Below are positions 1 to 64,000 of a stretch of 64,000 nt of DNA, piece by piece. The DNA is from Methylocystis iwaonis. Lineage in GTDB: Bacteria; Pseudomonadota; Alphaproteobacteria; Rhizobiales; Beijerinckiaceae. The position numbers and the translations under genes were made by a program. The notes below the pieces were generated by a model that did not search any database, had not been told where the DNA came from, and was given only the letters and a program-made list of their open reading frames with translations. Numbering within the stretch: the stretch's first letter is position 1; every line of letters begins with the position of its first letter. The DNA lies in assembly GCF_027925385.1 (NCBI RefSeq), contig NZ_AP027142.1, positions 3,669,947 through 3,733,946 on the forward strand, read 5' to 3'.

Positions 1-521
1 GCAGAGCCTGCGGGCGCCGCCCGGCGCCGGCGCGCGGCGCTCCAGACGGCGGCGGCGCCTGCGAGCAGCGCGAGGAAAGGGGCGGTCCAGAGGAGGATCG
101 TGTCCAGCTTCATCGGCGGCCGCAGCAGAACGAAGTCGCCATAGCGGGAGTGGACATACTCCTTCACTTCAGCGTCGCTCAGACCGTCTTTGAGCTTCTC
201 GCGCACGAGCACGCGCAGATCCTTGGCGAGGGAGGCGTCGGAATCGTCGACCGACTGATTCTGGCAGACGAGACAGCGCAGCTCGCTGGTGATGGCGCGG
301 GCGCGGGCCTCCATGGCCGGGTCGGGGAGCTTTTCACCGGGGGTGACGGCGTGGGCGGGGGAGATGAAGAGCACGGCTATTATTGCCACGGCCCCCACCC
401 CAGCCCTCCCCCGCTTCGCGGGAGAGGGAGTTAGCCGCGGGCCTTCATCCAGAATGCTGATCGTGAGCGTCCCCTCTCCCGCGAAGCGGGGGAGGGACAG
501 GGAGGGGGCCTTCCGCATCAT
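1..521 (-). CDS. ccmH: CcmH, cytochrome c maturation thioredoxin-like subunit (3' end beyond the window)
   Basis: CcmH reduces the apocytochrome CxxCH thiols before haem attachment, in the periplasm and anchored to the inner membrane. The visible part carries the family motif CLVCQNQ, then a helical region containing YGDFVLLRPP, then a C-terminal membrane helix that runs off the left edge. It is the last visible gene of ccmI-ccmE-ccmF-ccmH; its first ATG overlaps the ccmF stop codon (ATGA). Oddity: between that ATG and the hydrophobic export segment (about residues 43-57, ending SPAHA) lie about 40 codons made of a dispersed palindromic repeat read in frame (MMRKAPSLSLPRFAGEG and onward). GTG codons at 398 or 389 are alternative starts that would skip the repeat but leave an export signal with no positive charge. 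Identity is secure; the start is not. Confidence 0.9.
   Translation of the reverse strand, partial: MMRKAPSLSLPRFAGEGTLTISILDEGPRLTPSPAKRGRAGVGAVAIIAVLFISPAHAVTPGEKLPDPAMEARARAITSELRCLVCQNQSVDDSDASLAKDLRVLVREKLKDGLSDAEVKEYVHSRYGDFVLLRPPMKLDTILLWTAPFLALLAGAAAVWSAARRRRAAPAGS
399..508. repeat. Family A palindromic repeat inside ccmH 5' coding region
   Basis: Two facing palindromes of the type CTCCCCCGCTTCGCGGGAG lie about 60 bases apart. Related copies lie between ccmF and ccmE and between ccmE and ccmI. This copy lies downstream of the ATG that overlaps the ccmF stop and is open in the ccmH frame, so it is probably translated unless a downstream GTG is used. Confidence 0.75.
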
Positions 522-2494
522 TCCGCAGCCTCCGGCATCGCCACCGCGCTCGCCCGCCGGGCCACGCCGATCCGCAGCCGCCGGTCGGCGAGCGACAAGC
601 CGCCGCCAAAGGCCATGACCAGCGCGCCGATCCAGATCAGCGTGACGAAGGGCTTCCAATAGAGCCGGGCGTCGATCGTCCCGTCCTCATGCGAATCTCC
701 GATCGCGGCGTAAACCTGCCCCAAGCCCAGCGTCACAATGCCGGCCTCGGACCGCTGCATCTTGCGGGCCTGATAGAAGCGCTTGGCGGGTTCGATTTTG
801 GCGACGGTCTCGGTCCCCGAGCGCACCGACATCACGGTGTAGGTTTCGGAGTAGTTGGGACCGTTCCGTGGCGAGATTTCCTCGATGCCGAGCTTATAGG
901 GACCGACGTCGTAATACTCTCCGGGCTTCATGGCGACGATGTTCTCGACGCCCCAGCCGGTCGCCGCAAGGCCGAGCAGCGTCAGCCCCATGCCGGCGTG
1001 CGAGAGCGACGTCCCCCAGGCCGAAAGCGGCAGGCCGCGCAGGCGCGAGAACACCGCTCCCGTCGAAGAGGCCCGGAAGGTCGCGCGGTGGGCGATGTCG
1101 CTCACCGCGCCGACAACGAGATAGACCGCAATGCCCCCCGAAACGATGGAGAGGAAAGGCGTCCCATAAAGGGCGCCGAGCGCCGCCGCCGCGAGCACGC
1201 CGACAGCAAAGGCCGCGCGCAGGCGCTGCAGCGCCGCCGGCAGATCGCCGCGTTTCCAGGCGAGCATCTGGCCAATGGGCATGAGCAGCGCGAGCGGCAG
1301 CGCGATGGGGATCAGCACCGTATTGAAGAAGGGGGGACCGACCGAAATCTTCTCGCCCGTGAGCGCCTCCAAAGCGAGCGGATAGAGCGTCCCGATGACG
1401 ACCGTCGCACAGCTCGCGGAGAGCAGGAGGTTATTCACCACCAGCGCGCCCTCGCGCGAGATCGGCGCAAAGACGCCGCCGACAGGGAGCGACGCCGCCC
1501 GCAAGGCGAAGAGCGCCAGAGCGCCGCCAATGAAGAAAACCAGAATCCCGAGAATGAAGACGCCGCGCTCAGGATCGCTCGCGAAGGCGTGCACCGAGGT
1601 GAGCACGCCCGAGCGCACGAGGAAGGTGCCGAGCAGCGAGAGCGAAAAAGCGAGAATCGAGAGGAAGATCGTCCAGACCTTCAGCGCCTCGCGCTTCTCC
1701 ATCACAGCCGCGCTGTGCAGGAGCGCCGTGCCCGCGAGCCAGGGCATGAGCGAAGCGTTCTCGACCGGGTCCCAGAACCAGAAGCCGCCCCAGCCGAGCG
1801 TATAATAGGCCCAATAGGAGCCCATGGCGATGCCGAGCGTCAGGGCGGTCCAGGCGAAGAGCGTCCAGGGCCGGGCGAAACGCGCCCAGGCGGCGTCGAT
1901 GCGGCCGCCGATCAGCGCGGCGGCGGCGAAAGAGAAGACGATCGAGAAGCCGACGTAGCCCAGATACAGCAGCGGCGGATGGATCGCGAGACCGGGGTCC
2001 TGCAGGATCGGATTGAGGTCGCGTCCCTCCCACGGCGGCTGATCGACGCGCGCGAAGGGATTGGAGGTCAGCAGGATGAACAGCAGAAAGGCCGCGCCGA
2101 GCAGGCCCTGAACGGAAAGCGCATCGGCGCGCAGTCTATCCGGCATGGCGGAAGAGAAAATCGCAACGAGCGCGCCGCAGAAGGAAAGGACCAGCACCCA
2201 CAGCAGCATGGAGCCTTCGTGATTTCCCCACACGCCGGAGATTTTATAAACGAAGGGCTTCAGCGAGTGCGAATTCTCGATGACATTGACGAGCGAGAAG
2301 TCGGAAACGACATGGGCGTATGTCAGCGCGCCATAGGCGAAGGCGACGAAGAGGAACTGCGCAATGGCCGTCGGCCGCGCAACGCGCATCAGCGACGAAT
2401 CGTTCAGCCGCGCGCCGGCGGAGGGAATGGCGAATTGCAGCAAAGCGAGGGCGAGCGCGAGAATGAGCGCGTAATGTCCGGTTTCGACGATCAT
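518..2494 (-). CDS. ccmF: CcmF, haem lyase subunit of cytochrome c maturation
   Basis: Polytopic inner-membrane protein of 658 residues that joins haem delivered by CcmE to apocytochrome c. The haem-handling WWD domain is visible at about residues 235-255 (WGGFWFWDPVENASLMPW), and the periplasmic histidine-containing motif GVWGNHEGSMLLW is near residue 90. About fifteen hydrophobic segments are present and the length is normal for the family. It lies downstream of ccmE, separated by a family A repeat, and overlaps ccmH by 4 bases, indicating translational coupling. The long opposite-strand reading frame here is a codon-bias shadow. Confidence 0.97.
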   Translation of the reverse strand: MIVETGHYALILALALALLQFAIPSAGARLNDSSLMRVARPTAIAQFLFVAFAYGALTYAHVVSDFSLVNVIENSHSLKPFVYKISGVWGNHEGSMLLWVLVLSFCGALVAIFSSAMPDRLRADALSVQGLLGAAFLLFILLTSNPFARVDQPPWEGRDLNPILQDPGLAIHPPLLYLGYVGFSIVFSFAAAALIGGRIDAAWARFARPWTLFAWTALTLGIAMGSYWAYYTLGWGGFWFWDPVENASLMPWLAGTALLHSAAVMEKREALKVWTIFLSILAFSLSLLGTFLVRSGVLTSVHAFASDPERGVFILGILVFFIGGALALFALRAASLPVGGVFAPISREGALVVNNLLLSASCATVVIGTLYPLALEALTGEKISVGPPFFNTVLIPIALPLALLMPIGQMLAWKRGDLPAALQRLRAAFAVGVLAAAALGALYGTPFLSIVSGGIAVYLVVGAVSDIAHRATFRASSTGAVFSRLRGLPLSAWGTSLSHAGMGLTLLGLAATGWGVENIVAMKPGEYYDVGPYKLGIEEISPRNGPNYSETYTVMSVRSGTETVAKIEPAKRFYQARKMQRSEAGIVTLGLGQVYAAIGDSHEDGTIDARLYWKPFVTLIWIGALVMAFGGGLSLADRRLRIGVARRASAVAMPEAAE

Positions 2495-2508
2495 TGAGGG
2501 ATCTCCTC

Positions 2509-2621
2509 CTTCTCTCGCCTGCGGGAGAAGGTGTCGCCGCGCAGCGGTGACGGATGAGGGCCCTCACCCGACCCTCGCTGGCGCGAGGGCCGCCCTCTCC
2601 CGCTTGCGGGAGAGGGGAAGG
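2509..2621. repeat. Family A palindromic repeat between ccmF and ccmE
   Basis: Three successive hairpins: TCTCGCCTGCGGGAGA, then a central part containing GTGACGGATGAGGGCCCTCA, then CTCTCCCGCTTGCGGGAGAG. The copy at 3094-3203 has the same order and almost the same sequence, so this is one conserved element of about 110 bases in two successive intergenic gaps of the ccm operon. Confidence 0.85.
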
Positions 2622-2633
2622 GGGCCAGATGCT

Positions 2634-3071
2634 TCACTTCTTCTCTCCTTGCCACACGCCCTGCTGCTTCAGCTTGTCCGCGACGTCGCGGGGCATGTAG
2701 CGCTCGTCATGCTTGGCGAGCACACTGTCGGCCTTGAACTTGCCGTCCGTTTGCAGCAACCCGTCGACGACGACGCCCTGGCCCTCGCGGAAGAGATCGG
2801 GCAAGAGGCCCGTGTAGGCCACGGCGAGGTCTTTGGTCTTGTCGGTGACGGTGAAGGCCACGTCCTTGCCGTTCTTGACGACGCTGCCTTCCTTGACGAG
2901 TCCGCCGATGCGCAGCCGCGCGCCGGGCGCGACCTGCTTCTGGGCCAGCTCCGAGGGCGTGTAGAAGAAGATGATATTGTCGCGCAGGGCGAAAAGCATC
3001 AGACCCGCCGCGAGGCCCAAAACCGCCAGCGCCCCGATGATCAGCGTCAGTCTCTTGCCTTTGCGCGTCAT
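2634..3071 (-). CDS. ccmE: CcmE, periplasmic haem chaperone
   Basis: CcmE carries haem covalently from the CcmABC exporter to CcmF. The 145-residue product has a single N-terminal membrane anchor (about residues 8-28), an OB-fold beta domain, and near residue 120 the haem-binding segment [10 protein letters not shown], in which the histidine makes the covalent haem bond and the tyrosine is the axial ligand in characterised homologues. Length is typical. It is the second gene of the ccm group, with family A repeats on both sides, so co-transcription with ccmI and ccmF is inferred from order and strand. Confidence 0.97.
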
Positions 3072-3093
3072 GTCGCTCTCACTGCTGATTTTT

Positions 3094-3203
3094 CCCTTCT
3101 CCCGCCTGCGGGAGAAGGTGTCGCCGCGAAGCGGTGACGGATGAGGGCCCTCACCCGACCCCTGCTGACGCAGGGGCCACCCTCTCCCGCAAGCGGGAGA
3201 GGG
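3094..3203. repeat. Family A palindromic repeat between ccmE and ccmI
   Basis: Near-identical copy of the element at 2509-2621: CTCCCGCCTGCGGGAG hairpin, central GTGACGGATGAGGGCCCTCA segment, closing CTCTCCCGCAAGCGGGAGAG hairpin. It ends immediately downstream of the ccmI stop codon. Confidence 0.85.
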
Positions 3204-3206
3204 ATA

Positions 3207-4328
3207 TCACCCCCCGATGTTCAATTCCTTCGCCAGCGCCTCGATGCGGGCGACTTCCTCGAGCTTGCCGGCGAGCGCCTTGCGGGCGTCCTCGACAGCC
3301 TTTTTCGCCTTTTCGGGCTCCGACAGCACGCTATAGGCGCGGATGAGCCGCAGCCAGCCTTCGACGTCGTCGCCCTTACTCTCCAGCCGCGACGCAAGCT
3401 TGTCGACCATGCCCTTGATCGTCGCCGCGCGCTCGTCGGCCGGCATGGCGGCGATGGCCTTGCCCTGCGCGCTCGCGGGCCCCTGCGCGAAGGGCGGCCG
3501 CTCTTGCGCGTCTTCGCCCCGCAACGCCGCCAGCCGGCGCTTCACGGCCGGCAGATAGGACGCGTCGGCCGAGGCCTCGGCTTCGAGCTTCTCGAAAATC
3601 CCGACGGCCTTGTCCTTCTCGCCCGCCTGCTCGGCGCCAATCCCGAGATAATAGGCGGCCATTACATTATTGGGGTCGAGCGCCAGCGCCGCCTCGAAAT
3701 CCTGCCGCGCCTGCGGCGTCACCTTGCCCTCGGCGACGATCATGCGCGCCTGCCCCAGATTGGCGTGGCGCTCCGCCGTGGCCCCGAGGAGCTTCAACGC
3801 CCTCGAATAAGCGTCGATCGCCTCCTCGCCACGCCCGGAGCGCAGGTAATAAGGCGCCACCACTTCGAAACCGCGGCCATCCTCGGGATGTTCGCGCAAA
3901 TGCTGCTCGATGCGGGCGACGGCGCCGGCGAGATCGCCCTTGTCAGGCTGGGAGTCGAGCCGCGCCGTCAGCGGCATGTCCGGCATGTCGACTTTGCCGA
4001 GGCGCAGATAGAGCGGCAGCGAGACCGCCGGGACAATGACCATCGCCGCAAGCGCCGCCGCGAGCGCCGCCTTGCGGGAGCCCTGGGCCCGCGCCTTCGG
4101 AGCCGCTTCGGCGCGCAGCAGGCGCCGGGCGGCCTCGGTCTTCGCGGCCTCGGCTTCGACCGGATCGAGGCGGCCCTCAGCGCGCTCGCGCGCGATCTCG
4201 GCGAGCTGCTCCTCGAAAAAGGCGATGTCGGCGGCGCCCGCGTCTTTCGCCTCGCCCCGCATGGCGAGCGGCAGGAGGACGGCCATAACCGCGGCGCCGG
4301 TGAGGAGAGCGAAAATGAGCCACATCAT
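3207..4328 (-). CDS. ccmI: CcmI, TPR apocytochrome c chaperone
   Basis: CcmI presents apocytochrome c to the CcmF/CcmH haem lyase. The 373-residue protein begins with two membrane helices (residues 1-20 and about 90-112) separated by a charged cytoplasmic loop containing FFEEQLAEIARERAEG, the usual CcmI leucine-zipper-like region, followed by a periplasmic part rich in tetratricopeptide repeats (about 150-370). It is the first gene of the ccm operon, divergent from the DUF2721 gene, with only about 130 bases between start codons. Two consecutive ATG codons open the gene. Confidence 0.93.
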   Translation of the reverse strand: MMWLIFALLTGAAVMAVLLPLAMRGEAKDAGAADIAFFEEQLAEIARERAEGRLDPVEAEAAKTEAARRLLRAEAAPKARAQGSRKAALAAALAAMVIVPAVSLPLYLRLGKVDMPDMPLTARLDSQPDKGDLAGAVARIEQHLREHPEDGRGFEVVAPYYLRSGRGEEAIDAYSRALKLLGATAERHANLGQARMIVAEGKVTPQARQDFEAALALDPNNVMAAYYLGIGAEQAGEKDKAVGIFEKLEAEASADASYLPAVKRRLAALRGEDAQERPPFAQGPASAQGKAIAAMPADERAATIKGMVDKLASRLESKGDDVEGWLRLIRAYSVLSEPEKAKKAVEDARKALAGKLEEVARIEALAKELNIGG

Positions 4329-4457
4329 GGAAGCGCTGTTTAAGGCTTTGCCGGGCGCTTTGGAAGAGAAATGCGGGCTTGCGCCGCCACCCCCCGCTCA
4401 GGCGGGCCACAAACCGGTATAAGATGCGGCGACGAACTGTTTTACGCGGGACCGCCC

Positions 4458-4946
4458 ATGCTTTTCGACGCGCCGACCATCGAGCAGCTTTCCATCGTCA
4501 TCTCCCAGGTGACCGGCCCGGCCTTTCTGCTCGCCGCCGAGGCGCAGCTTTTGGGCGTGCTCGTCTCACGGCAGGATCGGATCGTGGATCGCGCGCGCGA
4601 GCTGGCCGATCTCGACGACGGACACGCCCAGGCGCATCGCAAGGTCGAGGTGCCGATCCTGCGGCGGCGCGCCGTGCTGGTCCACCGCTCGATCTATTGG
4701 GGCGTGGCGAGCTGCGTCGTGACGAGCTTTCTCGTCATCGTCGCCTTCGCATCGGCGTTTTTCCGCTTCCGCCACGAATTCGGCGCGGGGTTTCTGTTCA
4801 TGATCGCCATGGGGCTTTTCACTGCGGCGCTCGTCGCCTTCGCCCTGGAGATAAAGCTCGCTTACGCGGAAATCGACGCCGCGGACACGTTGATGAGGCA
4901 ACGGGACCGGCGGCGCGGCCATCTGAAGGCGCCGGCGCAGGAGTGA
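4458..4946 (+). CDS. DUF2721 family membrane protein
   Basis: The 162-residue product has three hydrophobic segments (about residues 10-32, 80-103 and 110-135) and the family's early VTGPAFLLAAEAQLL segment, the usual start of DUF2721 proteins. The function of the family is unknown. The ATG at 4458 is chosen because the conserved N-terminus begins there and the longer in-frame extension looks non-coding. The stop codon TGA is directly followed by TACGAGATCC, the end of a family C repeat. It is convergent with purB. Confidence 0.8.
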   Translation: MLFDAPTIEQLSIVISQVTGPAFLLAAEAQLLGVLVSRQDRIVDRARELADLDDGHAQAHRKVEVPILRRRAVLVHRSIYWGVASCVVTSFLVIVAFASAFFRFRHEFGAGFLFMIAMGLFTAALVAFALEIKLAYAEIDAADTLMRQRDRRRGHLKAPAQE

Positions 4947-5143
4947 TACGAGATCCACCGCCGTCATTGCGAGGAGGCGGAGCCGATGAAGCAATCCAGC
5001 GCCGCATCGCTGCCCTGGATTGCTTCGCTTCGCTCGCAATGACGGGCTCTGGCAAAACCAGCGCTCTTGTGGCTGTGGATTCCCGGTCGGGCTTTCAGCC
5101 CGCCGGGAATGACAAATCCCCATCTATTCAAACGGAAACTGCC
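4944..5143. repeat. Family C composite repeat with a nested family B palindrome
   Basis: The C element starts within the DUF2721 stop (TGATACGAGATCC) and ends at the purB stop (revcomp GGCAGTTTCCGTTTGAATAG). Where the first half of C should be, there is instead a family B palindrome at 4962-5045 (CGTCATTGCGAGGAG... to its mirror TCGCTCGCAATGACGG). The second half of C (GGATTCCCGGTCGGGC...GGGAATGACA) is intact. It fills the whole gap between the two convergent genes. Confidence 0.8.
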
Positions 5144-6451
5144 TCAGCCCTCCCCGAACACCCGGCGGAAGATCGTATCCACATGCTTGAAGTGGTACGA
5201 GAGGTCGAACAGCTCGTCCAACTCCGCGGGCGAGAGTTTGGCGCTCACATCCTTGTCCTTGCCGAGGAGATCGCGGAACTCGCCCTCGCCCCGCCAGACC
5301 GGCATGGCGTTCCGCTGCACCATGGCGTAGGCGTCCTCGCGCGAGACGCCCTTTTGCGTCAGAGCGAGCAGCACGCGTTGCGAATGGACGAGGCCGCCGA
5401 GCTTGTCCAAATTCTTCTGCATATTCTCGGGGTAAACGAGAAGATTCTCGACAACATTGGTGAGCCGCGCGAGCGCGAAGTCGAGAGTCACTGTCGCGTC
5501 GGGGCCGATCATGCGCTCGACGGAGGAATGCGAAATATCGCGCTCGTGCCAGAGCGCCACATTCTCCATGGCGGGAATCACCATGCCGCGCACGAGACGG
5601 GCGAGGCCGGTGAGGTTTTCGGTCAGCACCGGATTGCGCTTGTGCGGCATGGCCGACGAGCCCTTCTGGCCCGCGGAGAAATATTCCTCGGCCTCCAGCA
5701 CTTCCGTGCGCTGCAAATGGCGGATTTCGATGGCGAGCCGCTCGACCGAAGACGCGACGACGCCGAGCGTCGCAAAGAACGCCGCATGGCGGTCGCGCGG
5801 AATGACCTGCGTCGAAACGGGCTCGGCGACGAGGCCCATCTTATGCGCCACATATTCTTCGACGCGCGGATCGATATTGGCGAAAGTGCCGACGGCGCCG
5901 GAGATGGCGCAGGTCGCGACCTCCTTGCGGGCGTGTACCAGGCGTTCGCGGGCGCGGGTGAACTCCGCATAGGCCTGCGCCATTTTGAGCCCGAAGGTGG
6001 TGGGCTCGGCGTGAATGCCATGCGAGCGGCCGATGGTCGGCGTGAATTTATGCTCGAAAGCGCGCTTTTTGAGCGCCGCGAGCAAAGCGTCGACATCGGC
6101 GATCAGCAGATCGGCGGCGCGCGAGAGCTGCACGGCGAGGCAGGTGTCCAGCACGTCCGAGGACGTCATGCCCTGGTGCACGAAGCGCGAATCCGGGCCG
6201 ATGAATTCGGCAAGATGGGTGAGGAAAGCGATGACGTCATGTTTCGTCACCCGCTCGATCTCGTCGATGCGGGCGACGTCGAACTCGACGAAATCCGCCT
6301 TGTCCCAGATATTCTTGGCGCTTTCCTTGGGGATGACGCCGAGCTCGGCCAGCGCGTCGCAGGCATAGGCCTCGATCTCGAACCAGATGCGGAAGCGCGT
6401 CTGCGGCTCCCAGATCGTGGTCATCTCGGATCTAGAATAGCGAGGGATCAT
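5144..6451 (-). CDS. purB: Adenylosuccinate lyase
   Basis: PurB catalyses two steps of purine biosynthesis: fumarate release from SAICAR and from adenylosuccinate. The 435-residue length is that of the short bacterial form. Visible landmarks are the fumarase/aspartase-superfamily signature GSSAMPHKRNP (about residue 260), the catalytic-region segment TIGRSHGIHAEPTTFG (about 135-150) and HQGMTSSDVLDTC (about 85). The start ATG at 6451 gives MIPRYSRSEM, the conserved N-terminus; longer in-frame extensions run through a family B repeat and are rejected. Stand-alone gene, convergent with the DUF2721 gene. Confidence 0.97.
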   Translation of the reverse strand: MIPRYSRSEMTTIWEPQTRFRIWFEIEAYACDALAELGVIPKESAKNIWDKADFVEFDVARIDEIERVTKHDVIAFLTHLAEFIGPDSRFVHQGMTSSDVLDTCLAVQLSRAADLLIADVDALLAALKKRAFEHKFTPTIGRSHGIHAEPTTFGLKMAQAYAEFTRARERLVHARKEVATCAISGAVGTFANIDPRVEEYVAHKMGLVAEPVSTQVIPRDRHAAFFATLGVVASSVERLAIEIRHLQRTEVLEAEEYFSAGQKGSSAMPHKRNPVLTENLTGLARLVRGMVIPAMENVALWHERDISHSSVERMIGPDATVTLDFALARLTNVVENLLVYPENMQKNLDKLGGLVHSQRVLLALTQKGVSREDAYAMVQRNAMPVWRGEGEFRDLLGKDKDVSAKLSPAELDELFDLSYHFKHVDTIFRRVFGEG

Positions 6452-6561
6452 GGGCGCAGCTCGAGTGTGGAACGCATTGGGAGGGCTCGCGCTAGCATAG
6501 AGCGGCGGAAAGCGCAAAAGAGCGCCTCGAAACCGCGAGCCTTCGGGCTCGCAGCCCATCC

Positions 6562-6645
6562 CGTCGTTGCGAGCGGAGCGAAGCAATCCAGGGCAGCCAT
6601 CGCGGCTCTGGATTGCTTCGTCGCTTGCGCACCTCGCAATGACGG
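6562..6645. repeat. Family B palindromic repeat
   Basis: Imperfect long inverted repeat: CCGTCGTTGCGAGCGGAGCG and AAGCAATCCAGG, then the mirrored CTGGATTGCTTCGTCGCTTG...CCTCGCAATGACGG. It lies in the gap between purB and the ialB-family gene. Confidence 0.85.
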
Positions 6646-6731
6646 ACGCCAGCGCATGCCCATCATCGCTACTTGGCCGCGCTGGACCAGCTTCCCGGCA
6701 TTTCCCGGCTTCTCTCCCACCGCCCAAAAGA

Positions 6732-6760
6732 AAACGCCCGCATGAGGCATGCGGGCGTTT
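6732..6760 (-). terminator. Bidirectional-looking rho-independent terminator of the IalB-family gene
   Basis: Perfect 13-bp stem (AAACGCCCGCATG / CATGCGGGCGTTT) with a three-base loop. The minus strand continues TTTTCTTTTG, a good U-tract, 22 bases past the stop codon of the IalB-family gene. The plus strand also shows TTTCTTTG, so it may work in both directions. Confidence 0.85.
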
Positions 6761-6782
6761 CTTTGTTCCTAAAGAGAGACGC

Positions 6783-7493
6783 TTACTTCTTGGCCGGCGC
6801 AGGAGCCGCGGCCGGCGCGGCGCTCTTGGCTTCGAGCTTCTTGCGCTCTTCCTCGGCCTTCTTCTGGAGCTCTTCCTGCAGCTTCTTCTGCTGCTCCTCG
6901 AGCACCTTGGGGTCGATCGCCGGGCCGTCGAAGGCTTTGCCGAAGTCGTTCAGCGGCAAATAGAAAGTGACCTCGGTGTTGGCCTGGTTCTTGACGATGA
7001 CCGTCATTTGCTGGGCCTTCTTCATGCCGTCGACCGAGGCCTTCTTGACCTTCGCCTCGGCGAAGCAGCCGTTCGGGAAGCAGATCTCGAAGGCGCCGGC
7101 CTCCATGGCTCCCTTGTCGATGGCGAAGCGGAAGCCCGGCTTCAGCATCAGGCCCGGCGGCAGCAGCAGGCGGATGATCTTGGTGTCGTCGCCCTTGGGA
7201 TCGTAGACCGCGAGCGCGAGCAGCGGCTGCGGCGCGTCGCCTTCCTTCGCGGCGGCGCCGAAATCGCGGGTCGTGTAGCAGACTTCCTTCTTGGTCGCCG
7301 GATCGCTGCCGCAGACCTTGGTCCAGTCGGGCTGCACCGCCTGAAGCGTGGCGGTGATGGGGCCCTGCGCCCCGCCTGCGGCAGGCTGCTGCCCGGCAGC
7401 GGCCGGAGCCTGCTGGGCTTGCGCCGAAACGCCGGCGAGCAGGAAAGCGCCTGCCAGCGCGACCGCGGCGGACCGCGAGAAGAGGTTCGACAT
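6783..7493 (-). CDS. Invasion-associated locus B (IalB) family exported protein
   Basis: The 236-residue protein has a clear Sec signal peptide (about residues 1-27, ending SAQAQQ), then a Pro/Ala/Gln-rich linker and an IalB domain (about 45-180) with paired cysteines in the contexts TKVCGSD, KEVCYTT and FEICFPNGCF. The C-terminal 60 residues are a Lys/Glu-rich coiled coil starting KVLEEQQKKLQEE, ending in an Ala/Pro/Lys tail. IalB proteins are widespread in free-living alphaproteobacteria, so no role in invasion is implied. The ATG at 7493 gives the signal peptide; upstream in-frame sequence looks non-coding. Followed by a strong terminator. Confidence 0.88.
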   Translation of the reverse strand: MSNLFSRSAAVALAGAFLLAGVSAQAQQAPAAAGQQPAAGGAQGPITATLQAVQPDWTKVCGSDPATKKEVCYTTRDFGAAAKEGDAPQPLLALAVYDPKGDDTKIIRLLLPPGLMLKPGFRFAIDKGAMEAGAFEICFPNGCFAEAKVKKASVDGMKKAQQMTVIVKNQANTEVTFYLPLNDFGKAFDGPAIDPKVLEEQQKKLQEELQKKAEEERKKLEAKSAAPAAAPAPAKK

Positions 7494-7820
7494 TTCCGAA
7501 GTCCCTTTCGATTGCTCTCTAGCCGGCGCTCTTCCGGCTTCTAAACAGCTCTTGTTGTCTCGTCTTGCGGGGGCCGCCCGCCTGCGCGGACGAAAAATGG
7601 AACGCCCTTGGAACTTTTGCCCCGACCGCGATTCTCCCCCGGCGCAGCCGCCGCGCCGGAGCGACGGCAAAGCTCTTACCTTGTCGCCGCGGCAAATTCC
7701 AGCGGTCCCCGGCGCGCATAAAGCCCCCGCGAGCGCCGATTACGTTAAAATTTCATAAATGAGGCGGAATGACGCCCGGTCTCGGCTTCTTGCCGCCATA
7801 GCTTCGACTATTGTCGCAGC
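7494..7820. other. Divergent intergenic region, no gene recognised
   Basis: 327 bases between the divergent IalB-family and solute-binding protein genes. It must contain promoters for both, but I cannot assign -35/-10 boxes. Two GGAAC motifs near 7605-7620 have no CGTT partner at 16-17 bases, so an EcfG-type promoter is not supported. The last 80 bases are locally AT-richer (TTACGTTAAAATTTCATAAA). Confidence 0.5.
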
Positions 7821-9662
7821 ATGATCTCTTCCGCGATTCGCGGCCGCCCAAAGAGGCGCCGCCTTCCGAGCCTCGCCCTTGCGCTGCTGACGGCCTTTGC
7901 GCCCGGCGGTCCGCTCATGGCGGGCGAGCCTACTCATGGCCTGGCGGCGCATGGCGCGCCGGCGCTGCCGCCGGACTTCGATCATCTCCCTTACGCCGAC
8001 CCGCAAGCAAAGAAAGGCGGCAGGCTTCGTGTCGGTCTCGCCGGGACATTCGACAGCCTCAACCCCTTCAATCTCAAATCCGGCTCCACGGCCCAGGGCC
8101 TCGTCGGCAATGTCTTTCAAGGAATGATGGCGCGGTCGCAGGATGAGCCTTTCACGCTCTATCCGCTCATCGCGCAATCGCTCGACATCGACGCCGCCCG
8201 CGCCCATGTGACCTTCCACCTCGACACACGAGCGCATTTCTCCGACGGCAAACCCATCACCTCGGAAGACGTGCTGTTTTCCTTCAACCTGCTCAAGTCG
8301 AAGGGCCGCCCGCAGCAGCGGGTCGCCTATGGGCTCGTGAAATCGATCACAGCACCCGACGCGCAGACGGTCTCCTACGATCTGACCGGCGTCGGCGATC
8401 GCGAGCTGCCGCTTATTCTCGCCATCATGCCCGTGCTGCCCAGGCACGCGACCGACCTCGAGCGATTCTCGGACGCGACGCTCGCCAAGCCCCTTGGCTC
8501 AGGCCCCTATATCGTCGCGGATGCGCAGGCCGGCGCGCGGCTGCTGTTGAAGCGCGACCCCAACTATTGGGGCGCGGACGTTCCGAGCCAGCGCGGCTTC
8601 TACAATTTCGACGAGATCGACATTCAATACTTCCGCGACGGCAACGCCCTGTTCGAGGCCTTCAAGGCCGGCTTGATCGACTATCGCGAAGAGACCAGCA
8701 CGACCCGCTGGTCGACCGGCTACGACTTCCCCGCATTGCGCGAGGGCCGCGTTGCAACCGAGGCGTTGAAGAACGAGAACCCCAAGGGGCTCGAAGGCTT
8801 CGTCTTCAACACGCGACAAACGATCTTCAAAGACATCCGGCTGCGTGAAGCGCTCGGCATGATGTTCGATTTCGAGTGGATCAACGCCAATCTCTATTCG
8901 AACCTCTATACGCGCACCAAAAGCTTCTTCGACGAATCGGAGCTTTCCGCCTCGGGCCGTCCCGCGAATGAGAAGGAGCGCGCGCTTCTTGCGCCCTACC
9001 CTGACGCCGTGCGCGCGGATATTCTCGACGGGAAATGGCGCCCGCCGGTCAACGACGGTTCGGGCCGCGACCGCGAGATGGCCAAGCGCGCGCTCGAATT
9101 GCTGGCGGCGGCCGGCTACCATGTGAACGGCGACAAGCTTTCGAAGGACGGCGCGCCGGTTTCCTTCGAGATCATGGTGAAGGACCGCAATCAGGAGCGT
9201 CTTGCGCTCAATTATGCGGCTTCCCTCGCGCGCATCGGCGTCGAGGCGCGCGTCAGGCTCGTCGACGAAGTGCAATATCAGCGCCGGCGCCAGAAGTTCG
9301 ATTTCGACATGATGATCGGGCAGTATCTGGCGTCGGCCTCGCCCGGCAATGAGCAGCGCATGCGTTGGGGCTCGGCGAGCGCGACGCAGGAATCCTCTTT
9401 CAATCTCGCTGGCGCCGCATCGCCCGCGATCGACAGCCTGATCGTTGCGCTCCTCTCCGCGCAAAGCCACGAGGATTTCGTCGCGGCGGTGCGCGCCTAT
9501 GACCGCGTGCTGCTCTCGGGCTTTTATGTCGTGCCTTTGTTTCACGCCTCCGAGCAATGGATCGCGCATTCGACCGACCTCGCCCGGCCCGAGCGCCTGC
9601 CGCGCTACGCAGCGCCGCTCTTTGGCCCGACGCTCGAGAGCTGGTGGAGGAAAAATCCATGA
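7821..9662 (+). CDS. Family 5 extracellular solute-binding protein (oligopeptide/YejA-like)
   Basis: The 613-residue protein starts with an export signal (basic N-terminus followed by LALALLTAFAPGG, cleavage expected near residue 35) and then an SBP_bac_5 fold recognisable by KKGGRLRVGLAGTFDSLNPF, the strand-turn LLKRDPNYWG and the C-terminal VVPLFHASEQWIA. Its size and the DFDHLPYADPQAKKGG opening resemble YejA/AppA-type oligopeptide receptors. No permease or ATPase genes lie beside it, so the transporter must be encoded elsewhere. Its stop codon overlaps the next start (ATGA), so the next gene is translationally coupled. Confidence 0.9.
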   Translation: MISSAIRGRPKRRRLPSLALALLTAFAPGGPLMAGEPTHGLAAHGAPALPPDFDHLPYADPQAKKGGRLRVGLAGTFDSLNPFNLKSGSTAQGLVGNVFQGMMARSQDEPFTLYPLIAQSLDIDAARAHVTFHLDTRAHFSDGKPITSEDVLFSFNLLKSKGRPQQRVAYGLVKSITAPDAQTVSYDLTGVGDRELPLILAIMPVLPRHATDLERFSDATLAKPLGSGPYIVADAQAGARLLLKRDPNYWGADVPSQRGFYNFDEIDIQYFRDGNALFEAFKAGLIDYREETSTTRWSTGYDFPALREGRVATEALKNENPKGLEGFVFNTRQTIFKDIRLREALGMMFDFEWINANLYSNLYTRTKSFFDESELSASGRPANEKERALLAPYPDAVRADILDGKWRPPVNDGSGRDREMAKRALELLAAAGYHVNGDKLSKDGAPVSFEIMVKDRNQERLALNYAASLARIGVEARVRLVDEVQYQRRRQKFDFDMMIGQYLASASPGNEQRMRWGSASATQESSFNLAGAASPAIDSLIVALLSAQSHEDFVAAVRAYDRVLLSGFYVVPLFHASEQWIAHSTDLARPERLPRYAAPLFGPTLESWWRKNP

Positions 9663-10687
9663 CCGCGCGCGCCGCTGTTTCCGAGAGAGAGGAAGCGGCG
9701 CTCGTCCGCGCCCATCCGCTGACGCAATTCGGCTTCGACGCCCTCGTCGCCGGCGCGGCGAGACCGCGTCCCGGCGGGCTCGCCTTTCTCGATGACGTCG
9801 ACGGCGCCGTGGACCAGGTCACCTACGCCGATCTCTACCAGCGCGTCGGCGCTTGCCTTTCCAAGCTCCGCGCCCTCGATCTCGCGCGCGGCGAGAGAAT
9901 TCTCATCTGCTCTCCATCCGGCGCGCAAGCCTTTGTCGCGCTCGTCGGCGCGCTCGCCGCGGGCCTGGCGCCGACGCTCGCGCCCATGCCCCTCCCCCAA
10001 TGGCGCGCAGCCATCGCGCATGGGGCGAAGACATTGCAGATCGGTGCGCTGTTCGCGCCGGCGCAGATCTGCGGCCTCGATTTCGAGGAGGCGCTGCTCG
10101 ACATCGCCGCCGATACGCCGTCATTGCGTGTGATCGGCGCGCTGCATGGCGCGCTCGACGGCGCTGCTGATTTTTCAGCGCAAGCGCTCGCGGCGCAGAT
10201 GTCGCCGCGCGTGCCGCTCTCCGAAGATTGGAGCGACGACGAACGCTTCGATGTCGGCGCGCTCGACGAGCGCGGGAATGTCCGTTTCGCTTCGCAAGGC
10301 GCGCTGCTCGGCGCAGCGCTCGATCTCGTGCGCGCGACTCGCGCCGCGCGCGAAGCGCCCATTCTTTCGCTCTATGCGCCGAGTTCGCTCGCGGCTCTTG
10401 TCGCGGGCCCGCTCGCGGCGTTGCTCGCAGGCGCGCCGCTGCATTTTCTTGCGCCTTTCACCACGGCGCGCTTTCTCGAAACGCTCGATGCGCTTGGGTC
10501 GGCGCGATTGATTGCACCGGTTTCCATCCTCGCCGATCTCGTACGCGCCGGACTGCTCGACAATGGCGCCATCGCCGCAGTCGTCGCCTTGGGAGATGGC
10601 GCCGCTTGCGTCGGCGACTCGCAAGAACGCTGTCCGATTATCGCGCTGCGCGCGGAAGACGACGCGTTCGTTTTGCGCAGACTCTGA
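9659..10687 (+). CDS. AMP-binding-like protein lacking the P-loop and C-terminal domain
   Basis: The 342-residue product resembles the N-terminal half of acyl-CoA synthetase/NRPS adenylation proteins: VTYADLYQRV, ILICSPSGAQAFVALVGAL and the AGLAPTLAPMPLP segment match the early conserved region. The adenylate-forming P-loop (TSGTTGxPKG type) is absent; FASQGALLGAALDLV occupies about the expected position, and no C-terminal subdomain follows. It is therefore either a non-catalytic relative or a decayed gene, yet the frame is open throughout and coupled to the upstream solute-binding protein by an ATGA overlap. The stop is about 15 bases before a family B repeat. Function unknown. Confidence 0.6.
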   Translation: MTARAAVSEREEAALVRAHPLTQFGFDALVAGAARPRPGGLAFLDDVDGAVDQVTYADLYQRVGACLSKLRALDLARGERILICSPSGAQAFVALVGALAAGLAPTLAPMPLPQWRAAIAHGAKTLQIGALFAPAQICGLDFEEALLDIAADTPSLRVIGALHGALDGAADFSAQALAAQMSPRVPLSEDWSDDERFDVGALDERGNVRFASQGALLGAALDLVRATRAAREAPILSLYAPSSLAALVAGPLAALLAGAPLHFLAPFTTARFLETLDALGSARLIAPVSILADLVRAGLLDNGAIAAVVALGDGAACVGDSQERCPIIALRAEDDAFVLRRL

Positions 10688-10702
10688 CAGACCGTTCGCG
10701 CC

Positions 10703-10786
10703 CCGTCATCGCGAGGAGCGCAAGCGACGAAGCAATCCACAGTCACATCACGGCCCTGGATTGCTTCGCTTTGCTCGCAATGACGG
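10703..10786. repeat. Family B palindromic repeat
   Basis: CCGTCATCGCGAGGAGCG...GACGAAGCAATCC with mirrored CTGGATTGCTTCGCTTTGCTCGCAATGACGG. It lies just after the AMP-binding-like gene. Confidence 0.85.
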
Positions 10787-10951
10787 CGGCGAATGATGGG
10801 CGCGTCACATTGTCTCGTGTTGACGCCGGTCAATTACAGCCTCGAGTCATCACGTCAAAGTGCGTGCGCGACGAGATCGCGCATGCGCTTTTGCAATTGC
10901 GCGACTCGTCGCCACGAGGGGCGCATGGGGCGTTGGTGTGGAGGAAACTGC

Positions 10952-11359
10952 ATGTCGCTTATCACCTGGACCAAGGAACAATTCGCGACCAACGTCAGCG
11001 CGCATGATGCGGAACATCAGGAAATATTCAGGCTGGTGAATGTGCTCGGCGACGCCGTCGCCAGCGGCGACCGAAACGCGATCGGCAAGGAGCTCGATGC
11101 GCTCATCGACTATGTGGTGAAGCACTTCGCGGCGGAGGAAGCGAATTTCGCACAATATGACTATCCAGCCGCAGCCGGCCACAAAGCCGAGCACGACAAG
11201 CTGGTCGCAACTTGCGCCGATTTGCAAAAGAAATTCCACGCCGGCGAAGCGGAGGTGACCGGAGAGACGGCCGGCTTCGTGGTCGGCTGGCTGACGGACC
11301 ACATCCCCAATATCGACAGGCTCTACGGCCCTTATCTGAACGCGAAGGGCGTCGCCTGA
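10952..11359 (+). CDS. Bacteriohemerythrin
   Basis: Small cytosolic O2-binding di-iron protein of 135 residues. All expected iron ligands can be read: the first His in AHDAEHQEIF, His and Glu in HFAAEEANF, two His in GHKAEHDKL, and His and Asp in WLTDHIPNID. In Methylococcus a homologue is proposed to deliver O2 to particulate methane monooxygenase; in other bacteria the family serves O2 sensing or storage. The ATG at 10952 is preceded by GAGGAAACTGC, a good ribosome-binding site; the longer in-frame extension has no protein-like sequence. Monocistronic by context. Confidence 0.93.
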   Translation: MSLITWTKEQFATNVSAHDAEHQEIFRLVNVLGDAVASGDRNAIGKELDALIDYVVKHFAAEEANFAQYDYPAAAGHKAEHDKLVATCADLQKKFHAGEAEVTGETAGFVVGWLTDHIPNIDRLYGPYLNAKGVA

Positions 11360-11752
11360 TAAGCTCGATACTCGAGAGCGCCTTTCCCGCTTAGGCGGGA
11401 AAGGTCAGTTGGTTGACGAACTTTGAGGCGGCCTCGTCCTTCGAGACGCGAGCTTTGCTCGCTCCTCAGGAAGAGGCCCAACACCATTTCCGTTTGAACA
11501 GCTCGCATCGGGTCTTGTCATTCCCGGCGGGCTGAAGGCCCGACCGGGAATCCAGAGCCATGATAGCCGCCTTTGCTCTGGATTCCCGATCGCTCGCTGC
11601 GCGAGCGTCGGGAATGACACCGAACCAATTAAGCGGATCTCGTATTAGTGTTCGACGAAATCGCAGAAGCCCCTCATGCTGAGGAGCCTGCGCAGCAGGC
11701 GTCTCGAAGCACGAGGGGCGTCATCGCCACTTTGTCAGCAATCTGGCCGCGC
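11360..11752. other. Intergenic region filled by nested repeats
   Basis: 393 bases between the convergent bacteriohemerythrin and TlpA-like genes. Apart from a short hairpin after the hemerythrin stop (CCTTTCCCGCTTAGGCGGGAAAGG, near 11381-11404, a possible terminator without a U-tract), nearly all of it is the nested D-C-D repeat listed separately. No gene seen. Confidence 0.7.
11426..11731. repeat. Family D repeat pair interrupted by a family C element
   Basis: The left D arm (GAGGCGGCCTCGTCCTTCGA, 11426-11480) and right D arm (CCCCTCATGCTGAGGAGCC to CGAAGCACGAGGGG, about 11667-11731) match the uninterrupted D pair at 39989-40131. Between them lies a full family C element (about 11481-11646), with TTTCCGTTTGAACAGCTCG at one end and CCAATTAAGCGGATCTCGTAT at the other. 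The arrangement looks like C inserted into D. Confidence 0.75.
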
Positions 11753-12304
11753 TTATCTGTGTTTTTCCAGCCACTGCAGAACGAGCGGATCGTCGATTGC
11801 GCCGGTCACGGCGATCACCCCGCCGTCGGGCGCCACAAGCGCGGTGAACGGCAATTCGCCCCGCCACGTCTTATCGGCCTCGAAATAGAGCTTCTCGACG
11901 AAATCATCCGCAAAACCGTAATGCGCCGATTTGCCGAGCCCGGCTTTCTCGGCGCGCGCCGCCGCCCGTGCGCGATCTTCTTCGCTATCGACATTGACGA
12001 AGACGATGTCGACATCCTTGTGTTCGGCCGTCATCTGCGCCCATTGCGCCAGCTCGGCGAGGCAGGGCGGGCAGGTGACGGACCAGAAGTGAATCATCAG
12101 CGGCCGCCCCGCATGCGCCTTGGCGATCTGCGAGAAGGCGCCGCGACCATAGGGCTTGAAATCGAGCGCATGGGCGCTCGAAGCGGTGAAGGCGATAAAG
12201 GCGCAGAGGGAGAGACGAACAGCGAGACTGTTTCGTCCGTCATTCCCGGCGAGCCGAAGGCGGGAATGACAGGCTGCACGTAAAGCGGCGATCACCTTCT
12301 TCAT
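11753..12304 (-). CDS. TlpA-like periplasmic thioredoxin
   Basis: The 183-residue protein has an export signal (hydrophobic segment ending TASSAHA, about residues 32-48) and a thioredoxin fold with the active site FWSVTCPPCLAEL and the cis-Pro region WRGELPFTALV. TlpA-like proteins reduce or protect thiols of periplasmic partners, often in cytochrome or copper-site assembly. It is the last gene of the exbB operon and overlaps the propeller gene by 4 bases, which makes the Cys-rich propeller a plausible substrate (inference). Oddity: residues 12-25 (CHSRLRLAGNDG region) are a truncated family C palindrome read in frame. No alternative start codon exists between the repeat and the hydrophobic core, so the repeat is probably translated. 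Confidence 0.85.
   Translation of the reverse strand: MKKVIAALRAACHSRLRLAGNDGRNSLAVRLSLCAFIAFTASSAHALDFKPYGRGAFSQIAKAHAGRPLMIHFWSVTCPPCLAELAQWAQMTAEHKDVDIVFVNVDSEEDRARAAARAEKAGLGKSAHYGFADDFVEKLYFEADKTWRGELPFTALVAPDGGVIAVTGAIDDPLVLQWLEKHR
12237..12272. repeat. Truncated family C palindrome inside the tlpA-like coding region
   Basis: GTCATTCCCGGCGAGCCGAA followed by GGCGGGAATGAC: the outer CATTCCC/GGGAATG arms match family C, with the interior shortened. It lies in the signal-peptide n-region of the TlpA-like gene and keeps the frame open. Confidence 0.7.
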
Positions 12305-13566
12305 CGCACTGCGGCACTCTTCTCGTCGCGGGGAAGCGGCAGCAGGCGATAGCCCTCCTTATGCGTCACCCACGAAAGATAAGCCGCGCCCTTGTAGGCG
12401 ACGAGCTCCGGATGATCCGAGGCGTCGTCGGTCTGCGCGAGGATTTTCGGCGCGCTCCAGCTTTTGCCGCCATCACGCGAGAGCTGCAGTGGGATGGTCG
12501 TCGTCGTCCCGTCGAACTCCTTCCAGACGCGATAGAGACGGCCTTTCGCCGCGAGCACGACGGGGTGGCCCGGGGCCTTGGCGTCGTCGCCGAATTTCTC
12601 GGGGCTGGAGAAGCTTTTTCCCGAATCTTCGCTATGCGCGTAGAAAAGCCCCTGCCGATTCTTGCCCTTGGTGAACCAGACCGCGTGCCATCCGCCATGG
12701 GCGTCGACGGCGAGGCTGGGGCCATGGTGCGGGCAGGAATTGATCGCCCAATTATCGTCGGAAACGCGCCCGCCCGTCAGCGTCGCGCCATCGGCGGAAA
12801 GCTTCGCAGCGTAGTGATCGCGAACATTGCCGTCGAAGACCTGCCGCCACAGAAACACCGGCAGGCCGTCGCGATCCAGCGCCGCAGACATGCGGCAACA
12901 TTCGCAGGCGTGGTCCATCAGGATTTTTTTGCCCGCAAAGCTCTGCCCATTATCGTCCGACCAGGCGAAGGCGACGCCGCTGCCCTCGAACTCCTTGCCC
13001 TCGGCCTTGGCCTTCAGAGCATTGGTCTTGTCGAGCCAGCCGGCGTAGAGGCGCCCCTTGGGCGTGACGACGAAAGTCTCGAAGCGCTGCCCGCCGGAGG
13101 CGAGCAGCGCTTGGGGCGTGGAGAAGCTTTTGCCGCCGTCGGTCGAGCGCGCCGTGAAGATCGTGCCGATCATCTGCTTGTCGGGCCGCGTCGTATAGCT
13201 GGCGAGCAGCGATCCATCGTCGAGGGGAACGATCTTCGGCCGTGCGTCGCCATGGGCGTCGATGACGCCGTCGCTGACCGACGCGATCGCGACGGGCGCG
13301 GAAAAGCTTTTGGCCCCGTCCGCGGAAGAGGCGACATAGACCGTCTTTTCGATGGCGTAAGCGACCCAAAGCTTGCCCTTGGCGTCGTACGCCGGGTTGA
13401 CGGTCGCGGCGCAATCCGGCTTGCGCTCGGCGCAGGCCAGCGCGCTATGTCGATGCCCTTCGGCCGGCGCCGGAGCCGGCGCGCTGAGCTCGGCGTCGGC
13501 GCCGCCGCTCAGGCCGAACATGGCGGCCGATATGATAATCACGCGCGGAATGGCCATCGACTCCAT
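12301..13566 (-). CDS. Exported Asp-box beta-propeller with a Cys/His-rich centre (annotated elsewhere as sialidase-like)
   Basis: The 421-residue protein has a signal peptide (about residues 1-26) and five Asp-box repeats of the S-x-D-x-G-x-S-F/W type (SSADGAKSFSAP, STDGGKSFSTP, SDDNGQSFAG, SEDSGKSFSSP, SRDGGKSWSAP), indicating a six-bladed propeller. Real sialidases need an arginine triad and a Tyr/Glu pair that I do not see. Instead the middle carries DHACECCRMSAALD (three cysteines and a His in eight residues) and INSCPHHGPS, and the mature N-terminus has GHRHSALACAERKPDC. This Cys/His content suggests metal or haem binding (inference). Encoded between an exported TonB-like protein and a TlpA-like thioredoxin. 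Confidence 0.75.
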   Translation of the reverse strand: MESMAIPRVIIISAAMFGLSGGADAELSAPAPAPAEGHRHSALACAERKPDCAATVNPAYDAKGKLWVAYAIEKTVYVASSADGAKSFSAPVAIASVSDGVIDAHGDARPKIVPLDDGSLLASYTTRPDKQMIGTIFTARSTDGGKSFSTPQALLASGGQRFETFVVTPKGRLYAGWLDKTNALKAKAEGKEFEGSGVAFAWSDDNGQSFAGKKILMDHACECCRMSAALDRDGLPVFLWRQVFDGNVRDHYAAKLSADGATLTGGRVSDDNWAINSCPHHGPSLAVDAHGGWHAVWFTKGKNRQGLFYAHSEDSGKSFSSPEKFGDDAKAPGHPVVLAAKGRLYRVWKEFDGTTTTIPLQLSRDGGKSWSAPKILAQTDDASDHPELVAYKGAAYLSWVTHKEGYRLLPLPRDEKSAAVR

Positions 13567-13589
13567 GACTTCCCTCTAATCGTTTCGCT

Positions 13590-14024
13590 TCAGCGGAACT
13601 TGAAGGTCTGACCGACATCCATCGCGCCGCCGGGCGGGGCAGGAACGACAACCGCCGCCAGTATTTTCTTCACCATCTCGGCATGCGCCGGGCTCGTCGT
13701 CTTGTCGATCGTCACTTTCTCGATCTTGCCAGAGGCGCCGACGATGAAGCTCGCCCTCACCTCGCCCGGCCCGGAGGCGTTTTCCTCCGGCGTATGCTTG
13801 GCGATCTCGGCGTAGAGCAGACCGAGATATTTGCTCTCGGACATGCCAGAGGCGGGCGCGGGCGCTGTTTGGGGCGCGGGTTTCGGCGCGGCTGGCGCAG
13901 GCGCCGGCTTTGCCGCGGCGGCGGGAGCTGGGGCGGACGGCGGCTTGGGGGCCTCCGCCCGCGCGGCGCCGGTAAGGACGAGCGCGCAAAGAATTGCGAC
14001 GCGCCCGCTGAGGAGAACCTTCAT
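13590..14024 (-). CDS. Exported TonB C-terminal-like protein without a membrane anchor
   Basis: The 144-residue protein begins with a cleavable-looking signal peptide (MKVLLSGRVAILCALVLTGA, then ARAEAP), followed by a 45-residue Pro/Ala/Lys spacer and a TonB-like C-terminal domain with GEVRASFIVGASGKIEKVTI and ending in QTFKFR. Unlike canonical TonB it has a signal peptide rather than the His-containing transmembrane anchor, so it should be free in the periplasm or tethered differently. It follows tonB in the exbBD operon. The ATG at 14024 is preferred because it starts the signal peptide; an upstream start at 14081 would overlap tonB but gives an unlikely Arg-rich N-terminus. Confidence 0.75.
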   Translation of the reverse strand: MKVLLSGRVAILCALVLTGAARAEAPKPPSAPAPAAAAKPAPAPAAPKPAPQTAPAPASGMSESKYLGLLYAEIAKHTPEENASGPGEVRASFIVGASGKIEKVTIDKTTSPAHAEMVKKILAAVVVPAPPGGAMDVGQTFKFR

Positions 14025-14077
14025 GGCGTGCTTCCAACAAGAGAAGCGGCGGGCTCTTGCGAGTCCGCCGGCAAAGG

Positions 14078-14791
14078 TCAATGGAAGGCGAAGGCTTGGC
14101 TTACAAAGGCGGAGCCGCAGCTACCCGGACCGCGTGACGAGCCCACGATGCGCCGCGCCAGCGCCGCATGCGCCGGGGTCGAGCCGGAAGCCGAAACGCC
14201 CGAAATGCCGCCGCCGGCGTTCACATGAAAGGTCACATGGGCCGTGCCGGCGCCGAGGCTCGTCGAGCCCGGCGTATGCTGGCGCAGCGAGGCGGCGACA
14301 TGGGCGAGGCAGCTCGCCTGCGACGCGCCGCTGGTGGCGCCGCCCGCATTCGGCGCGCCGGCGCGACGACGCGCCTGCGCTTCGCGGCGTTGCTCGGCGC
14401 GCTCGATTTCCTTGCGCTCTTCCTTCTTTTTCTCGAGCTTCTCGGTGTCGTCCTTTTTCACCGCGAGCGGGATCGCGTCCGGCGCCATGACGACCGGGGG
14501 CGGCAAGGCGAGGTCCGGCTGCTCGACGGCGACCGGCGGGGGCGTGTCCTCCGCCGCGCTCACTTCCTGCTGCTCGATGAAATCGCCCTCCTGGACGAGA
14601 TCCATGGAGAGCGAGTCGAGCGAGATCGTCTTGGGCGCCGGCGCGTAAAGGAAGGCCGCGAAGACAGCGATATGCGCGGCGACGATCACCGTGACGGCGA
14701 CGGGGCGCAGCCACGGCGGATTGACCGGCGGCGCGCCTTCCGGCTCGTCGGGCTGGCTGGCGTAGTCGGGGCTGAGGGCGAAGTCCGTCAT
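14078..14791 (-). CDS. tonB: TonB energy transducer
   Basis: The 237-residue protein spans the periplasm and couples ExbBD proton flow to an outer-membrane receptor. It has one N-terminal membrane helix (about residues 31-52) containing the conserved His ([10 protein letters not shown]), a Pro-rich and then Lys/Glu/Arg-rich spacer (about 75-150) and a C-terminal domain ([17 protein letters not shown]) that binds the TonB box. An extra Cys pair in the last 80 residues (SCLAHV and GSCGSAF) is unusual and could form a disulphide. Start overlaps the exbD stop by 4 bases. Confidence 0.88.
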
Positions 14792-15285
14792 TTCGCCGCC
14801 CCTCCCGCCGGAGCCGGCGCGGCGGGCGTAGCAGGCGCAGCGGCTTTCGCCGCCGAGCCGGTCTTGCTGCGCGAATTGGTCATGATGGCGATATGAGTGA
14901 TGCCATTCGTCGCGAGTCTGTCCATCACCGCGACGACTTCGCCATAGACCGCCTCGGTATCGCCGCGGACATGCACGACGCGCGTGACGTCCTCGCCCAT
15001 CATGGCGCGAATGCCGTCGATGAGCGCCTCCTCGGACACCGGATCGGCGCCGAGCGACACCTTGCCGTCCTTGCCGACCGTGACGACGATCGGGTCCTTC
15101 TGATTGATCGGCTGCGCGGCGCTGGCCTGAGGCAGATTGACCTTCACGCCTTTGGCGAGCAGCGGCGCGGTCACCATGAAGATGATGAGCAGCACCAGCA
15201 TCACGTCGACGAGCGGCGTGACATTGATGTCGGCGAGCGGCTGATAAAGGTCGTTGTTGTTCTTGAAGCGGGTCGGGAGCGCCAT
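14788..15285 (-). CDS. exbD: ExbD, TonB-system proton channel subunit
   Basis: The 165-residue protein has one N-terminal membrane helix with the essential aspartate in [20 protein letters not shown], then a periplasmic domain with the family's [19 protein letters not shown] segment. The C-terminal 25 residues are an Ala/Pro-rich tail not found in short ExbD proteins. The gene starts one base before the exbB stop region ends and overlaps tonB, so exbB-exbD-tonB is one tightly coupled unit. Confidence 0.93.
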
Positions 15286-15936
15286 TTATGCGGCCTCCTT
15301 TTGCGAACGGCGGGCGTTCGGCGCGCTGGTCATGCGCAGCGCCTCGTCCTCGATGTAATGCGCGACCTGCTGGCCGAGGCGCGAGAAGGAAGAGCCGATA
15401 CGGTTATAGCCGACCGAAGCCGGAATGGCGGCGGCGAGGCCATAAGCGGTCGCGGCGAGCGCTTCCGCAATGCCCGGCGCGACAACCGCGAGGCTGGTGT
15501 CCTGCGACTGCGCAATGCCGGCGAAGCTCGTCATGATGCCCCAAACCGTGCCGAAGAGGCCGACGAAGGGCGCGACCGAGGAGATCACGGCGAGATTGGG
15601 CAGGCCGCCCTCGGCCTTGGTGAGAAATTCGCGGGCAGCGCGGCTCATATTTTCGGCAATTCGCTCACGCTTGTCGCCGGTCGTCTCATCGGGAAGATCG
15701 AGCGCGAAAGCTTCCCGGCCAGCGGCGGCGACGGGTTCGAGAAGGCCGACCGGCCCGCCTGCGCGCGCCTCCTTAGTCGCCTTGGCGATGCGAATGACGG
15801 CTGTGGCGCCTTCGATGATCAGCACCCAGGTCCAGACAGAAGCAAGAAGCAGAGCCGCCATGACGACCTTGCCGACAGGGCCGGCGTTGAGAAACATGGC
15901 GAGCGGGGAAAGCGACGTATGGTCCATAGAACTCAC
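15286..15936 (-). CDS. exbB: ExbB, TonB-system proton channel subunit
   Basis: The 216-residue ExbB (MotA/TolQ/ExbB family) has three membrane segments (about residues 17-40, 108-135 and 152-175). The conserved GLFGTVWGIMTSF and ALAATAYGLAAAIPA motifs line the proton path. The GTG at 15936 follows GAGGATGA at good spacing; an ATG three codons in is the alternative. It opens the exbB-exbD-tonB unit; a DUF2946-like gene lies 145 bases upstream on the same strand and may share its transcript. Confidence 0.93.
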   Translation of the reverse strand: MSSMDHTSLSPLAMFLNAGPVGKVVMAALLLASVWTWVLIIEGATAVIRIAKATKEARAGGPVGLLEPVAAAGREAFALDLPDETTGDKRERIAENMSRAAREFLTKAEGGLPNLAVISSVAPFVGLFGTVWGIMTSFAGIAQSQDTSLAVVAPGIAEALAATAYGLAAAIPASVGYNRIGSSFSRLGQQVAHYIEDEALRMTSAPNARRSQKEAA

Positions 15937-16081
15937 TCATCCTCGACGGCGCGCGCAGAGCAGCAACGGCGTCTGACATTGATTTTATTGTGATCTTGGA
16001 CGCTCAAGGGCGTCTCTGACCGGCGATCTTACCCGCATGCAGCACGCGAGCCAGCGCTAGGTTCCGCCGATCGGAAAGTTT

Positions 16082-16504
16082 CTAAACTATAGAGGGTGGC
16101 GCTCGGGCCCCATTGATGGAGGGCGAAGAGCAACCGTCCCGCGCGAATGTCGCCGCCACGCTGTAGGAAACCGGCCTCTGCGCCTGCAGCGGCCGCGTCA
16201 CCGGCGCGAGCCGCTCTGGCAGAACAGCCGCCGCCATGCTCGCCGCAAGACAGCACGGGCAATGATGCTTGCCGGCGTAGTCGGTCCCGGGCGCCTTGTC
16301 GCTCGCGGCGTCGGCGCGCTGCGTCATATGACGCTTGAAGCAAGCGAACAGGCCTACAGCAGTTTTATCGTTGTTTTTTAATACGGTGTCAGTCGCGCCC
16401 GCGACCGCCGCGCCTGACGCGGACACGCCGAACATCAGCGCCCATACCGCAGCGATGACGATCGCTACGCGTATTCTTTCGCCGATGTCCCGCATGTGTG
16501 ACAT
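16082..16504 (-). CDS. DUF2946-like Cys/His protein (first copy)
   Basis: The 140-residue protein has a hydrophobic N-terminal segment (about residues 12-36, an export signal or anchor), the cysteine/histidine motif KHHCPCCLAAS near residue 85 and a C-terminal GARAPPSIV. The HxxC/CC motif in the middle and the terminal RAPP are characteristic of DUF2946 proteins, which are often found beside TonB-dependent copper receptors and copper-resistance genes. I infer metal binding. It lies upstream of exbB on the same strand and is divergent from the second DUF2946-like gene. Confidence 0.65.
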   Translation of the reverse strand: MSHMRDIGERIRVAIVIAAVWALMFGVSASGAAVAGATDTVLKNNDKTAVGLFACFKRHMTQRADAASDKAPGTDYAGKHHCPCCLAASMAAAVLPERLAPVTRPLQAQRPVSYSVAATFARDGCSSPSINGARAPPSIV

Positions 16505-16688
16505 AAAAGTCTCTTAATGGATTTTTTGATTTCTGACAACGCAAGCAATCTTGGAATGCTTCTCGGCCAGCGGCAGAGTTCATTGCGTCGCGCGATCAAG
16601 GTTAACGTGATGAACCAAAATCGCGATCACGCCGTGAGGCGCCTTTTTCGCGGGCGCCGTATGGCTTCTCGGGACTGTCTGCCGGCCC
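16505..16688. promoter_or_regulatory. Divergent control region of the TonB-receptor locus
   Basis: 184 bases between the two divergent DUF2946-like genes, the only place where both transcription units of the uptake locus can start. It contains an imperfect inverted repeat GGTT-N9-AACC near 16600-16617 and a local AT-rich stretch (GGATTTTTTGATTTCTGACA). I recognise no Fur, Zur or CueR box and no cobalamin riboswitch, so the regulator is unknown. Confidence 0.4.
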
Positions 16689-17057
16689 ATGCGTCAAAGG
16701 CTACTCGCATCGCTGATCGTCTGTGTCGCTTTGCTGACACAGCTCGGCGCATCGCTATGGGGCGCCGCCGCGGCGCGCGAGGGCTATGCGGGTTGCCACA
16801 AGCAGACGGCGATCGTTTTGGCGCCGGGCGCGCGCAACGACCCGCTCGCGCCCTTCGACGCGCCAGCGCCGCATGACCACGCCTCCTGCTCTCTCTGCCA
16901 GCTTGGCTTCACGGCGATCGACAGCGACGCGCCGAGCCTGCCGGCGGGACGCCCCGCGCCCTATTGGCGTGTCTCGGCCGCCGAGTTGGCCGTCCCGCCG
17001 CGCGCCAAAATATTCAATCGAAACGCGCCCGCCCGAGCGCCGCCATTCCAGGCCTGA
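16689..17057 (+). CDS. DUF2946-like Cys/His protein (second copy)
   Basis: The 122-residue protein has a signal-like N-terminus (about residues 1-28, LLASLIVCVALLTQLGAS), an early Cys (YAGCHKQ), the motif PHDHASCSLCQLGF in the middle and ends NAPARAPPFQA. The CxxC flanked by His and the C-terminal RAPP match DUF2946, and the C-terminus parallels that of the first copy, though overall similarity between the two is low. It lies 81 bases upstream of the TonB-dependent receptor gene on the same strand and is probably co-transcribed with it. Confidence 0.65.
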   Translation: MRQRLLASLIVCVALLTQLGASLWGAAAAREGYAGCHKQTAIVLAPGARNDPLAPFDAPAPHDHASCSLCQLGFTAIDSDAPSLPAGRPAPYWRVSAAELAVPPRAKIFNRNAPARAPPFQA

Positions 17058-17138
17058 TCCACTCCGATTAAGCGTAACGGCGCGCCGCGCCGGGATCAGA
17101 CGCGCCGCCTTGTCCGGCGCGAAGAGGGAACACCAACA

Positions 17139-19736
17139 ATGTACCGCCATCACCTCCTGCGCGGCGTCTCCGCCTGCGCTTTGACTTTCGCCGCTCTGTC
17201 GCCCGCGCAGGCGACGCATACGCTGCCGACCATCGACGTCAGCGGCCAGCACCATCATGCGCCCGCTCGCAGTTCGGCTCCTGCCCGCGCCGCCGGGCCA
17301 GTCGCCGCGCGGCCCGGCGTCGCCAGCGCGCCCGCGCCATCGCCGATCGTCTCGCGCTGGTCGCCGACCCTGCCCGACGGCCGCCCCGCCTTTGTCGAAA
17401 AGTGGCAGTTGCCGAATACGGTCGCGAGCGTCACGCGCAAGCAGATCGAACGGCAGATCAACATCGTCGACACGGAAGACGCGGTGAAATACATGCCGAG
17501 CCTTTTCGTGCGCAAACGCAATAATGGCGACACGCAGGCGGTGCTGCAGACCCGCACCTGGGGCGTCAGCTCCTCGGCCCGCAGCCTGGTCTACGCAGAC
17601 GACCTTCTGCTCACCGCGCTCATCGGCAACGACAACACAATTGGCGCGCCGCGCTGGGGGCTTGTCGCGCCGGAAGAGATCGAGCGCGTCGATTTCCTCT
17701 ACGGCCCCTATGCGGCGCAATATCCGGGCAACTCGATGGGGGGCGTGCTGAAGATTACGACGCGCATGCCCGAGAAGCTGGAAGTGTCGATCAAGGACAC
17801 GCTCGCCGTCCAGGATTTCTCGCAGTATGGAACGAACAAGGGCCTCGTCAACAATGTGACGAGCTTCTTCGCCGGCGATCGCATAGGCGACCTGTCCTGG
17901 ACGATCTCAGGCAATTGGCAGCGCGGCTCGCAGCAGCCGCTGACCTATGTGACCTCGCCCAATTTCTACCCCAACGCCTATCTGGCGACGAACGTCTATG
18001 GGACGACCTTCGCCAATGTGATCGGCTCGACCGGCAATCTGGCGAACGATCAGGTGAATGCGAAACTCAAGCTCGCCTATGACTTCAGCCAGACGATCCG
18101 AGGCACGTACACTTTCGGCTTTTGGTCGAATGACGGGACATCGATTCCCGAGAATTACCTTTTCTCCGGATACGGCCCGGTTTGGGGCGTGACGACCGCG
18201 GGCCGGGGCTTGAACAACACCGCGCTGCAAAATTTTGCGACTCAGGGCTATTACCGAATCCAGGAAAAGATCATGGTCAACGCGGCCGCGATCCGATCCA
18301 ACAGCGGCGGCCCTTTCGATTTTGAAGTCTCGGCCTCCAATTTCACCTATCTGCAGTCCGATCAGGTCTCGCCCTGGTCAGCCGCCATTCCCTTCGGCGG
18401 CTACACGCAGACAGGCCGCAACACGGTGTTCACCGGCACCTATTGGACGCTCTTCGATATGAAGGGCATTGTTCGCCCCCCCGAAGGGCTGTTGCAGGGG
18501 CACGACATCAGCTTCGGCTTGCATGGCGACCAATTCCACCTCAACAATCCTGTGTGGCTGACGGCGAACTGGCCCTCCGGCACGGCCGCGAGCACCGGCG
18601 CGGCGGTTTCGATCGCGCAGGGCACGACCCGCACCCAGGCGCTCTGGTTTCAGGACGCCTTCCCGATTGCGCACAATCTGAAGCTCACCGCCGGCTTACG
18701 CGGCGAGCATTGGACGGCCTCGGAGGGCTACAATCAGCAGGCCGGCGTCAATAATTTCGGCACCAATCTCGCTGGCAATCCGCTAGGTTGGCTCCCGATC
18801 TACCAGCCGAACCTGTACAGCACGCGCTTCTCTCCGAAGGGGACGCTCGAATATATCGTCGACGACAAATGGACGATCAGGGGATCAGTCGGCATGGCTA
18901 ATCGCTTCCCGACGGTGCGCGAGCTCTATAATCTCGCAACCGTGGGGGTGAACGGCGTTGCGACCAACCCCAACCCCAATCTGCGGCCCGAGTCGGCCCT
19001 CAGTAAAGAATTAACGGTCGAGCGGAAGCTTGGCCTGGACGGCCTTGCGCGAGTCTCGTTCTTCGACGAAGAGGTGCGCGACGCCATCATCAACCAGCTG
19101 ACCTTCTCGCCTGGCACGAACATTCCCACGCAGGCGCCAACAAACGTTCAGCGCATCCGCAACAGCGGCGTCGAAGTCGCCTTCCAGAAGGACAATTTTG
19201 GCTTCAAGGGGCTGGAGGTGCTGGGCAGCGCAACATGGCTCAATGCGCGGATCATCTCCAATCCGACCTGGGCGCCGAGCGTCGCCAATTTTGAATACCC
19301 CTGGGCAATCTCGGTCGCAGGCAAGACTGTGCCAAATGTTCCCGAGTGGCGCGGGACATTAGCTTTCACCTACCGTCCCGACGACCAATGGGCCTTCACA
19401 CTCGCAGGCCGCTACCAAAGCAAGATGTGGCGCACCATGGCCAATAACGACCGCGCCTATGGCATATATCAGGCTTTCGATCCTTTCTTTGTCGTCGACA
19501 CAAAGGTCAACTACAAGTGGAACGAGCGGCTGTCCTTCGACTTCGGCATCGACAACATCGGGAACTACAGATATTTCCTGTTCCATCCCTTCCCGCAGCG
19601 AACCTTCTATTTTGCCGCGAAGTATGACTACGGCGCCGCCAAGCATCCCGAGCGGGGAATATTTTATGCGGGGAATGAGAGCGGCCTGCCCGACGTGAGG
19701 AACTGGTTCCAACCGGTCGCTTTCTCGATCGATTGA
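17139..19736 (+). CDS. TonB-dependent outer-membrane receptor, probably for a metal or metal chelate
   Basis: The 865-residue receptor has a signal peptide (about residues 1-26), then a TonB box-like TLPTIDVSG immediately followed by a His-rich GQHHHAPARS and a Pro/Ala spacer. Next comes the plug domain (about 85-205; IERVDFLYGPYAAQYPGNSMGG is its hallmark) and a 22-strand barrel with the terminal strand ending in FQPVAFSID. A good Shine-Dalgarno (GAAGAGGGAAC) precedes the ATG. The neighbouring exbBD-tonB and DUF2946-like genes point to metal import; copper is favoured by the family context, but sequence alone does not show the ligand. A strong terminator follows. Confidence 0.92.
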   Translation: MYRHHLLRGVSACALTFAALSPAQATHTLPTIDVSGQHHHAPARSSAPARAAGPVAARPGVASAPAPSPIVSRWSPTLPDGRPAFVEKWQLPNTVASVTRKQIERQINIVDTEDAVKYMPSLFVRKRNNGDTQAVLQTRTWGVSSSARSLVYADDLLLTALIGNDNTIGAPRWGLVAPEEIERVDFLYGPYAAQYPGNSMGGVLKITTRMPEKLEVSIKDTLAVQDFSQYGTNKGLVNNVTSFFAGDRIGDLSWTISGNWQRGSQQPLTYVTSPNFYPNAYLATNVYGTTFANVIGSTGNLANDQVNAKLKLAYDFSQTIRGTYTFGFWSNDGTSIPENYLFSGYGPVWGVTTAGRGLNNTALQNFATQGYYRIQEKIMVNAAAIRSNSGGPFDFEVSASNFTYLQSDQVSPWSAAIPFGGYTQTGRNTVFTGTYWTLFDMKGIVRPPEGLLQGHDISFGLHGDQFHLNNPVWLTANWPSGTAASTGAAVSIAQGTTRTQALWFQDAFPIAHNLKLTAGLRGEHWTASEGYNQQAGVNNFGTNLAGNPLGWLPIYQPNLYSTRFSPKGTLEYIVDDKWTIRGSVGMANRFPTVRELYNLATVGVNGVATNPNPNLRPESALSKELTVERKLGLDGLARVSFFDEEVRDAIINQLTFSPGTNIPTQAPTNVQRIRNSGVEVAFQKDNFGFKGLEVLGSATWLNARIISNPTWAPSVANFEYPWAISVAGKTVPNVPEWRGTLAFTYRPDDQWAFTLAGRYQSKMWRTMANNDRAYGIYQAFDPFFVVDTKVNYKWNERLSFDFGIDNIGNYRYFLFHPFPQRTFYFAAKYDYGAAKHPERGIFYAGNESGLPDVRNWFQPVAFSID

Positions 19737-19761
19737 TCGAGAAGGCTGAAAGAGAGAGAGT

Positions 19762-19796
19762 CCCGGGAGAAAAACTCCCGGGGTTTTTCGTTTTTT
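19762..19796 (+). terminator. Rho-independent terminator of the TonB-receptor gene
   Basis: 8-bp perfect stem CCCGGGAG/CTCCCGGG, loop AAAAA, followed by TTTTTCGTTTTTT, 26 bases after the receptor stop codon. Confidence 0.92.
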
Positions 19797-19911
19797 GACC
19801 CGCCGCTATTGCCGACTGCGGCAGATCGAAGGCTTGGCCGGGATGTCGAGGAGCAAAGATCCTCCGCGCAGCTTCCGGAAAAGCCAACGTCGGGGAAATC
19901 ATCGTTCCCTC

Positions 19912-21309
19912 TCAGTGCGCCAGCGCTTTGACGATCGCCTCCACGGTCTTTTTCGCGTCTCCGAAAAGCATCATCGTGTTGGGCCGGAAGAACAGCTCGT
20001 TCTCCACGCCCGCATAGCCCGACCCCATGCCGCGCTTGAGGAAAAGCACCGTCTTCGCCCGTTCGACGTCGAGGATCGGCATCCCGTAGATGGGCGACGC
20101 TTTGTCCGTCTTCGCCGCGGGGTTCGTCACGTCATTGGCGCCGATGACGAAAGCCACGTCCGCCTGGGCGAATTGTGAGTTGATGTCGTCGAGTTCGAAG
20201 ACTTCGTCATAAGGCACATTGGCTTCGGCCAGCAGCACATTCATATGGCCCGGCATGCGGCCCGCGACGGGGTGGATGGCGTAGCTGACGTCCACGCCTT
20301 CCTTCTTCAGCAAATCCGCCATCTCGCGCAGCGCATGCTGGGCCTGCGCCACCGCCATGCCATAACCCGGCACGATGATGATCTTGCCCGAGTTCTGCAT
20401 GATGTAGGCGGCGTCCTCAGGCGAACCTTGCTTGACGTTGCGCGTCTCCTTGGCGCCGCTCGGCCCCGCCGTCTCGCCGCCGAAGCCGCCGAGAATCACG
20501 GAAATAAAGCTGCGGTTCATCCCCTTGCACATGATGTAGGAGAGGATGGCGCCCGACGAGCCTACGAGCGCACCGGTGACGATGAGCGCGAGATTGCCGA
20601 GCGTGAAGCCGATGCCCGCCGCCGCCCATCCCGAATAGGAGTTGAGCATGGAGACGACGACCGGCATATCGGCGCCGCCGATCGGGATGATGAGTGTGAC
20701 ACCGAGCGCCAGTGACACCAGAATCAGCAGAAAGAACCAGAGGCCCGACTCTGTCGTCACGAACAGCAGGATCAGAGCCGCCAGCGCCGCGCCGAGCATG
20801 ATATTGATCGTGTGACGTTCGGGCAGCAGGATCGGCTTGCCGCTCATGCGCTCGGAGAGCTTCAGAAAGGCGATGATCGAGCCGGTGAAAGTTACCGCGC
20901 CGATCGCCGCGCCGAGCGACATTTCGAACAGGCTCCCGCCTTCGATATGCCCTGCCTGGCCGATGCCGAAAGCCTGCGGCGCGAAAAAGGCGCTGCCTGC
21001 GACGAGCACGGCGGCGAGGCCGACGAGCGAATGGAAGAAGGCGACAAGCTCCGGCATCGCCGTCATCGGAATGCGCTGCGCCACATAGGCGCCCGCGCCG
21101 CCGCCGGCCGCTGCGCCGACGATGATCAGCACAAAGCCGAAGAGCGGCGGCAGATGGAGCAGCAATGTCGTCGCGACCGCGACCGCCATGCCGATCATGC
21201 CGTAGCGATTGCCCTGGCGGGACGTCGCGGGAGACGAAAGCCCGCGCAAGGCCAGAATAAAAAGCACGCCGGCCGCAAGATAAAGGAGGGCTGAGAGATT
21301 GGCGCTCAT
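19912..21309 (-). CDS. pntB: NAD(P) transhydrogenase subunit beta
   Basis: PntB forms the NADP(H)-binding and part of the proton-translocating domain of the membrane transhydrogenase that makes NADPH from NADH at the expense of the proton gradient. The 465 residues comprise about nine membrane segments (1-260) and a C-terminal dIII NADP(H)-binding domain with GYGMAVAQAQHALREM and VIGANDVTNPAAKTD. Length is normal. Last gene of pntAA-pntAB-pntB, five bases after pntAB. Confidence 0.97.
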   Translation of the reverse strand: MSANLSALLYLAAGVLFILALRGLSSPATSRQGNRYGMIGMAVAVATTLLLHLPPLFGFVLIIVGAAAGGGAGAYVAQRIPMTAMPELVAFFHSLVGLAAVLVAGSAFFAPQAFGIGQAGHIEGGSLFEMSLGAAIGAVTFTGSIIAFLKLSERMSGKPILLPERHTINIMLGAALAALILLFVTTESGLWFFLLILVSLALGVTLIIPIGGADMPVVVSMLNSYSGWAAAGIGFTLGNLALIVTGALVGSSGAILSYIMCKGMNRSFISVILGGFGGETAGPSGAKETRNVKQGSPEDAAYIMQNSGKIIIVPGYGMAVAQAQHALREMADLLKKEGVDVSYAIHPVAGRMPGHMNVLLAEANVPYDEVFELDDINSQFAQADVAFVIGANDVTNPAAKTDKASPIYGMPILDVERAKTVLFLKRGMGSGYAGVENELFFRPNTMMLFGDAKKTVEAIVKALAH

Positions 21310-21314
21310 TTGCG

Positions 21315-21764
21315 TCAGCCCTTCTTTTTATACATGGAGAGCATGCGTTCGGTGACGAGGAAGCCGCCGAATATGTTCACGCTCGCGAGTATGAGCGCGA
21401 TGAAGCCGAACCATCTTGCGACGCCGGCGCCGTCGTCACTCGCGCCCGACGGCTCGACGCCGACGGAGAGCAGCGCGCCGACGACGATCACGGAGGAGAT
21501 GGCGTTCGTCACCGACATCAGCGGCGTATGCAAGGCCGGCGTCACCGACCAGACCACATAGTAGCCGACGAACACCGCCATGACGAAGATGGCGAGGCGG
21601 AAGACGACCGGGTCGACCGCGCCGCCGCCCAATCCATGCGCGCTGATCGCCGCCGCCGTTTGTGACAGTTGGTCGGAATAGTGCTGCGCCTGATCCGCCA
21701 GTTGGCGCGCGGCTTCCGCCGCCGCCCGCGCCTTTTCGAGCAATTGCTGCGTTGAATCGGTCAT
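21315..21764 (-). CDS. pntAB: NAD(P) transhydrogenase membrane subunit alpha-2
   Basis: The 149-residue subunit carries the membrane helices that in E. coli form the C-terminal part of PntA. Here they are a separate polypeptide, the usual split form in alphaproteobacteria. After an Ala/Gln-rich amphipathic N-terminus (residues 1-45), four hydrophobic segments follow, including [28 protein letters not shown], of which the [15 protein letters not shown] core is family-specific. It sits between pntAA and pntB with 31- and 5-base gaps. Confidence 0.95.
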
Positions 21765-21795
21765 TATTGCGCTCCTTGTTGGAAGGATGCTGCGT

Positions 21796-22929
21796 TCAGG
21801 CCTGCTTGAATCTTGCGTCGACGATGGCGCCGTCGCGCGTGAGCGCGGTGGCTTTCACGAGTTCGTCGTCCCAATCGATGGCGAGCTGCTTCGTCTCCTT
21901 GGAAATCAGCGTCTCGACGAAGGCGAGCAGATTTTTGGCGTAGAGGCTGGAGGCGGTCGGCGCCATACGGCCCGCGAGATTGAGCGCGCCGACGATCTTC
22001 ACGCCATTCTCTACGGCGGTCGCGCCGGGCTTGGTCAATTCGCAATTGCCGCCGCGCTCGGCGGCGAGATCGACGATGACCGAGCCTGTGCGCATGGACC
22101 GCACCATTTCGGCTGAAACGAGCTTCGGCGCCGGTCGGCCAGGGATGAGCGCGGTCGTGACGACCACATCCTGCTTGGCGATGTGGCTCGCGGTGAGCTC
22201 CGCCTGCGCGGCCTGATAGTCCTTCGACATCTCCTTGGCGTAGCCGCCCGCCGTCTGAGCCTGCTGGAATTCCTCGTTCTCGACCGCAAGAAATTTCGCG
22301 CCGAGCGACTCGACCTGTTCTTTCGTCGCCGGGCGCACATCGGTCGCCGTCACAATGGCGCCCAGCCGGCGCGCCGTGGCGATGGCCTGTAGCCCCGCGA
22401 CGCCGACGCCCATGATGAAGACCTTCGCGGCCGGAACGGTGCCGGCGGCCGTCATCATCATCGGGAAGGATCGGCCATATTCGGCCGCCGCCTCGATGAC
22501 GGCGCGATAGCCGGCGAGATTGGCTTGCGACGACAGCACGTCCATGGATTGCGCGCGGGTGATGCGCGGCATGAACTCCATGGCGAAGGCGATCACGCCC
22601 GCCTTAGCGAGACCGGCGAGCGCCGCCTCGTTGCCGAACGGATCCATGATGCAGATGAGGGCAAGATTTTGCTTGGCGCCGGCCAGCTCGGCCGCCGAGG
22701 GGCGGCGCACGCGGAGCAGAATATCGGCGCCCGCAAGGGTCGTCGCCGGATCGGCGCCGATCTTGGCTCCTGCCGCGGCGTATTCGGCGTCGGAAACGCC
22801 CGCCCCGGCGCCGGCCCCGGATTGAACCGCGACCTCGGCGCCGAGTGAGACGAATTTCTTGACGGTTTCCGGCGTCGCCGCGACGCGCGGCTCAGCTTTG
22901 TCCGACTCGGCCAATACGGCAATGCGCAT
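21796..22929 (-). CDS. pntAA: NAD(P) transhydrogenase subunit alpha-1 (NAD-binding)
   Basis: The 377-residue soluble dI subunit binds NAD(H). The alanine-dehydrogenase-like fold is shown by an N-terminal [19 protein letters not shown], the nucleotide loop [17 protein letters not shown] (about residue 170) and [13 protein letters not shown] with a following [12 protein letters not shown]. First gene of the transhydrogenase operon, preceded by the small cytochrome oxidase subunit gene on the same strand, an order common in this class. Confidence 0.97.
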
Positions 22930-23004
22930 GACGACCTCCGGCTGTTGCGAACCGTCGCCGTCATGGTGGCCCCTGACGGCTGGCGTGAGGGGCTTGGGCT
23001 TTTC

Positions 23005-23151
23005 TTAGCGCGCGAAGAGCACGTAGAGGAGGACGAGGGTTATCGCCGATCCGGCTGCGGAGAATTTCAGCAGCCAAAGGAAACCATTGTAGGTCTTTGC
23101 GTGTTCAGCCCAGTCCGCGTCGGTAGTCGCCGATCCGCGATTGCTCGCCAT
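23005..23151 (-). CDS. aa3-type cytochrome c oxidase subunit IV
   Basis: This 48-residue single-span membrane protein belongs to the bacterial aa3 oxidase subunit IV family: a short polar N-terminus with DADWAEHAKTYNGFLWLLKF and one helix to the C-terminus. The ATG at 23151 begins the conserved protein (MASNRGS); the longer upstream in-frame sequence is not conserved-looking. The other oxidase subunits are not in this window. Upstream of pntAA on the same strand. Confidence 0.85.
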   Translation of the reverse strand: MASNRGSATTDADWAEHAKTYNGFLWLLKFSAAGSAITLVLLYVLFAR

Positions 23152-23289
23152 CGAAATGCTCCCAAATTTTAAGTTTGCCGCGCGAACAGAACCGCCGCGC
23201 GTGAAGGGGATGCTAACCGAGCCTCGACGATCCCGCAACGTCTCGCCGCCGCGCGCTTTCGTCGCTGCCTGCCGAGCTTATGCGTGCGC

Positions 23290-23371
23290 CGTCCTTGCGA
23301 GGAGCGCGGCGACGAAGCAACCCGGCGCCCCAATGTGGCTCTGGATTGCTTCGCTTCGCTCGCAAGGACGG
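23290..23371. repeat. Family B palindromic repeat
   Basis: CCGTCCTTGCGAGGAGCGCG...GAAGCAA, then CTCTGGATTGCTTCGCTTCG...CTCGCAAGGACGG. The outer arms read TCCTTGCGAGG instead of TCATTGCGAGG on both sides, so the paired change is compensatory and the stem is kept. Confidence 0.85.
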
Positions 23372-23395
23372 ACGCCGGGGCCGGCCCAAAAAAGA

Positions 23396-23422
23396 AAAGC
23401 CCCGAGGTTTCCCCCGGGGCTC
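23396..23422 (-). terminator. Rho-independent terminator of groEL
   Basis: On the minus strand GAGCCCCGGGGGAAACCTCG followed by GGGCTTTTCTTTTTT: a GC-rich stem with a short AAA loop and U-tract, 25 bases after the groEL stop codon. Confidence 0.88.
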
Positions 23423-23446
23423 TCCAATCTCTCTGACCGACCGGAC

Positions 23447-25415
<1,969 letters not shown>

Positions 25416-25482
25416 TGCAATGTCTTCCTTTTCTGCGCGTCGGGCAGGAAATTCCGCCCGTCGCAAGCCATAAGCGAAATTA

Positions 25483-25509
25483 TTGGCACTCTCTTACGAC
25501 GAGTGCCAA
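25483..25509 (-). promoter_or_regulatory. CIRCE operator (HrcA binding site)
   Basis: Inverted repeat TTGGCACTC-N9-GAGTGCCAA upstream of groES. It matches the CIRCE consensus TTAGCACTC-N9-GAGTGCTAA except for one symmetric A-to-G/T-to-C change in each arm, so the dyad is kept. Indicates HrcA repression of groES-groEL. Confidence 0.95.
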
Positions 25510-25602
25510 CGCGCGATGAGATAGGTTGCGGCCGCGCGGATGTCAAGATTTTTGCGGCGCCGCAACCGGGCAGTCGGCTAGCCGCGACGCCGCAGGGAAG
25601 AT

Positions 25603-26181
25603 ATGAAGAAGCCAAGCCGCCGAGCGGCGTTCCCGCAATCCGCAGAGTCGCCACACAGAGTCGCCGTGCCGCCCTTCCTCACGCCGCCCCGCATTCTCGG
25701 CCTCCTCGCCGCCCTCGCGGCGGCGCTCGCCGATCAGGCCCATAAATATTGGATGCTCGACGTCTTCGGCATCGGCGCGCGGCAGCCGATCACGCTGACG
25801 CCCTTTCTCGACGTCGTGCTCTCGTGGAACTACGGCGTCTCCTATTCGCTCTTTCAGGCGCATGAGGGCGTCGGACGCGCGCTGCTTCTCGCCGGGCAAA
25901 GTGTCATCGTCGCCGGCCTTATCTGGTGGCTCTGGCGCGCCCAAAGCCGGCTGTTGACGCTCGCGATCGGCCTCGTCGTCGGCGGGGCGCTGGGCAACGC
26001 CGCCGATCGCCTCGCGCGCGGCGCGGTCGCGGATTTCTTCTATTTCCATACGACGCTCCCGGTGGGGCCCCTCGCCAATTACGTCTTCAACGTCGCCGAC
26101 GTCGCTATTACGGCGGGAGTCGCGATGCTGCTTTTTGAAACCCTTTTCTCGGAGTCGCCGCCTGCGGAAGGCGCGGCCTAG
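25603..26181 (+). CDS. lspA: Lipoprotein signal peptidase
   Basis: LspA removes signal peptides from lipidated prolipoproteins in the inner membrane. The 192-residue protein has four membrane helices and both catalytic aspartates in the family motifs GNAADRLARGAVADFF and FNVADVAI. The N-terminal 22 residues (to HRVAV) are hydrophilic and longer than usual; an internal GTG near residue 21 could be the actual start. First gene of a run with the exported protein and the M16 pair. Confidence 0.93.
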   Translation: MKKPSRRAAFPQSAESPHRVAVPPFLTPPRILGLLAALAAALADQAHKYWMLDVFGIGARQPITLTPFLDVVLSWNYGVSYSLFQAHEGVGRALLLAGQSVIVAGLIWWLWRAQSRLLTLAIGLVVGGALGNAADRLARGAVADFFYFHTTLPVGPLANYVFNVADVAITAGVAMLLFETLFSESPPAEGAA

Positions 26182-26382
26182 CGCGCTTTCCGCTCGCGAG
26201 CGATGAGAAAGCGCGCAGATTCAAAAACGCTCTGGGAAGGTCCGAGCGCGCGCCGAAACGCCCCAGTTGCGCCGCCGCCACTAAATCGCCAATAAGTGGG
26301 ACGCAATCTGCGCCTTTGAGGCGTATTCACGCGGCTGGCGGGGGCGTTTCACGCGCGCCGGCGTTCTGGGCAAGGAGTTGGA

Positions 26383-27090
26383 ATGATGAAGCTCGCACGA
26401 TCCCGGGGTCGCGCCCTCCTCGCGCTCGCCGGTCTCGCAGCCGCCTATGGCGCGCCCGCCCAGGCAGCGGACGATAAATCGACCATCAGCGCGGTCATGG
26501 AGCTTGTCGGCGTTTCCTCGGACCCCAACGCGTCGAAGATCGACTACAACGAGCGCCCCAAACTGGTTCTGCCGCCGCGCATCGGCGACTTGCCGGCTCC
26601 GCAGGAGAAGACGAACCGCCCGGATGGCTGGCCGACCGATGTTGCGGCCGCGCGCCGCCGCAACACCGACCGCTACGCAAAGATCCCGAACGCCCCGCCG
26701 GAGGAGAAGAAGCCAGGCCTCTTGGACCGAATTCGTGGTCCCAAGCCGGATTACGCGCCTGGCACGGATGATGAGCCCGGCTTCCTGCAGATGGCGCTCA
26801 GCGCACGCTCGCGATCGTCCGGGCCGATGACGGAGGAGCCAGCGCGCCGCATGCTGACTGAGCCGCCCACGGGCTATCGCCGCCCCACGATGGACCTCGC
26901 CCGGGTTCGCGACTCGGACGGCGGGAAAAGCTCCTCCTGGTGGAATCCCTTGAGCTATTTGGGGGGCGACAGGAACGAGAGCGATCCCGTGGCCCAGACC
27001 GCAGGCACGGCGCCTACACAGAAACCGACGGCCAGCAGCGGCGGGCTCTCCGGCATGATGCCGAGTTTCCTCAGAGGCTCCGACAACTAA
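26383..27090 (+). CDS. Exported protein of unknown function downstream of lspA
   Basis: The 235-residue product has a clear signal peptide (basic start, LLALAGLAAAYGAPAQA) and a Pro/Arg-rich low-complexity mature part. Recognisable segments are DPNASKIDYNERPKLVLPPR and KPGLLDRIRGPK, the kind of sequence seen in conserved Hyphomicrobiales proteins encoded between lspA and M16 peptidases. No catalytic motif is visible. AAGGAGTTGGA before the double ATG is a strong ribosome-binding site. May be periplasmic; function not known. Confidence 0.7.
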   Translation: MMKLARSRGRALLALAGLAAAYGAPAQAADDKSTISAVMELVGVSSDPNASKIDYNERPKLVLPPRIGDLPAPQEKTNRPDGWPTDVAAARRRNTDRYAKIPNAPPEEKKPGLLDRIRGPKPDYAPGTDDEPGFLQMALSARSRSSGPMTEEPARRMLTEPPTGYRRPTMDLARVRDSDGGKSSSWWNPLSYLGGDRNESDPVAQTAGTAPTQKPTASSGGLSGMMPSFLRGSDN

Positions 27091-27254
27091 ATTTTCTGGG
27101 GCCTATATTGGAAAGCAGATTTTCCGCTTCCAGAAAGGCCGACTCCCGCAAGGAGCCGGCCAAGGATTGAGTTCCGGCCAGGGTCTTTTGGGCCTATATA
27201 GGAGATAATGTTCTCCAGCTTCGGGCGGCCACACGCCGCCAGAAAGGCCCTTCG

Positions 27255-28601
27255 ATGTCGTCTTCCTCTGCGTCGCCGACCGTATCGCTCACCCCGGGCG
27301 CGGCCGGCGACTCGGCGCATGCCGGCGCCAATATTTCGCATTTCAAGCTCGATAATGGTCTCGAAGTCGTCGTCATTCCGGATGTGCGCACGCCCGTCGT
27401 GACGCATATGGTCTGGTACAAGAACGGCTCGGCCGACGATCCACTCGGCAAATCCGGCATCGCCCATTTTCTCGAACATTTGATGTTCAAGGGCACCAAG
27501 AGCCATCCGCAGGGCGAATTCTCCAATCTCGTCGCCGAGCTCGGCGGCCAGGAGAACGCCTTCACCAGCTACGATTACACCGCTTATTTCCAGCGTATCG
27601 GCAAGGAGCATCTCGGCGCGCTGATGGGGTTCGAGGCCGACCGCATGTCCAATCTCGTCCTGACCGACGAGGTGGTGACGCCCGAGCGCGACGTGGTGCT
27701 GGAAGAGCGCCGTATGCGCACCGACAACGACCCGTCTTCCCAGCTCGACGAGGCCGTGCAGGCGGCGCTCTACGCCCACCACCCCTATGGCACGCCGATC
27801 ATCGGCTGGAACCATGAGATCGAGAGCCTGAACCGCGAGGATGCGCTCGCCTATTACACGCGCTTCTACACGCCCGAGAACGCCATCCTCATCGTCGCGG
27901 GCGACATAGATGCGGAGGAGGTCGGGCGGCTCGCCAGGGAAACCTACGGGAAAATTCCGGCGCGCGCCGAGCCGCCGCGCCGCAACCGCACCAAGGAGCC
28001 GCCGCATCGCGCGCATCGGCTCGTGTCGCTCTCCGACGAGAAGGTCGAGCAGCCCGCGCATGAGCGCGTTTTCCTCGTGCCCTCCTACACGACCGCCGCG
28101 CCCGGCGAGGCCGAGGCGATCGAGACGCTCGCCCATATGCTCGGCGGCGGCGCCACCAGCGCGCTCTACGAAACGCTCGTCGTCGACGAAAAATATGCCG
28201 TCGGCGCCGGCGCCTATTATCTCGGCTCCGCCGTCGACGACTCGCGGCTGTGGGTCTACGCCACCCCGGCGCCGGGCGTTTCGCTCGAGGACCTCGACGA
28301 GGCGATCGACCGTGTGATCAAGCGCTTCACCGAAAAGCCGATCGACGAAGCGCATCTGCGGCGCGCCAAGACGCGGCTCGTCGCCGACGCCATTTATGCG
28401 CAGGACAGCCAGGCCTCGCTCGCCCGCTGGTATGGCGAAGCGCTGGCCACGGGGCTGACCATCGAGGACGTCGCGGCCTGGCCTGAGCGGATGGAGGCGG
28501 TCACCGCCGCCGACGTCACCGCGGCAGCGAAGAAATGGCTCGACAAGCGCCGCGCCGTCACGGGCTTCCTGCTGCCGGCGGAAGAAGACGAAGTCGCCTG
28601 A
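27255..28601 (+). CDS. M16 family zinc metallopeptidase (catalytic subunit)
   Basis: The 448-residue protein has the inverted zinc motif HFLEH at residues 71-75 (H71, E74, H75), with the third ligand expected in the following helix (LVLTDEVVTPERDVVLEE contains the usual Glu). Two M16 half-domains are present (about 28-230 and 230-430). No signal peptide is obvious, although homologues are often called processing peptidases or periplasmic zinc proteases. It pairs with the downstream inactive-looking M16 protein; such pairs form heterodimers in characterised cases. Confidence 0.93.
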   Translation: MSSSSASPTVSLTPGAAGDSAHAGANISHFKLDNGLEVVVIPDVRTPVVTHMVWYKNGSADDPLGKSGIAHFLEHLMFKGTKSHPQGEFSNLVAELGGQENAFTSYDYTAYFQRIGKEHLGALMGFEADRMSNLVLTDEVVTPERDVVLEERRMRTDNDPSSQLDEAVQAALYAHHPYGTPIIGWNHEIESLNREDALAYYTRFYTPENAILIVAGDIDAEEVGRLARETYGKIPARAEPPRRNRTKEPPHRAHRLVSLSDEKVEQPAHERVFLVPSYTTAAPGEAEAIETLAHMLGGGATSALYETLVVDEKYAVGAGAYYLGSAVDDSRLWVYATPAPGVSLEDLDEAIDRVIKRFTEKPIDEAHLRRAKTRLVADAIYAQDSQASLARWYGEALATGLTIEDVAAWPERMEAVTAADVTAAAKKWLDKRRAVTGFLLPAEEDEVA

Positions 28602-28671
28602 GCCCGAAGCCGCCTGAGCCCATTGAGGCCGGCGCCCGGCGCCGACCGTTCTCTTTCTCTTAGGATTCCGC

Positions 28672-29955
28672 ATGACCGCCCACGCACCCGCCGTCTCCAT
28701 GGCCTCGCGCGCCGAGCATGTGCAGCGCATCGTCACGCCCGGCGGCGTCACCGCCTGGCTCGTCGAAAGCTACGCCGTGCCGCTCGTCGCTCTGGAATTC
28801 TCGTTGCGCGGCGGCGCCGCCCAGGACCCTGCCGACAAGCCGGGCCTCGCGACATTGCTCGCCGGGCTCCTCGACGAAGGCGCGGGGCCCTATGACGCGC
28901 GCGGCTTCCACCGCGCCGTGGACGAGCTCGCCATTCACTTGGGCTTCGGCGCCGACCGGGACTCGATCTCGGGGCATCTGCAGACGCTCGCAAAGAACAC
29001 CGACAAGGCCTTCGCGCTTTTGAAACTGGCGCTCGTCGACGCGCATCTCGCCGAGGCCGACGTCGCGCGCGTGCGCAGCCAGCTCGTCGCCGAATTGAAG
29101 CGCGACGCCAATGAGCCGGACTCCATGGCGGCCAAAGCCTTCCGCGAAGCGGCTTTCCCGGAGCATCCCTATGGCCGCCCGGCGCGCGGCGAGCTTTCCT
29201 CGATCGAGAGCCTGTCGCGGCCGGATTTGCTTGCCCTGCAGCAAAGGCTGTTCGCCAAAAAGGACCTCAAGATCGCGGTCGTCGGCGCCATCGACGCCCA
29301 GACCCTCTCGGAGCATCTGGACGCGACCTTCGGCGCCCTGGCGACGGAAAACGATCTCGCGGACGTCGCGCCGATCACGCTCGCCGGCGTGGGCTCGCGC
29401 CAAATCGTGACGCTCGACATCCCCCAAACCACGATCCGCTTCGGCCGACCGGGCGTCACCAAGCGCGATCCCGACTATTTCGCCACCGTGGTCGCGAACC
29501 ACATTCTCGGCGGCGGCTCGTTCACCGCGCGGCTGTTCCGCGAAGTGCGCGAGAAGCGTGGCATGGCCTATAGCGTCTATTCACAGCTCAACGAATATGA
29601 CCGGTGCCCGATGCTGATCGGCGCCGCCGCCACCAAGAACGAGCGCGCCGGCGAGGCTTTACGGATCATCGAAGAGGAAGTGCGCCGCTTCGCGGAAGAA
29701 GGCCCGACCGAGGACGAGCTCGACAAGGCGAAGAAATACCTCATCGGCTCCTATGCGCTGCGCTTCGACACCTCGACGAAGATCGCCAGCCAGCTCGTGC
29801 ATCTGCAGATGGACGGCTTCGAGCCGAGCTATCTCGACGAGCGCAACGGCAAGATCGCGGCTGTCGGCATGGAGGAATGCAAGCGCGCGGCGAAGAAGCT
29901 CTTCGGCGACGGCGGGCTGCTGGTGGCGATGGTGGGGCGGCCGGAGGGGGTGTAA
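28672..29955 (+). CDS. M16 family peptidase-like protein lacking the zinc motif
   Basis: The 427-residue protein has the two-domain M16 fold (GVTAWLVESYAVPLVALEFS and the C-terminal GTPASE-independent RLFREVREKRGMAYSVYS segment), but at the expected metal site it reads LATLLAGLLDEGAG, with no HxxEH. The substrate-binding Arg/Tyr motif REKRGMAYSVYS, typical of the second domain, is intact. It is therefore the non-catalytic partner of the preceding M16 protein, 70 bases upstream. Pairing of catalytic and inactive subunits is known for this family. Confidence 0.92.
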   Translation: MTAHAPAVSMASRAEHVQRIVTPGGVTAWLVESYAVPLVALEFSLRGGAAQDPADKPGLATLLAGLLDEGAGPYDARGFHRAVDELAIHLGFGADRDSISGHLQTLAKNTDKAFALLKLALVDAHLAEADVARVRSQLVAELKRDANEPDSMAAKAFREAAFPEHPYGRPARGELSSIESLSRPDLLALQQRLFAKKDLKIAVVGAIDAQTLSEHLDATFGALATENDLADVAPITLAGVGSRQIVTLDIPQTTIRFGRPGVTKRDPDYFATVVANHILGGGSFTARLFREVREKRGMAYSVYSQLNEYDRCPMLIGAAATKNERAGEALRIIEEEVRRFAEEGPTEDELDKAKKYLIGSYALRFDTSTKIASQLVHLQMDGFEPSYLDERNGKIAAVGMEECKRAAKKLFGDGGLLVAMVGRPEGV

Positions 29956-29989
29956 GGGCGCGCCTTCACAAGCATCGACCTAAGGCGTT

Positions 29990-30156
29990 ATACCGTTTCC
30001 GTTTGAATAGCTCGGATTGGGGCTTGTCATTCCCGACGGGCCGAAGGCCCGATCGGGAATCCAGAGCCACAAAAGCGCTGGTTTGGCTCTGGATTCCCGA
30101 TCGCTCGCTGCGCGAGCGTCGGGAATGACACCGAACCAATCAAGCGGATCTCGTAT
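29990..30156. repeat. Family C composite repeat (complete copy)
   Basis: Complete element: TATACCGTTTCCGTTTGAAT at one end, the hairpin TCATTCCCGACGGGCCGAAG with its mirror, a CCAGAGCC/GGCTCTGG junction, the hairpin GATCGCTCGCTGCGCGAGCG, then CCAATCAAGCGGATCTCGTA. It separates the M16 genes from the antitoxin gene and abuts a possible toxin remnant. Confidence 0.88.
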
Positions 30157-30213
30157 GACACGCACCGGAATAAAGGCGGCGTCTGCGTCAGATGTAACGA
30201 GTATCCGCGCCAC
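30157..30213 (-). pseudogene. Possible ParE-type toxin remnant cut by a family C repeat
   Basis: Directly after the ParD-like antitoxin stop, the sequence TAGTG offers a GTG start overlapping the stop, then about 19 codons reading VARILVTSDADAAFIPVRV, which look like the start of a ParE/RelE-superfamily toxin (an opening beta-strand then a T/S-x-D/E-A motif). The family C repeat begins there and the frame continues only into repeat sequence. I infer a toxin gene truncated by the repeat or lost with repeat insertion; the fragment is short, so this is tentative. Confidence 0.3.
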
Positions 30214-30473
30214 TATCCACGTAGCGCGGTAAGACGCGCTGCGTTCCGCGCCCTATGCTCATCAAGAGTCAGAACGTCGCCACGGGCGACCGCCGCGCGG
30301 GCCTCGTCGACCAAAGGCTTCGCCCACGCCATGTCGTCTTCATAGACTGTCGCCAACTCGGCAATGCGCTGGTCGATGAGCAGGCGGGCGGCCTCCTCGA
30401 CCGACGCGAACTCGCCGGTCGCGACATGCGCCTCGATCGATGCTTCCTGATCGCGTGTGAGCGTGATGGACAT
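30213..30473 (-). CDS. ParD-like antitoxin of a type II toxin-antitoxin system
   Basis: The 86-residue protein has a ribbon-helix-helix N-terminus (MSITLTRDQEASIEAHVATG, then EFASVEEAARLLIDQRI), characteristic of ParD/CopG-type antitoxins, and an acidic helix that would wrap the toxin. A partner toxin would be expected immediately downstream, but there is only a short fragment before a family C repeat, so this is probably an orphan antitoxin. It could still act as a DNA-binding autoregulator or as an antitoxin for a toxin elsewhere. Confidence 0.7.
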   Translation of the reverse strand: MSITLTRDQEASIEAHVATGEFASVEEAARLLIDQRIAELATVYEDDMAWAKPLVDEARAAVARGDVLTLDEHRARNAARLTALRG

Positions 30474-30551
30474 GGGCTCTTATATCACAAAAAGCCGCTA
30501 TTTGGAGCTAGCCAAAGGAGCCCGCGACGCGCGCGGGCATGGCCCGCCCCC

Positions 30552-31412
30552 TTACTTCACATCCTGCGGCAACAACGCCAGCAAATCCGCCATCTTCGGC
30601 GCGGCGGACGGATTCATCATGCCCACCACATGATAACCGGCGTCGACATGCAGGATTTCGCCCGAGACGCCGCGCGACATCGGCGACAGCAGATAAACCG
30701 CGCTCTCGCCCACTTCCTCGATCGTCACGACGCGGCGCAGCGGCGAGTTATATTCGTTCCAGCGCAAAATATAGCGGAAATCGCCGATGCCGGAGGCCGC
30801 CATGGTCTTGATCGGGCCGGCGGAGATGGCGTTGACGCGGATGTTCTTGGCGCCGAGATCGGCCGCGAGATAGCGCACCGACGCCTCCAACCCCGCCTTG
30901 GCGACGCCCATCACATTGTAATGCGGCATCCATTTCTCGGCGCCGTAATAAGAGAGCGTCAGCAGCGAGCCGCCTTCCGGCATCAACTTTTCGGCGCGCT
31001 GGGCGATGGCCGTGAAGCTGTAGCAGGAGATGTTCATCGACATCAGGAAATTGTCGAGGGTGGTGTCGACGTAGCGGCCGTCGAGCTGGTCCTTGTCGGA
31101 ATAGGCGAGGCAGTGGACGACGAAATCGACCTTGCCCCAGAGCTTCTCGACCTCGGCGAAGATTTCGTCGATCGTCTCCGGCTGAGCGACGTCGCAGCGC
31201 CCGACGACATGGGCGCCAAGCTCGGCGGCGAGCGGGCGCACGCGCTTCTCCAACGCTTCCACCTGATAGGTCAGCGCGAGCTCGGCGCCGGCCTGCGCGC
31301 AGGCCTTGGCGATGCCCCAGGCGATCGAGCGATTATTGGCGACGCCCAGGATAAGGCCTTTCTTTCCGGCGAGAATTCCAGCGAAAGGGGCGGGCGCGGC
31401 TTGGTCGGTCAT
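30552..31412 (-). CDS. fabI: Enoyl-ACP reductase (NADH)
   Basis: FabI performs the last reduction of each fatty-acid elongation cycle. The 286-residue SDR protein has the nucleotide loop GVANNRSIAWGIAKA, the catalytic Tyr/Lys pair in HYNVMGVAKAGLE and the RRVVTIEEVGESAVYLLS segment near the C-terminus. The start at 31412 (MTDQAAPAP) is chosen because it precedes the conserved GKKGLILGVANN strand by the usual distance; further upstream in-frame sequence is not part of the family. Monocistronic by context. Confidence 0.97.
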   Translation of the reverse strand: MTDQAAPAPFAGILAGKKGLILGVANNRSIAWGIAKACAQAGAELALTYQVEALEKRVRPLAAELGAHVVGRCDVAQPETIDEIFAEVEKLWGKVDFVVHCLAYSDKDQLDGRYVDTTLDNFLMSMNISCYSFTAIAQRAEKLMPEGGSLLTLSYYGAEKWMPHYNVMGVAKAGLEASVRYLAADLGAKNIRVNAISAGPIKTMAASGIGDFRYILRWNEYNSPLRRVVTIEEVGESAVYLLSPMSRGVSGEILHVDAGYHVVGMMNPSAAPKMADLLALLPQDVK

Positions 31413-31606
31413 CGGGGGCGTCCATTTCAGGTGCAATAGGTCGAAGCGCCCTTTAGCGTGGATTTTCCACAAAGGAAACCCTGACCGCAGCAACCGTTCC
31501 GTCCGCAAAAATGCTATAATGCGCCCATAGCCATTTGTGGCGCGTTGACCTATCATCCCATAGGAAACGCCACTAATGGCGCTGGTCAAGCCTAACAGGG
31601 CCACGG

Positions 31607-32107
31607 ATGGGGAAGAAAGCCGAGATCCTGGAGCGGCTGGGAGGCATAGCGCCTGCCCTGCGCCGATATTCGCGGGCGCTTTGCGCCGGCGCCGGCCATA
31701 CGCTTTCCGACGAACTCGTGCAAAGCGCATTGCAGAGCGTCGGCGCCCGTATCCGCGCCAGGGAGCTGCGCCCCGCCGATCTCCAGGAGGCGCGGCTCGA
31801 AGCCTATGCGGCGCTCACCGCTTCGGCCGGCAAGCGTCTGACGGACGCCTCACGCCCGACCCCGCGCCATCCGCCGATCGTCCACGGCCTCGCAGAGCTT
31901 TCCCTCGATGATCGCGCGGCCCTGCTCCTCGTCTCTCTCGAAGGGATGGGGTACGACGCCGCTGCGCGCGTTCTCGGCATAAGGCGGGAAGCGCTGCTCG
32001 CCCAGCTCATGCGCGCCCGGGCGAAGCTTGGCGTCGTGGGCCTGCCGCCGGCAGACGCCGAGAGCGGCGCGCGCCGCGCCGCCTCGCATCTGCGCATCGT
32101 GAAATAG
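31607..32107 (+). CDS. ECF-like RNA polymerase sigma factor, divergent
   Basis: The 166-residue protein has a divergent sigma region 2 (LRRYSRALCAGAG and DELVQSALQSVGARI) and a clear region 4 helix-turn-helix (LDDRAALLLVSLEGMGYDAAARVLGIRREALLAQLMRARAKL). It is followed within 8 bases by a gene for an anti-sigma factor. The weak region 2 makes promoter recognition uncertain; it could be a true ECF sigma factor or a sigma-like adaptor. Its targets are not visible here. Confidence 0.75.
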   Translation: MGKKAEILERLGGIAPALRRYSRALCAGAGHTLSDELVQSALQSVGARIRARELRPADLQEARLEAYAALTASAGKRLTDASRPTPRHPPIVHGLAELSLDDRAALLLVSLEGMGYDAAARVLGIRREALLAQLMRARAKLGVVGLPPADAESGARRAASHLRIVK

Positions 32108-32114
32108 GCGCCGC

Positions 32115-33002
32115 TTGCCCGCTTCCAGCATCATTGGCGAGGCCGACCTCCACGCTTTGGTCGACGGCGAGCTCGACGCCGAGCGCCGCCGCAAGGTCGA
32201 GGACCACCTCCTCGCGCACCCGGGGGACGCCGCCCTCGTCGAGGGGTGGCGACGCCAAAACGCGGCGCTGCGCGCGGCCTTCGAGCCGGCGGCGCTGGAG
32301 ATGTTGCCGCTGTCGCTCAAAGACGCCGCGACCCGCACGCATGCGCCTCAGCAAGGACCAATCGAGACCGGCGCCATCCATTGGGGGCGGCCGGGCGCCT
32401 CGCGCCCCTCCCAGCGGCTCGACGAAATCCGCGCCAGCCGCCGGCGGCAGGCGGCGCTCTCTACTGTTTTGACCCTGCTCGCCGGCGCGGCGGTGGCCGG
32501 CCTCGCCGCGCTCGTCTTCGCCGGCCGAAACGAAGCGCCGCGTCCGCCGGTTTCGGCAGTTCTCACCCAAAGCTACGCCGGTCGCGCCAGCCTGACCTAT
32601 GCGACCTATGCCTCCGACGCCCGCCCGGTCGAGATCGAGGTTTCCCGGAAAGGCGAGCTTGTCGCCTGGCTGGCGGAGCGCGTCGGCTTCTCCCGGCCGC
32701 CCAATCTCGCCGGGCTCGGCCTGCGCCTCATCGGCGGGCGCGTCTTGCCGGGCGTCGCCGCGCCCGCGGGCCTGCTGATCTATGAGCGCGCCAACGGCGC
32801 CCGCCTCGGGCTTTATTTCGAGCGCGCCGAGGCGGCGGGCGCGCCGCTCGCGCCCCGCGCGGCGCAGGGGGTCACGGCGATCGAATGGCGCGCCGGCGGC
32901 TTCGCCTTCGTCCTTGTCGGGCCGCTCGCCCAGGAGGAGATGCAGGCCGCCGCGGAGAGCGCCGCCACCGCCATCGCCGCCGCGCCGGACGAAAAGCGCT
33001 AG
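32115..33002 (+). CDS. Transmembrane anti-sigma factor
   Basis: The 295-residue product starts with an anti-sigma N-terminal region (GEADLHALVDGELDAERRRK, then VEDHLLAHP) without the zinc-binding HxxxCxxC motif, then has one membrane helix (about residues 112-134, STVLTLLAGAAVAGLAAL) and a periplasmic C-terminal domain of about 150 residues. It would hold the upstream sigma factor at the membrane and release it upon an envelope signal. The TTG at 32115 is the only start that keeps the anti-sigma region whole; no ATG lies near. Confidence 0.75.
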   Translation: MPASSIIGEADLHALVDGELDAERRRKVEDHLLAHPGDAALVEGWRRQNAALRAAFEPAALEMLPLSLKDAATRTHAPQQGPIETGAIHWGRPGASRPSQRLDEIRASRRRQAALSTVLTLLAGAAVAGLAALVFAGRNEAPRPPVSAVLTQSYAGRASLTYATYASDARPVEIEVSRKGELVAWLAERVGFSRPPNLAGLGLRLIGGRVLPGVAAPAGLLIYERANGARLGLYFERAEAAGAPLAPRAAQGVTAIEWRAGGFAFVLVGPLAQEEMQAAAESAATAIAAAPDEKR

Positions 33003-33128
33003 CCTGGCGCGTGGCGCCCTAGAGTCCGCCTCGGATTAATGCTAGGTGCAGCCGCGATTCATCTCCCATGATCGCTCGGGCGCCTCTATGCGCGCAAAGC
33101 GGAATTCTCTAAAACCGGAGCTAGAAGT

Positions 33129-33665
33129 ATGCGTCTCGACGCCATTCCGATCGGCGCGAACCCCCCGCATGAAGTCAATGTCGTGGTCGAAGTGCCGCTC
33201 GGCGGCGAGCCGATCAAATATGAGCTGGACAAGGCGTCGGGCACGCTCTTCGTCGATCGCTTCCTCTACACGGCCATGCGCTATCCGGGGAACTACGGCT
33301 TCATTCCGCATACGCTCTCCGACGACGGCGACCCCTGTGACGTGCTCGTCGCCAATACGCGCCCCGTGGCGCCCGGCGCGGTTATTTCCGTGCGTCCGAT
33401 CGGCGTGTTGCGCATGACCGACGAAGCCGGCGGCGACGAGAAGATCGTCGCAGTGCCGTCGCCGCGCCTCACCCAGCGTTACGTGGACGTGCATAACTAC
33501 ACCGACCTCCAGGAGATGACCTGGCGGCGCATCGAGCATTTCTTCGTGCACTACAAGGATCTCGAGCCCGGCAAATGGGCCAAGGTCGCCGGCTGGGGAG
33601 ACGCCGCGGAGGCCCGCGCGTTGATCAGCGCGGGGATCGAGCGCGCGAAGGCGGAAAAGAAGTAA
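33129..33665 (+). CDS. ppa: Inorganic pyrophosphatase
   Basis: Family I soluble pyrophosphatase of 178 residues, hydrolysing PPi from biosynthesis. The metal- and substrate-site segments are visible: [30 protein letters not shown], the Asp cluster [10 protein letters not shown] and [10 protein letters not shown]. Length and start are standard for the alphaproteobacterial enzyme. The stop TAA is directly followed by a family B repeat. Confidence 0.97.
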
Positions 33666-33752
33666 TACGCGTCATTGCGAGCGAAGCGAAGCAATCCAGA
33701 GCAGCGGTCGCGACTCTGGATTGCTTCGTCGCTTCGCTCCTCGCAAATGACG
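33666..33752. repeat. Family B palindromic repeat
   Basis: ACGCGTCATTGCGAGCGAAG...CAATCCAGAG, mirrored by CTCTGGATTGCTTCGTCGCT...CCTCGCAAATGACGG. It starts in the base after the ppa stop codon. Confidence 0.85.
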
Positions 33753-33802
33753 GGAGATGATTTTGCCAACGCCTCCGCGCTCAGCGCCGCTTTTACGAAG
33801 CA

Positions 33803-34216
33803 TTACCCGGCGCGATTGATAAGCGGCGGCGTGCGCGAGATGACGCCTTTCTTGAAGCAGGCAGGCCGGTCCTTCCAGGCGACGATGCCATTCTCGCTTT
33901 CGGCGTAATGCGCCGCAGAATCGATGGCCTCGTCGACGCTGCTCGCCGGATCGAGATCGCCGATCACATAAGTCCACTTGGTTGCGCTGGCGAGAGCGAT
34001 TGTCGCCGGTCTCTTGCAGACCGCGAGACAGTCGACCGGCTCCACGCGGAAATCAAGCGCGCGCTCCGCCAGCCGGGACCGCAAGGCGTCGATAAAAGCC
34101 GCGCCCGGACGGCGCTCGGGATCGTTGCTGTCACGGCAAGACGTGCAGACGAAAATTGTGACCTCGCTGTTGTTCGACACGTCGCTTCTCCCGTTCTCGG
34201 CGGGAGAAGTTTTCAT
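33803..34216 (-). CDS. DUF1636 family Cys-rich protein
   Basis: The 137-residue protein has the DUF1636 opening TIFVCTSCRDSNDPERRPG, a second cysteine pair in VDCLAVCKRPATIAL and a third in CFKKG. CxxC plus CxxxC is the ligand pattern of thioredoxin-like [2Fe-2S] ferredoxins, so an iron-sulphur or metal-binding role is likely (inference). Family members often lie in cobalamin or metal-homeostasis regions. ATG at 34216 chosen; an upstream TTG would add seven residues. It lies downstream of, and on the same strand as, the Crp/Fnr gene. Confidence 0.75.
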   Translation of the reverse strand: MKTSPAENGRSDVSNNSEVTIFVCTSCRDSNDPERRPGAAFIDALRSRLAERALDFRVEPVDCLAVCKRPATIALASATKWTYVIGDLDPASSVDEAIDSAAHYAESENGIVAWKDRPACFKKGVISRTPPLINRAG

Positions 34217-34297
34217 AGCGAAATCCGCAAAGGTCAAGAACTAGCGCGAAACGACACGCGCGCATTTTTCAAAAGAAAGCCGAGACAGAAGAAACAG

Positions 34298-35038
34298 CTA
34301 GTCGCATAGTTCGGCAAGGCGCGAGACGCTTTCGACCAACACGTCGCGCGTCTCCGTGCGCACGCCATGTTCGCGCAATTTGGCGAAGGCGCGCGACAGC
34401 GTTTCCTGTTTCACGCCCAGCCGTGCGGCGATCAGCCTTTTGTCATAGGGCAAGCGAAAGCGGCACTGTTCTTCGCCCGGCGGGCAGAGCGCGAGAATGA
34501 AGCTTGCGAGCCGCTGATCCGCGTTCTGCGCCTTGAGCGCTTCGATCTCCGTGACGAGCGCGGCGATCTTGTCCTTGGCGTCCTGAACGACCGCCGCACA
34601 AAGAGACGGCGATTCTTTCATCAGCCGCGAGAAGCGCGCTGCGGGGAATTTGAGAACCGAGGTCGGACCGATGGCCTCCGCCGAGACGCGGTAGGTTTCA
34701 TTCGCGCCCGAAGGCGGTTCGCCGACCGTCTCGCCGTCCGAACAGATTCCGACAAGCGTCTCGTCGCCCGAGGATGCGATGCGCAATACTTTGACGTAAC
34801 CGTGCAGGACGATCACGACAGCGTTCACGAGATCGCCTTGGCGGAAGATCGCGGCGCCCTCGTCGAAGGTTTCAACCTTGGCCTCGAGCGCTAGACGCGA
34901 GAGCGTCTCGCTGTCGACGGAGGCGAAAAGCCGCAAATCGCGAAGCGTCGGCGGCTCGGAAAGCGTCGCGCGGGAACTGCGCCGGTTCACGCGGCCTTTG
35001 CGGGTTTGAGCAATTTCGAGCGCAATATCTCCATGCAT
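34298..35038 (-). CDS. Crp/Fnr family transcriptional regulator
   Basis: The 246-residue regulator has a cyclic-nucleotide-binding-type beta-roll (about residues 35-150; VVIVLHGYVKVLRIAS) and a C-terminal helix-turn-helix (KRLIAARLGVKQETLSRAFAKL). It lacks the N-terminal Fnr cysteine cluster, so O2 sensing by a [4Fe-4S] centre is unlikely; a Dnr/NnrR-like haem or NO sensor is possible, but the ligand cannot be read. ATG at 35038 chosen; the longer in-frame start at 35122 adds a poor N-terminus. The DUF1636 gene follows. Confidence 0.85.
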   Translation of the reverse strand: MHGDIALEIAQTRKGRVNRRSSRATLSEPPTLRDLRLFASVDSETLSRLALEAKVETFDEGAAIFRQGDLVNAVVIVLHGYVKVLRIASSGDETLVGICSDGETVGEPPSGANETYRVSAEAIGPTSVLKFPAARFSRLMKESPSLCAAVVQDAKDKIAALVTEIEALKAQNADQRLASFILALCPPGEEQCRFRLPYDKRLIAARLGVKQETLSRAFAKLREHGVRTETRDVLVESVSRLAELCD

Positions 35039-35225
35039 TGTCACGCGGACGTCTCCCCTCGTTAAAAACCAGTCCCGGCGGTTTTGTCGAAGATTGCTCC
35101 GGAGCCGCCAGCTCAAATGCAATGGGGCCGATCAGATCAAGCAAAAGCAGGCTAGCGCGATTCAGAGCCGAGCGCACGGGACAAACCGTCGCACAGCCGT
35201 AAAAAAATACAATGGCAATGCAGCA

Positions 35226-35855
35226 TTACTCGGAAGGAGCGTCGCGCTCCAAAAGGAAAATCGCTTGTTCGCCCATCAGATTCCAAACCCACCAAGGCGC
35301 ATTGACGCGAATCGGCGCGCCCGCGTGATCGAGCGCAAAGCCGCGTTCGATATGGGCGCCGAGATTGTCAACAAGCTCCACGAAGTCGCGGATTGTACAC
35401 AAATGAATGTTCGGCGTGTCGTGCCAGCTATAGGATAAATTGCCGGTCACCGGCATGCGGCCGCGAAAGGCAAGCTGGACGCGCACGCGCCAATAGCCGA
35501 AATTGGGGAAAGAGACGATGGCGCGACGGCCGATGCGCAGCATATTGCCGAGCGCCTCGCGCGGATGGCGCGTCGCCTGCAATGTCTGCGACAGAATCAC
35601 ATAGTCGAAGCCGTCATTGGGATAATCCGCAAGATCCGTGTCCGCGTCGCCCTGGATGACCGACAATCCCTTGGCGACGCATTCGTTCACGCCGCGCTGC
35701 GAAAGTTCCACGCCGCGCCCGTCGACATTCTTCGCCCGCGCCAGAAGCTGCAAAAGCGCGCCGTCGCCACAGCCGACGTCGAGCACGCGGGCGCCCGGCT
35801 CCACCATGTCGGCGATGAGCAGATGATCGAGGCGAGGATGTTGAGTAAGGGTCAT
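35226..35855 (-). CDS. metW: MetW, methionine biosynthesis methyltransferase-like protein
   Basis: The 209-residue class I methyltransferase-fold protein has the SAM loop [13 protein letters not shown] at the N-terminus and MetW-specific [21 protein letters not shown]. MetW partners MetX in homoserine acyltransfer in proteobacteria lacking MetA. Its start overlaps the metX stop by 4 bases, so the two are translationally coupled. Confidence 0.95.
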
Positions 35856-37063
35856 GGCCGCGCCTTCAGTCCGCGCGCGACGGCGGCCGATTCGAGGAAG
35901 CCGCGCGTCGTCGCGATGAACATCGGCTCGTGCAGCAAAAAGGCGTCATGGCCTTTATCCGATTCGATCTCGACGAAGGAAACCGAAGCGCCGCCCGCGT
36001 TCAGCGCGTGAACGACCGCGCGCGAATCGGAGGTCGGATAAAGCCAGTCGGAGGTGAAAGAGACGACGCAGAAACGCGTCTTAGTGTCCTTGAAGGCTTT
36101 CGCCAGAGAGCCGCCGTAGTCGGCCGCGAGATCGAAATAATCGCAGGCGCGCGTCACGAAAAGATAGGAATTGGCGTCGAAGCGCTCGACGAAGGCGACG
36201 CCCTGATAGCGCAGATAGCTTTCGACCTGAAAATCGGCGTCGAAAGAGAATGTCGGCGCGGAGCGGTCCTGCAGCTTGCGGCCGAATTTGCGCTGCAGCG
36301 CGGCTTCCGAAAGATAGGTGATATGCGCCGACATGCGCGCCACGGCGAGACCCTTTTCGGGTCGCACGCCCTGCTCGAGATAGCGGCCGGCCCGCCAATC
36401 CGGGTCGGCCATCACCGCCTGGCGGCCGACCTCGTTGAAGCCGATGTTTTGCGCCGAATGTTTCGCCGCCGTCGCGATCGGCATGGCGGAAAAAACGCGA
36501 TCGGGATAGCTCGCCGCCCATTGCAGCACCTGCATGCCGCCCATCGAGCCGCCCGCCACGCAGAACAGCGTCTCGATGCCGAGATGATCGATCAGCATCG
36601 CCTGGGCGCGCACCATGTCGCGGATGGTGACGACGGGAAAATCGAGGCCATAAGGCTTGCCGGTCGACGAATTCGTCGAGGAAGGCCCCGTCGTGCCCAT
36701 GCAGCCGCCGACGACATTGGAGCAAATGATGAAATATCGCTCCGTGTCGAAGGGCTTGCCGGGACCGACCAAGGCGTCCCACCAGCCGGGCTTGCCGGTT
36801 ACGGGATGAACGCCCGCGGCATATTGGTCACCGGTGAGCGCGTGGCAGAGCAGGATGGCGTTGCTGCGGTCGGCGTTCAATTCGCCATAGGTCTCGTAAC
36901 CGATAGCGAGCGGCGCAATGCTGCGGCCGCCGTCGGTGACGAGCGCGTGATCCATTGGGAAAACGACGCTTTTGCCGTGCGGCTTGCCATTCGCCCCATT
37001 TGCGCAGGGGGCCAGGATCGGCGGGGCGCCGTCGTCGTCCTTCGCCTGCTGAGATTGAGTCAA
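35852..37063 (-). CDS. metX: Homoserine O-acetyltransferase
   Basis: MetX acylates homoserine for methionine synthesis. The protein has an alpha/beta-hydrolase fold with the nucleophile motif [15 protein letters not shown], the conserved [13 protein letters not shown] and the C-terminal catalytic [11 protein letters not shown]. The start is uncertain: TTG at 37063 ([11 protein letters not shown]) has a GTGGGG ribosome-binding site 6 bases ahead; GTG at 37075 and ATG at 37108 or 37132 are in frame, but that region contains a hairpin (TGCCGAAC-N5-GTTCGGCA) and is unlike protein. Operon with metW. Confidence 0.93.
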
Positions 37064-37083
37064 AACGATCCCCACGTTCGATA

Positions 37084-37104
37084 TGCCGAACGAATTGTTC
37101 GGCA
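37084..37104 (-). promoter_or_regulatory. Inverted repeat in the metX leader
   Basis: TGCCGAAC-N5-GTTCGGCA, a perfect 8-bp dyad just upstream of the preferred metX start. It could be an operator or a leader hairpin. It does not match SAM-II or SAM/SAH riboswitch cores. Confidence 0.4.
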
Positions 37105-37164
37105 CCATCGAGGCGCGGGCCGGGACTGTCAAGGCCCGAAATATGAGCGCTTGCTACTGGCTCG

Positions 37165-37998
37165 CTATCTCGCCCCCGTTTCCGCCGCCGGCGGGCGCAT
37201 CAGCTCGAGAGCCGCGCCGAGCTGCGCGAGATCCTGCGGGCGCGACAGGCGGTGGTCGCCGTCGGCGACGAAGGTCAGCGTCACCGGATCGGCCGAGAGA
37301 TGTTCGACGAGGGTCATCGCGTGACGCCAGGGCACGTCTGGGTCCGCCATGCCTTGCAAAATATGCACGGGCGCGTAGGCGCGAATGATGCCGCCGAGCA
37401 GGAGATGGTTGCGTCCATCTTCGATCAGCCGGCGTGTGATCGGCGTGGGGTCGGGCGCATATTCGGAGAGGCGGCGCCACGCCCCCTTCTCCATGATGTC
37501 GCGGCGCGCCGCCTCGTCGAGATTGGCCCAGATGAGCGCTTCCGTGAAATCGACGGCGGGGGCAATCAGGATCACGCCGGCAAGGCGGCCCTCCTCGCCT
37601 CTTTCAGCGAGACGACGCGCCAGAAGCAGCGCGAGCCATCCGCCCATGGAGCTGCCGACCACGATCTGGGGCCCTTGCGTCGATTGCAGGAAGACCGCGG
37701 CGGTCTGCTCCAGCCAATCGCCGATGCAGCCGTCCTCGAAGCGTCCGCCCGATTCGCCGTGGCCCGAATAATCGAATCGCAGAAAGGCGCGCCCCCTCTC
37801 GCACGCCCATGCGTCGAGATAGCTCGCCTTGGTGGAGGCCATATCGGACGCAAAGCCCCCGAGCCAGACGATTCCCGGCGCGGCGATCCCCGCGTGGGTC
37901 GGTTTTCGCAGCCGCCTTGCGATGCGCCAGGGCGGGCCGCCGGCGGGATTCGCCACATCGAGGAAGTCGGTTTGCGTCGGGGTCGGGATCAAGCTCAT
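37165..37998 (-). CDS. Alpha/beta hydrolase
   Basis: The 277-residue protein has the alpha/beta-hydrolase oxyanion region GIVWLGGFASDM and the nucleophile elbow VVGSSMGGWLALLL, a FDYSGHGESGG strand-turn and a C-terminal VADGDHRLSRPQDL carrying the likely catalytic His. Close in type to esterases and thioesterases annotated as palmitoyl-like hydrolases. Substrate unknown. Divergent from the glycosyltransferase gene; 33 bases or more upstream of metX on the same strand and possibly co-transcribed with it. Confidence 0.85.
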   Translation of the reverse strand: MSLIPTPTQTDFLDVANPAGGPPWRIARRLRKPTHAGIAAPGIVWLGGFASDMASTKASYLDAWACERGRAFLRFDYSGHGESGGRFEDGCIGDWLEQTAAVFLQSTQGPQIVVGSSMGGWLALLLARRLAERGEEGRLAGVILIAPAVDFTEALIWANLDEAARRDIMEKGAWRRLSEYAPDPTPITRRLIEDGRNHLLLGGIIRAYAPVHILQGMADPDVPWRHAMTLVEHLSADPVTLTFVADGDHRLSRPQDLAQLGAALELMRPPAAETGAR

Positions 37999-38130
37999 CT
38001 CTTCTTTTCGTCGATGCGGCGACGCGCGTTCTCGCTCCGCGCTTGTTTTGCCGCCATTTGCTCATAGTTGGTAAATAATCCCGTAAGAGAATGCGGCCTC
38101 ACGAAGTTGGAACTGGTCGCCCGCCCCCTG

Positions 38131-39339
38131 ATGCCGCAAACGCTCGCCCCTCCCAAAGCCCCCGCCGCCGACCAATCGCTGGTCGGGAGAACGGTGCTGC
38201 AGATTGTCCCCGACCTTCAATCGGGCGGCGCGGAGCGCGCCACGATCGATATGGCGGAAGCGCTCGCTCTCGCCGGGGGACGCTGTCTCGTCGCCTCGCG
38301 CGGCGGCCGCATGGTCAGCGAGCTGCAATCCAAGGGCGGAATCTGGATTCCCTTCCCGGCGGCGACGAAGAACCCATTCGCCATGGCGCTCAACTCCGTG
38401 CAGCTCGCCCGCATTCTCCGCGACGAGGGCGTCGACATCGTCCACGCGCGTTCGCGGGCCCCCGCCTGGGTCGCTTATTACGCCACGCGCCAGACCGGCG
38501 CCAAATTCGTTACGACATACCATAGCGCCTACTATGGAACCTCGCCGATCAAGCTGCGCTACAACGCGGTCATGGCGACAGGCGACACGGTCATCGCCAT
38601 TTCCGAATTCGCGGCGCAGCGTATTCGCCAATTGCATCCGGACGCCAGCGAACGTGTCGTAGTCATTCCGCGCGGCGCCGACCTGCGCGTCTTTTCGCCG
38701 GACGCCGTATCGCCCTCACGCGTTCAGAGGCTGCGCGCGCAATGGAATGTGGCGGCGCATGAGCGCGTCGTGCTGCTGCCCGCGCGGCTGGCCGCGCGCA
38801 AAGGCCATGCAGTGATGATCGAGGCGGCCAAGCGCCTTGCAGCGAGCGATATGAGCGACATTCGCATTCTCTTCGTCGGCGATCCCCACAGTGAGAATTT
38901 CCGCCAGGCGATCGAAACGCAGATCCAGCGGGCCGGGGTTTCGGATCTGGTCCGCAACGCCGGCCATTGCGACGACATGCCCGCGGCCTATCTCGCCGCC
39001 GCCGCCGTCGTCGCGCCCTCCATCGAGCCCGAAGCCTTCGGCCGCGTCGCTATCGAAGCCCAGGCGATGGGCGCGCCGGTTATCGTTTCCGACATCGGCG
39101 CCTCTCCCGAGATCGTGCAAGCGCCGCCGCAGACGCCGCGCCATCAGGCGACGGGCTGGCGCGTGCCGCCGGGCGATCCCGTCGCCCTCGCGCGCGCGAT
39201 CGGCGAAGCGCTGTCTTTGACGGCTTCGGCGCGCGACGAACTGATGCTGCGCGCCCGCGACAATGTGCAGAGCCGATTCTCGATCGAACAGATGCAGCGC
39301 GCGACTCTCGATGTCTATCGGCGCCTGCTCCAGCAATAG
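38131..39339 (+). CDS. Glycosyltransferase family 4
   Basis: The 402-residue enzyme has the GT-B fold: an N-terminal domain with LQIVPDLQSGGAER and a donor-binding C-terminal domain with the E-x7-E motif in PSIEPEAFGRVAIEAQAMG (about residue 310). It probably transfers a nucleotide-sugar unit to a lipopolysaccharide or exopolysaccharide intermediate at the inner membrane. The ATG at 38131 starts just ahead of the conserved strand; an upstream TTG at 38068 has no support. Single gene by context. Confidence 0.9.
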   Translation: MPQTLAPPKAPAADQSLVGRTVLQIVPDLQSGGAERATIDMAEALALAGGRCLVASRGGRMVSELQSKGGIWIPFPAATKNPFAMALNSVQLARILRDEGVDIVHARSRAPAWVAYYATRQTGAKFVTTYHSAYYGTSPIKLRYNAVMATGDTVIAISEFAAQRIRQLHPDASERVVVIPRGADLRVFSPDAVSPSRVQRLRAQWNVAAHERVVLLPARLAARKGHAVMIEAAKRLAASDMSDIRILFVGDPHSENFRQAIETQIQRAGVSDLVRNAGHCDDMPAAYLAAAAVVAPSIEPEAFGRVAIEAQAMGAPVIVSDIGASPEIVQAPPQTPRHQATGWRVPPGDPVALARAIGEALSLTASARDELMLRARDNVQSRFSIEQMQRATLDVYRRLLQQ

Positions 39340-39462
39340 GAGCCGCTCAGGATCACGCCGAAGCGTGCGACGGACCGTCCAGTCCACGTCTCATTGCGGT
39401 CGAAGATTTGCCCATTTGAAGAGAGACGCTTCCCTCATCGCCACGAGTAAGGAGCGATCGAC

Positions 39463-39948
39463 ATGAAGCGTATCCCAGTCTTCGATCTCTTCACGCGTCT
39501 TGTGCCCGCAGCCGCCGCCTTGGCGCTTCTCGCCGCGCCGGCGGGAGCGGTCGCCCCCCATGATCCCAACGATCCGCACGGCGTCTGGCTGCGCCCGGAA
39601 GGGGGAGAGCAATTCAGCTTCTACGACTGCGGCGCGCAACTGTGCGCCAAGCTCATTTCCGTCGAGAAGGCCGAGGATCAGAAATCCATCGGCACGGTGA
39701 TCTTGCGCGGCGCCACCAAGAGCGGGCCCAACGAATGGAAGGGCAAGCTTTATAATGCGCAGGACGGCAAGATCTACGATGGCTCGATCACCATCAAATC
39801 GGCAAATGAGTTGCGGCTGAAAGGTTGTCTCTGGGGCATTCTCTGCAGCGGCGAAACCTGGACCCGCGTCAGCGCTGCGCCCGCGACCAAGCCGCAGGCC
39901 GCGCTCGAGCCGCGCGCGAAGGAAGCAAGGGCCGCCAGCGCGGAATAA
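39463..39948 (+). CDS. DUF2147 family exported protein
   Basis: The 161-residue protein has a signal peptide (about residues 1-29, ALLAAPAGAVA), then a DUF2147 beta-barrel domain with HGVWLRPEGGEQFSFYDCG and KLYNAQDGKIYDGSI, and ends in an Ala/Lys-rich tail. Four cysteines could form two disulphides. Family function unknown. AAGGAGCGATCGAC is a strong ribosome-binding site. Confidence 0.85.
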   Translation: MKRIPVFDLFTRLVPAAAALALLAAPAGAVAPHDPNDPHGVWLRPEGGEQFSFYDCGAQLCAKLISVEKAEDQKSIGTVILRGATKSGPNEWKGKLYNAQDGKIYDGSITIKSANELRLKGCLWGILCSGETWTRVSAAPATKPQAALEPRAKEARAASAE

Positions 39949-39988
39949 TCGGCCAAGACGGGCGGCGCCGGTTCGCGGGTTAGATTCC

Positions 39989-40131
39989 GAGGCGGCCTCG
40001 TGCTTCGAGACGCGAGCTGCGCTCGCTCCTCAGGATGAGGCCTAAATGTCTTGCTTGCGCCGATGCAGAAGCCCCTCATGCTGAGGAGCCTGCGCAGCAG
40101 GCGTCTCGAAGCACGAGGGGCGTCATCGCCG
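39989..40131. repeat. Family D repeat pair (uninterrupted)
   Basis: GAGGCGGCCTCGTGCTTCGA...CTCAGGATGAGGCC, then after about 25 bases CCCCTCATGCTGAGGAGCCT...CGAAGCACGAGGGG. This is the intact form of the pair interrupted by a family C element at 11426-11731. Confidence 0.75.
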
Positions 40132-40147
40132 TTTGTATGCACTCTTG

Positions 40148-40177
40148 CGCCGCCTTTTTGAAAGGCGGCGTTTTTTT
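40148..40177 (+). terminator. Rho-independent terminator
   Basis: Perfect 10-bp stem CGCCGCCTTT/AAAGGCGGCG, loop TTG, then TTTTTTT. About 200 bases after the DUF2147 gene; it would end that transcript after the family D repeats and protect the antiporter gene. Confidence 0.9.
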
Positions 40178-40275
40178 GTGCACTCCAACAGCATAGTTTC
40201 TGCTTCATTCGTCTCGCAAAACGCGCCATCGCCTTTACATTCGCTTCATCGAATCATCGGGCGTCGGGAGGCTGC

Positions 40276-42132
40276 GTGGGCGAGAATCCGTTACATCTCG
40301 AATCCTACCGCGAGGCGCTCGTCTTTCTCACCACCGCGGGCGTGGTCGTCCCTTTGTTCCATCGGCTGCGAGTCAGCCCGGTGCTGGGCTTCCTCCTTGC
40401 CGGCGCGGCGCTCGGGCCGCATGGGCTCGGCAGCCTCGCCGAGCGCTATGGATGGCTCGGCTATTTCACCATCGCCGATGTCGAGGGCGTCGGGCGGCTC
40501 GCCGAATTCGGGCTCGTCTTCCTGCTCTTCATGATCGGGCTGGAGCTTTCCTGGGAGCGCCTCGTGCGCTTGCGGCGGCTCGTTTTCGGCCTGGGGCTTG
40601 CCCAGGTCGCCGTTTGCACGACGATACTGGCGCTTGTCGGGCGCTATTGGTTCGGCGTCGACGCCGCGCCCTCGATCCTGATGGGCGTCGCCCTCGCCAT
40701 GTCCTCGACGGCGGTGGTGATGCCCGTGCTCTCCGAAGGACGACGCATCAACAAATCGCCGGGGCGCGTCGCTTTCTCGGTGCTGCTGCTGCAGGATTTG
40801 ATGGTGGCGCCGGCGTTGTTCTTCGTCACCGTCCTGGCCGAAGCCAAAAATGGCTTCAACGCGCTTCAAGCCGTCTACACTCTCCTGCCCGCCTTCGTCG
40901 CGCTTGCCGGCCTCATCATTTTCGGCCGGCTGTTGCTGCGGCCGCTGTTCCGTCTCGTCGCCGCGGCGCAATTGGCGGAGCTTTTCGTCGCCGCCTGTCT
41001 GCTGGTGATCGTGGGCGAAGCGCTGGTGACCGCTGCGGCCGGCCTCTCCATGGGCCTTGGCGCCTTCGTCGCCGGCCTGCTGCTCGCGGAGACGGAGTTC
41101 CGCCGCGAGATCGAGGTGACGATCGAGCCGTTCAAAGGCTTGCTGCTCGGCCTTTTCTTCGTCTCCGTGGGCGCGGGGCTCGACATTGGCGCGGTCGTCG
41201 CCGACCCCGCGCCGACGATCATCCATACGCTGGGGCTCATTGCGGTGAAGGCGGCGATCATCTTCTCGCTCGCGCTCTTGTTCCGCATCGACTGGCGAAC
41301 GTCGGCCGAAGCCGCCTTTTTGCTCGCCCCTGGCGGCGAATTCGCCTTCGCGCTTCTCACCTCGGCCATGCTCGCCGGCGTCCTGCCCGGCCATAACGGC
41401 GCCGAGACCATGGTCGTGGTGACGCTGAGCATCTTCTTCATTCCCTTCCTGGGGCGCCTCGGCGCACGGCTCTCGCAGTCCGCCGAGCGTGCGAGCGACG
41501 AGACGAAATTCGCGCATCTCGAGCCGGAAAACGCCGTCGCCGAAGGCCGCGTCCTGATCGTGGGCTATGGGCGCGTCGGCAGCCTGGTCGGCGACATGCT
41601 GTCGCGCCACAATGTGCCTTTCGTCGCGGTGGAAAATCTCGTCTCCATCGTCACCGACGCGCGCGCGAAGGGCGTCGAGATTTATTGGGGCAACGCCGCG
41701 CGCAAGGACTTCCTGATGCGCTGCGGCCTGGAGCAGGCGCGCGCCCTCGTCGTGACCATCGAGAACGCAGCGGCGGTCGAGGAGATCGTGCGTATCGCCG
41801 GCGAGATCAGGACCGATCTGATCATCGTCGCCCGCGCCCGCGACGCCCGCCACGCCACGACGCTCTATGCGCTCGGCGCCAGCGACGCCATCCCCGAGAC
41901 GATCGAGGCGAGCCTGCAGCTTGCGGAGACGGTGCTCGTCGATGTCGGCGTGCCCATGGGCTATGTGATCGCCTCCATCCATGAAAAGCGCGACGAATAC
42001 CGCAAGATCCTCCAGCCCACCGGCGAAGAAGCGCGCGCCCGTCAGACGGAAAGACGCAATAAGATAAAACGCGAGCAGGCGCGGCGCCGTATCTCCGGCC
42101 GACCGGCGAAAGAGGCGGAGGAGGAGGCGTAG
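40276..42132 (+). CDS. CPA2 family cation:proton antiporter with TrkA-N domain
   Basis: The 618-residue protein has about twelve membrane segments (1-400) of the Na+/H+ exchanger type (LLFMIGLELSWERLVRLRRLV, with key segment LLLFMIGLEL-like, and LLQDLMVAPALFF) and a cytosolic RCK/TrkA-N Rossmann domain (about 425-545; VLIVGYGRVGSLVGDML). This is the KefB/KefC architecture, so glutathione- or nucleotide-gated K+/H+ exchange is plausible. No KefF-like ancillary gene is adjacent. The C-terminus is basic. Start is GTG (40276). Confidence 0.93.
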   Translation: MGENPLHLESYREALVFLTTAGVVVPLFHRLRVSPVLGFLLAGAALGPHGLGSLAERYGWLGYFTIADVEGVGRLAEFGLVFLLFMIGLELSWERLVRLRRLVFGLGLAQVAVCTTILALVGRYWFGVDAAPSILMGVALAMSSTAVVMPVLSEGRRINKSPGRVAFSVLLLQDLMVAPALFFVTVLAEAKNGFNALQAVYTLLPAFVALAGLIIFGRLLLRPLFRLVAAAQLAELFVAACLLVIVGEALVTAAAGLSMGLGAFVAGLLLAETEFRREIEVTIEPFKGLLLGLFFVSVGAGLDIGAVVADPAPTIIHTLGLIAVKAAIIFSLALLFRIDWRTSAEAAFLLAPGGEFAFALLTSAMLAGVLPGHNGAETMVVVTLSIFFIPFLGRLGARLSQSAERASDETKFAHLEPENAVAEGRVLIVGYGRVGSLVGDMLSRHNVPFVAVENLVSIVTDARAKGVEIYWGNAARKDFLMRCGLEQARALVVTIENAAAVEEIVRIAGEIRTDLIIVARARDARHATTLYALGASDAIPETIEASLQLAETVLVDVGVPMGYVIASIHEKRDEYRKILQPTGEEARARQTERRNKIKREQARRRISGRPAKEAEEEA

Positions 42133-42240
42133 GGCGGCCCCAAGCCGCCGTTCTTCCTGATAATTTTCCTATTTGCGGCGCGCAGAGACAAGGATATATT
42201 CCTATTAGAAGAACCATCCTTTCCCCAACCCGGTCGCGCC

Positions 42241-42879
42241 ATGACGGATATTCTCTCCCACGCCCAGATCTGGGCGGCCATAGACGCGCTCGGCGAGCGC
42301 TACGGGCTCACGCCCTCCGGCCTCGCGCGCAAGGCGGGGCTCGATCCGACGACCTTCAACCGCTCCAAGCGCGAGACGGCTACGGGGCGCCAGCGCTGGC
42401 CCTCGACCGAATCGATCGCCAAGGTTCTGCAGGCGACGGGCGCGAGCCTCGACGACTTCATGGCGCTGGTCTCCGCGAGCGGCGAAGCGCGGCGCTACAC
42501 CCGCCCGCTGATCGGCATGGCGCAGGCCGGCGCGGGCGGCTTTTTCGACGACTCAGGGTTCGCCGTGGGCGCCGGCTGGGACGAGATCGACATTCTCGCC
42601 GAGGCCGATGAGCACTCTTATGCGCTGGAGATTGCCGGCGACTCGATGGCGCCGCTCTATCGCGAGGGCGATATCGTCATCGTCTCGCCTGCAGCGCCGA
42701 TTCGCCGCGGCGATCGCGTGGTGGTGAAGACGGCCGCCGGCGAGATCATGGCCAAGGAACTCAAACGCCAGACGGCGCGCTCGATCGAACTGCGTTCGAT
42801 CAATCCGGCCTATCCCGACCGCGTCGTGCCGCGCGAGGACGTGAGCTGGATGGCGCGGATTTTATGGGCGAGCCAATAA
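42241..42879 (+). CDS. HTH transcriptional regulator with S24 (LexA/CI-like) peptidase domain
   Basis: The 212-residue protein has an N-terminal helix-turn-helix (LTPSGLARKAGLDPTTFNRS) and a C-terminal S24 domain with the catalytic Ser in EIAGDSMAPLYREGDIVIVS and Lys in VVVKTAAGEIMAKELKR. It resembles prophage-type repressors, but no phage genes lie nearby. Conserved chromosomal homologues exist in Hyphomicrobiales. The adjacent peroxidase gene is 60 bases downstream and could be a target (inference). Confidence 0.85.
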   Translation: MTDILSHAQIWAAIDALGERYGLTPSGLARKAGLDPTTFNRSKRETATGRQRWPSTESIAKVLQATGASLDDFMALVSASGEARRYTRPLIGMAQAGAGGFFDDSGFAVGAGWDEIDILAEADEHSYALEIAGDSMAPLYREGDIVIVSPAAPIRRGDRVVVKTAAGEIMAKELKRQTARSIELRSINPAYPDRVVPREDVSWMARILWASQ

Positions 42880-42938
42880 GGCGCAAGGAAAGAGCTGTGC
42901 TATAGAGCGATTTCCTTTCCAAGGAGGTGGGCCCGAAC

Positions 42939-43991
42939 ATGCGTCATTCCCTCGTCGCCTCGATCTTTGCTCTTTTGTCGGTCGGCGCCGGCGCCGCTCA
43001 TGCCGAGGGCGCCTTGCGCGATCAGGCAAAGGGCCTGTTCGAGCCGATTCCCAAGACCGCGCCGGCGTTCCCCAACAATCCGGCGACGCCGGAAAAGCTC
43101 GCGCTCGGCAAGATGCTTTACTTCGAGACGCGCCTGTCCGAGCACCGGGACATGGCCTGCGCCACCTGCCACAACCTCAGCATGAGCGGCGTCGATACGA
43201 TCGCCAGCAGCCAGCTCGCGGGGCGCGACGTGCAGACGGTGCTCAACGCCGTCTTCAACAAATCCCTATATTGGGACGGCCGCGCGGCTGATCTGCAGGA
43301 CCAGGTCGTCAATTCGGTCATGGCCAATCCCAAGGCCGTGCTGAAGACGCGCGGCGGGCCCATGGCGATCAATCCGGTCGAGCTCGCCGCCACCAAGCAG
43401 CATGAAATCGATCAGCTCAAGACCGTGCCCGCCTATGTCGAGGCGTTCAAGACGGCCTTCCCCGGCGAAGCCGACCCCTTGGTCTACAACAATATCGGCA
43501 AAGCGATCGCGGTCTTCGAAGCGACGCTGATCACCCCCGATTCGGCCTTCGATCGCTGGCTGACCGGAGACGACGCGGCGCTCGACGACACGCAAAAGGC
43601 CGGCCTCGAGCTCTTCATCAACAAGGGCTGCGCCGCTTGCCACAATGGCGTGAACATCGGCGGGGCGAGCTACGCCAAATTCGGCGTCGTCGCGAATCCC
43701 GGCCCCGAATATCTGCCGCCCGAGGACGCCGGCCGCTACGCAGTGACCAAGAACAACGCGGACCGTTACGTGTTCAAGGTTGCGTCGTTGCGCAACGTCG
43801 AAATGACCCCGCCCTATTTCCACACAGGCTCGACCTTCGATCTGAGGAAAGCGGTGGCGGTGATGGCGGAGGCGCAGCTCGGCGCGAAGCTCTCCGACGA
43901 CGAGACGACGAAAATCGTGGCTTTCCTAAAGACGCTGACGGGGAAGCAGCCCGACATCGTTCTCCCGGTCCTGCCGCCGCGCGACCGCTGA
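42939..43991 (+). CDS. Dihaem cytochrome c peroxidase (MauG/CCP family)
   Basis: Periplasmic peroxidase of 350 residues that reduces H2O2 with electrons from c-type cytochromes. It has a signal peptide (residues 1-22, ending GAAHA) and two haem-binding motifs, CATCH (about residue 69) and CAACH (about residue 235), with the typical NPVELAATKQHEIDQL and TPPYFHTGSTFDLRKAV segments. The ATG at 42939 follows AAGGAGGTGG. It requires the cytochrome c maturation system encoded at the left end of the window. The stop TGA starts a family C repeat. Confidence 0.95.
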   Translation: MRHSLVASIFALLSVGAGAAHAEGALRDQAKGLFEPIPKTAPAFPNNPATPEKLALGKMLYFETRLSEHRDMACATCHNLSMSGVDTIASSQLAGRDVQTVLNAVFNKSLYWDGRAADLQDQVVNSVMANPKAVLKTRGGPMAINPVELAATKQHEIDQLKTVPAYVEAFKTAFPGEADPLVYNNIGKAIAVFEATLITPDSAFDRWLTGDDAALDDTQKAGLELFINKGCAACHNGVNIGGASYAKFGVVANPGPEYLPPEDAGRYAVTKNNADRYVFKVASLRNVEMTPPYFHTGSTFDLRKAVAVMAEAQLGAKLSDDETTKIVAFLKTLTGKQPDIVLPVLPPRDR

Positions 43992-44132
43992 TACTATTTC
44001 CGTTTGAACAGCGCGCATTGGGGAATGTCATTCCCGGCGGGCTGAAAGCCCGACCGGGAATCCAGAGCCACAAAAGCGCTGGTTCTGCTCTGGATTCCCG
44101 ATCGCTCGCTTCGCGAGCGTCGGGAATGACAG
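43989..44132. repeat. Family C repeat directly at the peroxidase stop codon
   Basis: The stop TGA is continued as TGATACTATTTCCGTTTGAA, followed by two hairpins (GTCATTCCCGGCGGGC/..., GATCGCTCGCTTCGCGAGCG) and a shortened right end (GGGAATGACAGCGGGCCCAA). Confidence 0.88.
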
Positions 44133-44173
44133 CGGGCCCAACCAACAGCGGCGGGCGCTATACTCAAAAAACA

Positions 44174-44207
44174 AGCGCCGCTCGCATGAGTCCATGCGAG
44201 CGGCGCT
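44174..44207 (-). terminator. Strong rho-independent terminator of the DUF992 gene
   Basis: Perfect 15-bp stem AGCGCCGCTCGCATG/CATGCGAGCGGCGCT, loop of four, with TGTTTTTTGAG on the minus strand. Placed 19 bases after the DUF992 stop codon. Confidence 0.93.
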
Positions 44208-44225
44208 GCTGCTTTCGGAGGCTGA

Positions 44226-44753
44226 TCAGTGAGCCTTTTTCAGCTTCAGCAGCTTGAATGGCGGCGGCGGCGTCACCGGCATATATTGCAGATTGAGATT
44301 GCCAATGCCGGCCGAGAGATTCAGCCCCGTATCGGCGGAAACGGAAATCGGTTGCAAGGAAATGGAATTGCTGGAGCCGCCGACCAGCACGGCGCCGCCG
44401 ACCCCGGCGCCGACCGCCACTGATCCCTGCGCGCCCGCGTAATCGCCGGCCAAAGCGCCCGGACCGACCTTATTGGTCGCCGTCACAACTTCCCATATCA
44501 TTTCACCAGGGCCGCTGATCCCTATATTCGCGCCCACGTTGGTGAGCCGGCCGATATAGTGCTGCGGCGGCGCAGATTGGCCTTTATAGACGCAGTCGGC
44601 CACCTGGTTTTCTACCAGGATCATGCCGACCCCGCCCGAGAGATGACATTGCAGCGTGCCGACAGTCGCCGTCTGCGCGAGCGCAGTGACCGGGGCGAGC
44701 GCCAGGCCCAAAAAGGCCAGGCCGGCGAGCGACAGTTTCTTGGACAAAATCAT
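44226..44753 (-). CDS. DUF992 family exported protein
   Basis: The 175-residue protein has a signal peptide (residues 1-26, ending ALAQ), then a DUF992 beta-domain with VGTLQCHLSGGVGMI, DCVYKG and a Gly-rich middle, and ends in basic KLLKLKKAH. The family occurs mainly in alphaproteobacteria; function unknown. Two cysteines are placed to form a disulphide. Followed by a strong terminator. Confidence 0.88.
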   Translation of the reverse strand: MILSKKLSLAGLAFLGLALAPVTALAQTATVGTLQCHLSGGVGMILVENQVADCVYKGQSAPPQHYIGRLTNVGANIGISGPGEMIWEVVTATNKVGPGALAGDYAGAQGSVAVGAGVGGAVLVGGSSNSISLQPISVSADTGLNLSAGIGNLNLQYMPVTPPPPFKLLKLKKAH

Positions 44754-45067
44754 TGGCGCCTCATTCAGGAAGAATCGGAGCGAGATTAGGAGAGACCAGC
44801 TCAGGCTGGGCCCGGAAAGCTAACACGGCCGAGACGTCGTTCAACCTCGCTCTTCGCAATCGCGGTAAGGACAACGTAAACGATCTCGATCCTCGGCGCG
44901 CGTCAACGCGACGTTAACTCAGTCCGAACCCTTCTCCCGCGCGGCGCGCGAACCGATTGCCCACGCGATTGTCGTTGTCTTCCGCTTATGCTCGGATATG
45001 CGGGGTGACCGAGCTCGGTCACTCCTTCGCGTCGCAGTTTTCCTCAACGCTATTCCCGGAGCGTCTC
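44754..45067. other. Divergent intergenic region with a palindrome, no gene recognised
   Basis: 314 bases between the divergent DUF992 and HdeA genes. Its clearest element is an 18-bp palindrome (listed separately). No EcfG-type GGAAC...CGTT pair found; no small gene is evident. Confidence 0.5.
45005..45022. promoter_or_regulatory. 18-bp perfect palindrome upstream of the HdeA gene
   Basis: GTGACCGAGCTCGGTCAC, perfectly self-complementary, 46 bases upstream of the HdeA start. Position and symmetry suit a dimeric repressor or activator site; the factor is unknown. Confidence 0.5.
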
Positions 45068-45394
45068 ATGAAGCTACGTTATTTCCTTCTCGCTTCCTGC
45101 GCCCTCGCCGCCCAGGCGGCGATCGCCGACACGAAAAAGCCGGTCGCTAAATGGACCTGCGAGGAGTTTCTCGCTGTCCAGGACGATTTCCAGCCCAAGG
45201 TCGTCTATTGGGCGACGGCCAAGGCCAAAAGCGGCAAGCCCGACTCCGTCGTCGACATCGAAGGCACGGAAAAAGTCGTGCCGATGATTATCGACGACTG
45301 CAAGAAAGCGCCGAGCGAGTCGTTCGTGACCAAGCTTCGGAACGCATGGCGCGCCGTGGAAGCGGACGCGAAAAAACTGAAGGACAAACTGTAA
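45068..45394 (+). CDS. hdeA: HdeA/HdeB family acid-stress chaperone
   Basis: The 108-residue protein has a signal peptide (about residues 1-19) and an HdeA domain with WTCEEFLAVQDDFQPKVVYW and a second cysteine in IIDDCKKAPSESFV; the two cysteines form the conserved disulphide. HdeA prevents aggregation of periplasmic proteins at low pH. The ATG at 45068 is chosen since the 37-residue upstream extension is not export-like. A perfect 18-bp palindrome lies 46 bases upstream. Confidence 0.9.
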   Translation: MKLRYFLLASCALAAQAAIADTKKPVAKWTCEEFLAVQDDFQPKVVYWATAKAKSGKPDSVVDIEGTEKVVPMIIDDCKKAPSESFVTKLRNAWRAVEADAKKLKDKL

Positions 45395-45431
45395 CGGGCC
45401 TGCATTCAGCCGCGGCGAGAAAGCATGTCGC

Positions 45432-45514
45432 CGTCATTGCGAGCGAAGCGAAGCAATCCAGAGCCGCGGTCGCCGCCCTGGACTGCTTCGTCGCTTACGC
45501 TCCTCGCATGACGG
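45432..45514. repeat. Family B palindromic repeat
   Basis: CCGTCATTGCGAGCGAAGCG...AATCCAGAGC with mirrored GCCCTGGACTGCTTCGTCGC...CTCGCATGACGG. Between the hdeA gene and the convergent large gene. Confidence 0.85.
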
Positions 45515-45559
45515 CCGCGGCTACGCCGGGGGAGCGGCGTGTTCACGCAGACTCGAGAA

Positions 45560-47698
45560 CTATCCGCCGAACAGCCGCCGCAAGAAGCCCTTGGGCTTCT
45601 CGGGCCGGGGCGGCGGCGCGATAGTGACCGTCGGCGGCGCCGCGGCTGCGGCGGTCATGCCGACGGCGACGCGGGTCTGCTCCTCCTCACGCGCCACATC
45701 GGCGCGCGCCAGAAGCGACGCGAGCGCCGGCGCCGAGGCCGCGGAGATCCAACGGCCGGCGCGGCGGGCGGCGAGATATTCCGAAAGCGCCGAGGCGCTC
45801 TCGACGTCCCGCGATTTCTCGAAATGGACGATGGCGCTTTCGACCGCCGCCAAATCCACAAGGCGCCGGGCGGCGACAGAAGCGGCGCGCCGGACAACCG
45901 AGTCTACAGACAAGCCGATACGCGCAGCGCGCAAAAACGGCATATCCTCTTCCCGGATCAAAACGCCGAGCGCGGCGACTTGCGACGAGGCGTCTAGGCC
46001 AGGGGGCGTCATTCCCTCGGCGCCGCAAGCAGCGGCGTAGCGCGCGGCGAGCGACGCGCCGCCACGTGGGTCCGCGACAACGCGCGCGCCCTGCGCCAGC
46101 GCTCCGCCGCGCATGAGCGCCGTCGCCAGCGCCGGATCGACGCCATAGGCGCCATAAGCGCCCATCTCTTGCAGCGCGGCCCGCGCCGGCGGCGGCGATT
46201 GCGTCGCGAGCGTCACGAAGCTCGCCAATTGTAGAGGCTCGAACACGTCCCACAGACCGGCCGCAGAGAAGCGCGTGGAAAAGCCCGCGCGCGTCAGCGC
46301 CTCGTTGAAACCGGCGACAAGCTTCTCCCGCCGGCTCTTCAATCCGGCCGCGCGCTCGGCGAAGGCGCGGGCGGCGGCGCTCGTATTGGTGCGGGTGACG
46401 GAATGGGCGGCGCGGCGCGTCAGCTCTTCGATGAGCGGATCATCCTCGTTGAGGCGCCGGGGAACGAGTCCATCGGCCTCGAAACGAAAGAGCCGCGCAA
46501 CGAGCGGACCGCCGGGATCGACCGGCGCGATGGCGAGATCGCCCTGCCGCGCGGCCGGCGCCACAAGCCCCAGATCGTCGCCGCGCGCCGCCCCGTAGAA
46601 ATCGATCTCGATCGTCTCTCCGGCGCCCGCGCCGTTTTTCTCGAGGCTGCGCCGCACGGCGACGCCGTCGGCCTCCGGCGAATCGGGATCGAGCAGAAGG
46701 TTGAGGAGGTTCGCGACGACGATGGCGTCACGGGCCTCCACCGCGTCGGGCGATTCGCCCGCGTCGCCCGTCGCCTCACGAATGTCGTCGAAGGTCAGCG
46801 GGTCGATGACCGGCTCGCCAGCCTGCTTTTGCTCATGCATCCAGCCACGCAGGCGGCGGCGTTGGTTGAGGACGAGCGCGACGCTGGCGCCGCCGAGCGT
46901 CGCCGCGCTCTCCTCCAGAGAATCGGGAATGCGCAGGCGCAGCATGGCGCGCGGCGCGCCATTTTCGTGCAGCCAGTGCTGCATGATGGCGAAGGGCGCC
47001 TCGCGGGTGTCGGCGGAAGCCTCGACGTCGAGCCCGCGCGCCTCCAGCAGCAGCCGGCTCTGATAGGCAGGAAAAATGCGCCGCGCCGGCGCAAGCCGCG
47101 CGACGAGGGCGCCGCCCGCGCTCTGCTCGAAGGCGCGGCGCTGCCCGAAGGCCCAGACAAGGCGCGGCCCGGCCGTCGTGGCCTGCTCCCGCGCGAGCCG
47201 CTCAATATCGCCGCGCGCCGGAAACGCAACGAGCCGGAAGGCGGCCGCATCTGGGCCGCCGCCCTCGGGCAAGAGGGTCATCAACAGGCGATAATCGCCC
47301 TCTGGAGGCTGGTCGCGCTCCGAGCCCAGAAACAGCGTCAGCTCCTCACCGTCGGCGGCGAGCAGGCGCACGAAACGATGTTCGAGCGAAATGTCGGCAA
47401 TCACGACTCCGGCGCGCCAACGCGCCGTGTCGATCACATCGACGAGCGTGGGCTCGCTCTCGAAACCGGGGTCGCGCGCCGAAACGACGGTCAGCGCGGG
47501 GCGCGCCCCGAGCGGCGCGCGTTCGGCGCCGTCGAAGCACCCAATGACGAGCCGTCGCCGGCCGTCCCAGAAATAGTCCAACTGCTCACGCCACATTCGC
47601 CACAGCGCCCGGTTGAAAGCCCCAAGAAAAGCATGACGCCGCGGGCCATGCGCGGAAAAGGCGGCCAAAGAATAGCCGCGCTGCCCCTCGCCGCGCAA
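45560..47698 (-). CDS. Large cytosolic protein of unknown function
   Basis: I do not recognise this 712-residue protein. It has no signal peptide or membrane helix and is rich in Ala and Arg. Four weakly distinct regions can be seen: an N-terminal alpha/beta part (about 1-100; RRLVIGCFDGAERAPLG), a middle part containing ALVLNQRRRLRGWMHEQ, a helical part with RAFAERAAGLKSRREKL and AALQEMGAYGAYGVD, and a basic C-terminus KGFLRRLFGG. Codon use matches its neighbours. The start could be TTG at 47698 or ATG at 47596. It is divergent from the glycine riboswitch and gcv operon, with 74 bases between its longest start and the riboswitch. Confidence 0.7.
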   Translation of the reverse strand: MRGEGQRGYSLAAFSAHGPRRHAFLGAFNRALWRMWREQLDYFWDGRRRLVIGCFDGAERAPLGARPALTVVSARDPGFESEPTLVDVIDTARWRAGVVIADISLEHRFVRLLAADGEELTLFLGSERDQPPEGDYRLLMTLLPEGGGPDAAAFRLVAFPARGDIERLAREQATTAGPRLVWAFGQRRAFEQSAGGALVARLAPARRIFPAYQSRLLLEARGLDVEASADTREAPFAIMQHWLHENGAPRAMLRLRIPDSLEESAATLGGASVALVLNQRRRLRGWMHEQKQAGEPVIDPLTFDDIREATGDAGESPDAVEARDAIVVANLLNLLLDPDSPEADGVAVRRSLEKNGAGAGETIEIDFYGAARGDDLGLVAPAARQGDLAIAPVDPGGPLVARLFRFEADGLVPRRLNEDDPLIEELTRRAAHSVTRTNTSAAARAFAERAAGLKSRREKLVAGFNEALTRAGFSTRFSAAGLWDVFEPLQLASFVTLATQSPPPARAALQEMGAYGAYGVDPALATALMRGGALAQGARVVADPRGGASLAARYAAACGAEGMTPPGLDASSQVAALGVLIREEDMPFLRAARIGLSVDSVVRRAASVAARRLVDLAAVESAIVHFEKSRDVESASALSEYLAARRAGRWISAASAPALASLLARADVAREEEQTRVAVGMTAAAAAPPTVTIAPPPRPEKPKGFLRRLFGG

Positions 47699-48022
47699 AT
47701 GCGATCAAAAATGTCGCGCGCCCGCGTCTTGACGCAGTGCGGGAGGAAGCACATCTTTGTGGTCGTAACCTCTTTCGCGGGAGAGACCGGCTCGCGCCGG
47801 CGCCGAAGGCGAAACCGCCCCGGAAACGCTCAGGCAAAAGGACCGCGGAGAGGACAGACTCTGGAAAGCGGCGCGGCGCTCGAAAAGCGCTTCGCCCACC
47901 GAAGGGCGTAACTCGCTTGCCTATCGGCAAGCGGGGAAATCTCTCAGGTCACCGGACAGAGGGGGCGCGTCGCGAGCCTGATTCCGCCCGCTGCGCAAAC
48001 GCCCGAAGCCGGAGAGTCTCTT
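47699..48022 (+). other. Leader region of the glycine cleavage operon
   Basis: 324 bases without a gene between the divergent large protein and gcvT. The first 73 bases must hold both promoters; the rest is the glycine riboswitch (listed separately) and a 56-base expression platform. No intrinsic terminator was seen in the platform, so control is probably at translation initiation (inference). Confidence 0.6.
47772..47966 (+). ncRNA. Tandem glycine riboswitch controlling gcvT-gcvH-gcvPA-gcvPB
   Basis: Two tandem glycine aptamers can be read. Aptamer 1 (about 47772-47853) has CGCGGGAGAGACCGG, GCCGAAGGCGAAAC and the 3' core ACGCTCAGGCAAAAGGACCG. Aptamer 2 (about 47855-47966) has GACTCTGGAAAGCGG, CACCGAAGGGCGTAACTCG and the 3' core AATCTCTCAGGTCACCGGAC. 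These match the glycine riboswitch consensus (GGAGAGACC; CCGAAGGGGCAA; CTCTCAGGCAAAAGGACAGAG). In such two-aptamer switches glycine binding turns the cleavage system on. It lies about 56 bases before gcvT. Confidence 0.95.
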
Positions 48023-49150
48023 GTGACCGCTCAGCCCAACCACGATGGCGCCCCGCTGGCGCATTTGCCGCTCGACGCCTTGCATCGCAGCCTGGGGGCG
48101 CGCATGGCGCCCTTTGCCGGCTATGACATGCCCCTGCAATATGCCTCGGGCATTGTCTCCGAGACGCTGCACACGCGCCAGAAGGCGGGAGTGTTCGACG
48201 TGTCGCATATGGGCCAGGCGATCCTTGCCGGCGCGGGCGCTGCGCGCGCGCTCGAAAGCCTTACGCCGGGCGATCTCGTCGGGCTCGCGCCCGGGCGCAT
48301 GCGCTACACGCAGCTTTTGAACGAAAAAGGCGGCGTTTCCGACGATTTGATGGTGACGCGCCTGCCGGGCGTCGAGGAGCGGCTGCTCATTGTCGTCAAC
48401 GCGTCACGGAAGGCGGATGATTTCGCGCTCATTCGCGAGCGCCTGCCGCAATTCGACTTCATCCCGTTGAACCGCGCGCTGATCGCCCTGCAAGGGCCGC
48501 GCGCGGCGGCCGTCCTCGGCGCCCTCCTCCCCGGCGCCGAGGACCTTCCTTTCATGAGCTGGCGCGCTTTCGAAGAGAGCGTGTCGAGCTTCTTCGTTTC
48601 GCGCTCCGGCTATACGGGCGAAGACGGTTTCGAGATTTCCATGCGCGCCGACCGCGCCGAGCTTTTCGTGAAGGCGCTTCTGGACAATGACGGCGTGGCG
48701 CCGGCGGGGCTGGGGGCGCGCGACGCGCTGCGGTTGGAGGCCGGATTGCCGCTCTATGGGCATGATCTCGACGAGACCACCGACCCAGTGGAAGCCGGCC
48801 TTTCCTGGTCGATCGGCAAAAGACGGCGCGCGGAAGGCGGCTTCCCCGGCTTCGAGCGCATCGACGCTGCTTTGCGCAATGGACCGCCGCGCCTGCGGGT
48901 CGGACTCCTGCCGCAGACCAAAGCGCCGGTGCGCGAGGGCGCCATCCTCGTTTCACAAAGCGGCGAAGTCGCCGGCCATGTCACCTCCGGCGGATTTTCG
49001 CCGACGCTGCAGCGGCCGATCGCCATGGGCTATGTCGCGCGCGAATATGCCGCGCCCGGCGTTTCGCTCGCCACGGAATTGCGCGGCAACCGCATCGGCG
49101 TCGATGTGGCGCCCCTGCCTTTCGTGGCGCATCGCTACTTCAAAGCCTGA
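48023..49150 (+). CDS. gcvT: Aminomethyltransferase, glycine cleavage T protein
   Basis: The 375-residue T protein moves the methylene group from lipoyl-GcvH to tetrahydrofolate and releases ammonia. GcvT motifs seen: MAPFAGYDMPLQY, GVFDVSHMGQ, RMRYTQLLNEKGGVSDDLMV and SRSGYTGEDGFEI. The GTG at 48023 is used; the start fits the conserved N-terminus and lies 56 bases after the glycine riboswitch. First gene of gcvT-gcvH-gcvPA-gcvPB, 9 bases before gcvH. Confidence 0.97.
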   Translation: MTAQPNHDGAPLAHLPLDALHRSLGARMAPFAGYDMPLQYASGIVSETLHTRQKAGVFDVSHMGQAILAGAGAARALESLTPGDLVGLAPGRMRYTQLLNEKGGVSDDLMVTRLPGVEERLLIVVNASRKADDFALIRERLPQFDFIPLNRALIALQGPRAAAVLGALLPGAEDLPFMSWRAFEESVSSFFVSRSGYTGEDGFEISMRADRAELFVKALLDNDGVAPAGLGARDALRLEAGLPLYGHDLDETTDPVEAGLSWSIGKRRRAEGGFPGFERIDAALRNGPPRLRVGLLPQTKAPVREGAILVSQSGEVAGHVTSGGFSPTLQRPIAMGYVAREYAAPGVSLATELRGNRIGVDVAPLPFVAHRYFKA

Positions 49151-49159
49151 TGGGATGGG

Positions 49160-49534
49160 ATGACCATGCTGCGTTTCACGAGGGACCATGAATATCTTCG
49201 GCTCGATGGCGACGTCGCGACCATCGGCATCTCCGACTATGCGCAGGCGCAGCTCGGCGACATTGTTTTCGTCGATCTGCCCAAGATCGGAAAGAAAGTC
49301 ACCAAGGGCTCGGAGCTTGCCGTCGTCGAAAGCGTGAAAGCCGCGAGCGAAGTCTATGCGCCGGTTACGGGCGAAGTCGTCGAAGTCAACGCGGAACTCG
49401 GCGAAAAGCCCGCGCTCGTCAACGACGATCCGCTCGCCGGCGGCTGGCTCGTCAAGCTGCGCCTGGAGAATGCCGGCGAAGTTGAAACGCTGATGGACGA
49501 AGGCGCCTACGCCGGTTTCGTGAAGACCTTGTAG
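49160..49534 (+). CDS. gcvH: Glycine cleavage H protein
   Basis: The 124-residue lipoyl carrier shuttles the aminomethyl group between the P and T proteins. The lipoylated lysine is in LAVVESVKAASEVYAPVTGE, near residue 60, and the fold ends as usual with NDDPLAGGWLVKL. Length is normal. Nine bases after gcvT and 18 bases before gcvPA. Confidence 0.98.
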   Translation: MTMLRFTRDHEYLRLDGDVATIGISDYAQAQLGDIVFVDLPKIGKKVTKGSELAVVESVKAASEVYAPVTGEVVEVNAELGEKPALVNDDPLAGGWLVKLRLENAGEVETLMDEGAYAGFVKTL

Positions 49535-49552
49535 CGCCGGAAGGAACAAGAG

Positions 49553-50893
49553 ATGCGCTATCTCCCGCTGTCAGACGCCGACCGGAAGGCCATGCTGGCG
49601 ACGATCGGCGTAGATAGAATAGAAGACCTTTACGCGGACGCGCCGGCCTCGGCGCTGTTGAAAGAACCGCTCGATCTGCCGCGCCATAAATCGGAGTTGG
49701 AAGTCGAGCGCATCTTCTCGCAGCTTTCCGCACGCAACACGCCTGCGGGGCGCGTTCCTTTCTTTATTGGCGCCGGCGCCTATCGGCATCATGTGCCGGC
49801 GAGCGTCGATCATCTGATCCAGCGCTCGGAGTTTCTGACAAGCTACACGCCCTATCAGCCGGAGATTTCGCAGGGCACGCTGCAAACGCTCTTCGAGTTC
49901 CAGACCCAGGTCGCGCTCCTCACGGGCATGGATGTCGCCAACGCCTCCATGTATGACGGTTCGACGGCGACGGCGGAAGCCGTGCTGATGGCGCACCGGC
50001 TGACGAAGCGCCGCAAGGCGCTGCTCTCGGGCGGGCTGCATCCGCATTACGCCGAGGTCGTGCAAACGATCTCGCGCCTTGCCGAAGACGAAACGCTCGC
50101 CATGGCGCCCGACGTCTCGGGCGCAGAAGACATCATCGCGAAAATCGACGATACGATCTCCTGCGTCGTCGTGCAGACGCCTGACTTCTTCGGCAATTTA
50201 CGCGATCTCACAAAGATCGCGGATGCTTGCCATCGCCACGGCGCTCTGCTCGTTGCGGTCTTCACCGAAGCCGTTTCGCTCGGCCTTTTAACGGCGCCGG
50301 GCGCCATGGGCGCCGATATCGTCGTCGGCGAAGGCCAATCGATCGGCAATGCGCTGAATTTCGGCGGCCCCTATGTCGGGCTCTTCGCCACACGGCACGA
50401 TTATGTGCGGCAGATGCCGGGGCGTCTGGCGGGCGAAAGCGTCGACGCCGACGGGCGGCGCTCTTTCGTGCTCACGCTCTCGACGCGCGAGCAGCATATC
50501 CGCCGCGACAAGGCGACGTCGAACATCTGCACCAATTCGGGCCTCTGCGCGCTCGCCTTCACCATTCATCTGACGCTGCTCGGCGAAGCAGGGCTCACGC
50601 GTCTCGCGAAGCTCAACCACGCCAACGCCGTCGCGCTTGCGGAAATGCTGGAGCGCGTTCCAAACGTCGACGTGCTCAACAGGAACTTCTTCAACGAATT
50701 CACGCTGCGCGTGAAGGGTGACGCCGCCGCGCTCGTTGAGCGAATGGCGGCAAAGGGCGTGCTCGCAGGCGTCCCCGTCTCGCGGCTTCTGCCCAAGGCC
50801 GGCCTCGACGATCTGCTGCTCGTCGCCAGCTCCGAAACCAATACGCCGGAAGATCGCGCGGCCTTTGTCGCCGCTTTGGAAGGGTCTCTTTGA
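49553..50893 (+). CDS. gcvPA: Glycine dehydrogenase (decarboxylating) subunit 1
   Basis: Subunit 1 of the split P protein (446 residues), which forms the PLP-dependent decarboxylase with GcvPB. It has the N-terminal GcvP motif [15 protein letters not shown], the [26 protein letters not shown] segment (core [12 protein letters not shown]) and [12 protein letters not shown]. The PLP lysine is on subunit 2. Separate subunits are usual in this class. One base separates the stop codon from the next start. Confidence 0.97.
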
Positions 50894-50894
50894 G

Positions 50895-52436
50895 ATGCTC
50901 GACCGCCCCGCTCACATCGACGACGAAACGCCCGACACCTTCACCGGCAATCGCGCGCTCGATCAGGAAGAACCTCTGCTCTTCGAAATCGGCCGCACGG
51001 ACGCCACCGGCGTCGACGTCGAAGAGCCGCCGCAATTCGCCGCACGCCTCGGCGGGATGGAGCGAAAGGACCAGATCGGCCTTCCCGGCCTCAGCGAGCC
51101 GGAGGCGATGCGCCATTATGTGCGCCTGTCACGCAAGAACTGTTCGATCGACGCCGGCCTTTATCCGCTCGGCTCCTGCACCATGAAGCATAATCCGCGC
51201 GCCAATGAGAAGCTCGCGCGGTTAGAAGGCCTCGCGGATCTTCATCCGCTGCAGCCCATCTCCTCCGTGCAGGGCGCGCTGGAGCTGATGGAGACGCTTG
51301 CGCATTGGCTGCTGACGCTGACGAATATGCAGGCGATCGCGCTTTCTCCGAAAGCGGGCGCGCATGGCGAACTCTGCGGCATGATGGCGATCAAATCCGC
51401 CGTCGCGGCGCGCGGCGAAGGCGCGACGCGAAACGTGGTTTTGATCCCGCAGTCGGCGCATGGCACCAATCCGGCGACGGCGGCGCTGCTTGGCTTTTCC
51501 GTGCGCGTCGTGCCGGGCGCCGATGATGGAACAGTCCGCGCGGCGGCGGTGAAAGAAGCGCTCGGCCCCGACGTTGCGGCGCTCATGCTGACGAACCCCA
51601 ATACCTGCGGTCTCTTCGAGCGTGAGATCATCGAGATCGCCGACGCCGTTCACGAGGCGGGCGCTTATTTCTACTGCGACGGCGCCAACTTCAACGCCAT
51701 CGCCGGCGTGGCGCGGCCGGGCGATTTCGGCGTCGACGCCATGCATATCAATCTGCACAAGACCTTCTCGACGCCGCATGGCGGCGGCGGTCCGGGCGCG
51801 GGTCCGGTCGTGCTGTCGGAAAGACTGGCGCCCTTCGCGCCCGTGCCGTTCCTTCGCCGCAACGGCGAAGCGCTCGAGCTTGTCGAGCACGCGGAGGGAA
51901 CGCAAAGCTTCGGCCGCATGACGGCTTTCCATGGTCAGATGGGCATGTTCGTGCGCGCGCTCGCCTATCTTCTGGCGCATGGCGGCGATGGCGTGGCGCA
52001 GGCTTCCAAAGACGCGGTGCTGTCGGCCAATTACGTGCGCGCGTCATTGCGCGACGTCATGAGCCAGCCGTTCGGCGATCGCCTCTGCATGCATGAAGTT
52101 CTGTTCGACGACGCCTGGCTCAAGGGCACAGGCGTCTCGACGCTCGATTTCGCCAAGGCGATGATCGACGAGGGCTACCATCCGATGACGATCTATTTCC
52201 CGCTCGTCGCGCATGGCGCCATGCTGATCGAGCCGACGGAATCAGAATCGAAAGCCTCGCTCGATCTCTTCATTGCGACGCTGCGCGATCTGGCGAAGCG
52301 CGCGAAGGAAGGCGACGCCAAGCGCTTCACCCAGGCCCCGCGCTTCGCGCCGCGCCGGCGCGTCGACGAGACAGCAGCGGCGCGCAAGCCCGTGCTGAGG
52401 TGGAGCGCGGAGTCTCCGTCATTGCGAGGAGCGTAG
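50895..52436 (+). CDS. gcvPB: Glycine dehydrogenase (decarboxylating) subunit 2
   Basis: Subunit 2 of the split P protein (513 residues). It has the N-terminal GLYPLGSCTMKHNPR, the PLP-lysine loop INLHKTFSTPHGGGGPGAG and a DTNP-like MLTNPNTCGLFE. ATG at 50895 is one base after the gcvPA stop; a longer frame overlapping gcvPA is rejected. Oddity: the last seven codons (SPSLRGA and stop) lie in a family B repeat, and the 3' end of the gene plus repeat is duplicated imperfectly about 180 bases downstream. Confidence 0.97.
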   Translation: MLDRPAHIDDETPDTFTGNRALDQEEPLLFEIGRTDATGVDVEEPPQFAARLGGMERKDQIGLPGLSEPEAMRHYVRLSRKNCSIDAGLYPLGSCTMKHNPRANEKLARLEGLADLHPLQPISSVQGALELMETLAHWLLTLTNMQAIALSPKAGAHGELCGMMAIKSAVAARGEGATRNVVLIPQSAHGTNPATAALLGFSVRVVPGADDGTVRAAAVKEALGPDVAALMLTNPNTCGLFEREIIEIADAVHEAGAYFYCDGANFNAIAGVARPGDFGVDAMHINLHKTFSTPHGGGGPGAGPVVLSERLAPFAPVPFLRRNGEALELVEHAEGTQSFGRMTAFHGQMGMFVRALAYLLAHGGDGVAQASKDAVLSANYVRASLRDVMSQPFGDRLCMHEVLFDDAWLKGTGVSTLDFAKAMIDEGYHPMTIYFPLVAHGAMLIEPTESESKASLDLFIATLRDLAKRAKEGDAKRFTQAPRFAPRRRVDETAAARKPVLRWSAESPSLRGA

Positions 52437-52829
52437 CGACGAAGCAATCCAGAGGGTAATTGCCGCCCTGGATTGCTTCGCTGCGCTCGCAATGACGGGG
52501 CGTCTTCCCAGCGCTCAAAGGAGTGATCGGGAATCCAGAGCAAGGTTAGCGCTAGCTGCGCGATCTGGCGCGCCCGTGCTGAAGCGGTGCGCGCAGTCTC
52601 CGTCATTGCGAGGAGCGTAGCGACGAAGCAATCCAGAGCAACTATTGCAGCCCTGGATTGCTTCGCTGCGCTCGCAATGACGAGAGTGTCATTCCCGACG
52701 CTCGCAAAGCGAGCGATCGGGAATCCAGAGCGGAACCAGCGCTCTTGTGGCTCTGGATTCCCGGTCGGGCTTGCAGCCCGCCGGGAATGACAATCGCCAA
52801 CGCGAGCAGTTCAAACTGGAACGGCGTCA
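52417..52829. repeat. Repeat cluster between gcvPB and mutL (families B, C, B, C)
   Basis: About 390 gene-free bases made of: family B (52417-52497, starting in the gcvPB 3' end), a decayed family C fragment (about 52510-52555; GATCGGGAATCCAGAGC), a second family B (52601-52682) preceded by an imperfect copy of the gcvPB 3' end (CCCGTGCTGAAGCGGTGCGC), and an almost complete family C (52687-52829) whose flank ends at the mutL stop codon. No gene seen. Confidence 0.85.
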
Positions 52830-54614
52830 CTTCCGCCCGAAAAGCTTCTCTATGTCCGAGAGCTTCAGCTCCACATAAGTGGGCCTGCCATGATTGCATT
52901 GCGCCGCGCCCGGCGTCGTCTCCATCTCGCGTAACAGCGCGTTCATCTCGGTGGCGCTCAGGCGCCGGCCGGCGCGCACCGAATGATGACAGGCGCAGGT
53001 CGCGAGCACATGGTCGAGACGTCGGGAAAGGCCGCGCGCGTCGCCGTCTTCGGCCAGGAGATCGGCGATGTCTTCGACAAGCCGCTTGTGATTCACCTCG
53101 CCCAGAGCCGCCGGCGCCTCTCGCACCATGACGGCGCCGGGTCCGAAGGGTTCGATCACGAGACCGAGCGCGCCGAGTTCCTCGAAGGCGCCGGCGAGCG
53201 CATTCATGCGCCCCTCGTCGAGATCGACGACGACGGGAATAAGCAGCATCTGCCGCGCGACGCCCGTCTCCGCGCGTTGCTTCTTGAGCTTCTCATAGAC
53301 GAGCCGCTCATGCGCCGCATGCTGGTCGACGATGACGAGCCCATCGCGCGTCTGCGCGATAATATAGGTTTCATGCAATTGCGCGCGCGCGGCGCCGAGC
53401 GGCGCGTCGTCGAGCGTCTCTGTCGGCGCCTCATGCACGCGCGCCATTGGCGCGCCGGTGTCGAAGGTCGCTTGCGGCGCTTCGGCAAAACCGCTCGGCG
53501 CATAGGGAGAGTCGGCCACGCGCCAGTCCGCGGGCGGCGGCGCGCGATAGGGCGGCGGCTCACGCGGGCCGTTGTAACGCGCGAGCATATCGATCGCCGT
53601 GCGGGCGTTGGTGTTGGCGCTGCGATGGCTCTTCTCGGCCAGCGCCTGTTTCAGCGCGCCCACCACAAGGCCGCGCACGAGGCCGGGATCGGCGAAGCGC
53701 ACTTCCGCCTTGGCCGGATGCACGTTCACATCGACGATGCGCGGATCACAGTCGATGAAAAGCGCTGCGACAGGGTGACGGTCATGCGCGAGAAAATCGA
53801 GATAGGCGGCGCGAATGGCGCCGGCGAAGAGCTTGTCGCGCACGGGCCGCCCATTGATATAGACATATTGCGCCTGCGCATTGCCGCGATTGTAGGTGGG
53901 GAGGCTCGCGAGCCCGGTTAGCCGCACCCCCTCGCGCTCGGCGTCGATCGCAAAGGCGTTGGCGCGAAATTCTTCGCCCAGCACCTGCGCGATGCGGCGG
54001 GCGGCGTCTTCGCCGCAGGCAGGATAGTCGAAGAGCGCGCCGCTGTCGGCGGAGAGCGCGAAGCGCACCTCGGGATGCGCCATGGCGAGGCGCTTGACCA
54101 CATCGACGACGGCCGCCGTCTCCGTGCGGTCGGTTTTCAGGAATTTCAGCCGCGCCGGCGTCGCGGCGAAAAGCGCGCGGGCTTCGATCCGCGTGCCGCG
54201 CGGCCAACTCGATGGACCAAGCCCGCGCTTCTCGCCCGCCTCCACGCGAATGGAAAAACCATGCGACGCCTCCTTGGCGCGCGTATCGATCGTGAGGTCG
54301 GCGACGGCCGCGATGGAGGGCAGCGCCTCGCCGCGAAAGCCGAGAGTCGCGATATGGGTGAGGTCGCCGTCCGGAATTTTGGAGGTGGCGTGGCGCTCGA
54401 CGGCGAGCGCGAGATCGTGCTCATCCATGCCGCAACCGTCGTCGATGACGCGAATGAGCTTGCGGCCGCCGTCTTCGATGGCGACGTCGATGCGCGTCGC
54501 GCCGGCGTCGAGCGCATTCTCGACCAGTTCCTTCACCGCCGAAGCCGGCCGCTCGACCACTTCGCCGGCGGCGATGCGATCGACGAGGATGGGATCGAGA
54601 CGACGGACGGCCAT
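52827..54614 (-). CDS. mutL: DNA mismatch repair protein MutL (endonuclease type)
   Basis: The 595-residue protein has the GHKL ATPase motifs (I: KELVENALDAGATRID; II: DDGCGMDEHDLA; III: TLGFRGEALPSIA), a Pro-rich linker (about 340-400) and a C-terminal dimerisation/endonuclease domain with DQHAAHERLVYE, matching the DQHA-x2-E-x4-E metal-binding motif, plus CNHGRPTYVEL. The metal motif means this MutL should nick DNA itself, as expected where MutH is absent. ATG at 54614 chosen over a GTG two codons upstream. The stop codon abuts a family C flank. Confidence 0.96.
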   Translation of the reverse strand: MAVRRLDPILVDRIAAGEVVERPASAVKELVENALDAGATRIDVAIEDGGRKLIRVIDDGCGMDEHDLALAVERHATSKIPDGDLTHIATLGFRGEALPSIAAVADLTIDTRAKEASHGFSIRVEAGEKRGLGPSSWPRGTRIEARALFAATPARLKFLKTDRTETAAVVDVVKRLAMAHPEVRFALSADSGALFDYPACGEDAARRIAQVLGEEFRANAFAIDAEREGVRLTGLASLPTYNRGNAQAQYVYINGRPVRDKLFAGAIRAAYLDFLAHDRHPVAALFIDCDPRIVDVNVHPAKAEVRFADPGLVRGLVVGALKQALAEKSHRSANTNARTAIDMLARYNGPREPPPYRAPPPADWRVADSPYAPSGFAEAPQATFDTGAPMARVHEAPTETLDDAPLGAARAQLHETYIIAQTRDGLVIVDQHAAHERLVYEKLKKQRAETGVARQMLLIPVVVDLDEGRMNALAGAFEELGALGLVIEPFGPGAVMVREAPAALGEVNHKRLVEDIADLLAEDGDARGLSRRLDHVLATCACHHSVRAGRRLSATEMNALLREMETTPGAAQCNHGRPTYVELKLSDIEKLFGRK

Positions 54615-54677
54615 CAGCACGAAACTCCGAAGCGCCCTAGCATTCTGGCGCGTTAATGAATTCCGCTTGCTTGGCGC

Positions 54678-54816
54678 TTTGTCATCCTCAACGCTCGCAA
54701 AGTGAGCGATCGGGACTCCAGAGCAACATAACGAACGCGGCTCTGGATTCCCGGTCGGGCCGCAGGCCCGCCGGGAATGACAAGCCCCAATGCAAGCTGT
54801 TCAAACGAGAACGCTA
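54678..54816. repeat. Family C repeat between mutL and pduO
   Basis: TTGTCATCCTCAACGCTCGC hairpin, CGGGACTCCAGAGC and GGATTCCCGGTCGGGCCGCA with its mirror, then a flank ending GCTGTTCAAACGAGAACG; that flank meets the pduO stop codon (TAG, 54814-54816). Confidence 0.85.
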
Positions 54817-55392
54817 CCGCGTCGCGCCCGGCTTCCACAGCACGTCGCCCTTTTCGCGATTGGCGTAGCGCGAGGCGACGAACAGGAAGTCGGAGAGACG
54901 ATTTACATAAGCAAGCGCTACGGCCGAAAGCTCCTCGCCTTCGGTCTGCATCAGCGTCACCATCACGCGCTCGGCGCGGCGGCAGATGGTGCGGGCAAGA
55001 TGGAGATGCGCGGCGACGGGCGTTCCGGCTGGCAGCACGAAGGAGCGCAGCGGCGCGAGATCGGCGTTGAGCGCGTCGATCTCTTTTTCCAGCCGCGCCA
55101 CCTGCGAGGGCAGGATGACGAGCCGCATCGACGGATCGACCGGCTTGGCGGGATCGTGCGGGGTGGCAAGCTCGGCGCCGAGATCGAAGAGATCGTTCTG
55201 AATGCGCTCCAGCATGGCGTCGAGCGCGGTGTCGTTAACCGCAAGACGCGCGACGCCAATCGCGGCGTTGGTCTCGTCGATTGCGCCATAAGCCTCGACG
55301 CGAATGTCGTCCTTGCGACGGCGGGCGCCGGTGGCGAGCGAGGTGGCGCCCTTGTCGCCGCCCCGCGTGTAAATCCTGTCGAGCTTGACCAC
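54814..55392 (-). CDS. pduO: Cob(I)yrinic acid a,c-diamide adenosyltransferase, PduO type
   Basis: Transfers the adenosyl group of ATP to cob(I)alamin to make coenzyme B12. The 192-residue protein has the PduO ATP-binding motif YTRGGDKGATSLATGARRRK, with VEAYGAIDETNAAIG, and the second motif RTICRRAERVMVTL. No cobalamin-biosynthesis genes lie nearby. Its stop codon lies within the flank of a family C repeat. Five bases after the HIG1-type gene on the same strand, so probably one unit. Confidence 0.95.
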   Translation of the reverse strand: MVKLDRIYTRGGDKGATSLATGARRRKDDIRVEAYGAIDETNAAIGVARLAVNDTALDAMLERIQNDLFDLGAELATPHDPAKPVDPSMRLVILPSQVARLEKEIDALNADLAPLRSFVLPAGTPVAAHLHLARTICRRAERVMVTLMQTEGEELSAVALAYVNRLSDFLFVASRYANREKGDVLWKPGATR

Positions 55393-55397
55393 GTCGA

Positions 55398-55595
55398 TCA
55401 GCGTCCTTTGAAATATAGCGCCGCCAGCGCAATGGCGAGCGCGACGAATTGCAGGCCGACGCGCCAGCGCATCAGCGTCTGCGATCGTTGGGGCGCGCCT
55501 TCCCCGCCGCGAAACATATTGATGAAGCCGGCGAGGAGCACCGCGAAAACCGCCGCGGCGGCGACGAAGACCAGCGTATTGGACAAGGCGATCAA
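55398..55595 (-). CDS. HIG1-type small twin-transmembrane protein
   Basis: The 65-residue protein has two membrane helices (about 5-28 and 43-62) joined by a loop with FINMFRGGEGAPQRSQTLMR, which matches the HIG1 domain (GxxNMxRGxxxxSQxLMRxRVxxQ: here ...LMRWRVGLQF). Bacterial HIG1 proteins are linked to cytochrome oxidase supercomplexes. Upstream of and same strand as pduO with a 5-base gap. Confidence 0.85.
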   Translation of the reverse strand: MIALSNTLVFVAAAAVFAVLLAGFINMFRGGEGAPQRSQTLMRWRVGLQFVALAIALAALYFKGR

Positions 55596-55635
55596 CTCCC
55601 GGGCAGGTTAATCCGCAGCAAGTAGAGCTCCATAC

Positions 55636-55762
55636 CTCCCCTTTACGGGGAGGTCGGCGGCCAAAGGCCGCCGGGTGGGGTTCACGCCGCTACGACCGTC
55701 GTTGGGGCTTTATCCCACCCGACCCCGCTTACGCGGGGCCACCCTCCCCGTAAAGGGGAGGG
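55636..55762. repeat. Family A variant repeat
   Basis: Long arms CCTCCCCTTTACGGGGAGG and CCCTCCCCGTAAAGGGGAGGG enclose a CCGCCGGGTGGGG/CCCCACCCGACCCC-type inner pairing of about 60 bases. It separates the HIG1-type gene and the TIGR02302 gene. Confidence 0.8.
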
Positions 55763-55810
55763 ATGGACTCACGCCAGCTATGTCAATCGGGAGCCCCGGA
55801 TTCGTCAGTT

Positions 55811-58276
55811 TCACCGCCGCAGCAGGCGTTGCAGATAATCCAGCTCCTCGGTCGGGCGCTCGGGCTGGCCGAGGCGGCGGCGCAGCTCCTCCTGCACGCG
55901 ATGGGCGCGTTGCGCCGGCGGCAGGCCGAGCGGATCATATTTCTCGTGCGATGCGCGCTGGCCGCCCGACGAGCGCCCGAGCGGATCGCGCCCCTGGCCA
56001 AAGCGCCCGCGCGCCTTCCCATGGCCCTTGCCGCTCTGGCCCTCTTCGCCTTCCTCGCCCTGCTGGCCGTCGCCGCGCATCTGCTCGGCGAGCTTGTCGG
56101 CGCCCTTGCGCAGGGACTCCACCGCGCGGCCCTGGGCGTCGACGGCCTTTCCGCGCCCCTCGCCGCCGGGCTTCAACGCCTCTTCGGCTTCCTTCATCGA
56201 CTTGCGGGCCTCGTCGAGCGCCTCGCCGGCCTCGCCCGCTTCACCCTTCATTGCATCCTGCTGATGCTCAAGCTTGTCGCGCAGGCCCTGTTGACGCTGG
56301 CGCTCCGGAGCGGCGTCGTCGCCCGCCTGCGCCTGGCCCTTCTTGCCCCCGCGCTGTTGCGGCCTGCGGGCGTCGTCATCCGACGGGTTCTTCATCCCCT
56401 GGAAGGTGTCGTCGCGCAGCCGCTGCTCCTCGCGCGCAAGCTGGTCGATCTCGGAGAGCGCCTGCTGCATTTCGCGGCGTTTCTTTTCGCGGGCGGCGTT
56501 CTGAGCGCCGCTGGCGTCGCCCGTCTGGGCGTTTTCCATAATGTCCTGCAATTCGTCGAGGAGCCGCTGCGCCTCGGCCATATCCCCGGACTTCATCGCC
56601 TTTTCGATGTCGTCGAGCATGGCCTGCAGATCATTGGGGGTGACGCTGTCGGGATCGCTCGCATTGTCGCTCTGCTGTTCCGGCGGCTGCGCGCGGGCGC
56701 CGAGCTGCTCCAGGAATTTATCGAGCGCGGCGCGCAAATCCTGCGTGCGTTTGGCGATCTCCTCCTCATTGGCGCCCCGCGCCAAGGCGTCGCGCAGCGC
56801 CTGTTCGGCGGCGCGCAGATCGCGCTCGGCTTGCGGCGTATTGCCGTCTTCGAGACTGAGCGCCATGGCCCAGAGCATGTCGGCGACGCCGCGCAATTCG
56901 TCATCGCCCGGCTTTCCCTCCAGGCTGCGGCGCGCGGCGCGCAGGCCGAGATGGATCGCGGAGGGCGTTTCAAAAACGTCTGGCGCGATCGACAGCGCCT
57001 CCAGCGCGGCGCGCACATCGGCGCGTCGATCGGGATCGAGCGCCAAAATGCGCCGCTGCTCGACGAGCGCCCTGGCGAGCGGTTTGGTGAAGCGGCGCTG
57101 TGGCAGCGTCACCTCGGTCGGATCGGAAGCGCCTTCATTGCCGGCGGCGTCCTTCGCGACGAGACGCATGGTCATCCTGGCGCCCGCATAGGGGCTGTCG
57201 GCGAGATCGAGCGTCGCGCGGCCCTCGCCCAATCCGCCGGCGCCCGCCGGAAGCTCCAATGGCAGGCGCGGCGGCTCGTAAAGCGCGCGGCCGGCGGCAG
57301 CCGGCTTGCTGAACTCGGCCTCGGCGCTCACGACGCCGTAATCGTCCTCGGCGCGGTAGGAGAGCGTCATCGTGCCGCGCGCATTGTTGCGCGGCTTGCC
57401 GACAAGCTCGATCGTGGGGACGAGGTCGGGAATGGCGGCGATGGTGAAGCTGCGGCCATCCGGGAGATCGATCCGCGCGTCCCCGGCGAGACCAAAGCCC
57501 CGCTCCTTCTTCTCCGCGGAGTCGATTGGCGTCAGCGCGCCTTCGACAGAGACGCTGGCGCCCGCCGGCCGCAGCCGCAACGTCGAATTCACGGGCGCCT
57601 GAACCGTCCCGCTCTCCTGCGCGAGCACGATGGGCGGGCGCCCCATGTAAGCCGGCGGATCGAACCAGGCGTCGATGCGTTGCGCGGGCTCCAGCAGATG
57701 AATGGCGCGCCAGTCGAAAGCGGCGGCGAGCCGGGCGCGCTTTTCATCCCCGGCGACGAAGGCGGCGGCGACCGCGGCGACAAGCGCGAAAGCGCGCAGC
57801 GCATAAGGATCGCGCTCGGGCAGGCGCGGGCGCGGGGCCGCGACGGGCGTCTGCGCCAGCGCCGTCTCCAGCCGCTTGCGGTGCAGAGCCCAGAGGGCGG
57901 CGGTGGCGGGATCGGCGTCTTGCGCCGCAAGCGTATCGTCGAGCGAGGCGGCGGGCTTCAGCGGGCCATCTGCGGCGGCGTCCAGGCGCGCGGCGGCGGC
58001 CTTGCGCTTGGGCAGGCCGCGGGCGATTTCGCGCGCCGCGAGGTAGAGCGCCAGAAAGCCGAAGAGAGACACGCCGAGCATACGCGCTTCGACCGGGACC
58101 GCGCGCCAAAAGCCGAGCCACGACAGCGCCACGAAAAACAAGGCCAGCGTGACGAGCGCCGCGCCGAGCCTCAGCAGCCGCTCGGCCAGGATCGCCGTCG
58201 CAGAACGGCGCAGCGCATATTCCAACGCGCCCGCGCTGTCCAGCCGGCCGTTTTCGTTCTTCGAGGAAAGATCCAT
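55811..58276 (-). CDS. TIGR02302 family (DUF4175) membrane protein
   Basis: The 821-residue protein has two N-terminal membrane helices (about residues 40-85), another near 135-150, a beta-rich region with Ig-like segments (about 170-440; LRLRPAGASVSVEGALTP), and a long charged C-terminal half dominated by Gln/Glu/Arg-rich coiled coil (about 440-820; EAEEALKPGGEGRGKAVDAQ). Found only in alphaproteobacteria; function unknown. ATG at 58276 (MDLSSKNENG) chosen; upstream in-frame sequence is not conserved-looking. Confidence 0.85.
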   Translation of the reverse strand: MDLSSKNENGRLDSAGALEYALRRSATAILAERLLRLGAALVTLALFFVALSWLGFWRAVPVEARMLGVSLFGFLALYLAAREIARGLPKRKAAAARLDAAADGPLKPAASLDDTLAAQDADPATAALWALHRKRLETALAQTPVAAPRPRLPERDPYALRAFALVAAVAAAFVAGDEKRARLAAAFDWRAIHLLEPAQRIDAWFDPPAYMGRPPIVLAQESGTVQAPVNSTLRLRPAGASVSVEGALTPIDSAEKKERGFGLAGDARIDLPDGRSFTIAAIPDLVPTIELVGKPRNNARGTMTLSYRAEDDYGVVSAEAEFSKPAAAGRALYEPPRLPLELPAGAGGLGEGRATLDLADSPYAGARMTMRLVAKDAAGNEGASDPTEVTLPQRRFTKPLARALVEQRRILALDPDRRADVRAALEALSIAPDVFETPSAIHLGLRAARRSLEGKPGDDELRGVADMLWAMALSLEDGNTPQAERDLRAAEQALRDALARGANEEEIAKRTQDLRAALDKFLEQLGARAQPPEQQSDNASDPDSVTPNDLQAMLDDIEKAMKSGDMAEAQRLLDELQDIMENAQTGDASGAQNAAREKKRREMQQALSEIDQLAREEQRLRDDTFQGMKNPSDDDARRPQQRGGKKGQAQAGDDAAPERQRQQGLRDKLEHQQDAMKGEAGEAGEALDEARKSMKEAEEALKPGGEGRGKAVDAQGRAVESLRKGADKLAEQMRGDGQQGEEGEEGQSGKGHGKARGRFGQGRDPLGRSSGGQRASHEKYDPLGLPPAQRAHRVQEELRRRLGQPERPTEELDYLQRLLRR

Positions 58277-58407
58277 TCGCGCTCCGGCGAGACGAGGTCT
58301 CGGTAGAGATGGCGGTCTGCCGCCGACTATACAATCCATGCGGCCCGAAGGCTAAGCAGAAGAAGGAAGAATTCGCCTTTTGCGGGGCGGCGCGGTTAAC
58401 ATGCGGC

Positions 58408-58911
58408 ATGAAAACGAAAAAAGCCCCGAAGGACGTCGTGTCCGAGCCTTCGACGGATCTCGCCGCTTTGCCGGCGCCGGTGCGGGCGATCCGGGACAAG
58501 ATATTGGCGGCGCTGGACAAGAACGACGTCGAGGCGTTGCGGATTCCGATAGACTGGAACGAGGTTCGCCCGCTCTTTGCAAAAAGCGGAACCTTCAAGG
58601 CGGGAACCAATCCAATCGAAATTCTAAAAGCGCTGTCCTTCGACAAAAAGGGACGCGAGACGGTCGCCGTCGCGCGGGCCGTTCTCGCGCAGCCCTTTGT
58701 GACGATCACGCGCGGTCCGGTGACGCTCTATGAGTGGCCGGCTTTCGCCAGCCGGCCGACGCCTCCCGCCATTGAGGACGAAGCTCGCGCGCGCTGGGCC
58801 TGCGTGCGCTTCGCCGATCTCGCCCGCTCCAACGCCGAGGGCAAGCCGCGTCCAGCGCGCATCGCCATCGCGTCGGATGGCGTGTGGCATTATTTCTGGA
58901 GCGAGGACTAA
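58408..58911 (+). CDS. Conserved protein of unknown function
   Basis: The 167-residue protein has no signal peptide or membrane helix. It begins with a basic MKTKKAPKDVVS tail, then a helical segment (LPAPVRAIRDKILAALDKND) followed by a mixed alpha/beta part with RIPIDWNEVRPLFAKSG and the C-terminal VWHYFWSED. Conserved-looking and typical in codon use. I do not recognise a family with known function. Divergent from the TIGR02302 gene, 131 bases from its start. Confidence 0.7.
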   Translation: MKTKKAPKDVVSEPSTDLAALPAPVRAIRDKILAALDKNDVEALRIPIDWNEVRPLFAKSGTFKAGTNPIEILKALSFDKKGRETVAVARAVLAQPFVTITRGPVTLYEWPAFASRPTPPAIEDEARARWACVRFADLARSNAEGKPRPARIAIASDGVWHYFWSED

Positions 58912-58923
58912 AAAGCGCTCGGA

Positions 58924-59088
58924 CATTTTCCGTTTGAATGGCTCGCGTTCACGCTTGTCATTCCCGACGGGCCAAAGGCCCGATCGGGAATCCAGAGCCA
59001 AAATAGCGCTGTTTTGCTCTGGATTCCCGATCGCTCGCTGCGCGAGCGTCGGGAATGACACCCGAACCAATCAAGCGGATCGGTATCA
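58924..59088. repeat. Family C composite repeat (complete), ending at a stop codon
   Basis: TTTTCCGTTTGAATGGCTCG at the left, the two hairpins (TTGTCATTCCCGACGGGCC..., CGATCGCTCGCTGCGCGAGC), and CCAATCAAGCGGATCGGTAT at the right. The right end includes the stop TGA (revcomp TCA at 59086-59088) of the 75-residue protein gene. Confidence 0.88.
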
Positions 59089-59313
59089 TATCTCCCGCTT
59101 CTCCTCATGCGGTTTGGCGTGCGCGCGGCCTTTTTCTTCGGCGCGCTTCAGCTCCTCGGCCTCCTCGGTTTCGAGCGCATGTTCGGCGTCTTTCGCCGCC
59201 TGCTCGACCTTGCCGCTCTCGACGAATTTACGCTGCGCCTCATTATATTGCCTGGCGGCCGTGCGGTTGCCTTCGCCTTCGTTGCGCGGAGTCGTTTCAT
59301 TCTGTTTGGTCAT
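59086..59313 (-). CDS. Small hydrophilic charged protein
   Basis: The 75-residue product is strongly hydrophilic and rich in Glu, Lys, Ala and Asn (TKQNETTPRNEGEGNRTAAR, then EHALETEEAEELKRAEEKG), lacking hydrophobic core. A strong Shine-Dalgarno (AAGGAGACGGCA) precedes the ATG at 59313, so a real gene is likely. The composition resembles small stress-protectant or histone-like proteins of Hyphomicrobiales, but no family is assigned. Its stop is part of a family C repeat. Confidence 0.7.
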   Translation of the reverse strand: MTKQNETTPRNEGEGNRTAARQYNEAQRKFVESGKVEQAAKDAEHALETEEAEELKRAEEKGRAHAKPHEEKREI

Positions 59314-59413
59314 TGCCGTCTCCTTGCGAGAGAACAATGAGCTAGCGCCTGCGGCGCGAGCGGAAATAGCCGACGTTCGAAATGGCGGGGCCAAATCCTG
59401 TTCAAAAGCTGAA

Positions 59414-59438
59414 GGAACAACAAAACCGGGTTCGCGTT
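59414..59438 (+). promoter_or_regulatory. Candidate EcfG general-stress promoter
   Basis: GGAAC at 59414-59418, then 16 bases, then CGTT at 59435-59438, matching the alphaproteobacterial EcfG consensus GGAAC-N16-17-CGTT. It is 49 bases upstream of the Gly/Trp-rich protein start, on the same strand. Confidence 0.5.
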
Positions 59439-59487
59439 GCAGGGAGTGGCGTTGGGGCTTTGGCGGACAAGGACCCAGGAGAAGGCG

Positions 59488-59865
59488 ATGAGGAACCTGA
59501 GTAAGACGTTTACCGCGGCGCTCGCGGCCACCATGCTGGTCGGCGCGCTTTCCGTCGCGACGCCCGCCGACGCGGCCTGGGGTCGCTGGGGCGGCGGCGG
59601 TTGGGGCCATGGCTTCGGTGGCTGGGGGCATGGCGGCTGGGGCCGTGGTTGGGGATATGGCGGCTGGGGTCGCGGCTGGGGCAGCGGCTGGGGATATGGC
59701 GGCGCGGCGGCGGCCGGCCTGCTCGGCGGTCTGGCGCTCGGCGCGGCGGCTTCCTCGCCCTATTACGGCGGCTACTACGGCTATGGCGGCTATCCCTACG
59801 GCTATTCCGCGGCTCCCTATTATCCGGCTACCTACGGCTACGGCGGCGGCTGCGCCTGCTGGTGA
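59488..59865 (+). CDS. Exported Gly/Trp/Tyr-rich protein
   Basis: The 125-residue protein has a clear signal peptide (residues 1-29, TMLVGALSVATPADA), then a run of WGxGW-type repeats (about 30-72; WGRGWGYGGWGRGWGSGWGY), an Ala/Gly hydrophobic stretch (AAAAGLLGGLALGAAA) and a Tyr-rich C-terminus (YYGGYYGYGGYPYGY). It ends CACW. Such Gly/aromatic-rich exported proteins are common in Hyphomicrobiales and of unknown function; surface or periplasmic location is likely. Preceded by GGAGAAGGCG and a candidate EcfG promoter. Confidence 0.8.
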   Translation: MRNLSKTFTAALAATMLVGALSVATPADAAWGRWGGGGWGHGFGGWGHGGWGRGWGYGGWGRGWGSGWGYGGAAAAGLLGGLALGAAASSPYYGGYYGYGGYPYGYSAAPYYPATYGYGGGCACW

Positions 59866-59910
59866 CGCGCGGCGAGCTGATCTAAGATCGCGGTCTGACA
59901 CGCAAAAAAT

Positions 59911-59936
59911 TGCAACCGCGCAGCAGCGCGGTTGCA
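59911..59936. terminator. Hairpin with U-tract on the minus strand
   Basis: Perfect 11-bp stem TGCAACCGCGC/GCGCGGTTGCA, loop AGCA. The minus strand continues ATTTTTTGCG; the plus strand does not have a U-tract. It may end minus-strand transcripts from the arginine/ornithine genes beyond the small convergent gene, or stabilise the Gly-rich transcript. Confidence 0.55.
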
Positions 59937-59949
59937 GTCAGGATGATCG

Positions 59950-60309
59950 ATGCTGAACGATCGGCGCCAGCGTTTCGCCGGCTTTGCGCTTCTCTTACCG
60001 TTACTTTCGTCGCCCGCCCTCGCGGGCTCGGTCGCTTCCCCCAATTGGATGGTTCCCAATAAGGACGTTGCGCTGCATTGCGCGCCGCTGCCCTATGAGA
60101 TCCATTGCTCGATTTCGCGCCTGGCGAACCCCGAATATAGCTCCCACTGCTTCTACGTCGGGCCCGACGGAAGCTCCTATCCGATGAAGCGCGACTATCG
60201 CTTCGGCTTTTACAACGGCATCGTGAGCATCAAAGTCCACGACGGACTGCGCATCTCCGGTCAGCTCACCGAGGAGAGGACCGGCCGGCGCGCGGTCTGT
60301 TCGGAATAG
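59950..60309 (+). CDS. Small exported protein of unknown function
   Basis: The 119-residue protein has a signal peptide (MLNDRRQRFAGFALLLPLLS then SPALAGS) and a mature domain with four cysteines (LHCAPLPYEIHCSISRL, SSHCFYVG and final AVCSE) and aromatic residues YRFGFYNGIVSI. The four Cys suggest two disulphides. No family recognised. Its 3' end overlaps the 3' end of the convergent dimethylargininase-like gene by 49 bases. Confidence 0.65.
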   Translation: MLNDRRQRFAGFALLLPLLSSPALAGSVASPNWMVPNKDVALHCAPLPYEIHCSISRLANPEYSSHCFYVGPDGSSYPMKRDYRFGFYNGIVSIKVHDGLRISGQLTEERTGRRAVCSE

Positions 60310-61178
60310 GCCCTGGACTGCACTTCGAGCGTGAGGCATTTGGCGCCGCCGCCGGATTTCAGGAATTCGGATAGCGGCGTCACCACCGGTTGAAAGCCTG
60401 CCGCCGCAAGACGCCCCTGGAGGGAAGGCGAGCAGGCGTTCATGAAGACTCGGCCGCCCGCCTCGACGGCGTTGCAGGCGAAGCCCATGGCGTCGGCCTC
60501 GTCGACTTCGATCCGCCGCTGCGCAGGAACGCGCGCCGCGATCTCTTCGCGCGCGGCCTCGTCGAAGGCGCCCGGATAATACATTAGCCAGCCGCCGGAG
60601 AGCGGGCAGAGGCACGTGTCGAGGTGATAGAAGCGGGGATCGACCAGCTTTAACCCGACGGCTTCGCGGTCGAAAATGTCGGCCAGATGCTCGGCCGCCC
60701 GCGCATGCGAGCGCCAGCCATGCCCGCACCAGATCAGAGGCTGCGCACGATCGGGCAAAGCGTCTCCGGCGCCCTCGAAGGCGATGTCCTCGGGCCAGGG
60801 CGCGATCGTGAAGCCCCGCGCTTCGAACCAGTCGCGAAACAAATCTTCCTCGGGCCGACGCTCCTTGGCGTGGAAGCGCGCGACCGCGACCGTGTCGCCG
60901 ATCGCCAGTCCGGCGTTCGCCGTGAACACCATATCGGGCAGGCCCTCGGCAGGCGCGACAAAATCGAGGGAGACATTGGCCCCGAGGTGGCGGCGTAAAT
61001 TTTCCCACTGCTCGCGCGCGCGTTTGAGATCGGCGCGGCCGACCTGGTTCTCCATCCAAGGGTTGATGACGTAATCGACGCCGAAATGGTCGGGCGCGCA
61101 CATGAGGATGCGCGCGCCTGGCTGCGCTGCGCGGAGGTGCGGCTCGTGCATGGTTTCGGCTTTGAGATGGACGTTCAC
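60261..61178 (-). CDS. Dimethylargininase/arginine deiminase-type amidinohydrolase
   Basis: The 305-residue protein belongs to the pentein amidinotransferase/DDAH superfamily: substrate-contact segment DMVFTANAGLAIG, catalytic His region DPRFYHLDTCLCPLSGGW and the catalytic Cys in SGGGAKCLTLEV near the C-terminus. It would hydrolyse N-dimethylarginine or arginine to citrulline/ornithine-type products. GTG at 61178 chosen because AGGAG is 10 bases upstream. It lies 28 bases after the ornithine cyclodeaminase gene in the same operon, fitting an arginine catabolic route. Confidence 0.85.
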   Translation of the reverse strand: MNVHLKAETMHEPHLRAAQPGARILMCAPDHFGVDYVINPWMENQVGRADLKRAREQWENLRRHLGANVSLDFVAPAEGLPDMVFTANAGLAIGDTVAVARFHAKERRPEEDLFRDWFEARGFTIAPWPEDIAFEGAGDALPDRAQPLIWCGHGWRSHARAAEHLADIFDREAVGLKLVDPRFYHLDTCLCPLSGGWLMYYPGAFDEAAREEIAARVPAQRRIEVDEADAMGFACNAVEAGGRVFMNACSPSLQGRLAAAGFQPVVTPLSEFLKSGGGAKCLTLEVQSRAYSEQTARRPVLSSVS

Positions 61179-61206
61179 GTCTTGGGGGCTCCTGGAGAGA
61201 GGGAAG

Positions 61207-62277
61207 TTAGTCGGAGAGTTTCATCGGCTCGGGAAGCGCGTCGCCGCGCGCCTGCCCCGTTTCGAGAGGATGCAACAGGGAGAAGAGGTCTTTCGGATTC
61301 GCCGGCGCGGCCGTCAGCTCCAAACCAGCGCCAACGCCGGTTTCACGCGCGAGGTCGCGCAAGAGTCGCAGCGCCGAAAAATCCTCGACCGCGAAGCCGA
61401 CGCTGTCGAATAGTGTGATGGCGTCTTTGGACGCCCTGCCCGGCTTGCGGCCGGCGAGAAGCTCGTGCAGCTCAGTGGCCGGATGATCGGCGGGGAGCTG
61501 CTGGAGCTCGCCCTCGAGCCGCGTCTGCGGCGCATATTCGACATAGATGTCCGAGCGTAGGAGCAGTGCGCGCGATAGTTCCGTCTTGCCGGGGCAGTCG
61601 CCGCCGACGGCGTTGATATGCGTTCCGGGCGCAATCATGTCCTCGGACAGAATCGTGGCGCGCTTCTTATCGGCCGTGATTGTCGTGACGATATCCGCGC
61701 GGTGCGCCGCGTGACGCGCATTGTCGCAACGCGTTATGCCGAGACCAAACCCCGCGACGTTGGATACGAACTTGTCGGCGGCCTCTTCGTCGACGTCGAA
61801 AATACGCAGCCGGTCGATGCCGAGAACCTCGTGGAAAGCCCAGGCCTGGAATTCCGATTGCGCGCCGAGGCCGATGAGCGCCATCGTGCGGCTTCCCGGC
61901 CGCGCCAGATGGCGCGCCGCCAGAACGGACGTCGCCGCCGTGCGAAAGGCCGTCGCGAGCGTCATATCCGACATGAAGACCGGATAGCCGGTCGCGACGT
62001 CGGCCAGCGCCCCAAAGGCCACGACGGTCTGCAGGCAAAGCTGGGTGTTGCCGGGATGGCCGTTGACGAATTTGAAAGCGAAAACCTCGCCGTCGCTCAC
62101 CGGCATAAGCTCGATGACGCCGCCGGGCGAATGGCTGGCGAAGCGCGCGCATTTGTCGAAACGATCCCAGCGCAGGAAGTCGTCGCGAAGCCCCTCGACC
62201 AGACGCTCCCAAAAACGCCGCGGGCCGACGCGGCGCACAATCTTGGCCACGTCTGAGGCGTTCAGAAAAGTGACCAT
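61207..62277 (-). CDS. Ornithine cyclodeaminase
   Basis: Converts ornithine to proline and ammonia. The 356-residue protein has a family-typical N-terminus (MVTFLNASDVAKIV), an NAD-binding Rossmann loop ALIGLGAQSEFQAWAF and the ornithine-site region HINAVGGDCPGKTEL. ATG at 62277 chosen over an upstream TTG. First gene of the ocd-dimethylargininase-like pair and divergent from an Lrp/AsnC regulator gene. Together they suggest arginine degradation to proline. Confidence 0.93.
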   Translation of the reverse strand: MVTFLNASDVAKIVRRVGPRRFWERLVEGLRDDFLRWDRFDKCARFASHSPGGVIELMPVSDGEVFAFKFVNGHPGNTQLCLQTVVAFGALADVATGYPVFMSDMTLATAFRTAATSVLAARHLARPGSRTMALIGLGAQSEFQAWAFHEVLGIDRLRIFDVDEEAADKFVSNVAGFGLGITRCDNARHAAHRADIVTTITADKKRATILSEDMIAPGTHINAVGGDCPGKTELSRALLLRSDIYVEYAPQTRLEGELQQLPADHPATELHELLAGRKPGRASKDAITLFDSVGFAVEDFSALRLLRDLARETGVGAGLELTAAPANPKDLFSLLHPLETGQARGDALPEPMKLSD

Positions 62278-62362
62278 ACGCAAGCCTCCAACATCCTTGG
62301 CGTGCGCCTGATGTTAAGGAGGGCCGGCGTCGATAAAAATCACAAACATATGCATAATATCG

Positions 62363-62391
62363 TAGCTTATTGAGCAAATTGACATAAGCTA
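62363..62391. promoter_or_regulatory. Candidate Lrp/AsnC operator in the divergent promoter region
   Basis: Perfect inverted repeat TAGCTTAT-N13-ATAAGCTA in a markedly AT-rich stretch between the ornithine cyclodeaminase and Lrp/AsnC genes. Its location and symmetry suit a site for the adjacent regulator. Confidence 0.5.
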
Positions 62392-62416
62392 TCTGCAATT
62401 CGACAGGGGCGCAGGC

Positions 62417-62833
62417 ATGGACGATCTCGACCGCCGCTTGATCGCCGAGCTGAGGGCGGACGGCAGAGCCTCGCTGTCCGAGCTGGCGAAGCGGCTCGGC
62501 GTCTCGCGCGGCACGGTGCAGAACAGGCTCGACCGCTTGATCGAGTCCGAGGTCATTCTGGGATTTACCGTGCGGTTGAAAAGCGTCGCCGACGACGACC
62601 GCATCCGCGCGATCATGATGATCGAGGTCGCCGGAAAGAGCACCCGCCGCGTGGTGCAAGCGCTTCGCGGCCTGCCTGAGATTCACGCGCTCTACAGCAC
62701 CAATGGCGCTTACGATCTCATTGCGGAGATCGAGGTCGCCAATCTGGGGGAATTCGACAGGGTGCTGTCGACGGTAAGGTCAATCGAGGGTGTCGCGCGA
62801 AGCGAAACCAGTCTTCTTCTTGCGCCAGCGTGA
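62417..62833 (+). CDS. Lrp/AsnC family transcriptional regulator
   Basis: The 138-residue regulator has an N-terminal helix-turn-helix (LSELAKRLGVSRGTVQNRLDR) and a C-terminal RAM ligand-binding domain (about 65-138; VVQALRGLPEIHALYSTNGA). Divergent from the ornithine cyclodeaminase gene, so most likely its local regulator with an amino acid such as arginine or ornithine as effector (inference). Confidence 0.93.
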   Translation: MDDLDRRLIAELRADGRASLSELAKRLGVSRGTVQNRLDRLIESEVILGFTVRLKSVADDDRIRAIMMIEVAGKSTRRVVQALRGLPEIHALYSTNGAYDLIAEIEVANLGEFDRVLSTVRSIEGVARSETSLLLAPA

Positions 62834-62839
62834 GCAAGG

Positions 62840-62897
62840 GCGCGCCTGAAGGCGCGCGGTCCGGGCGCCGCTTTGGACCGCGCGCCTTCAGGCGCGC
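62840..62897. terminator. Very long hairpin between convergent lrp-type and pyrC genes
   Basis: Perfect 23-bp stem (GCGCGCCTGAAGGCGCGCGG + TCC and its complement) with a 12-base loop GGGCGCCGCTTT. Each arm itself contains a smaller palindrome CGCGCCTGAAGGCGCG. No U-tract, so termination is not certain; it may act as a shared transcription barrier. Confidence 0.55.
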
Positions 62898-62906
62898 TTC
62901 AGCTCG

Positions 62907-64000
62907 TCACAACGCCTGCTGAAACCGTATCGGCTTGCCACGCGACGGCGTCACCAGCTCGCCCTCCCACATCACCCGCGCGCCGCGCACGAAAGTCCCA
63001 ACGGGCCAGCCCGTGACTTCCGCGCCGTCGAAGGGCGTCCAGCAGGCGCGTGAGGCGATCCATTCATTGCGGATGACCTCACGCCGCTTCATGTCCACGA
63101 CAGTGAAATCCGCGTCGTAGCCTTTGGCGATGCGGCCTTTGCCGGCCATGCCGAAAACGCGCAGCGGACCGGCGCTCGTCAAATCGACGAAGCGCGCCAG
63201 CGTCAGCTTGCCATTGTTCACGGCGTTGAGCAGCAGCGGCACGAGCGTCTGCACGCCGGTCATGCCCGAGGGGCTTTTGGGGTAGGGCTGCGCCTTTTCT
63301 TCGAGCGTATGCGGCGCGTGATCCGAGCCGATAACGTCGACGACGCCCTGCCGCAAGCCTTCCCACAGCGCGTCGCGGTGATGCGCCTCGCGCACCGGCG
63401 GATTCATCTGCGCCAGCGTGCCGATCCGCTCATAAGCGCTGGCGTCGAGCGTCAAATGATTGGGCGTGACCTCCACGCTCGCCAGATCTTTGTGATGCGA
63501 GAGAAGCTCGATCTCTTCCGCCGTCGTCACATGCAGCACATGGATCAGCGCGCGCTTCTCGCGTGCGATCTTCAACAGGCGCTGCGTTGAGCGCAGCGCG
63601 GTCTCGACGTCGCGCCAGACAGGATGCGAACGCGGATCGCCTTCGACGCGCAACTCCTTGCGCTCGTTCAAGCGATATTCGTCCTCGCTGTGGAAGGCCG
63701 CGCGCCGGCGCGTATGCGCGAGCACCTGCGCAATGCCCTCATCGTCGGCGACGAGCAGCGAACCCGTCGACGAGCCCATGAAAACCTTAATGCCCGCCGC
63801 GCCCGGCAGCCTTTCGAGCTCTGCGGCGTGCTTGGCGTTCTGATGCGTGCCGCCGACCCAGAACGCGAAATCGCAATGCATGCGGTCCGTCGCGCGCGCC
63901 ACCTTGTCCGCAAGCTCGGCTTCGCCCGTCGTGAGCGGCGTGGTGTTGGGCATTTCGAAAACGCCGGTCACGCCGCCGAGAACGGCGCTGCGCGAGCCTG
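62907..64000 (-). CDS. pyrC: Dihydroorotase (5' end beyond the window)
   Basis: Dihydroorotase closes the pyrimidine ring in UMP biosynthesis. The visible 364 codons include VTGVFEMPNTTPLTT, the metal-site region HVLHVTTAEEIELLSHH, EVTPNHLTLD, and the catalytic Asp region IGSDHAPHTLEEK, and end RFQQAL. The N-terminal HxH metal motif lies past the right edge. The frame is open to the last base of the window. Confidence 0.95.
   Translation of the reverse strand, partial: GSRSAVLGGVTGVFEMPNTTPLTTGEAELADKVARATDRMHCDFAFWVGGTHQNAKHAAELERLPGAAGIKVFMGSSTGSLLVADDEGIAQVLAHTRRRAAFHSEDEYRLNERKELRVEGDPRSHPVWRDVETALRSTQRLLKIAREKRALIHVLHVTTAEEIELLSHHKDLASVEVTPNHLTLDASAYERIGTLAQMNPPVREAHHRDALWEGLRQGVVDVIGSDHAPHTLEEKAQPYPKSPSGMTGVQTLVPLLLNAVNNGKLTLARFVDLTSAGPLRVFGMAGKGRIAKGYDADFTVVDMKRREVIRNEWIASRACWTPFDGAEVTGWPVGTFVRGARVMWEGELVTPSRGKPIRFQQAL

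Follow-up and report, generated by a model that had tools for sequence, protein, structure and literature searches.

Organisation of the locus

The window analysed here is a 64,000-nucleotide stretch of the genome of Methylocystis iwaonis. All nine ORFs that the original prediction had assigned to a copper-uptake locus in this Methylocystis-type methanotroph were confirmed, coordinates included, with seven genes on the minus strand and two on the plus strand in the order described. The minus-strand operon begins with a short CruR-like leader ORF of the DUF2946 family (leader A; 140 aa, 16082..16504), followed by exbB, exbD, tonB, a TonB_C-type gene, a propeller gene and a tlpA-like gene. ExbB, a MotA/TolQ/ExbB proton channel (15286..15936; Pfam MotA_ExbB, 106.6 bits), and ExbD (14788..15285; Pfam, 106 bits) are encoded by abutting genes. 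Next come a TonB-like protein with an N-terminal hydrophobic segment (14078..14791) and an exported, TonB_C-like protein carrying the TonB C-terminal domain (13590..14081), the ORF of which has a TTG start and an ATG 19 codons further in. The first of these had no Pfam TonB match and the second matched TonB_C weakly, under the Pfam cut-off; both were called from partial, sub-cut-off NCBIfam matches together with their conserved place. The operon ends with an exported BNR/Asp-box propeller (12301..13566; Pfam BNR_2) and an exported TlpA/ResA-like protein of thioredoxin fold with a CPPC motif (11753..12304; Pfam Redoxin and AhpC-TSA, just above cut-off). Four-base overlaps, as had been described, are present at the TlpA/propeller and TonB/ExbD junctions and, with the TTG start only, at the TonB_C/TonB junction.

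On the plus strand, a second CruR-like DUF2946 ORF (leader B; 122 aa, 16689..17057) heads the gene for a TonB-dependent receptor (17139..19736; Pfam barrel 138 bits, plug 52 bits), which carries the TonB box LPTIDV at 17223-17240. The divergent intergenic region (16505..16688) is, by its position, the presumed site of both promoters; a scan of this region for sigma-70-like promoters gave no site.

We compared 27 loci, the window included; these are contigs picked for having exact peptide patterns in common with the query and are not a random sample; two of them (L093 and L016) seem to be one and the same contig, and one (L001) is from a near-identical strain. The gene order of the nine-gene locus is far beyond chance, since the same order recurs in related loci once contig ends and multiple TonB_C-type copies (up to three in all) are allowed for.

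Two putative copper-sensing leaders

Leader A scored 25.2 bits against the DUF2946 cut-off of 23.7 bits, and leader B fell slightly under it, at 22.8 bits. Each is by position the first gene of its operon and is separated from the gene that follows by 145 nt (leader A to exbB) or 81 nt (leader B to the receptor gene), compared with 162 nt for CruR. Both contain a CxxC motif and end in a putative RAPP arrest motif. In leader A these are CPCC (residues 82-85, 16250..16261, minus strand) and RAPP (residues 134-137, 16094..16105), arranged as CPCC-48 aa-RAPPSIV; in leader B they are CSLC (residues 67-70, 16887..16898, plus strand) and RAPP (residues 116-119, 17034..17045), arranged as CSLC-45 aa-RAPPFQA. 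Among the 373 ORFs of the window, these two are the only ones with R[AG]PP within the last 12 residues.

The pattern is well conserved. A leader lies upstream of exbB in all 22 loci where exbB was found, with a CxxC-RAPP gap of 48-50 residues in each, and upstream of the receptor gene in all 19 loci where that gene was found, with a gap of 43-46 residues (19/19). No receptor of this type was seen within the sequence covered for L017, L019 and L020. In more distant propeller loci, a RAPP or RGPP leader precedes the receptor gene in each of the nine that have upstream DNA; strict CxxC is absent from four of these nine (L039, L089, L091 and L096). The receptor-side leader of L094 has RASP in place of RAPP.

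These features recall the CruR leader of the Bordetella pertussis CruR-BfrG-PepSY operon, likewise a DUF2946 leader with CxxC and a C-terminal RAPP at the head of a TonB receptor operon (PMC9426467). Copper repression through CruR-BfrG requires both RAPP and CxxC, and lengthening the gap between them by five residues weakened copper control (PMC9426467). Arrest of CruR translation has been demonstrated in vitro (PMC12992588). CruR spacing is about 45 residues, give or take one or two. Leader B has CxxC and RAPP 45 residues apart; leader A has both motifs at 48 residues.

It had been proposed that the two DUF2946 proteins are Cys/His-rich metal helpers. Stable periplasmic metal-binding proteins would still be compatible with a copper importer; the N-terminal segments of both proteins resemble signal peptides, Cys/His motifs are present, and CutF was initially taken for a chaperone (PMC9426467). 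Against this, the loci compared keep RAPP or RGPP at a near-fixed distance from CxxC, directly before exbB or the receptor gene, and CruR itself was not detected in proteomes and was inactive from another chromosomal place (PMC9426467). With their RAPP ends and their position at the operon heads, we reject the helper role, which we regard as quite improbable. Both genes are probably CruR-type copper-responsive leader ORFs, as judged from their sequences.

The direction of control is assigned by analogy with the family, and would be repression by copper. Copper represses the CruR receptor operon; for oprC and for a Bradyrhizobium operon with cruR homologues, lowering by copper or induction on copper starvation is cited (PMC9426467). 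An opposite arrangement, in which stalling lasts longer with copper and the operons are thereby switched on, or in which the two leaders act in opposite directions, is unlikely. It would resemble CutF of Rhodobacter capsulatus, an exported copper-sensing leader with a proline motif which is reported to activate the multicopper oxidase gene cutO with copper via a stem-loop (PMC9973294). The features of leader A lend this some support, as its spacing is unlike that of CruR and it has no notable C>G bubble, a feature that goes with the Rho-dependent terminator of the CruR class: the value over leader A is 11.5%, a level found in 72% of 500-nt stretches. Over leader B it is 24%, and just 4.4% of stretches come up to this, which favours the CruR reading of that leader. 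Against this, the RNA before exbB and before the receptor gene folds with energies like those of shuffled sequences (z 0.23 and -0.56), with no unusual structure, and a CutF-like stem-loop at either place was rejected on these grounds. An Rfam search gave no riboswitch match, by which control through a cobalamin or other riboswitch was likewise rejected.

Receptor, propeller and their neighbours

The receptor is 45% identical to the receptor of an operon in which a leader is found with PCuAC, YcnI and CopCD (L163, by BLAST). PCuAC, DUF1775/YcnI and CopC-CopD were confirmed by Pfam in L042, and in L164 a set of leader, receptor, ExbB and ExbD lies opposite YcnI-CopCD. Relatives accompany CruR-type leaders, PCuAC, YcnI and CopCD, and these neighbours support the prediction that this is a TonB-dependent copper-acquisition locus.

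The receptor is not of the OprC/NosA type. It had no match to copper-receptor models in NCBIfam, including TIGR01778 (the four matches to which in this genome are all below cut-off and do not include the window receptor), and it lacks the OprC-type CxxxM of the CxxxM-HxM copper site; its one Cys, residue 13, lies in the signal-peptide region. Membership of that group was rejected for want of both CxxxM and a TIGR01778 match. The His-rich segment after the TonB box, to which attention had been drawn, is conserved only in the near-identical strain L001 and partly in L002, and is replaced elsewhere, so that a role for it in metal binding was also rejected.

The best NCBIfam match of the receptor was to TonB-hemin, well under cut-off (100 vs 316.85 bits), and its best PDB match was PhuR. 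These matches would suit a receptor for iron or haem; such a receptor, or one for lanthanide or cobalamin with coincidental neighbours, is nevertheless very improbable, given the copper-linked neighbours in several families and the lack of an Rfam riboswitch. A more serious possibility, which is compatible with copper import and which we hold to be doubtful, is that the cargo of the receptor is a chalkophore, for example a foreign methanobactin, and not a simple copper complex. Methylosinus is reported to employ two receptors for different methanobactins (PMC9601215), and an MbnB gene lies elsewhere in this genome (451 bits, contig C2). However, no mbn, sigma or anti-sigma gene is present among the nine genes, and the relatives of the receptor accompany PCuAC, YcnI and CopCD.

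The propeller contains the CECC (residues 221-224, 12895..12906, minus strand) and CPHH (residues 278-281, 12724..12735) motifs of the original prediction. C221, C223 and C224 of the first, and C278 and H280 of the second, are found in 42/42 homologues, making CxCC and CPH invariant. Relatives of the propeller are named sialidase in databases and it matches BNR_2, which would fit a genuine sialidase or another glycoside hydrolase. Yet its matches to PDB sialidases are at chance level, with a best E value of 0.34, its CxCC/CPH motifs are conserved, and in 10 distant loci its gene is always next to those for the receptor and the TlpA-like protein. The sialidase reading was rejected on the PDB result, and an enzyme of this kind is extremely unlikely. 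Outside Methylocystis and g431, a TonB receptor (by Pfam) and a TlpA-like gene (by BLAST) adjoin the propeller in 10 of 10 loci; the identity of the L039 receptor was confirmed by Pfam. Of three distant TlpA-like proteins submitted to Pfam, those of L039 and L091 had no match at 0.001, and no TlpA-like gene was matched in L094 or L095. The propeller is dispensable, as G756 has both leaders, the receptor, exbB, exbD and tonB without it.

A model for copper import and its relation to known systems

Judged by gene content, motifs, spacings, the order kept among relatives and neighbours linked to copper, the locus is most readily understood as a copper-starvation import system run by two copper-sensing nascent-chain leaders, a reading to which we give a probability of about 0.7. 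Several observations weigh against it: leader A has a longer gap than CruR and no notable C>G bubble, the stretches before exbB and the receptor gene fold in an ordinary way, strict CxxC is absent from four distant leaders, L094 has RASP, the propeller is dispensable, TlpA-like matches are missing in places, and the receptor fits no copper-receptor model. When copper is scarce, the ribosome would stall at the RAPP end of each leader and so hold off Rho, or some other brake located between the leader and the gene after it; the receptor would then be synthesised along with an ExbB-ExbD-TonB motor of its own. Copper, probably complexed, although we infer its form, would then pass the outer membrane through the receptor. 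The CxCC/CPH cluster of the periplasmic propeller may bind Cu(I), with the TlpA-like protein possibly keeping the cysteines of the propeller, or of a client, reduced; both roles are plausible. The copper would be handed on towards cuproenzymes, pMMO and cytochrome oxidase among them. With sufficient copper, the metal would bind the CxxC of the nascent leader, the ribosome would be freed and both operons would be shut off.

The regulator class is already known, and the locus extends known copper control and does not found a new one. The original prediction knew of no system with exactly these parts. This stands for the full set in the literature searched; it does not stand for the leader-receptor half, which is known from CruR-BfrG and pcu. 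In contrast to CruR-BfrG-PepSY, the Methylocystis locus has two divergent leaders, of which the second lies over the Ton motor, propeller and TlpA-like gene; it has no PepSY gene among the nine, and the spacing of leader A is 48-50. The pcuABCDE genes of Bradyrhizobium japonicum are reportedly ordered in the manner leader-receptor-PCuAC-YcnI-CopCD. This copper-starvation operon (PMC8424229, PMC9426467) shares a leader and a related receptor with the window, and G112 carries the series leader, receptor (45% identical), PCuAC, YcnI and CopCD. The pcu form is without a Ton motor or propeller, whereas no PCuAC, YcnI or CopCD was found by Pfam among the nine window genes. OprC/NosA shares TonB-dependent copper uptake at low copper and differs in its receptor (PMC7558416). 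The MbnT methanobactin receptors are also TonB receptors for copper in methanotrophs (PMC9601215); the nine genes differ in including no mbn gene, with MbnB above cut-off only on contig C2.

Leader control of the Ton motor and of a copper-linked propeller seems to be undescribed. A literature search combining 'sialidase family protein', copper and TonB-dependent receptor returned no paper, and the text of a 2026 Methylosinus copper transcriptome makes no mention of exbB, sialidase or DUF2946. Should the propeller handle copper, it would represent a new periplasmic family linked to this metal, at present labelled 'sialidase' in databases.

Methanotrophs need copper for particulate methane monooxygenase, and the 'copper switch' of gene expression is a long-standing question. 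An orphan pmoC elsewhere in the genome is also preceded by a related leader. It is possible, and here we are tentative, that Methylocystis has a copper regulon governed by CruR-type sensors that takes in the Ton motor, the receptor, a Cu(I)-handling propeller family with its TlpA-like partner and the orphan PmoC; we give this wider regulon a lower weight because strict CxxC occurs in none of 22 orphan-pmoC leaders. The leaders over the Ton motor, the receptor and possibly the PmoC variant are short, cloneable sequences suited to tests. The orphan PmoC itself has lost two of the three CuC ligands and kept CuD, and, were the regulon real, copper scarcity would raise copper import and also switch in a CuC-free PmoC.

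Gene content and the two probable leader ORFs

All nine genes of the original prediction were present where it had placed them, as judged by an ORF check, Pfam and NCBIfam. The minus strand carries a TlpA-like gene (CPPC), a BNR/Asp-box propeller (12301-13566; 98% identical to its counterpart in Methylocystis sp. Sn-Cys and to a protein listed under M. iwaonis), an exported TonB_C-like protein, TonB, ExbD, ExbB and a DUF2946 gene (leader A, 16082-16504); divergently, the plus strand carries a second DUF2946 gene (leader B, 16689-17057) and a TonB-dependent receptor (17139-19736). The locus is real and conserved, with two operons each headed by a leader. Since the genome has five ExbD/TolR-type genes, this motor is one of several such motors; from gene position, we infer that the ExbB-ExbD-TonB motor is dedicated to the locus.

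The DUF2946 proteins had been regarded as Cys/His-rich helpers, but their anatomy is instead that of CruR, a leader ORF of Bordetella pertussis. According to passages of the CruR paper (PMC9426467), its CxxC senses copper, stalling at RAPP is relieved and Rho ends transcription ahead of the receptor gene; arrest in vitro was demonstrated later (PMC12992588, in part), and a related leader, CutF, acts in the opposite sense (PMC9973294, in part). Both DUF2946 proteins are short, with a signal-peptide-like N-terminus and a CxxC upstream of a RAPP end: CPCC and RAPPSIV in leader A, CSLC and RAPPFQA in leader B. R[AG]PP within the last 12 residues occurs in 2 of 373 window ORFs of at least 60 residues, both DUF2946, and in none of 250 ORFs of the reversed sequence. 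To judge from these motifs, the two genes look like CruR-type leader ORFs.

Leader B appears to fit CruR well: the spacing between CxxC and RAPP is 45 residues in both, the receptor gene follows after 81 nt, and the C>G bubble is 24%, a value reached by just 4.4% of the window's 500-nt stretches. The fit of leader A appears poorer: its spacing is 48 against 45 in CruR, exbB begins 145 nt after it, and its bubble value of 11.5% is reached by 72% of such stretches. Because lengthening the CruR spacing by five residues weakened copper control (PMC9426467, in part), leader A may work by a modified mechanism. The gap regions before exbB and before the receptor gene folded no better than shuffled sequences.

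Conservation of leaders, motor and propeller

Twenty-seven methanotroph loci were compared (the window, L001-L021, L038 and L092-L095). exbB was found in 22, the other five (L006, L008, L011, L015, L018) ending before it, and a RAPP leader in all 22, with spacings of 48-50 (counted by hand in L021). In 19 loci the receptor was identified; the tail of the leader before it reads RAPP in 8, RGPP in 10 and RASP in one (L094), and the spacing is 43-46 throughout, so that the two spacing classes remain distinct among relatives. L017, L019 and L020 have exbB and no such receptor in the sequence examined. One genome (G756) keeps leaders, receptor and motor with no propeller anywhere at E 1e-20, and L094 and L095 gave no TlpA-like match by BLAST; the leader-motor pairing is therefore the firm core, of which the propeller and TlpA-like genes are the usual companions.

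The propeller is rare at E 1e-20, occurring in 7/297 genomes of the order, 5/385 of the class and 8/119 of the family; these samples overlap, and the window's own genome is counted in all three. Ten distant loci were examined outside Methylocystis and genus g431 (L039-L043, L089-L091, L096, L097). In all ten a TonB receptor adjoins the propeller by Pfam (divergent in L096, seen by its end alone in L097), and a TlpA-like gene is present by BLAST; Pfam, run on three of these TlpA-like proteins, gave no match at 0.001 for L039 and L091. A RAPP/RGPP leader precedes the receptor in all nine with upstream DNA, with CxxC in five (L040-L043, L090) and none in L039, L089, L091 and L096. In L042, Pfam gives a row of leader, receptor, propeller, thioredoxin, PCuAC, DUF1775/YcnI and CopC-CopD; BLAST finds PCuAC in L040, L089, L090 and L091 too. 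A diverged second propeller (31% identity; G780:C1:568920-570098, L098) has a TonB receptor and a pair of CruR-like leaders as neighbours.

A further locus, L163 (leader-receptor-PCuAC-YcnI-CopCD; receptor 45% identical to the window's), agrees with the known features of the copper-starvation operon pcuABCDE. Passages of the respective papers describe PcuD as a YcnI homologue (PMC8424229) and a cruR homologue at the head of an operon induced by copper starvation (PMC9426467). In L164, leader-receptor-ExbB-ExbD faces YcnI-CopCD in opposite orientation, and here, in another family, a Ton motor is linked to a receptor of this kind.

CruR leaders ahead of receptors are already known. In the literature searched, seen in part, no leader was described over exbB-exbD-tonB, single cases of which supplementary CruR synteny tables may list, and no propeller of this type was linked with copper. 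In word look-ups, ExbB was not mentioned in the CruR, CutF or RAPP papers, sialidase in the CruR or CutF papers, or methane in the CutF or RAPP papers.

Candidate metal sites and the imported substrate

Across 42 homologues, the most distant at 38% identity, C221, C223, C224, C278 and H280 of the propeller are invariant; C45, C52 and H294 are kept in 41 and H251 in 40. The diverged G780 propeller, outside this alignment, has CACC and CPH. Matches to PDB sequences were at chance level. The cluster is reasonably read as a putative Cu(I) or disulfide-switching site, which the adjoining TlpA-like gene supports further; that the propeller binds copper is a tentative suggestion, with the odds slightly against it.

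The His-rich stretch behind the TonB box, singled out in the original prediction, is not conserved among receptors. Counting conserved His, Met and Cys but leaving out the start Met, M210, H455, H462 and H816 occur in all 17 Methylocystis-type receptors (window included) and H467 in 16; none is common to four distant receptors in the same alignment. An OprC-like receptor was considered, and the window receptor does not resemble OprC. With an MbnB gene (451 bits) located on a different contig of the genome, the receptor may serve a foreign chalkophore. Overall, import under copper limitation is the most likely function of the locus, with a probability of roughly 0.7; the predicted copper uptake is supported, with the DUF2946 pair recast as probable CruR-like leaders. 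A hemerythrin-domain protein (10793-11359, plus strand) adjoins the locus, and an SBP_bac_5 family-5 solute-binding protein lies at 7821-9662 (plus strand); methanobactin-binding MbnE is described as related to OppA in a passage of PMC7558416.

DUF2946 leaders elsewhere, including orphan pmoC

The genome has six DUF2946 matches at E 0.001; at least one occurs in 36/39 genus genomes, with up to nine per genome, and in 1/14 control genomes. The best-scoring match (G000:C1:1257932-1258234, minus strand; L028 9933-10235), with a PRAPPAQAHAVSA end and CCxxH replacing CxxC, stands upstream of an orphan pmoC (G000:C1:1256931-1257701, minus strand; L028 8929-9702). Among the 24 places listed at ≥71% identity to this PmoC, 23 were turned into loci: a RAPP leader lies 157-249 nt upstream in 21, L133 has the same leader with RPPP, and in L150 the upstream DNA is too short. 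None of the 22 leaders has a strict CxxC; CCxxH (e.g. HGFCCVLH) stands in its place, which makes the metal less certain. Twelve of the 13 other pmoC loci examined lack a RAPP ORF, and L084 has an unrelated-looking one 628 nt off.

The orphan PmoC proteins read EQTAVWH...TPSN (23/23) and the others EQDGTWH...TPSH (13/13). With the ligands of CuC (Asp156, His160, His173) and CuD (Asn227, His231, His245), taken from part of PMC12576850, mapped by motif spacing rather than structure, all 23 orphans would have lost two of three CuC ligands and retained those of CuD. Singleton pmoC genes in Methylocystis are already described (PMC10171618, PMC7716213); the passages on them mention neither leaders nor lost ligands, and the portions of literature searched hold no report of the leader.

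At L030 10061-10453 (minus strand), a DUF2946 ORF ends in RAPPVLI with CC, not CxxC; the ORF just before it is presumably obg-like, and Pfam gave the downstream ORFs a sub-cut-off RHS repeat match alone. In eight Methylocystis loci (L100, L101, L106, L109, L118, L120, L126, L127), a pair of Cys-containing ORFs with RAPP ends shares one strand, with no panel gene found downstream. In L029 (G000:C1:2846000-2864000), another TonB receptor lies behind a DUF2946 leader ending in RGPP, and two more RGPP/RAPP-ending ORFs follow the receptor on the same strand.
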